Shown: positions 1-24,344 of the stretch, one piece after another
Position numbering within the stretch: the stretch's first letter is position 1
Layout of the letters: each line of letters begins with the position of its first letter
Virus record (IMG/VR): IMGVR_UViG_3300022074_000367
Location: 1 to 24,344 of that record
Direction: 5' to 3' (one strand)
Length of the DNA: 24,344 nucleotides
Source: a virus
Program-made: the position numbers and the translations under genes
Notes under the pieces: generated by a model
The model's database searches: none
What the model was told of the DNA's origin: nothing
Seen by the model: only the letters and a program-made list of their open reading frames with translations

Positions 1-2581
1 TGCTATAAGAAGAACTCAAAGCTGTAAGCGAGTCACCTTGTCTTCTAGAACCTGACTGGAAGTATGCAGATCTAGCAATTGTCATGCCTGAAACACTAGA
101 GTAGCCAGTTGAAGCCGAGTTTGTTGTTCTAACATCATCGAGTGAGAAAGTCCAAGAGTATTCTCTATCAGTGCCGGGTCCAGTGATTGTGTCCGTCTGT
201 GCGAAACCAACAGGTAGGCGACGAACGTAGTCAGGATATCCGGGGTCGAATGACAAGTCAGTGTGAGTCTTGCCAGTCTGAAGACCGAAGTAAGCATCCT
301 TAGGATCGCCCATCGCGCCATCAGAAGCCGAGATTCGGAATAGAGTTCTTGGGAATTCGTATGATGCAGTGTATCGATACGTTCCAACAAGACCGGTGCT
401 TGTACCGTCGTCCTCACCAAAAACAATGCTTGTAACGTGGTTTGGAGAGTAGTGACTTGCAATTAGACCGTCCTCAACAGTGGTCATTGTACCAACGAGG
501 TCAGCACCACCTATAAATTGAGTGGTTGTGGTGCCACCAGCGGTCATCTGTGCGATAAGCATAGTTGCGCCTGCTGCGGCTATGTTCTCGGCCACGTCTG
601 TGTTGCCCGCTTCTCCAGCGGTTGCTTGAGTAAGCGTAATTGATTGAGCGCCATTAGCCTCGGTCGGGACAGCAGATACTGTAATACTTCCATTGTGGCC
701 TGTTGCGCCCTCAATCGCAGCTTTCAACTGAACTAGGAAAGCATTCTGTGTTGCCTTAGTACCGGTCGTGTTGATCGCTACTGCGATACCTCCAACTGAT
801 AGTGCAACGTCTGGGCCCGAGTCACCGACATCAGTATCGGCTGCGATAACGGTGCCTGTTGTCACATCGGTTACATTATCGTCAATAATAACGTATCTAC
901 GAGTCGTTCCATCCGTAGATGTAAGTGTAATAAATTCTTCTTCAACTGCTGTGACATCAGCATCGCCGTCTGCAACTGTAAGCACACATGTTGCTTTTCC
1001 ATCCGCTGCGACGCGGGCAGCAGATCCAGAACCAGCAGAAGCACCTGCAATTGTACTATCGTTGCCGATAACCTTCAACAATGGAGTTCCAGTAGCTCCA
1101 TCGTCACCGTCATTAGAGCGTACACGCCATGAAACAGGGCGAATTGGGCCGAAGACACCGAATGGTAGAAGTTCTGGATCAGAAGTGCCGTTCTCTACAG
1201 CAGGGTTCATCTCAATTCTAATGTACTTAGATTGATTTCTGTACTGGCCATACTCTCTGAGACGGTTGGTGCTGTAGTCAAACTCCATGAACATATCACC
1301 AATCTTAGCAGCAACAAAGTTAGATGATGCTGGGTTAAGATCGCACTCGGTGAATTGCTCAAGGATCACAGGCACCTTATCAGTATCAGATGCTCTACGA
1401 ACTTCAACAGTGAATGTTCCGTAAGGATTGGCCAAGCTTGTAGGAGCGCGTAGGTCTGCAATTGAAATCTTAATATTGTTTTGTAGCCACTCGCCAGAGT
1501 CAAGACCGTGGAACTTGAATAGCTTGGTCATGCGCTCGGCTGCGTAGTGTGTATTGTCTGTTGATAGATCCTGTGAGAAGAACCAGCCTGTTTCAGGATT
1601 CTTAAACCCTTCTAGGTGATCGTGGTAACCAGCGACAAAAGATCCTGATCCATGAGCGTCATTGTTAATTGTACCAGATGCAATTGGAAGAATCATTCCG
1701 TATGCATTTCCAGATGCTCCGAGAATATTGAAAAGGTTACTCTCGAAAGTCTCGCCAAGGAAGTAATTGCCTCGACCTTCGTTGACAGTGGTTGTATCAA
1801 CAACGCTTGTGTTCGTCAAGATCGGGTCAGTGTTGAAAACTTTACGAATGTAGTTTTCTGAGTTTCTGTCGAAGTTAAACTTAGTAGTGTACAGGTTGTT
1901 GTAAGAAGAGTCAACAATGCTCGCTTGGAAAGTGTAATTGCTGTCTTCCGAGTGGAGCATAACAGCGTTACCTGTGACAGCAGTTAGATCTGCTTGTAAC
2001 TTATGAGTGACCTGCTTGCCCTTGAGAGCGATTGCTCCTTCTCGCATGTACCAAATTGCTGCAAGAGAACCAGTGCCCAGAGACGTGCCGCCAGCATTTT
2101 CTAAATCCGAACCTGATGGGATGAGCCAGAGGCCGTAAGCGCCACCATTTGATCCAACAGTAGCGGATGGATCACGAACTGCTGAGGTGGATGATGGGTT
2201 AGTTGTGGTCCAACCAGCCTGTGCAAGCACGGTGCCATCATTTTGATCGTGCTCGTCTCCAAGTAAGCGGACAATGTTAGCAGGTGCAACGCCAGAGTTC
2301 AACCAAGCAAATGCAGCGTATGCAGCGTAGGTTGGTCCAGTCTTGTTGCCTTCGCGCCAGACGTCTCCAGAGGAAGCACCCGGAATTGGATTTCCGTAAG
2401 TCTCTACGAACTCAGCTAGTGAGTTGACCTTGAAAGGTCGCATCGCGGGACCATAAGCGTATCGGCCAATAATTGTTGGGCCGACTGCATCCGGCAATCT
2501 AGGTAACTGGGAGTTGTCTACCTCTCGGAGGAAGATACCCGGTGATACAAATCTAAACTTTCTTGCTAATTCTGATGACAT
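1..2581 (-). CDS. gp18: Tail sheath protein, gp18-like (3' end outside window)
   Basis: I translated this frame from ATG at 2581 to the left edge and found no stop in 860 codons, so the gene is partial and its C-terminus lies outside the window. The N-terminus is sheath-like: VSPGIFLREVDNSQLP (about residues 13-28), then GPTIIGRYAYGPAMRPFKV and an ETYGNP motif. The sheath forms the contractile outer tube around the tail tube. It is already longer than T4 gp18 (659 aa). A Thr/Ala/Gly-rich insertion occupies about residues 490-710 and contains ITLTSTDGTTRRYVIID and SITLTQATAGEAGNT. Sheath-like sequence resumes afterwards (YEFPRTLFRIS, FGLQTGKTHTDLSF, YPDYVRRLPVGF). The start is supported by AGGAGAG five bases upstream. 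It follows the gp15-like gene after a 99-nt gap with an inverted repeat and an ACTANTTA motif. The family call is firm; the role of the insertion is unknown. Confidence 0.9.
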   Translation of the reverse strand, partial: MSSELARKFRFVSPGIFLREVDNSQLPRLPDAVGPTIIGRYAYGPAMRPFKVNSLAEFVETYGNPIPGASSGDVWREGNKTGPTYAAYAAFAWLNSGVAPANIVRLLGDEHDQNDGTVLAQAGWTTTNPSSTSAVRDPSATVGSNGGAYGLWLIPSGSDLENAGGTSLGTGSLAAIWYMREGAIALKGKQVTHKLQADLTAVTGNAVMLHSEDSNYTFQASIVDSSYNNLYTTKFNFDRNSENYIRKVFNTDPILTNTSVVDTTTVNEGRGNYFLGETFESNLFNILGASGNAYGMILPIASGTINNDAHGSGSFVAGYHDHLEGFKNPETGWFFSQDLSTDNTHYAAERMTKLFKFHGLDSGEWLQNNIKISIADLRAPTSLANPYGTFTVEVRRASDTDKVPVILEQFTECDLNPASSNFVAAKIGDMFMEFDYSTNRLREYGQYRNQSKYIRIEMNPAVENGTSDPELLPFGVFGPIRPVSWRVRSNDGDDGATGTPLLKVIGNDSTIAGASAGSGSAARVAADGKATCVLTVADGDADVTAVEEEFITLTSTDGTTRRYVIIDDNVTDVTTGTVIAADTDVGDSGPDVALSVGGIAVAINTTGTKATQNAFLVQLKAAIEGATGHNGSITVSAVPTEANGAQSITLTQATAGEAGNTDVAENIAAAGATMLIAQMTAGGTTTTQFIGGADLVGTMTTVEDGLIASHYSPNHVTSIVFGEDDGTSTGLVGTYRYTASYEFPRTLFRISASDGAMGDPKDAYFGLQTGKTHTDLSFDPGYPDYVRRLPVGFAQTDTITGPGTDREYSWTFSLDDVRTTNSASTGYSSVSGMTIARSAYFQSGSRRQGDSLTALSSSYS

Positions 2582-2635
2582 TTATGGCTCTCCTATTGTC
2601 CTTAATCTAGATGATATAAAGCTCTTACGTTATTT

Positions 2636-2670
2636 AGCCTTTCACATTATAAATAGTATTTGTAAAGGCT
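2636..2670. repeat. Inverted repeat with promoter-like motif in its loop
   Basis: Arms AGCCTTTCACA (2636-2646) and TGTAAAGGCT (2661-2670) are complementary with one bulged base and enclose a 14-base AT-rich loop. The loop carries ACTATTTA on the minus strand (2650-2657). The element lies in the gap between the gp15-like gene and the sheath gene. It lacks a T-run on the minus strand, so it is not a convincing terminator. It could be an operator-like site, an mRNA 5' stem-loop or an RNA processing site. Confidence 0.6.
2650..2657 (-). promoter_or_regulatory. ACTANTTA motif, candidate late promoter of the sheath gene
   Basis: Minus-strand ACTATTTA, preceded by AT, 69 nt before the sheath ATG. 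It is one of seven ACTANTTA copies in the gaps between minus-strand genes. A promoter role is inferred from position and recurrence only. Confidence 0.45.
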
Positions 2671-2680
2671 AAAGTCCAAA

Positions 2681-3607
2681 TTACTCTTTATAAAAAGATT
2701 TGATGCCTCGCTTGGTCAACCGCTCTGGTTTATCACCTACCATTACGCGCTCTCTGGGCATTCTAATTTGAACTGCATTTTCTCTAAAAGCGATCTTTGG
2801 TCGCTCGTCATTTATCCCACCGCCAAGCAAATAACCTAAGATTCTAAAGTCAATCTTTGTTTCGTAAGAGCTTTCCTGTTCGCCAGTCACGTCCATCGAT
2901 TGAATAAAATTATTTTGAATAAATCCTTCGAATCTATGCCCCTCGTGGCTGATAAAGAAATTATTAATTTGACCTGTAGTGGTCATGAATGGGGTTGTGA
3001 TCTGGTTTAATTGTTGCTGGTAGTTTGTTCTTATTGTTAGCTCGTAGTTAACAGACACATATACCGGGATTGGCATCGTTGCTGTTTCGTACACAACTTT
3101 ACCGGGATTGCTAAAAGGGAAGTTTTCTTGGCCGTGGCCAGATGTAGTGGAACCAAGTGTTCCAAACTTTCTCTTAGAGTCGGCGTTCACAAAGTTTGCA
3201 GTCTTTTCTTGATTGATTCTTCTTGCAACTGTAAGAGCCCCGCCACGGGGTCCACGGAGACCATCATTGAAGTTTGGAATGTGCGACCATGCGACACCTT
3301 TGAATGAAGAGTCTTTTGATACGTCCGTTCGGTTAATAATCATAAGAGGTAATTTAACAACACCGTTCTTATCGCGCAAGTCTTTATCTGCTTTAATTTG
3401 AAAAGCTCGCTCGGCAGAGATCCAGATAACAGGAACTTTCTTAAATCCCTTATTGGTTATAGCTGATGGATTGATGGTTTCATTGACCCAGTTATAAAAA
3501 GCGGTGTCAATGGTTTCAATCGTTGATGGCATAAAAATAATTTCTTTTAGATTACCATCGGCGTCTTTCACCTCTGTGTAGTCTCTGTTATAATCTTTAG
3601 GTGCCAT
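2681..3607 (-). CDS. gp15: Probable tail completion / tail-sheath terminator protein, gp15-like
   Basis: This 308-residue soluble protein lies between a gp14-like neck gene and the sheath gene, the position expected for T4 gene 15, whose product caps the tail tube and sheath and joins the tail to the head. T4 gp15 is 272 aa. Visible features are VPVIWISAERAFQIK (about residues 58-72), YVSVNYELTIRTNYQQQLNQI (about 182-202), a TTTGQINNFFI stretch, GHRFEGFIQNNF, and a basic C-terminus. The YELTI-tYQQQxNxI plus GHRFEGFI pattern is what I recall from gp15-type proteins of marine T4-like phages, but this is recollection, not an alignment. The ATG has GGGAGGG eight bases upstream and overlaps the end of the previous gene by 11 nt. 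A gp3-type tail terminator is the main alternative. Confidence 0.55.
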   Translation of the reverse strand: MAPKDYNRDYTEVKDADGNLKEIIFMPSTIETIDTAFYNWVNETINPSAITNKGFKKVPVIWISAERAFQIKADKDLRDKNGVVKLPLMIINRTDVSKDSSFKGVAWSHIPNFNDGLRGPRGGALTVARRINQEKTANFVNADSKRKFGTLGSTTSGHGQENFPFSNPGKVVYETATMPIPVYVSVNYELTIRTNYQQQLNQITTPFMTTTGQINNFFISHEGHRFEGFIQNNFIQSMDVTGEQESSYETKIDFRILGYLLGGGINDERPKIAFRENAVQIRMPRERVMVGDKPERLTKRGIKSFYKE

Positions 3608-4094
3608 CGAACAAACCCTCCCTTGCTCTCACGCATTTAGCAGATATTTCAATCTTATGATCTACTTGCCCAAAGATCTGTCTAGGCTCCGATAAAATTG
3701 TGATCTCATAGTATATATCGCCATACAGCACGAAGTCACCTTCTCGCACAAACAAATCTTGATCTTCCGTCAATCTACGCTTGTGAAAATGAACTGTAAT
3801 TGAGGCTTCTTTATCAAGACCAATGTTTGTATCAAACTGTGTCTGTATCCCCTCATACTCCACAAGAGCAAAAACTCTAACTGGAGGCAGGAATGTTTTG
3901 TTAATTGCCTCGCCATATAGTGGATGAAAATTTGTTCTTTCCAAGTCTATTGAGTAGTAAACAACTTGCTGGCCAATGACGCGCTCAATAAGTTCGTCAT
4001 TAACTTGTTTTACAAGATCCCTTTCCTTCTGCCCAACAAACAAAGGGGGAGGAGGCTGATTAGGTTGTTTCCATTTCTTTTCGTTCTCTGACAT
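3597..4094 (-). CDS. gp14: Probable neck protein, gp14-like
   Basis: This 165-residue protein has no membrane segment or signal peptide. It opens with a Pro-rich tail (QPNQPPPPL) and then has IGQQVVYYSIDLERTNFHPL, FLPPVRVFALVEYEG, ITVHFHKRRLTEDQDLFV and REGDFVLYGDIYYEI, a beta-rich pattern. Its place directly after the gp13-like gene and before the gp15-like gene matches the T4 13-14-15 neck cluster, in which gp13 and gp14 close the filled head and provide the tail docking site. It is shorter than T4 gp14 (256 aa). The start at 4094 has AAGGA upstream and lies 5 nt after the stop of the gp13-like gene. The head-tail connector role is well supported by context; the exact equivalence to gp14 is tentative. 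Confidence 0.5.
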   Translation of the reverse strand: MSENEKKWKQPNQPPPPLFVGQKERDLVKQVNDELIERVIGQQVVYYSIDLERTNFHPLYGEAINKTFLPPVRVFALVEYEGIQTQFDTNIGLDKEASITVHFHKRRLTEDQDLFVREGDFVLYGDIYYEITILSEPRQIFGQVDHKIEISAKCVRAREGLFDGT

Positions 4095-4099
4095 TCAGA

Positions 4100-5425
4100 T
4101 TATCCTTGGAAAATAGCTAGTGGGATTTCTTGGTAGACAGCATCAACAGATGCAACCATAGCAGCATCTTGCTCTGCTAGGGCTTTGTAGGTCATCTGAT
4201 CTAGAACCGTCTTTAGCTCCTCCTTAAGAGATGTCTGCTCTTCTCGGGCCTGTGAGAGCAGATCTGAAGCGTTTAGAGTGACTGACTCTCCGGGGATTGG
4301 CAGGGTAGCAAATTTACCTCGGACTTGACCAAGTATTTCTTTTGTTAACGCTAGTGCATAACGACGAATCCATTGCTTACCAATAGAGTTGATATTCTTG
4401 TAGGGCACATTTGGGAACGGCAACGTGTTCATGTTGTTGATACCGCTCACTCCTGTCTTTCTATCGGAGTCCTCTTCCCAAGCATCACGATGCATGGTAA
4501 ACGTAACCCACATAGTTTTTGGAATTTCTGCTGACGGAATTGGGAATATCCTTAGCCTATTATTATCAATCTCATATGAATAGTGAGATAGCCTAGTATA
4601 TAAATGGTCCTCGTAAGCCATCGCTTGCAATTTGTTATGCCAAGACGGAATGATCTCAAATGTTGTGTCATCAGCAAACTGACCATAATAGTTTAAGTTT
4701 CCAACAACATTCAGGCCACCGTAGTATCCATAGAATCTCCATACTGAAGCTGGGGTTTTATAATATACCCTGCGGATTTTAAATTTACGATTCATTCTGT
4801 CTTGTTGATTTGAGGTCAAAGTCTGTGGCGACTTCTCTATACTACCAGTTCCGTATGGTACTGCCTTGGTTGTCTCTGCATTGATATCAATTGAGTTACC
4901 AGATATAATCGTTTGTAAGTCGTAATCTTGTTGTCCTCTGATAAGATTAAAAGATGCTGAGTATTCTATTAGGTTTCCACCAAACCCTGCCTCTTCTGCG
5001 ATACCATCACCCACTCGCTGAGCGTATGTAAATTTATATCTTGGATACTTCATGTTGACCAGCGATCCGCTTGTCGCGTCTAACTCTGAGGTGGAGTGTT
5101 CTCCAAGATGATCAAATGTGCCCGTTGCCATACCTAGAAGGTCGGACAATACGTTCTTAGCCTGATGAATGTTGATCTGATAGGAATACTCTAGGCAAGC
5201 CTCTTCATAGGCTGCGTAAACATTATCTGCTTTGATCTCGATGTCCAATACATCTCCACCAAGCTTCTTATATGTGTAAGCAACTTGAGCGGCTGCACCC
5301 TGCTTAAAATCATCGTCTTTGTATACTCCGAATGGAAGTGTGGCTGTAACATCGCCGGTACTGCCAGTAGGTGGTAAAACAACAGCACTCGTATTACTGC
5401 TTGGCGTCAATTGGGGAAAGGACAT
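4100..5425 (-). CDS. gp13: Probable neck / head completion protein, gp13-like
   Basis: A 441-residue soluble protein. It has an early helix with AYEEACLEYSYQINIHQAKN (about residues 71-90), a Tyr/Trp-rich middle (VWRFYGYYGGLNVVGNLNYYG), and a C-terminal part with WIRRYALALTKEILGQVRGK, FATLPIPGESVTLNASDLL and a Glu/Lys-rich helix ending in DQMTYKALAEQ. The segment ALTKEILGQxRGKFxxLPIPGxxVxLN is the part I associate with T4-type gp13 neck proteins. It is longer than T4 gp13 (309 aa), mainly N-terminally. Neck proteins bind the portal after packaging and seal the head. AGGAG stands about 11 nt before ATG 5425. The gene opens the neck/tail cluster just after a terminator and has its own ACTANTTA motif 23 nt upstream, so it may start a new transcript. 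Confidence 0.6.
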   Translation of the reverse strand: MSFPQLTPSSNTSAVVLPPTGSTGDVTATLPFGVYKDDDFKQGAAAQVAYTYKKLGGDVLDIEIKADNVYAAYEEACLEYSYQINIHQAKNVLSDLLGMATGTFDHLGEHSTSELDATSGSLVNMKYPRYKFTYAQRVGDGIAEEAGFGGNLIEYSASFNLIRGQQDYDLQTIISGNSIDINAETTKAVPYGTGSIEKSPQTLTSNQQDRMNRKFKIRRVYYKTPASVWRFYGYYGGLNVVGNLNYYGQFADDTTFEIIPSWHNKLQAMAYEDHLYTRLSHYSYEIDNNRLRIFPIPSAEIPKTMWVTFTMHRDAWEEDSDRKTGVSGINNMNTLPFPNVPYKNINSIGKQWIRRYALALTKEILGQVRGKFATLPIPGESVTLNASDLLSQAREEQTSLKEELKTVLDQMTYKALAEQDAAMVASVDAVYQEIPLAIFQG

Positions 5426-5447
5426 AGGCTAGGTCTCCTGTTTACAG

Positions 5448-5455
5448 TAATTAGT
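5448..5455 (-). promoter_or_regulatory. ACTANTTA motif before the gp13-like gene
   Basis: Minus-strand ACTAATTA, 23 nt before the ATG at 5425 and just downstream of the terminator hairpin at 5469-5498. The leader between motif and ATG contains the ribosome binding site AGGAG. Candidate late promoter restarting transcription into the neck genes; inferred. Confidence 0.45.
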
Positions 5456-5468
5456 TCCGCATACAACA

Positions 5469-5498
5469 AAACCCCCAACCAATGAAGGAAGGGGGTTT
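5469..5498 (-). terminator. Rho-independent terminator after the capsid-associated gene
   Basis: On the minus strand, AAACCCCC (5498-5491) pairs with GGGGGTTT (5476-5469) across a 14-base loop, followed by TGTTGT. The 8-bp GC-rich stem and T-rich 3' side make a credible terminator between the 173-residue gene and the gp13-like gene. Confidence 0.75.
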
Positions 5499-5507
5499 GA
5501 ATAACAT

Positions 5508-5528
5508 ATCTAATATTAAATATTAGAT
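5508..5528. repeat. Perfect AT-rich inverted repeat over a stop codon
   Basis: Ten-base arms ATCTAATATT and AATATTAGAT flank a single central A. The repeat overlaps the TAA stop of the gene ending at 5523 and precedes the terminator at 5469-5498. It could add stability to the 3' end of the mRNA or bind a dimeric protein; no function is shown. Confidence 0.6.
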
Positions 5529-6044
5529 CTGTGCGTCACCGAAGCATGTAGCAGCAGTGCCAGTGGCAACCAATTGACCGTCCACAGCCCAATTCTCGCC
5601 ATCGATACAAACAACGTGAATTCTACTTCCGGCTAGACCACCAGTGGTGCTACCGTTAAGTGTAATGAAGTCGTTACTGCCATCAGCGTCTGCGCTAAAG
5701 CAGTCAGCTTGCCCAGCAGTAGTAGAGTTTGTGAGCACGCCGCCCAAAAACCCATCGGTGTTTAGGGTAGCGGTCTTGATAACGTGGTCAGCAGTCGCTG
5801 TGACCGTAGTGACAAAGGTGAACTCTAAACCTACAGCCGGTGCAGGCAAGGTCACAGCAGTTGCCGCAGCGGCAGCAAAAAGACAGTATGACCCACTGTC
5901 GTCCTCTGTTAGAACAAGACCATCACTCATAGTCTTGACGTTTTTCTTGTGTCCAACGAGCGTGGCTTGACCCAAGCTTAGCTCTCTCTTCAAATTCTCT
6001 ACTAATGCCTCAACTCTTGCGAGGCCTACTCTTTTAGTTCCCAT
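5523..6044 (-). CDS. Probable capsid-associated virion protein downstream of gp23
   Basis: I chose ATG 6044 (173 aa) rather than earlier in-frame starts because AGGAGGG lies nine bases upstream and the protein then begins MGTKRVGLARVEALVENLKR. After a basic helical N-terminus (residues 3-40), the rest is Ala/Thr/Gly-rich beta-type sequence with TLPAPAVGLEFTFVTTVTAT and IHVVCIDGENWAVDGQL, plus several Cys residues. Small proteins with this N-terminus directly after the major capsid gene are familiar to me from marine myovirus contigs; I believe they are capsid decoration or surface proteins but cannot prove it here. The gene forms its own small unit: a terminator after gp23 precedes it, an ACTANTTA motif and three small hairpins lie in its leader, and a terminator follows it. 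Confidence 0.6.
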   Translation of the reverse strand: MGTKRVGLARVEALVENLKRELSLGQATLVGHKKNVKTMSDGLVLTEDDSGSYCLFAAAAATAVTLPAPAVGLEFTFVTTVTATADHVIKTATLNTDGFLGGVLTNSTTAGQADCFSADADGSNDFITLNGSTTGGLAGSRIHVVCIDGENWAVDGQLVATGTAATCFGDAQI

Positions 6045-6075
6045 AGTTAAAAACCCTCCTTTTATAATCGTGTCA

Positions 6076-6137
6076 CCGCTAAATTGCGGCCATGCCTTCA
6101 AGCATGTAATAACTTAGGATGAACCCTTACTGGTTCA
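6076..6137 (-). promoter_or_regulatory. Three consecutive small stem-loops in the mRNA leader
   Basis: Between the ACTANTTA motif at 6142-6149 and the ribosome binding site near 6055 lie three hairpins: TGAACC/GGTTCA (6120-6125 with 6132-6137), CATGC/GCATG (6091-6095 with 6102-6106) and CCGC/GCGG (6076-6079 with 6086-6089). Each stem has 4-6 perfect pairs. If transcription starts just after the motif, the first hairpin would sit at or near the 5' end of the mRNA, where it could protect it from decay. This is inference from position. Confidence 0.35.
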
Positions 6138-6141
6138 CATA

Positions 6142-6149
6142 TAATTAGT
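6142..6149 (-). promoter_or_regulatory. ACTANTTA motif before the capsid-associated gene
   Basis: Minus-strand ACTAATTA in the 182-nt gap after gp23, 98 nt before ATG 6044 and just downstream of the gp23 terminator. Candidate late promoter by recurrence and position. Confidence 0.45.
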
Positions 6150-6176
6150 TCTATTAAATATCTTAAGCAAATAAAA

Positions 6177-6202
6177 AACCCGCCCTCCGAAGAGAGCGGG
6201 TT
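6177..6202 (-). terminator. Strong rho-independent terminator after gp23
   Basis: Minus strand: an 11-pair stem (AACCCGCTCTC with GAGGGCGGGTT, one G-T pair) closed by a TTCG tetraloop and followed by TTTTAT. It lies about 25 nt after the gp23 stop and has all the features of an intrinsic terminator. Confidence 0.9.
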
Positions 6203-6226
6203 AGATTGTTAGTCAATCGCTATCGA

Positions 6227-8113
6227 TTAGCTGGTTGCACCAGCCTCACCGATAAGACCGCGACAGATAACTAGACCGTACATATCACCACGGACCATCT
6301 TCTTGGCGTAGCGAGTCATGACACCCTTGCGGGGCACGAAGTCCTCGATACCGAAGATAGTAGGTGTGACCTGTAGTGGCACATATGGAGCGTAGACGAA
6401 GCCACTCTCAAGGAAGCTACCACCCTTACGACCAACGAGAATCACGTTCCGTGGGAAGTAAGGATCGACGTACACGTCGAACTTCTTAGAGATTGAGCCG
6501 GTTCTAACAGCACCGATTGAGCCTGCATCAGAGTCAACAGTGACGCTTGCACGGAATCCGCTGGTGAACTCAAGGATAGAAGCAACTTCTGGTGAACAAA
6601 TCACGAAGTTAGCACCACCCCGTAGAGTCTTACGGTGGATTCTAGCAGACACATCATTGATGGTCTCGATGAGAGTCTCGTACCACTCGGAAACAGTACC
6701 TGTGAAATCAGGAGCGGCAGAAGACGCACCAATTTCAGCACCAGTCTCACGGTTGACGAATAGACCCGGTGAACGTGACCAGTAGAGCGTACCAGCAGTT
6801 GCACCATTGATAAGATCCTGTAGGATCTCACGATCAATCTCAAGAGCAATTTGCTCGGAGAGGATTGAGGTCAACTCAACCTCGGCATCGAGGTTGTGGT
6901 AAGCATTGAGGTCTTGACCCAATTCTGGGGTCCACTTAGCCTTGAGCTTACGAGTGACTGCGGTAACAGCAATGCTGTCCACCTTGATGTCGATCTCAGG
7001 GATCGCTGTCTCGTTTTCGAGACCCCAATCAGTCTGAGCAATCACAGTACCAACAGAGTCGTTACCGTCATTGGTTCTTGCACCACCGAAGTTATCCGCA
7101 AGTGGGAAGTGGATTGTAGGTGCAGCCTGAGCAGCAGCTACTTGGTGGTTTGTTGCGATAACATTGGCATCAGTACCAACGAAGACGAAGAACACAGTGT
7201 TCTCGCTTCCGTCATATCCGGCCTCAGTTGGGTGCAATGCAGCGTTGAAGTCCGTTGAAGCGTTATCTTGACCAAGAGTGGTAAGACGACGAACCATAAT
7301 TAGGTCATCAAGGCTGGTTCCTGCAACAGAGCAAGAGATTGCTGTAAGCATACGCTTGTTAAGAAGCTGTCCACTTTCCTCAATGTCGGAAAGCTTGACG
7401 CGAGCAAAAATTGCCTCGTGTCCATCGCCAAGACCTAGAACGTCTGGGTCGAAACGAAGTGCCTTCTTCTGAGCGTCGGTTGGACTAGCAAGATCAATAA
7501 CAGCAGACGCGGAAGCAGCAGTAGCCCCGATAGCGTGTGCCTTGATCTCAGTGATACCACCAAGTAGGGTTGAACCAGTAGGTGCAGAGAACCCAGTTGA
7601 AAGGTTGTAGAACCCAACGTCTAGGCCGGGGTTACCATCAGCGGCTGCGCCAATTGCACGAGTACCTTCGTACCCAAGATCAACACCACCAGTGATCTGG
7701 AAGCCAACCTTGCCACCACCGTACACTGACTCGCCGGTAGCGCCCTGTCCACGGACACCTGAACCAACACCCTCTGTACTATGTGTGAAGTCAAGGAAGA
7801 AAATGAGACCTGATGGAAGGCTCATTGGTTGCACTGAGACAACATCGTTAGCCAAGAGGCCACCGAAAACTCGACGGACAAGTGGGAATGCGACGGAAGC
7901 AAAGCCCTCGACGTTTCCTCCTGCCATTGAGGATGCTTCTTTGAGAAGCTGTGCCGCTTGGTTTTCAAGCAAGCGTGCCATGCCTTGACGCTCATTATCG
8001 GCGTCGAGGCCTTCAAGAAGACCAGTCTTTTCCCACTTGGAGAGAAGAGCATCTGCCTCTTGTCGGAGATCGCGAGAAACGATCCCTTCAGTTAATTTAT
8101 CTAATACTGACAT
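6227..8113 (-). CDS. gp23: Major capsid protein precursor, gp23-like
   Basis: The 628-residue main shell protein of the head, with an expected HK97 fold. I chose ATG 8113, not the upstream in-frame GTG, because the GTG is inside the Shine-Dalgarno sequence. The region VSVQPMSLPSGLIFFLDF (about residues 92-109) aligns by eye with the T4 gp23 segment VQPMNSPTGQVFALRA. LKAKWTPELGQDLNAYHNLD and LSEQIALEIDREIL (about 385-430) match the conserved gp23 core. A plausible gp21 cleavage site, LLKE|ASS (Glu59|Ala60), is close to the T4 site (Glu65|Ala66, AE|AEIGG), which would remove a 59-residue propeptide. At 628 aa it is longer than T4 gp23 (521), mostly in the Gly/Ala/Asp-rich region about residues 110-370. 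It follows gp22 by 42 nt and ends in a strong terminator. Confidence 0.93.
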   Translation of the reverse strand: MSVLDKLTEGIVSRDLRQEADALLSKWEKTGLLEGLDADNERQGMARLLENQAAQLLKEASSMAGGNVEGFASVAFPLVRRVFGGLLANDVVSVQPMSLPSGLIFFLDFTHSTEGVGSGVRGQGATGESVYGGGKVGFQITGGVDLGYEGTRAIGAAADGNPGLDVGFYNLSTGFSAPTGSTLLGGITEIKAHAIGATAASASAVIDLASPTDAQKKALRFDPDVLGLGDGHEAIFARVKLSDIEESGQLLNKRMLTAISCSVAGTSLDDLIMVRRLTTLGQDNASTDFNAALHPTEAGYDGSENTVFFVFVGTDANVIATNHQVAAAQAAPTIHFPLADNFGGARTNDGNDSVGTVIAQTDWGLENETAIPEIDIKVDSIAVTAVTRKLKAKWTPELGQDLNAYHNLDAEVELTSILSEQIALEIDREILQDLINGATAGTLYWSRSPGLFVNRETGAEIGASSAAPDFTGTVSEWYETLIETINDVSARIHRKTLRGGANFVICSPEVASILEFTSGFRASVTVDSDAGSIGAVRTGSISKKFDVYVDPYFPRNVILVGRKGGSFLESGFVYAPYVPLQVTPTIFGIEDFVPRKGVMTRYAKKMVRGDMYGLVICRGLIGEAGATS

Positions 8114-8117
8114 TTTT

Positions 8118-8128
8118 ATCACCTCCTT
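8118..8128 (-). promoter_or_regulatory. Full-length Shine-Dalgarno sequence of gp23
   Basis: The minus strand reads AAGGAGGTGAT, eleven bases fully complementary to the conserved 3' end of bacterial 16S rRNA (ATCACCTCCTT). GGAGG is eight bases from ATG 8113. It is the strongest ribosome binding site I noticed in the window, as expected for the most abundant virion protein, and it decides the start. Confidence 0.85.
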
Positions 8129-8155
8129 TTTTAGTATAATTTTAGATATAATCTA

Positions 8156-9208
8156 TCAGTTTCTAGAAATTCCAGCCAAGCGTTGGAAGCGTTCTTTCAC
8201 AATCGTATCACGTTGTGAAGATTTGTTTCTTCTACTAGGCACGGAAATAGAAGGTCTCTTGATAGCTTCGCGTAGTGATTCTGGCTTCTTCTTGGAAGAG
8301 CCCACTGCGCTTTGAAGAGTTTCAAAGATTACCTTCGCTTCTTCAACTGAATCAGAATTCTGAATAGATTCGACAATTTTAGTTTTTTGCCGCTCATTCA
8401 GGGAGGGACTATTCAATGTCCGATTCATGTAAAGTAGTTTTGCATTTGAAAGATTGACTTCTTCAAGTTTTTCTTTCATCGTCTCAAGTGTTTGCTTGAG
8501 AAGTTGGTTTTCATTAGCTACAGCCTTGCTTGACTCTGCGAGTTCTCCGAGTGCTGCCTTGAGCTTTTCGTTTTGCTCTTTGGCCTCGGTGGAAGCAGCC
8601 CGTGCTAATCTAATTTCTTTGGCGTGGTCAACATCTGATCGTGGGCGTCCTGCCCAGCCAGTTAGTTCATCTCCAGCAAGATCAACGATAACTTCCTCAA
8701 CCAACTTATCTAGGTCGATACCTTCTGGGAGTGCAGTCTCGTCTTCTGTAATTTCTTCTTGCTCGTTAACTTGTCCTTCAGGATACTCAAATAGCATCTC
8801 TTCATCTAGCTCTAGATCTTCTTGCAATTCTAATTCTTCTTCTTCGGGCTCTGCACCCATGTCCATAGCAAGCTCTTCAGAATCTTCTGGCTCTCCAGCC
8901 TCATCATCACCTAGTTTATCAAGAGTGTCGCGGAGGTCGTTTAGAGAAAAAGTAAAAGTCTTTACTTCATCATCGTCTGGGCACACCTTAAGATCACTAG
9001 TGGCTGCATCTGGAATGTCGCCTTCTGGATCTTCGTCCGCAATTTGCATTCCCATGTCGCCCATATCCTCTTGTTCGGCCAAGAGTGAGTCCATGGTGGT
9101 TCTCACGTCATCTGCATATCTCTCAAGAATTGCAGTCTCTGCGTTTTTAAGTGCTGCTTCTCTAAGAGCAGTCGCATCTACTAAAGCTTGTTCTAACATT
9201 GTTGACAT
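8156..9208 (-). CDS. gp22: Prohead core scaffold protein, gp22-like
   Basis: A 350-residue, very acidic and helical protein. Residues 1-45 are helical (TALREAALKNAETAILERYA). Residues 45-165 are dominated by Asp/Glu (EPEEEELELQEDLELDEE). Residues about 195-260 form a coiled coil, followed by LLYMNRTLNSPSLNERQKTK and a basic C-terminus ending RFQRLAGISRN. The LYxNRxLNxxSLNERQKxKIVE block is the signature I use for gp22. The scaffold is the main internal core on which the gp23 shell assembles, and it is degraded by gp21 after assembly. It lies immediately upstream of gp23 as in T4. The ATG has AAGGGA seven to eight bases upstream. A hairpin with an ACTANTTA loop sits in its leader. Confidence 0.88.
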   Translation of the reverse strand: MSTMLEQALVDATALREAALKNAETAILERYADDVRTTMDSLLAEQEDMGDMGMQIADEDPEGDIPDAATSDLKVCPDDDEVKTFTFSLNDLRDTLDKLGDDEAGEPEDSEELAMDMGAEPEEEELELQEDLELDEEMLFEYPEGQVNEQEEITEDETALPEGIDLDKLVEEVIVDLAGDELTGWAGRPRSDVDHAKEIRLARAASTEAKEQNEKLKAALGELAESSKAVANENQLLKQTLETMKEKLEEVNLSNAKLLYMNRTLNSPSLNERQKTKIVESIQNSDSVEEAKVIFETLQSAVGSSKKKPESLREAIKRPSISVPSRRNKSSQRDTIVKERFQRLAGISRN

Positions 9209-9243
9209 ATTGGATTCCCTTGCAAGAAAATATTATCGTTTGC

Positions 9244-9264
9244 CTACATCTAAATAGTATGTAG
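9244..9264. repeat. Small inverted repeat with ACTANTTA in its loop
   Basis: Six-base perfect arms CTACAT (9244-9249) and ATGTAG (9259-9264) enclose a nine-base loop containing minus-strand ACTATTTA. It sits 36 nt before the gp22 ATG. The arrangement repeats that at 2636-2670 with unrelated arm sequences. Confidence 0.55.
9251..9258 (-). promoter_or_regulatory. ACTANTTA motif before gp22
   Basis: Minus-strand ACTATTTA preceded by AT, 43 nt before ATG 9208. Candidate late promoter for the scaffold-capsid pair; inferred from recurrence. Confidence 0.45.
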
Positions 9265-9295
9265 AAAAGACAAAATCCTGTTAATTTAAAATTGA

Positions 9296-9589
9296 CTATT
9301 TGTTTGCGTTAGCTTTATTTGCCTTATCAATTGCTCTCTGGCGGCGAATTGCTTTTTTTCTTCGCACAACTGATGGCTTTTCATAATAATCAGTCTTTTC
9401 TCTGTATGTTTCGATGATCTTCATCTTCTTACATTTTTTAATAAATCTACGAATCGCTCTTTCGATTGGCTCATTTTGTCTCGGCACGACTGTTAAATTG
9501 CTGTGCCTCTTGCCTACATGAGGTGGGGTATATCTTTCTCTACGATTATGGTCCCGATCTCTGTGGTTTCTATAGTTTCTGTTGCTCAC
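9296..9589 (-). CDS. rpsU: Ribosomal protein bS21 homologue (phage-encoded)
   Basis: A 97-residue, strongly basic protein. Residues about 38-97 match the bS21 family: PIERAIRRFIKKCKKMKII, then TYREKTDYYEKPSVVRRKK and a Lys/Arg-rich helix; the YEKPS motif is diagnostic. Cellular bS21 is usually about 70 aa, so the Arg/Asn/His-rich N-terminus (residues 1-35) is an extension. bS21 sits on the small subunit platform near the anti-Shine-Dalgarno end of 16S rRNA and helps initiation. bS21 homologues are known from other phage genomes, including pelagiphages. The start is GTG at 9589, with GGAG five bases upstream. Its location between a fibre-type gene and the scaffold gene gp22 suggests expression with the late virion genes. 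Whether it enters host ribosomes is inference. Confidence 0.88.
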   Translation of the reverse strand: MSNRNYRNHRDRDHNRRERYTPPHVGKRHSNLTVVPRQNEPIERAIRRFIKKCKKMKIIETYREKTDYYEKPSVVRRKKAIRRQRAIDKANKANANK

Positions 9590-9618
9590 AACTGCTCCAT
9601 TTGTGACATGTGTATTAA

Positions 9619-9626
9619 TAAGTAGT
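9619..9626 (-). promoter_or_regulatory. ACTANTTA motif before the bS21 gene
   Basis: Minus-strand ACTACTTA preceded by AT, 30 nt before the GTG start at 9589. Candidate late promoter by recurrence. Confidence 0.4.
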
Positions 9627-9636
9627 ATCCTATAAA

Positions 9637-10356
9637 TTAATCAACACCATTGATTTTGCCAATGTTGGCTGTGGCGACTCCATCAACCTTTGCAATGTTT
9701 GCAGCAGCTACGCCCATAACATTGTGTGTGTAGCCGGTCGCTAGGGTATAATTTAAAACAAGGGGTGTAGTTCCTGTTCTTCCGTCAAAATCAAAACGGT
9801 TGATCGCATCACCGCTTGAGGGTGCATTGTTTGTAAAATCATGGTCATGGTTAAATATGGTAACATTGAAAACACTATTACTTACCATATCACTTAGCGC
9901 AGTTGCATTAAATGTTATTGATAGTGCCCCTGTTCCGGTTACCGTAAAAGCACTTGAATACGCCGTGGCCGTTGAAGCATACGAAGCTCCTGATTGTGAT
10001 GCTGTGCAGCCCGGAGCAGATGTAAAGTCTGCGGCTGCGATGTCGGTCGATAGATCTGGCTTTGAGCCCTTTACAAGAATACCTGTTACGCCGCTGCCGT
10101 CAGTGTCAAGAAGTGTTTTGATATTAACATCTAGAGTCGCACTAGCAACGGTTGATGTAATACCTGAAGTATCAAAGGCATAAAAGCCTCTAAATATAAA
10201 CTGGGTGCCTCTGCTTAAAGACGCAACAATAAGGTCGTCAGTATCTGATAGGTCTACGAATGTAGAGAACGATGCATTTCCGTCTCTGGCGTCGGCAAAA
10301 TCTGCGTCTGCCTCTCGAACAACACCACTGGTGCTGGCGCATGCAATGGTTGGCAT
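9637..10356 (-). CDS. DNRLRE-like probable fibre-associated virion protein
   Basis: A 239-residue Ser/Thr/Asp-rich beta protein without signal peptide or membrane span. Residues about 48-80 (SRGTQFIFRGFYAFDTSGI then VASATLDVNIKTL) resemble DNRLRE-type beta-sandwich domains found in many phage fibre and adhesin-like proteins. The end carries a tandem 11-residue motif: NVMGVAAANIAK, VDGVATANIGK, then INGVD. I recall similar C-terminal tails from other phage structural proteins, possibly a docking tag, but cannot verify that. ATG 10356 overlaps the stop of the methyltransferase gene (TAATG), so translation is probably coupled to it. Function is inferred as a host-surface or fibre-tip protein. 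Confidence 0.55.
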   Translation of the reverse strand: MPTIACASTSGVVREADADFADARDGNASFSTFVDLSDTDDLIVASLSRGTQFIFRGFYAFDTSGITSTVASATLDVNIKTLLDTDGSGVTGILVKGSKPDLSTDIAAADFTSAPGCTASQSGASYASTATAYSSAFTVTGTGALSITFNATALSDMVSNSVFNVTIFNHDHDFTNNAPSSGDAINRFDFDGRTGTTPLVLNYTLATGYTHNVMGVAAANIAKVDGVATANIGKINGVD

Positions 10357-10934
10357 TATACCACCACCTTTGGTAAATAATATTTTGCGCCGGATGAATA
10401 GGGGTCTTCTACTTCAACTTCTTCATAACTAACATTATCAACAAATCCATATGCGTTGTTGCGGTCCATTACCCCATAATGATTCCAAAACGTTATAATA
10501 CTTCCAGATTTTGTTAATTGCTCGCAGGCATCTTTAAATTCAGCAAGCTTCTTGTCACCAAAAGTGTCATAAAATATCCCATCGTATATACCCAAGCTAC
10601 CTGTTACATCATGCCAGTGACCCTCAACAACAATTACATTTGGTTTGTCATCTGCCCAAACTTTTAATTTTTCTATCACTTGAGAGTGACTTTCAATTAT
10701 TGTGTGTGAAACAGGGTTCTGTTGTTGGATATAGTTGGCAGATATGCCCATGCCAAATCCAATCTCCAATATGTCTCCCCCGTTTTCACAAACCACCTCT
10801 GCGTGTCGCTTCATTAGTGGATCTTCCCACGAGCCCATGACTTCCTGATTACTGTGTGAATTGTCAGGACTATCCTCCACATTAATAGCTGTATCTGTAA
10901 AGATTAGACCTTGCTGTTCGAATTTAAGCGACAT
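10356..10934 (-). CDS. SAM-dependent methyltransferase resembling guanidinoacetate N-methyltransferase
   Basis: A 192-residue class I methyltransferase. Residues 55-63 form the SAM-binding motif I (ILEIGFGMG) and Glu81 ends the next strand (HTIIE), where it would bind the SAM ribose. The sequence closely follows guanidinoacetate methyltransferase (GAMT): VMGSWEDPLM (32-41) against VMERWETPYM in human GAMT, and YDGIFYDTF (117-125) against FDGILYDTY. From memory, the Glu of the first motif and the Asp of the second hold the guanidino group in rat GAMT; both are kept here (Glu37, Asp123). It is shorter than human GAMT (236 aa). Both ends share TAATG overlaps with neighbours, the fibre-like gene upstream and the DNRLRE-like gene downstream. 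This indicates coupled translation and suggests a virion protein or surface glycan as substrate. The true substrate is unknown: a small guanidino compound, a protein Arg or another group is possible. Confidence 0.78.
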   Translation of the reverse strand: MSLKFEQQGLIFTDTAINVEDSPDNSHSNQEVMGSWEDPLMKRHAEVVCENGGDILEIGFGMGISANYIQQQNPVSHTIIESHSQVIEKLKVWADDKPNVIVVEGHWHDVTGSLGIYDGIFYDTFGDKKLAEFKDACEQLTKSGSIITFWNHYGVMDRNNAYGFVDNVSYEEVEVEDPYSSGAKYYLPKVVV

Positions 10935-13756
10935 TACGCTGTAATCTCCACATGTGTTGCATCTGGACTGAAGTAAATAAGAACGTCGCCACCATCATCA
11001 TCAATTGCGTAACCAACGATGCGAACAAAGTCACCATTTCCAGATGGGGCTGTAAAGTCTAGGTGGCCTGCTGTTGTTGAAACATAAAGAGGCAGGCCGT
11101 CGCAGGCACCAGAGCCGGGAAGGTTTAGTATTTCTGTAGATGGGATTCGTATGAATCCTTTAATTAAACAGCCAACTGTCCGGGCCGAACCACCAAGGCC
11201 AATACCAAGCATTTGTGTTGCGCCAGTGGCAACTGCATCAGCATCCGTGCTGTCCCAAGTGCCGTCTGTGTGCAAGAAAAACAATTGCCCTGCTGTAAGA
11301 GTGTCATCCGCGCCCGGAGAGTATCTTAATATCTTGGCGCTACCAAATTGCCCGTCAGTAAGTTTGTTCTCAAAAGTTGTTGCATTGAAGTCATTAAAGA
11401 CAGCGAACCCGTCTTTGTGGTTTGAACTATCAAAGCCACCAGCCATAATTGTGTCATCGCCAGCGTTAACGCCAAATGCAATAGTAATGTTATCGGATTC
11501 TACTCTGAAGTCGTTTGTGGCGTGACCATCTTCATTGAACACCACCCCAGCGGAGGTAACTGACATGGCAACATCATTGGTGCTATATATGTGGGTCTCG
11601 AACGCTGTTTCGCCTTTGTTGATATGAAGTGCGTTTGCATTTGCATCCAAGAAAATAGCTTCATCTTCGCCTTCAGACTCAACGCGGAAGTCGCAGTCGA
11701 TGCCAGCTTCATTAACGATGACGGCACAGTTGGTTGAATTCGCAACGTCTTCGCCGCCAATAGTTAGAAGTTCTTTCACAGCGGCTGTTCCAGCGGTTCC
11801 ACCGGCCATAACAATAAACTTTATTTCACCACCTTCATCTCCTGAGGTTATATCGGTGGCATCAGCTTTAATCTGAGCATAGAAGGTGGCATTATTTCCA
11901 GAGTCCACACCCTTAAATTGTATTTGACCAAGCTTCATGTCGTCAGCCTCGGCTGTATCATCAGGATTGGTGAATATCAAGATAGGTTCGCTAGTAGTGG
12001 AGGCGTTTGAGTTTTTTAATTCTAGCACTGGGTGGGTTTCGTTTGATGTTGACTCAATTAAAAGAATTGGATCATCAAGGCCACCGATGGCGTCATTAAT
12101 AAGATGCATAACAACAGTGCTAGTTGCAGCAGTGTTATCATTCTTGACTATGACGAGTGTTCTGGCTGAGGTATCTGATGAGTCAGAAACAAGGTTTAGG
12201 ATGCCGCCTGTTGTGAGGGCGTCGGCTGTGACATCCATAACATTGGCTGTGGTTACAGCATCGGCGGTGACTCCTATTACGTCTTGGTTAATGTTGGCGG
12301 CCTCGATGGCGAGCGCCCTTTGGTCTGTATCATCATTATCGATAAGAAGAGCAACAGTGCCCGAAGTCGAATCATTCTCTATTTCAACGCCGAGTCCATC
12401 AAGTTTTATGAAACCGTCGATGGTGAAGGTTAAGTTTGCTTCGTTTGCGTCATCATCAACGGTTGTAATAGTGGTCGCGCCGTTAGTGGTAGTCTGGATT
12501 TTGAACAGATCTCCAGTATCAGCCGAACTTCTAATTAAGAAATCGTTGCCACCATCATCACAATCTATGATAAGACCTGTATTATTATCGCCTCCAGTGG
12601 TGATTACTTGCATTCCCACTGCATTGCCAGATCCATTTGTGCCAGCCGTGGCAGTAATAGTTGCTCCGGTTACATTAGCAGTGCCTGCATTTGCTGCGTG
12701 GGTGAGCGTTGCACTAACATCAAGACCAAACATATTGTTAACGCCGTTAGTGGCTGTAGTATTATCCATATCAAGGAAAATACCATACATTGCATTATTG
12801 CTTGTCGAAGCGCCTGTCTTATCAAAATCAATATTTAATGCATAGATAGTTTGTGCAGAAGTGTCAGAGTAATTATGATCGAGATGGATACCATAATGCC
12901 CACTATCCATAACCATTTCTAAGCCTTTCACTTCAGTGGAGGCTGTATTATCATTTGTGATCTTCACTAGGGATCTGGCTGTGGTAGAATTTGAGTCTGA
13001 GACAAGATTCAAGATAGCGCCTGACGTTAGAGCATCGGCTGAGACATCCATTACGTTGGCAGTGGTTACTGCGTCGGCTGCAATATCGATTACGTCTGCG
13101 TCGATGTTGGCGGCGTCGATACTAAGAGCAATTTGGTCTGTATCATCATTATCAATGGTCAGGGCAGCAGCACCAGTGGTTGAGCCATTTTCAATCTCGA
13201 CACCTGCAACTGTAAATTTAGTTGCTGCACCATCAATTGCAAGCACGTCGTTTCCGTCTTCATCGTATTCGATGGATGCGTCGTTGCCAGTTCCAAATTG
13301 CAGTTTCTTATCATCAATTACTGTTAAGTGACCGGAGCTATCATCAAACGTTAAACTAGCAACGCCACCAAACGATCCGCCGTTATTATATTGAATCTGC
13401 GTGTCTGAGCCACCGGGCGAACCAGACCCGCCACCGCTCGCGATCATCGAAGTTGCTGTGCCACCGTCGTCTTTAAAGTACGGTACATCACCGTTGACAT
13501 AAATTACACCAAAACCACTCGCAGGCGTGTCAGCATGAGTGCCTATATCCTTGAGCGTAAGGGTGGTATCAATCTGGACCCCTGCACTAAATGTGGCGCT
13601 GTTAGCAGTCAGTTGATCGTTGACTTTTAAGCTATCAACAATTAGCGGGTCTGACCCGTAACGCTCAATCGCCGCTGCAATACGGGGGGCGAGAATGTTA
13701 AGTGATCTAAGAAACTCGTTTCTAAATTCGGTTCCTACTAATTTACGATTGGACAT
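10934..13756 (-). CDS. Large repetitive fibre-like virion protein
   Basis: A 940-residue acidic protein rich in Asp, Thr, Ala and Asn, with no signal peptide. After a helical N-terminus (residues 1-50) comes SDTQIQYNNGGSFGG and a LTFDD block (118-146), a common phage fibre module. A duplicated module of about 90 residues follows (185-275 and 456-544), sharing TADAVTTANVMDV-type sequence and IDNDDTDQ. Further beta-repeat blocks use DFRVES and IFTNPDD. A C-terminal domain from about 832 contains GTWDSTDADA, MLGIGLGG and GCLIKGFIRI, another module I recognise from phage fibres. The size and repeats suggest a trimeric fibre; its place among head genes leaves head fibre, whisker or tail fibre open. 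TAGGG lies six bases before the ATG, and an ACTANTTA motif lies 28 nt upstream. The stop overlaps the methyltransferase start. Confidence 0.7.
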   Translation of the reverse strand: MSNRKLVGTEFRNEFLRSLNILAPRIAAAIERYGSDPLIVDSLKVNDQLTANSATFSAGVQIDTTLTLKDIGTHADTPASGFGVIYVNGDVPYFKDDGGTATSMIASGGGSGSPGGSDTQIQYNNGGSFGGVASLTFDDSSGHLTVIDDKKLQFGTGNDASIEYDEDGNDVLAIDGAATKFTVAGVEIENGSTTGAAALTIDNDDTDQIALSIDAANIDADVIDIAADAVTTANVMDVSADALTSGAILNLVSDSNSTTARSLVKITNDNTASTEVKGLEMVMDSGHYGIHLDHNYSDTSAQTIYALNIDFDKTGASTSNNAMYGIFLDMDNTTATNGVNNMFGLDVSATLTHAANAGTANVTGATITATAGTNGSGNAVGMQVITTGGDNNTGLIIDCDDGGNDFLIRSSADTGDLFKIQTTTNGATTITTVDDDANEANLTFTIDGFIKLDGLGVEIENDSTSGTVALLIDNDDTDQRALAIEAANINQDVIGVTADAVTTANVMDVTADALTTGGILNLVSDSSDTSARTLVIVKNDNTAATSTVVMHLINDAIGGLDDPILLIESTSNETHPVLELKNSNASTTSEPILIFTNPDDTAEADDMKLGQIQFKGVDSGNNATFYAQIKADATDITSGDEGGEIKFIVMAGGTAGTAAVKELLTIGGEDVANSTNCAVIVNEAGIDCDFRVESEGEDEAIFLDANANALHINKGETAFETHIYSTNDVAMSVTSAGVVFNEDGHATNDFRVESDNITIAFGVNAGDDTIMAGGFDSSNHKDGFAVFNDFNATTFENKLTDGQFGSAKILRYSPGADDTLTAGQLFFLHTDGTWDSTDADAVATGATQMLGIGLGGSARTVGCLIKGFIRIPSTEILNLPGSGACDGLPLYVSTTAGHLDFTAPSGNGDFVRIVGYAIDDDGGDVLIYFSPDATHVEITA
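12125..12391 (-). repeat. Fibre internal duplication, second copy
   Basis: This copy encodes about residues 456-544 of the fibre-like protein (GVEIENDSTSGTVALLIDND through VKNDNTAA). It matches the copy at 12932-13204 in protein and, in patches, in DNA, with a 22-base identical stretch around the TIDNDDTDQ-type codons. The copies are about 0.8 kb apart in the same orientation. Confidence 0.75.
12932..13204 (-). repeat. Fibre internal duplication, first copy
   Basis: This copy encodes about residues 185-275 of the fibre-like protein, including IDNDDTDQIALSIDAANI, ADAVTTANVMDVSADAL and SGAILNLVSDSNSTTARS. It is the N-terminal partner of the duplication at 12125-12391. The repeat probably reflects duplication of a shaft module. 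Confidence 0.75.
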
Positions 13757-13783
13757 ATAAAACCCTACTAACGATTACTGTAG

Positions 13784-13791
13784 TAATTAGT
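13784..13791 (-). promoter_or_regulatory. ACTANTTA motif before the fibre-like gene
   Basis: Minus-strand ACTAATTA, 28 nt before ATG 13756, followed at once by a small palindrome (TTACT-AC-AGTAA). Candidate late promoter for the fibre, methyltransferase and DNRLRE-like genes, which overlap one another. Confidence 0.45.
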
Positions 13792-13808
13792 CAGAAGATG
13801 AGTTAACT

Positions 13809-14387
13809 TTAGAAATTGGCACCAAATAGCGTGATGATGAATTTGCCTGCCGTGTAAGTCCCGCCAGAATTTGCGCCGGATCCGTTAGCTAAATACAGGA
13901 AGCGGCCACCAGCAGATGAAGCAGCATTAATGTTTGTGTCAACTGCACTAACTTTATACATACCACCGGTATAGTCGCCTCCTGCCGCGATAAGGACAAC
14001 CGAAGATCCTGAGCTATCGTATGTAGCGTCTTCAGCCAGCGAGACCGTGCTCACCACCAAATCAATGTCGGCAGTAGTGTTTGTTCCAGCAGGTGCTTCG
14101 ACACAAGCCATTTCGACTTTGTATACCTTCCCAGTGTTAGCAAGTTCGGTTTTAGTGATAAAAGCGGCTGCGGCTCCGTCCTCACCGATAATATCCTTAA
14201 CTGTACCAGAAACCACCAAGCCTTCAAGATCAACAAGAATTGTTGTTATAATCTGGCCATTAATTTTTTGAATTTTAGTTTCAACTTTTGCGGCACCGTC
14301 AAAACCGGCACCGGCTGCGGTAGGGGTTGCAAAGCGAGATGTTTCCTCTCCTGCTAATATAGTTCTTGATGGCCTAAAGTTTCCCAT
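13809..14387 (-). CDS. Probable virion structural protein
   Basis: I do not recognise a named family for this 192-residue protein. It is Gly/Ala/Thr-rich and beta-like, without signal peptide or membrane segment. It opens MGNFRPSRTILAGEETSRFA, continues with QKINGQIITTILVDLEGLVV and ends in a Gly/Ser/Asn-rich part (LYLANGSGANSGGTYTAG) and KFIITLFGANF. Composition and location beside the fibre-like gene suggest a virion surface or fibre-base protein. AGAGGT lies upstream of ATG 14387, which follows the previous gene by 18 nt. The following gap holds an ACTANTTA motif, so the fibre gene may start a separate transcript. Confidence 0.5.
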   Translation of the reverse strand: MGNFRPSRTILAGEETSRFATPTAAGAGFDGAAKVETKIQKINGQIITTILVDLEGLVVSGTVKDIIGEDGAAAAFITKTELANTGKVYKVEMACVEAPAGTNTTADIDLVVSTVSLAEDATYDSSGSSVVLIAAGGDYTGGMYKVSAVDTNINAASSAGGRFLYLANGSGANSGGTYTAGKFIITLFGANF

Positions 14388-14405
14388 TAATTAATTACCT
14401 CTGTA

Positions 14406-14948
14406 TTAGCTTATGTCTTGATGGTCTGTAATTCCTGATCCTGTCAAGTGGTACATCCGATCCGTAGAAATATTCGTTAGGTCAGCCATGACTTGATATG
14501 AGAGATCATCAACACCAGAGCCGTTTGAAATATAGAATCTCTTGCATTTAACATCAAAAGTTACGCTAGCAAATCCTGCGGGCACGGTGATAAAATGCAA
14601 GCCTGCAATTACGTCATCAGCGGCTGCTATTGTTGTGCCACCAGATTGATCAAAATCACCGGGTTTTGTAATTGGGCTACCCACTAAACTAGATCCACTT
14701 TGGAAATGAACTCTTAGATCTTCCCCGCTATTCACGTTATTGTTAATTACGGTAAACGATTTAGATACAAACGGAAACTCTACCATTTGAACCTTGTTAT
14801 TATCCAAGTTTGTTGAACCCGTGATAAACGGATGGCCTGAAACCTGATATGATCCGACGCTGCGGATTCCGGGTGTGTTCCACCTGTGCTGATAACCAGT
14901 TGCGGTGCCCTGACCGTGATCAACAATATATCCTGTTTTATCTCCCAT
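14406..14948 (-). CDS. Probable virion structural protein
   Basis: A 180-residue soluble, beta-rich protein. It contains GSYQVSGHPFITGSTNLDN (about residues 32-50), QMVEFPFVSKSFTVINNN, LRVHFQSGSS and a C-terminal block (FDVKCKRFYISNGSG, DRMYHLTGSGITDH). The order 'SGxPFITGSxxL - VEFPxVxKSxTV - IRVHF - FxVKCKxxxxxN - RMYxLTGSGxTD' is one I remember from marine myovirus structural proteins of unknown function, so I call it structural by resemblance and context. The start at 14948 has GAGGAG upstream and an ACTANTTA motif 20 nt upstream. It is the first gene of the cassette inserted between the protease region and the scaffold gene. Confidence 0.5.
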   Translation of the reverse strand: MGDKTGYIVDHGQGTATGYQHRWNTPGIRSVGSYQVSGHPFITGSTNLDNNKVQMVEFPFVSKSFTVINNNVNSGEDLRVHFQSGSSLVGSPITKPGDFDQSGGTTIAAADDVIAGLHFITVPAGFASVTFDVKCKRFYISNGSGVDDLSYQVMADLTNISTDRMYHLTGSGITDHQDIS

Positions 14949-14967
14949 AATTCACTCCTCTTTCCTG

Positions 14968-14975
14968 TAAATAGT
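14968..14975 (-). promoter_or_regulatory. ACTANTTA motif before the 180-residue virion gene
   Basis: Minus-strand ACTATTTA immediately after the stop codon of the 143-residue gene and 20 nt before ATG 14948. Candidate late promoter at the start of the inserted cassette; the leader would be very short but still includes GAGGAG. Confidence 0.4.
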
Positions 14976-15407
14976 TTAGCCCATCAAAGCTTTCCAATTT
15001 TTTCCACCTAAAGCCATAATTCCTGAAATGTCAACACCAGCATCATTGGGGTCTTTGTTGCCTAGTGGACTCGCTGCTTGTGTTACGGACTGCTGTGGGG
15101 CTGCTGGTTTTGTACCCTCAAACAAGTCAATACCGTTATAGGAATCACTGCCGATCTGGTCTAGTAATTTTTGTTTGTAAGCATTTAGTTCTTTTGTTTT
15201 TCTTTCGGCCATTAGGTTGGCTTGGACGCTGTTCTCATTTGATAATTGTGGAACCAACTCTTCTTTGTTCTCAACAATAAATTGGTTACCCATGCCCTGT
15301 GCTACTTCTGATACGATATTAGATAGTAGTCCCTCACGAAGTAATGTTTCTTGAACACACTCCTTTACAATAGGCATAATCATTTTCTTTAATTCTGAAC
15401 GTTTCAT
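14976..15407 (-). CDS. Small helical protein next to gp21, possible prohead-core component
   Basis: A 143-residue protein with no assigned family. The N-terminus is helical (MKRSELKKMIMPIVKECVQE, then LLREGLLSNIVSEV). The middle is charged, and a Pro/Gln-rich linker leads to a conserved-looking end, GVDISGIMALGGKNWKALMG (residues 124-143). I recall proteins with this KRSELKK start and GVDIS end in T4-like marine phages beside gp21, without known function. Its position between the protease and a virion-protein cassette is compatible with a minor prohead-core protein comparable to T4 gp67 or gp68. The start at 15407 has only a weak GAGA upstream and lies 6 nt after the gp21 stop, so reinitiation after gp21 is likely. 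Confidence 0.5.
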   Translation of the reverse strand: MKRSELKKMIMPIVKECVQETLLREGLLSNIVSEVAQGMGNQFIVENKEELVPQLSNENSVQANLMAERKTKELNAYKQKLLDQIGSDSYNGIDLFEGTKPAAPQQSVTQAASPLGNKDPNDAGVDISGIMALGGKNWKALMG

Positions 15408-15413
15408 ATTTCT

Positions 15414-16028
15414 CTAGTCTCTCAAAATGTCGTTTAGTGATCTGTATAGTCTATCTGACTTTGTAAAGATATTTGGCTCCTTGTGTTCCATCATGCCTTT
15501 TTTAACATGCATGAAAGCGCCGGGGGTAGAAGGCTCTGAAACAAAGTCAAAACAGATTAACTGAAAGTCATCCTCTACAATTGTTTTGCCTCGTTCCTGC
15601 CGAACAGAGCCGAGGCCTCTTGATGAGATGCCAAGCGTGACGCCTGACTCTGCTAATTGTTGCAAAATATTGCCAGATGGGGTGTTAAGGATCTCGACCT
15701 TGCCCATTAGAGCTTCGCCATCCCACCACATATCAATAACGAGGTGAGATGCATTTTTAAGGTTGATAACCGAGTCATCAGGGTGATCTAGCTCGCCAAG
15801 AGCCCTGCGCTCTCTAACAAGCTTCCAATAGTTCTCAACTTCACGCTGGAGAATATTTTTGGAGTAGACTCTACCATTGCCGTTTGGAGTATTATACTTC
15901 TGCATACAGCCTGTCATGTAGAACTTTTTGCCCTCGGACATGTCTTTCTTTTCTTGTTCTGTTAGTAAGTCTTGGCAGACTCCCCCATCACATAGGGCAT
16001 AGTATTCTCTTAAAAGTTGTTTTGCCAT
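15414..16028 (-). CDS. gp21: Prohead core protease, gp21-like
   Basis: A 204-residue protease, close to T4 gp21 (212 aa). I chose ATG 16028 because GGAG lies six bases upstream; a TTG four codons earlier would remove that spacing. The protein has a typical U9/assemblin-like pattern: YNTPNGNGRVYSKNIL (45-60), GELDHPDD (78-85) with the probable catalytic His82, TLGISSRGLGS (131-141) with the catalytic Ser at 135 or 136, and DFVSEPSTPGAFM (161-173). The enzyme digests the scaffold and trims head proteins after (I/L)xE motifs during head maturation. The proposed gp23 site LLKE|A fits that rule. It lies downstream of the 292-residue protein and a hairpin, and upstream of the inserted cassette that separates it from gp22 and gp23. 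Confidence 0.9.
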   Translation of the reverse strand: MAKQLLREYYALCDGGVCQDLLTEQEKKDMSEGKKFYMTGCMQKYNTPNGNGRVYSKNILQREVENYWKLVRERRALGELDHPDDSVINLKNASHLVIDMWWDGEALMGKVEILNTPSGNILQQLAESGVTLGISSRGLGSVRQERGKTIVEDDFQLICFDFVSEPSTPGAFMHVKKGMMEHKEPNIFTKSDRLYRSLNDILRD

Positions 16029-16048
16029 ATTAATCTCCAAATAAATTA

Positions 16049-16067
16049 ACGCGGGCGCTACCCGCGT
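16049..16067 (-). terminator. GC-rich hairpin, possible attenuator or terminator before gp21
   Basis: Minus strand: ACGCGGG and CCCGCGT pair perfectly (7 bp, six of them G-C) across a five-base loop. TTAATTTATTT follows. The T-run is interrupted, so termination may be partial. It begins 4 nt after the micro-ORF stop and ends about 20 nt before the gp21 start. Confidence 0.55.
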
Positions 16068-16070
16068 GAG

Positions 16071-16121
16071 TTAGGAACCGCTACAACAGCGTCGAACTTC
16101 TGGGATATTTCTACGTCGCAT
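16071..16121 (-). CDS. Micro-ORF of 16 codons with strong ribosome binding site
   Basis: ATG 16121 opens MRRRNIPEVRRCCSGS and ends at TAA (16073-16071). AAAGGAG stands six bases before the ATG and overlaps the stop of the previous gene, a better Shine-Dalgarno than many neighbours have. The peptide has five Arg and two adjacent Cys. A GC-rich hairpin starts four bases after its stop and gp21 follows. It may be a real small peptide, a leader peptide whose translation affects the hairpin, or a ribosome relay. No homologue is known to me, and its size makes the gene call uncertain. Confidence 0.4.
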   Translation of the reverse strand: MRRRNIPEVRRCCSGS

Positions 16122-16124
16122 TGT

Positions 16125-17003
16125 TTACTCCTTTGTTAATCCTGCAATCTGAGCGAATCTCGCTACCAATTGCTCACTGATTACGCCCTTTGGGCTGTTC
16201 TCTACGGACTCGTTAACTTCTTCTCTCTTAAGTCGAGCATCAGCAACCTTGACTTTATTCTTCTTTAGAAGTTTAATAATAATTGTTTTTGCCGCCTTCT
16301 TTTGTTCAGGATCTGCAATCTGCTCAATTGCTTGCAAAGTCTTCTCTAGTGAGATCTCTCTACGAGCGGCTTCCTCTAGTACATCAAAGCCAGCGGCTGA
16401 CAAGTCTGATTTAAGGCCCTTTAAAATGCGACCCATATCCTTTCCTTTAACACCGGCTCGTGACATCTGGGATTGCACACCTTGACCACCCTTGCCTTTA
16501 AAAACGCTGATTTTTGGTTTCTCACTGGCTGGGGCCTCTGGTGCCCCAACATCAACATCATCAGGTCCGGCATCGGGGGTTGCAGGTGTAGTCCCTGACC
16601 TAGCAGCGTCACGGGCGGCACGGGCAGCGGCATTAGCTGCTGATCGTCTTGCTGTTGCAGAGTCTCCCGAACCTGTAGGCGCTGCGGCTGGATCGGTTGG
16701 CTCGGAAACATCAATGCTTTGCAGGTTTTGGATTGCAGAATCAAGTGCAGCTTTAAACTCATCGCTCTCTTCAAAATCGGCTGCGCTGGCTTTTAGTTTC
16801 TCAAGGGCAGCTAGAGATCTTTTGACCGTGCTAGCTTTTACAGTATCATACTTGCCACTTTTGAATCTTTTACCAGTTCCCGATACTGCCCTCTTGACAC
16901 CACCGAAGGTGCCTCGGATTGCATCCATGACAGACTCATCTAGGCCTTCTTGCTCAATAGATTCGACAATAATTTGTTTTAATTCGCTTTCAGAGATTTT
17001 CAT
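16125..17003 (-). CDS. Candidate prohead-core protein with Ala/Pro-rich linker
   Basis: A 292-residue protein without an assigned family. The N-terminus is a helix, MKISESELKQIIVESIEQEG, similar in style to starts of several head-core proteins in this phage type. Residues about 90-165 form a low-complexity linker rich in Ala, Pro, Asp and Arg (AANAAARAARDAARSG). The C-terminal third is basic and helical. It ends ARFAQIAGLTKE, which resembles the scaffold gp22 ending (RFQRLAGISRN). Location upstream of the protease and the shared tail suggest a protein packed inside the prohead, perhaps cleaved by gp21. AAGGA lies upstream of ATG 17003, two bases after the previous stop. Function is inference. 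Confidence 0.5.
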   Translation of the reverse strand: MKISESELKQIIVESIEQEGLDESVMDAIRGTFGGVKRAVSGTGKRFKSGKYDTVKASTVKRSLAALEKLKASAADFEESDEFKAALDSAIQNLQSIDVSEPTDPAAAPTGSGDSATARRSAANAAARAARDAARSGTTPATPDAGPDDVDVGAPEAPASEKPKISVFKGKGGQGVQSQMSRAGVKGKDMGRILKGLKSDLSAAGFDVLEEAARREISLEKTLQAIEQIADPEQKKAAKTIIIKLLKKNKVKVADARLKREEVNESVENSPKGVISEQLVARFAQIAGLTKE

Positions 17004-17005
17004 TA

Positions 17006-17314
17006 TTAATGTTCCTTTGATACCCGAAGGCCTTCGTCATTTACAATCATAGATAAAAAATATGATGTCCCAGAACCTACACACCCACAAATAAGGAAAT
17101 TTGCTAAGGTGTAGTCAAAAGTAAATAGTTCCGTCCACTCGTTTATGGCAAATAAAAACCATCCAGCGTGAAAGCCAAAGCACAATGTACAATTAAATAA
17201 CTTACCAAAACCACCAAGCCACTCTTTGCTTGGCCGTATTCTATTAAAAATACTCGCGTACACGACAAGGTACGTCAAGCCGTAGCAAGCGAGCATAAAC
17301 CATAGTAATTCCAT
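17006..17314 (-). CDS. Small membrane protein with CxxC motif
   Basis: A 102-residue integral membrane protein. Hydrophobic segments lie at about residues 4-23, 43-58 and 68-90. A CTLC motif (Cys42, Cys45) precedes FGFHAGWFLF, and two more Cys lie in the third span (LICGCVG). The pattern 'FxCxxCxGFxxGW' recalls DUF1360-like small membrane proteins, a low-certainty resemblance. It is unusual between head genes; it might anchor prohead assembly to the inner membrane, as gp40 and gp31-dependent steps do in T4, but nothing in the sequence shows that. GAGG stands five bases before ATG 17314. Confidence 0.55.
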   Translation of the reverse strand: MELLWFMLACYGLTYLVVYASIFNRIRPSKEWLGGFGKLFNCTLCFGFHAGWFLFAINEWTELFTFDYTLANFLICGCVGSGTSYFLSMIVNDEGLRVSKEH

Positions 17315-17322
17315 ACTAACCT

Positions 17323-17880
17323 CTATTCATATGTATATGATTGATAATAAGGGCCATAATTATAGCCCGGTCGTAGAGTGCCCTTTGTTTCTTCATGTGG
17401 CACTTCGCCCAACTCTGTTGAGTCCTCATCTGATGGATCTGTAAGCCTGTCTGCCTGTAACTCCTCGAAATCTTCGACAAATTCAAAGTAGGGGCGTTCC
17501 GAGTCAATCCAGTTCTCGATATTAACAATGGCTAGTCTAATATTATTAAATTCAGAGGACGGAAGCAACTCAGCTTGAATTGAACCATAAATTGAACCAC
17601 CCACTACAGAGTCAATCTGAATCATGCCGCGCTTCATTAAAAACTTAAAGAGTCTATCCTGTGCTCCGTATACAACCTCTGACATTATATCTTTAGGGAA
17701 TGCAACAATCTTTTGCTTCTTTTTCATAATAATGATATCAATATCAGCATGATCAAAGATCATCAAATCCCCGTCCATGGTCTTTCTAATGTTTAGGTTG
17801 ACACTTACCGCAGGCTTGTCTTCGGGAGCCACAACAGGCTCCACTTCTTGTTCATCGCCGATTTTAATTGATACTGGCAT
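17323..17880 (-). CDS. Unassigned head-region protein
   Basis: A 185-residue acidic soluble protein of unknown function. An N-terminal stretch with Glu/Pro/Val (residues 8-30) leads to LMIFDHADIDIIIMKKKQKI, then AFPKDIMSEVVYGAQDRLFK and MKRGMIQIDSVVGGSIYGS. The end is acidic, then Gly/Tyr-rich (RPGYNYGPYYQSYTYE). I recall similar proteins beside the portal in marine T4-like contigs. ATG 17880 shares TAATG with the stop of the upstream 274-residue gene, so the two are probably made in a fixed ratio. It occupies the place of T4 genes 67/68 (between portal and protease), but I see no sequence similarity to them. Confidence 0.5.
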   Translation of the reverse strand: MPVSIKIGDEQEVEPVVAPEDKPAVSVNLNIRKTMDGDLMIFDHADIDIIIMKKKQKIVAFPKDIMSEVVYGAQDRLFKFLMKRGMIQIDSVVGGSIYGSIQAELLPSSEFNNIRLAIVNIENWIDSERPYFEFVEDFEELQADRLTDPSDEDSTELGEVPHEETKGTLRPGYNYGPYYQSYTYE

Positions 17881-18704
17881 TATTCTTTTGCTTCCTTTAT
17901 AAGTTTTTGAATCTTCAGCACTTTGGTGACCATCTGGTTGTCCACCTTTGTCCTGCCGAACGACTCTAAAAGAGCGTGCAGTTCTTTGAATTTGTTTTGT
18001 AGGTCTTTATCGGCGGACACATCTTTCTGCCCTAGAATAGATTCAAGCTCGCCTTTCAATCGCGATACCTCTTCATTAAGGTACGCTTTTAGTTCAAGGC
18101 CGTTGTCTGTAAATGATAGAATATACTTGTTTAGTAATTGCTGCTGGCCTTCAGTGATAGACTCTGAGTATTTGTTGTTATAATTGGTGATGAATGCCTT
18201 GAGTGTAAGATTATTAACATGTGGCATATCCTTGACCACAGCACCTTTTGTCTTGGCCACCATATTGGATAATACTCTACGCTCTAGCAAAATTAGCTCC
18301 TTAGTGGAGCTTTGATTTAAGAAAATCTGATAGATTGTTGCTAGGCTCTTATAGTTTGGAACAAAGTTATTAAATGTTTCTTTTCCGATTGCCTTATTGA
18401 TTTCTGTAATAAGTTCGGTTTGTAAATTAAAAATTTCTTTGCGATCCATATTATCGAAATCTTTCCTTGACTCCACCAATAATCTTTCGGCTGTGTACAA
18501 GTCTACGCCGTTTGTCTCATTGAGATCTCTGTAGATTCTAAGCTCTTGGCCAAGAGGAGTTCTAGAATTAAAATACTTCTTCATTGTTTTAACAATAAAG
18601 TTCTTTCTTTCAATGTCTTTGTCTACAACTGCTTTTGTTAATTCTTTAATTAATGTTTCATACAAAAAAGCGGTATTTCTTTTTTTATTGTGTCTGAATT
18701 TCAT
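17880..18704 (-). CDS. Unassigned helical protein downstream of the portal
   Basis: A 274-residue, basic, almost entirely helical protein. It opens MKFRHNKKRNTAFLYETLIK and includes RTPLGQELRIYRDLNETNG, then NFVPNYKSLATIYQIFLNQ. The C-terminal part is coiled-coil-like (LKAYLNEEVSRLKGELESIL). The 'MKFRHNKKRNTAFLYE' start is familiar from other phage contigs of this type, always without function. It begins inside the last codons of the portal gene (20-nt overlap) and ends in a TAATG overlap. This places it in the portal/prohead-initiation set, perhaps as a core protein or portal-assembly factor. That role is inferred from position only. Confidence 0.55.
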   Translation of the reverse strand: MKFRHNKKRNTAFLYETLIKELTKAVVDKDIERKNFIVKTMKKYFNSRTPLGQELRIYRDLNETNGVDLYTAERLLVESRKDFDNMDRKEIFNLQTELITEINKAIGKETFNNFVPNYKSLATIYQIFLNQSSTKELILLERRVLSNMVAKTKGAVVKDMPHVNNLTLKAFITNYNNKYSESITEGQQQLLNKYILSFTDNGLELKAYLNEEVSRLKGELESILGQKDVSADKDLQNKFKELHALLESFGRTKVDNQMVTKVLKIQKLIKEAKE

Positions 18705-20679
18705 TTTTCTTTAGCTCCGAATTTTCTAAGTTTTCAATTAATCTGGTGACCTCGTAATTAAGATTGTGGATCTTTTTCTCTTCGAGTAAATCCCTTTCCT
18801 TATAACTAGATTCCTCGCCCTCAAACATCCCTTTAGATAGTTCTCCTAGCCCACCAGTGCCGGTAAATCCGGGGAAAATCTTTCTAGTATCGCCAACATT
18901 TGTGTTTGCCTGCGAAGCGCGGTGGCGTTTTACAGCCCCAGCTTGTCTGCGATCACGGTTATCTTTGACCGGACGGTACTCTTTACCCTTGGCTTGAGGC
19001 TCTAGGCTTTTTGGCGTTGGCTTATCCTCACGACGGCCCGGTGGTGGAGTTGCTAGTAGAACGTCCTCTGGTTCGTCAGCCGGGGCCTCAGGGGCTGCTG
19101 GTTCGTCTCCTCCGAGGTCTCCTCCGAGGTCTCCTCCAAGGTCTCCTCCAAGATCGCCTCCTAGATCCCCGCCAAGGTCGCCACCTGCGTCACCACCAAG
19201 GCCTGCAAGTCCAGCAGACTCTTCTGCTACAGCCTCTGCAACCGCTGCTAGCTGTGCGTCAAACTTGCGATCATAGAATAGTTCTCTCTGGTTTCGCAAG
19301 AACTCTTCATCAGACATGCTGAATAGATGTTCTGAAACCCAGCGGCGTGAGAAGAAGCCTTCTGTAGCAGCGCCTGCGACGGCGAACTTCTTATCCCAGT
19401 GCTCAAGCTCTTGCAGCTCTGCGATCTTAGATGGGTTATTGAGATGCAACTTAAAGTTAATTAAATCATCGCCACGGAACCCTAATGTGTACAGATGGAC
19501 GATTCCAATCTTTTCTAGCTCTGATACGACAGAACGCTGTAATCTTTGAATTGTTCTGGCGAATCGAATATCTTTTTGAGCAAGTGTTGTCTTGTCTTCG
19601 TCCGAGCCCTCGCCTCTTGATAGATAAGAAGCTGGAATCTTAAGGGCTGCAAATAATTTATCTCGTAGATACTTAACATCGTCAATATCACCAGTGAACT
19701 GTCCACCGGGTAGTGTCTCGACTCTAGAACTCGTGCCGCCTCTTTGTGGAATGTAGATATCTTCCTCAACAGAAAGTGGATTGTATCGAAGATCAACACG
19801 CCCAGTGCCCTCGTCAACAATAGAATTACGTTTCATTTGAGTCATGACTTTCTGCATGTATTGCTCGACTTCGTTTGGAGGAATCGCACCAACGTCAACA
19901 TAGTAGACACGACGCTCCGGGGAGCGCACAATACGGTAAGCCATCATCGCATCCTCTAGAAGACTTAGCTGCCTCCAGATTCGACGTGAGGACTCTAACA
20001 CAGATGTGCCGTATGGAGCATGCTTGTCGTTACCCAAGATTCTAAAGTGTGCCATTTGCCAGTTTTCAAGTGTTAGGCCAGCAGTGTTCCATTGAAATTG
20101 CACATAATCAGCGTTGGTTGGATCTTCGCCTTCCAATCTTTCAACTTCTTGAATTGGTAGCCCGATGCTACTTTTAATCCCACCGTTATCATCGACATCT
20201 AAATATAGGAAAAAATCTCCGTATTTACACATGGAGCGGCTCCACCCAAACAAGTTAAACTCGATATTGAGCACATCGTGGTACAAGCTATGTAGTAGAG
20301 CTTTAATTTCTTCGTTAGAACATTTAATGCCGAGCATCGGTTGCAAGGCTGAATGTGTAGTCATTTCGTCAGCATAGATATCTAGTGCTGATGCAATTTC
20401 TGGCGTGTACTCCATCTGGTCAAAGTCCACATACCGCTCTGTACGGTTATGGCCTGATACCAAGGACGGCTGCATGTTGCCAAGTGAATTATAGTTACTC
20501 TTTTTGAACTCTTGCCCACTCGCTGATGTGAAGCGAGTGGCAAACCTGTCAAGCTGATGGCGACGGAGGCGACGGCCTGTTTGGCTTCTACGATTAACGA
20601 TTGGTCCAGAAAGTAGCTTAGTTAAAGATTTAAAAAGCTCCGATCTTGGGTTTCTAGTATTTCTTGAGTTTCTAGCCAT
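18685..20679 (-). CDS. gp20: Portal protein, gp20-like
   Basis: A 664-residue portal, longer than T4 gp20 (524 aa). The portal ring forms the DNA gate at one vertex, starts prohead assembly and docks the terminase. The N-terminus is basic (residues 1-50). YTPEIASALDIYADEMTT (about 91-108) and GWSRSMCKYGDFFLYLDVDD are portal-like, as are FRILGNDKHAPYGTSVLESS, RIVRSPERRVYYVDVG and ALKIPASYLSRGEGSDEDKT. Residues 495-525 are a Gly-Gly-Asp repeat, followed by a Pro/Ala/Glu segment and a basic, probably disordered tail of about 100 residues that accounts for the extra length. AGGA stands upstream of ATG 20679, four bases after the terminase stop. The last 20 nt overlap the next gene. Confidence 0.9.
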   Translation of the reverse strand: MARNSRNTRNPRSELFKSLTKLLSGPIVNRRSQTGRRLRRHQLDRFATRFTSASGQEFKKSNYNSLGNMQPSLVSGHNRTERYVDFDQMEYTPEIASALDIYADEMTTHSALQPMLGIKCSNEEIKALLHSLYHDVLNIEFNLFGWSRSMCKYGDFFLYLDVDDNGGIKSSIGLPIQEVERLEGEDPTNADYVQFQWNTAGLTLENWQMAHFRILGNDKHAPYGTSVLESSRRIWRQLSLLEDAMMAYRIVRSPERRVYYVDVGAIPPNEVEQYMQKVMTQMKRNSIVDEGTGRVDLRYNPLSVEEDIYIPQRGGTSSRVETLPGGQFTGDIDDVKYLRDKLFAALKIPASYLSRGEGSDEDKTTLAQKDIRFARTIQRLQRSVVSELEKIGIVHLYTLGFRGDDLINFKLHLNNPSKIAELQELEHWDKKFAVAGAATEGFFSRRWVSEHLFSMSDEEFLRNQRELFYDRKFDAQLAAVAEAVAEESAGLAGLGGDAGGDLGGDLGGDLGGDLGGDLGGDLGGDEPAAPEAPADEPEDVLLATPPPGRREDKPTPKSLEPQAKGKEYRPVKDNRDRRQAGAVKRHRASQANTNVGDTRKIFPGFTGTGGLGELSKGMFEGEESSYKERDLLEEKKIHNLNYEVTRLIENLENSELKKNEIQTQ
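19105..19197 (-). repeat. 12-bp tandem repeat in the portal gene
   Basis: Eight Gly-Gly-Asp triplets, separated by six Leu and one Ala, are encoded by a 93-bp array with a 12-bp period (portal residues 495-525). Codon choice drifts along the array, so it is not a freshly copied microsatellite. The encoded stretch is probably a flexible acidic linker. Confidence 0.85.
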
Positions 20680-20683
20680 CTAT

Positions 20684-22267
20684 CTATCCTTTTAGTAACC
20701 AAACAAAGTCTCTGTACTGATTTTGTGCTGTTCTCTGTTCTTTAGTTAAGCCTTGTTGAATGTCTTTATCGCCGGGATTTAATGTTCTAAAATTTTTGCT
20801 CTTTAACATCATTGACCCCACCATAGCTTTTTTGTACTCTACTTCTCTTTGATTTGTTTGAAGTGCTGTATCTCTTACCCAACATCCAATTGCTAATGCC
20901 ATAACTAAGTCATCATGATAACTTCTCATAGCCTCAGCTTTATTATTGTTCCAGATAAAAGTCTTGAATTCATCAACAAGTCGTGAAGAATATATTGTAA
21001 TTAGTTTATTTCGTATGAATTCTTCCATTTTTGCCACGATAAGTGGTCTAGTCTTGGAAGAGGTGGTAAAACCAGCGATTGAGTTTGTCATAGACGAAGC
21101 TTGCACCTGATCAATGTACTCGTGCGTTCCCTTCACCGAGAAATATAGATTAGGGTATTCTTTACTCTGTAGCTTCTCTAGGATTGATATTCCTAAGCTA
21201 TTATTTTCAACCACCATAAGACAACTACCAAACTCTCTACCTGTGGTATCAAGTATTGTAGCAAATTCCTCAAGGTTGGGTTTGCCGCGATATTCACCAA
21301 TTACCTCCATGGTCTCTAATTTAATTATGTGGAACACAGAAAAATCAGCACCATCTCCTCTGGCGACATCAGCAACTAGTAAGTAAGTGTACTCGGGACT
21401 GTACTGTTCCCACAGCCATAAGTTACGGTCGAAGCCTGTTCGATACATTGGCTCAGACACGCTAAAGACCAGTCTCTCCAAATCTTCTGGGTGTATTACG
21501 GTTTCGCCCGAGGAGTTAAAGTTGCACTCCAGCTCTTGTGCAATTTGACGGCGAGACATATTTCTTGTCTCTTTCTCGAACCACTCTTGATCTCGATCAG
21601 GGTGGACATCCCATGGAAGGTCTACAGGATGGAAGTCGTTAACGTTTTGTTCCGCTTCGATATATGTCTTGTGAAACCAATTGCCGACGCCATTTGGGGT
21701 GGACAGTGCAATACAGCGACCACCAGTGGAAAGTGTAGGGTACAAGCCTGTCCACAGCTCCTCAAGGCCTTCAACGTGCGCGGCCTCGTCAATAACAAGA
21801 AGAGACAAGGCTTCTGAACGTCCAGCATCGCCAGACGTGGAAGCCGCCTTAACCTCGGAGCCGTTTGTCAATACAAAAGACGTGCGGTTATCAATTTTAA
21901 TCTCGGCAATACGAATCCAAGGCGGAAGGTTCTGCATGATATTCTTGACCTTCTTGACCAAGTTAGCAGCAGTCGCAAATTTAGTTGCGATAACCAAGAC
22001 GTTCTTGTCTCTATGAAACAGCATTAGCCAGACAATATAGGCTGCCGAAATAGTCGAGATGCCTAGCTGTCTAGCTTTTAAAATAATATTGAAGCGGTAA
22101 TCGTTGAAGTCCTTAAGCAGTTCGTCCTGATAAGGATAGGTCTTGAAGGAAATTAATCCTTCAAGTGGATGAGAGATTCTAGTGTAGTTGTTAATAAAGT
22201 AGGATGGGTCTTTACCACACTTAACAATCTCTCTGATTGCTTCTTTCTTTGATAATTGATAAGACAT
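20684..22267 (-). CDS. gp17: Terminase large subunit, gp17-like
   Basis: The 527-residue ATPase and nuclease that packages DNA through the portal. The P-loop region KARQLGIST (residues 64-72) lacks the usual GK[ST] lysine; Lys64 ahead of the loop probably replaces it, as in the variant Walker A of lambda gpA. Walker B is LLVIDEAAH (156-164, Asp160-Glu161) and the coupling motif is LSTPNG (188-193). The RNase H-like nuclease has Asp300 (LLVADVARGDGAD), Glu354 (VVENNSLG) and Asp452/Asp453 (HDDLVMALA), the expected acidic triad. It is shorter than T4 gp17 (610 aa). ATG 22267 overlaps the upstream stop as TAATG. No small subunit is clearly recognisable next to it. Confidence 0.95.
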   Translation of the reverse strand: MSYQLSKKEAIREIVKCGKDPSYFINNYTRISHPLEGLISFKTYPYQDELLKDFNDYRFNIILKARQLGISTISAAYIVWLMLFHRDKNVLVIATKFATAANLVKKVKNIMQNLPPWIRIAEIKIDNRTSFVLTNGSEVKAASTSGDAGRSEALSLLVIDEAAHVEGLEELWTGLYPTLSTGGRCIALSTPNGVGNWFHKTYIEAEQNVNDFHPVDLPWDVHPDRDQEWFEKETRNMSRRQIAQELECNFNSSGETVIHPEDLERLVFSVSEPMYRTGFDRNLWLWEQYSPEYTYLLVADVARGDGADFSVFHIIKLETMEVIGEYRGKPNLEEFATILDTTGREFGSCLMVVENNSLGISILEKLQSKEYPNLYFSVKGTHEYIDQVQASSMTNSIAGFTTSSKTRPLIVAKMEEFIRNKLITIYSSRLVDEFKTFIWNNNKAEAMRSYHDDLVMALAIGCWVRDTALQTNQREVEYKKAMVGSMMLKSKNFRTLNPGDKDIQQGLTKEQRTAQNQYRDFVWLLKG

Positions 22268-22797
22268 TATTCCTTACGCTTATCGTTATCCGGTCTGGTG
22301 CCCAATCCCCCCTGATCTAAGAAACTCTTGAACTTTGCGTCAACACTATCTTTAGACTCGCCACCTACAGTATCAACATCACCAAGGTTTCCAATCTTAT
22401 AGTCCATGTTCGCAAGGATAAAGACTCTGATCTTCGATGTATTTTGAACCAGCACTGTTACTTCACCCTGCGGGGTTAGTGTTAGTGCGTTGCCAGTAAT
22501 CTTTTTAAACTCTTTCTTGAGAAAATTTGCGATGTCTTGAATTGTCTGCTCAATGTCAGATTCGAAGCTCTTGTCGTGTACGTCACGAAGTTTAATTTCA
22601 GATTGGTATGAAATCTTGAGGATGTCGCCGTGTAGACGGACACCGAACCCATCCATGACTCTTGAGTCAATTATTGGGTCACCCTCTTCGCGCTTTAGAC
22701 CGATGGAGATTGGCTCTCCCTTTTCGTCATGTGCGCCATCATATGCGTTTGCAGCGGCTTGTGAAATGCCTCTGATAATTTCAAGTGTTGTTGCCAT
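22267..22797 (-). CDS. Unassigned protein directly upstream of the terminase
   Basis: I place the start at ATG 22797 (176 aa) because GGAG lies eight bases upstream; an in-frame ATG at 22875 would extend deep into the previous gene. The protein starts MATTLEIIRGISQAAANAYD and has IGLKREEGDPIIDSRVMDGF, DILKISYQSEIKLRDVHDK, an amphipathic helix (FLKKEFKKITGNAL) and an acidic/Gly-rich end. I remember this sequence type next to marine phage terminases, without a function. Its place is that of the small terminase subunit gp16, but it lacks the strong central coiled coil of gp16, so I do not assign it. It overlaps the end of the Cys-cluster gene by 17 nt and couples to the terminase. Confidence 0.6.
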   Translation of the reverse strand: MATTLEIIRGISQAAANAYDGAHDEKGEPISIGLKREEGDPIIDSRVMDGFGVRLHGDILKISYQSEIKLRDVHDKSFESDIEQTIQDIANFLKKEFKKITGNALTLTPQGEVTVLVQNTSKIRVFILANMDYKIGNLGDVDTVGGESKDSVDAKFKSFLDQGGLGTRPDNDKRKE

Positions 22798-23179
22798 TAT
22801 TTGGTCTCCATCCTGTTTTCCAGCGTTGTTCGCGTCCCTCAACCCATTGAATATAGCAATTACGACAACATTCAAATTTTTTCATGTACACATCATCTTT
22901 TGAGTCAAAAGAATATGTATGGCACACAGGGCAAGTTCTGCTTTGGCTTTCTCTATTAAGTAGTTTTTTAGGGATCAAAACACCATTAACTTCTGTTTTC
23001 TGATCCAATTCATCTAATAATACTTCTTTTTGCCTTATCTTCTCAATCTGTTCTTGATAAATTTTCTCTTTTTCGTCGTTCCAGTTGCCTCTTGGGTTTG
23101 CAATTGCCTCTTGGCCATACTTTTCTGCGATAGCCTTCTCTAGTTTGGCTATATAATTTGGATCTTTGTGCTTCTTCAT
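22781..23179 (-). CDS. Protein with a four-Cys zinc-binding-like cluster
   Basis: A 132-residue protein. The first 60 residues are highly charged and helical (NDEKEKIYQEQIEKIRQKEV). The C-terminal half carries CPVC (Cys83, Cys86) and CCRNC (Cys104, Cys105, Cys108), a CxxC-x18-CxxC spacing typical of a zinc ribbon or treble-clef-like structural site, followed by YIQWVEGREQRWKTGWRP. No nuclease motif (HNH) is visible. It lies between the lysis-type genes and the packaging genes; a role in DNA or RNA binding is plausible but unproven. ATG 23179 follows the previous stop by one base, with AGGTG as a weak ribosome binding site formed partly by that stop. Confidence 0.55.
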   Translation of the reverse strand: MKKHKDPNYIAKLEKAIAEKYGQEAIANPRGNWNDEKEKIYQEQIEKIRQKEVLLDELDQKTEVNGVLIPKKLLNRESQSRTCPVCHTYSFDSKDDVYMKKFECCRNCYIQWVEGREQRWKTGWRPNNGNNT

Positions 23180-23180
23180 T

Positions 23181-23630
23181 TCACCTACTCGCTATATGAT
23201 ATGCACCAAAACCAATGGCGACACCTGCAACAACACTTCCCGCTACAGCTAGTGGGATATTAATTTTTTTGCTTTTCTTGATTATCTCTCTGAGCTTTTC
23301 GATCTCTTGATCTCTAGTGTCAATCTCTACCTGATATCGGATCTGCGTTTCGTCCAACGTAATTTGCATGTTTTGTATAACCAGTTCTGAATCTAAAACA
23401 ATCTTTTGCTTTTCCATTTCGCATTTGGCTTTGTATTCTTCTGATAGAAATTCTTTCCAAGCTAATAATTTGGCTGTTGCCTCGGCGTCGAAACAGGTAG
23501 CCTCAAACCGAACAACCCCACCCTTAGGGACAAGAGTAAATTTACCCTCGCCACTATGAGCCATGGGGATCATAAAGAAAAATAAAAATAATACTTTAAT
23601 CAACGTGCTCAAAACCAAACTTCGCCTCAA
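23181..23630 (-). CDS. Secreted coiled-coil protein with C-terminal membrane anchor, spanin-like
   Basis: The frame opens at TTG 23630; no ATG lies upstream in the open frame, and a later TTG could also serve. A signal peptide is clear: LVLSTLIKVLFLFFFMIPMA, with likely cleavage after AHS (about residue 26). Two Cys (47 and 70) fall in the mature part. Residues about 72-118 form a coiled coil (LDETQIRYQVEIDTRDQEIE) and residues 122-145 a Gly/Ala/Val membrane segment. The layout of exported N-terminus, coiled coil and C-terminal span resembles unimolecular spanins such as T1 gp11, but there is no lipobox Cys. The start overlaps the previous gene by 35 nt, as Rz1 overlaps Rz. A lysis role is inference. 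Confidence 0.5.
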   Translation of the reverse strand: MRRSLVLSTLIKVLFLFFFMIPMAHSGEGKFTLVPKGGVVRFEATCFDAEATAKLLAWKEFLSEEYKAKCEMEKQKIVLDSELVIQNMQITLDETQIRYQVEIDTRDQEIEKLREIIKKSKKINIPLAVAGSVVAGVAIGFGAYHIASR

Positions 23631-23976
23631 TCTCTACAATCAATTTATTAGGATCTTCTTGTCGTAAGGTCACAAAGTCCCTCACGCGCTCTTTCTTTGC
23701 CTCTTCGATAGCTTGCTTATACTCGAAATACTCTGTTTCAAGTTCCGCCATCTTGGCTTTATATTGTTCCAGAGCCTCTGCCTTACGCTCAGTCTCGCGT
23801 TCATGGCTCTGCTTTAGTTCCTTAATTCTTACTTCATAGCTCTCGACAGATGCATCATACGCATCGATCAAGCCCTTGTGATCACGCCACCATAGGAAGG
23901 AGACCGCAAATAGCAGCAAAGCTAGAGCGACCTCCTTCCAGTGGGCGACTAGAAATCTAAAAGTTCCCTTCATCAT
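23596..23976 (-). CDS. Inner-membrane coiled-coil protein, Rz-like i-spanin candidate
   Basis: A 126-residue protein. It has one N-terminal membrane span (about residues 14-30, EVALALLLFAVSFLWW) followed by a long charged coiled coil (about 45-105, KELKQSHERETERKAEALEQ). This is the layout of Rz-type i-spanins, which link the inner membrane across the periplasm to an outer-membrane partner and complete lysis of Gram-negative cells. The start lies in an ATGATG overlapping the stop of the holin-like gene (ATGA), so these two are coupled, and its 3' end overlaps the next spanin-like gene. T4 itself uses the PseT.3/PseT.2 spanins, located elsewhere. The call is based on topology and context, not on a family signature. 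Confidence 0.55.
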   Translation of the reverse strand: MMKGTFRFLVAHWKEVALALLLFAVSFLWWRDHKGLIDAYDASVESYEVRIKELKQSHERETERKAEALEQYKAKMAELETEYFEYKQAIEEAKKERVRDFVTLRQEDPNKLIVEIEAKFGFEHVD

Positions 23977-24164
23977 GCGCTTTTTAATCTAACAACAGCA
24001 TCGATGACCGCTTGGCCACCAAGATAAAGGGCTGAGATTGTAACCCAATCTCCGCTGGTCAAGAAGCCGCTGGCAGCGAGGCCAGTTGCAGTTGCCCAGA
24101 CAAGTAGCTTTCGTGATACAACTTTTTCTAGAGTTTTATCAACTGCTCCTTTAATCATATTCAT
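23973..24164 (-). CDS. Holin-like small membrane protein
   Basis: A 63-residue protein with two likely membrane spans, about residues 18-35 (RKLLVWATATGLAASGFL) and 40-58 (WVTISALYLGGQAVIDAVV), a basic N-terminus and a short basic tail. Small size, two spans and position just before an Rz-like gene suggest a class II holin or related pore-forming lysis protein. No endolysin is in the window, so the lysis call is unconfirmed. GGAGG stands four bases upstream of ATG 24164, and that ATG overlaps the upstream stop (ATGA). Confidence 0.5.
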   Translation of the reverse strand: MNMIKGAVDKTLEKVVSRKLLVWATATGLAASGFLTSGDWVTISALYLGGQAVIDAVVRLKSA

Positions 24165-24344
24165 GTTTCCTCCACTTCGTTTGTTTCTACCGCACCATTG
24201 TCAGTTGTGTTTGACTGTATCTCATTGAATGACTGGATAGCGGCGTAAATTGCTGCTGATTCCTGCAATGTGTATGTGCCTCGCTTTTGTGCAATGGTGA
24301 TAGCATTTACGAGCACTTGTAGTGCTTGATTTAATTGTTCCGAC
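24161..24344 (-). CDS. C-terminal end of an unassigned protein (5' end outside window)
   Basis: Only the last 60 residues are present, reading SEQLNQALQVLVNAITIAQK from the edge, then TLQESAAIYAAIQSFNEI and an Asn/Glu-rich end. The sequence is helical and soluble. The frame is open to the right edge and stops at TGA (24163-24161), which overlaps the holin-like ATG. The family is not recognisable from this fragment. Tight coupling to the holin-like gene shows it belongs to the same transcript. Confidence 0.6.
   Translation of the reverse strand, partial: SEQLNQALQVLVNAITIAQKRGTYTLQESAAIYAAIQSFNEIQSNTTDNGAVETNEVEET

Follow-up and report, generated by a model that had tools for sequence, protein, structure and literature searches.

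The question raised by this locus is what is methylated by an enzyme resembling guanidinoacetate methyltransferase (GAMT) whose gene lies between two virion-type genes of a phage. In this study, the window, which is the whole 24,344-base stretch of a virus record, was analysed together with its relatives. We lean towards the following answer: the three genes form a host-recognition cassette in which a GAMT-family protein arginine methyltransferase (PRMT) is dedicated to one residue, Arg49, of the neighbouring DNRLRE/CBM96-like protein (DN). We give an even chance to the proposal that a phage-encoded, substrate-dedicated PRMT derived from the GAMT family acts in the maturation of the receptor-binding carbohydrate module of the same phage, by modifying one RG(G) arginine. 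The finding of DN homologues that lack the methyltransferase (MTase), and the association of Arg49 with the enzyme, are new here.

The three-gene unit and its distribution

The minus strand of the window carries a phage structural module. PHROG matches identified a major head protein and a head-tail adaptor, and putative terminase, portal, prohead protease and scaffold genes were assigned by us from the sequence. Three overlapping genes lie between the prohead protease and scaffold genes. The first-pass annotation had described them as translationally coupled behind one motif, and the details held: the minus-strand ORFs encode 940, 192 and 239 amino acids, TAATG overlaps occur at both junctions (GTAATGTC and ATAATGCC), and a single ACTANTTA copy stands 28 nt ahead of the fibre gene. 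The window contains this motif 10 times, always on the coding strand; 3.5 occurrences would be expected on the two strands together. The features of the unit are as follows.

13784..13791, minus strand: ACTAATTA, promoter-like motif ahead of the unit
10934..13756, minus strand: fibre-like virion protein, 940 aa; C-terminal domain of type A (...GDFVRIVGYAIDDD...YFSPDATHVEI); partner gene ahead of the enzyme at almost every locus; the DN tail type can be predicted from its C-terminal type
10356..10934, minus strand: GAMT-family SAM methyltransferase, 192 aa; sequence and fold match, 408-457 viral relatives
10824..10826, minus strand: Glu37 codon of the enzyme, aligned with GAMT Glu45; invariant in 82/82
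10566..10568, minus strand: Asp123 codon of the enzyme, aligned with GAMT Asp134 (proton acceptor); invariant in 82/82
9637..10356, minus strand: DN, DNRLRE/CBM96-like virion-type protein, 239 aa, proposed substrate; adjoins the enzyme in 112/114 distinct viral loci
10210..10212, minus strand: Arg49 codon of DN, in an RG/RGG hairpin loop, proposed methylation site; kept where the enzyme is encoded, frequently lost where it is not
10189..10191, minus strand: Arg56 codon of DN, generic DNRLRE/CBM96 arginine; does not vary, whether or not an enzyme gene adjoins
9637..9720, minus strand: C-terminal tail of DN (GVAAANIAKVDGVATANIGKINGVD), K-type, paired with A-type fibres; proposed attachment tail

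Comparison of the window with locus L002 revealed purifying selection on both the enzyme (dN/dS 0.23) and DN (dN/dS 0.20). In IMG/VR, 408 to 457 viral relatives of the enzyme were found. There were 114 distinct viral loci whose records extend far enough past the enzyme gene, and DN follows it directly in 110 of these, with a gap of -1 in 69 and of 0 in 24. In two further loci (L161 and L153), DN lies directly upstream of the enzyme, and the ANIAKVNG-type tail is shifted to the N-terminus of DN. Only two loci of huge-phage type (L004 and L086) lack DN, and none was found elsewhere in those two records; the fibre gene still lies upstream of the enzyme in both. A search for the same three-gene order in other phages, as suggested earlier, was thus positive, and homologues free of these neighbours proved to be very rare (DN missing in 2/114 loci). 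The view of the three genes as one unit was also borne out, since the arrangement is repeated in more than 110 distinct loci and is therefore not a matter of chance. Moreover, the T4-like genes of the window recur in the flanks of only a few loci, which indicates that the unit occurs in varied phages. In the isolate-phage collection, the sole match to the enzyme was one uncultured 635-kb phage record, and two DN queries of that collection gave no match. The contigs are all fragments of uncultured phages, most of which were probably of marine origin, as suggested by sample names.

The C-terminal type of the fibre and the tail type of DN matched in a ratio of 53:0 for one type and 32:1 for the other (Fisher test, 8e-23), which indicates that the two proteins are partners, with the fibre as the probable docking site of the DN tail.

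Membership of the enzyme in the GAMT family

The VMGSWEDPLM and YDGIFYDTF motifs, from which a resemblance to GAMT had been proposed, are both present in the 192-residue enzyme, and the resemblance was confirmed by sequence and fold comparisons, with GAMT as the best match in each. A phmmer search of the PDB with the single sequence gave GAMT at E 4e-17 and nothing else convincing, and a four-sequence profile strengthened this match to E 4e-25. The AlphaFold2 model (pLDDT 88.9) matched human GAMT best in Foldseek (3orh; TM 0.80, E 1.8e-13), followed by spermidine synthases at 1e-8. In this structure search, no structural class was better than GAMT, and no classical PRMT (PRMT1-type) was present among the best 50 of 830 significant matches. 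Scans of the enzyme against Pfam, PHROGs and NCBIfam gave no family above cut-off.

The Glu and Asp of the guanidino site also aligned as had been proposed, Glu37 with residue 45 of the GAMT chain and Asp123 with the Asp of YDTY (Asp134), which accepts the proton in GAMT (PMC12471008). Trp36, Glu37, Met41, Asp123 and the SAM motif do not vary in 82/82 enzyme sequences; none of these homologues has lost either acid. The phage enzyme therefore shares with GAMT (PDB 1xcj, 3orh) its best sequence and fold match, the W..E and D of the guanidino site and the SAM-binding motif. It differs in that only the core aligns, and in that a loop of about 10 residues after the catalytic Asp, present in cellular relatives, appears from the alignment to be missing from the viral enzymes. 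Furthermore, the viral enzymes form one group set apart from seven cellular sequences (tree support 0.86). Cellular relatives are rare: 2/397 genomes of one phylum matched at E 1e-15, the seed genome not being counted.

Rmt2-type fungal delta-N protein arginine methyltransferases are GAMT-like kin, and we know of no phage or virion link for these enzymes or for BlsL. The latter, of blasticidin S, is a GAMT-like enzyme of guanidino delta-N methylation (PMC5572114). Guanidino delta-N methylation is a property of Rmt2-type enzymes as well.

Arg49 of the DN protein with and without the enzyme

The earlier description of the downstream protein as DNRLRE-like stood for the family: the NF033679 profile matched 6/54 family members (best 1.2e-6), and the fold is CBM-like. 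It did not stand for the window copy itself, which has no NF033679 match. The best PDB matches of the DN model (pLDDT 83.9) were carbohydrate-binding modules, including 8wab (1.3e-4) and 7vbo, the CBM96 type structure (1.9e-3). DN is thus akin to CBM96/DNRLRE (NF033679) proteins by a weak profile match and a CBM-type fold, and differs from them in being encoded as a separate virion-gene protein and in having an additional tail and an RG/RGG hairpin. Sequence divergence is much greater in DN than in the enzyme, and DN sequences linked to an MTase share as little as 21-30% identity with the window copy. Nevertheless, Arg49 and Arg56 never vary (110/110), and they are the only such residues in DN. 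In the model, Arg49 occupies the turn that joins predicted strands 43-48 and 52-62; it is followed by G in 121/134 sequences and by GG in 88/134. Loops with RGGG are one residue longer.

CBM96 cannot bind alginate without Arg36, and Lys27 also plays a part in the binding (PMC9971899; PDB 7vbo). A weak alignment of DN with 7vbo (E 1, with a one-residue gap) placed Arg56 on Arg36 and Arg49 on Lys27; since the DN-7vbo alignment obtained by profile comparison begins only beyond Arg56, this correspondence is tentative.

DN homologues were also fetched by patterns that leave out Arg49. MTase-less homologues exist, and in these the fibre gene runs straight into DN. In the 19 MTase-less records checked, the enzyme was found elsewhere in none except L221, which has an enzyme tail at its cut end; because contigs are fragments, the enzyme could lie elsewhere in the phages of the MTase-less records. 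Without the enzyme, Arg49 was replaced by Lys (L171/L172) or Ile (L236), was Phe or deleted (L186), or was deleted (L241), and it was kept in L194, L217/L218 and L231, with L176 being ambiguous. A further scan of MTase-less DN, likewise blind to Arg49, found the arginine missing in L300, L302/L304 and L311 and present in L294/L298 and L314. Altogether, Arg49 is missing in about 7 of 13 MTase-less lineages versus none of about 130 MTase-linked DN sequences complete enough to be read at this position (p ~1e-8, with lineages counted by hand on a FastTree tree). Here and elsewhere, the Fisher tests treat related sequences as independent, so that relatedness is not fully corrected for. About 6/13 MTase-less lineages (L194, L217/L218, L231, L294/L298, L314 and, ambiguously, L176) retain Arg49 or an arginine nearby, so that the arginine must be of value even without the enzyme. 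When every conserved DN column was scanned, with 134 sequences having the enzyme versus 10 lacking it, Arg49 ranked top (p 5e-7), the neighbouring Gly50 was second at 0.003, and the remaining columns were all above 0.02. Arg56 was kept in 10/10 sequences without the enzyme. In the FastTree tree, the MTase-less sequences do not cluster together but occupy several branches interspersed with MTase-bearing ones, and MTase-less L172 carries Lys49 despite up to 71% identity to MTase-linked relatives.

Seeming exceptions to Arg49 in the enzyme-linked set proved to be artefacts of alignment or truncation. Bacterial DNRLRE domains were considered as a direct control for Arg49 and were too distant to align.

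Candidate substrates of the enzyme

A guanidino-holding enzyme fixed beside a protein with a single enzyme-dependent residue, an arginine in an exposed RG loop, is most simply read as a PRMT for that loop. From these data we infer that the enzyme acts on Arg49, that DN is part of the virion and binds glycan, and that the methyl group has an effect there. The cassette would consist of a fibre-like protein, a small protein of DNRLRE/CBM96 fold probably carried on the fibre, and, encoded between them, a dedicated GAMT-family N-methyltransferase. Glu37 and Asp123 would hold the guanidino group as in GAMT, and a methyl group would pass from SAM to Arg49 in the exposed RG/RGG beta-hairpin of DN, which would be made just after the enzyme from the same message. 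Methylation may tune the binding of a surface polysaccharide, probably anionic, or the assembly of DN on the fibre; if Arg49 does correspond to Lys27, methylation would take place at the edge of the ligand groove, where it would adjust the binding of glycan. Against methylation of Arg49 stands the fact that the GAMT pocket fits a small molecule. The first-pass annotation had named the fibre, the host surface or a small guanidino metabolite as candidate substrates. A virion-linked arginine remains the likely target, and the evidence points to Arg49 of DN rather than to the fibre or the host surface.

It is unlikely that another virion group, either a fibre arginine or Arg56 of DN, is the one modified. 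The fibre lies upstream in nearly all loci, including the DN-less L004 and L086, whose fibres have a C-terminal region in common, in which an arginine occurs at a similar position (SRGTSVINYYLPD and DSRAGLTVATYNLPD, respectively). L004 and L086 have the enzyme and no DN, so their target must differ. However, fibre C-termini fall into at least two dissimilar types with no common arginine, and the fibre was for this reason rejected as a common substrate. Arg56 is invariant, which would suit a substrate, but it is kept equally without the enzyme (10/10).

Similarly doubtful is that the Arg49 association reflects inherited linkage or an enzyme-binding contact, the real substrate being on the host surface or a small molecule. 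The enzyme and DN adjoin and travel together, and some MTase-less lineages also keep Arg49, which favours this reading. On the other hand, MTase-linked DN at only 21-30% identity to the window copy still keep Arg49, the MTase-less sequences are dispersed over the DN tree, and no conserved column other than Arg49 stands out.

Slightly more improbable is that the gene is an auxiliary metabolic gene whose product supplies the infected cell with creatine or some other methylated guanidino metabolite. The statement that no described system of this kind was known needs qualification here, since virus-encoded GAMT has already been reported as a marine auxiliary metabolic gene. A 2024 ocean survey found GAMT to be the most virus-enriched auxiliary metabolic gene and proposed creatine synthesis; in its text on this gene, virus GAMT (K00542), probably the same gene family as the present one, is 85-fold enriched over microbial homologues and is assigned to that pathway without gene-neighbour analysis (PMC11360552). 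Membership in the GAMT family and the intact acid pair are in keeping with this assignment, as is a cellular relative (L084) near an amidinotransferase-like gene identified by eye. Nevertheless, the phage enzyme differs from GAMT in belonging to a virion-gene unit without an amidinotransferase partner: PF02274 occurs in 0/24 viral records, which are fragments and whose hosts might supply the enzyme. A creatine pathway on the same genomes was rejected on that count. A search for creatine kinase (PF00217) gave no match in any control genome and so bears on neither reading. Moreover, the gene is fixed in a fibre/CBM-like unit across many phage kinds with 0- to 1-base junctions, and creatine synthesis leaves the tracking of the enzyme by Arg49 unexplained.

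Methylation of virion proteins itself has precedent, since mass spectrometry of Cellulophaga phages detected Arg and Lys methylation on virion proteins including a tail fibre (PMC13288928). No methyltransferase genes are known from those phages, and host enzymes were proposed (PMC13288928), whereas in the present unit a phage enzyme adjoins its proposed target. No report of a phage-encoded methyltransferase tied to a fibre or receptor-binding protein was found in the open-licence literature. If Arg49 is methylated as proposed, the unit would, to our knowledge, be the first known phage-encoded arginine methyltransferase tied to a receptor-binding module, and would represent a kind of virion maturation not described before, as well as a new GAMT-fold activity in prokaryotic viruses. 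A gene catalogued as viral creatine synthesis, and present in hundreds of uncultured phage contigs, would become a probable virion-maturation enzyme acting on one named residue (Arg49), and the creatine reading of viral GAMT would be overturned. The present case also shows that the neighbours of a viral enzyme gene should be inspected before the gene is classed as auxiliary metabolic.

Finally, the small size of the enzyme (~190 aa) and the apparent lack of the loop of about 10 residues after the catalytic Asp might suggest a catalytically degenerate protein acting as an assembly chaperone or structural part, but this is highly improbable given an invariant SAM motif, Glu37 and Asp123 in 82/82 sequences and a dN/dS of 0.23.

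Repeated promoter-like motif

The motif ACTANTTA was found in 10 copies in the window, all on the coding (minus) strand and mostly a short way upstream of ORFs, against 3.5 copies expected over both strands, and none of the shuffled sequences contained as many as 10. In this group of phages it probably serves as an element of late-promoter type.
13784-13791, 14968-14975, 9251-9258, 9619-9626, 5448-5455, 6142-6149, 22957-22964 and others, minus strand: copies of ACTANTTA

DN variants and attachment tails

In L161 (5312-5998) and L153 (2287-2967), where the gene order is swapped to fibre-DN-enzyme, the virion-type protein DN carries its ANIAKVNG-type repeat at the N-terminus instead of the C-terminus. 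Loci L203-L212 (e.g., L208:5001-5720) encode a longer family of DN-related virion proteins of 690-730 aa, which occur without the enzyme, end in FFGANF and often have Gln at the Arg56 position. A further protein in the window ends in FGANF, the short C-terminal tail of F-type DN proteins in other phages. Such tails may be interchangeable attachment tags.
13809-14387, minus strand: further protein with the C-terminus FGANF

Other settings of the enzyme

The huge-phage fibres encoded 5' of the DN-less enzyme (L004:9667-11955 and L086:1-2463) share a C-terminal region with 37% identity, in which an arginine lies just ahead of a Y-x-LPD stretch; this arginine-bearing region is a possible alternative target of the enzyme. 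In a 270-kb phage (L003:3807-8734), the unit is followed downstream by ORFs resembling a 2OG-Fe(II) oxygenase and glycosyltransferases, and together they possibly form a larger virion- or surface-modifying island.

Cellular GAMT-like genes are rare. One (L083:7701-8567) adjoins ABC-transporter genes, and another, in a cyanobacterial MAG (L084:7920-8585), has an amidinotransferase-like gene nearby; both possibly belong to guanidino-metabolite pathways.
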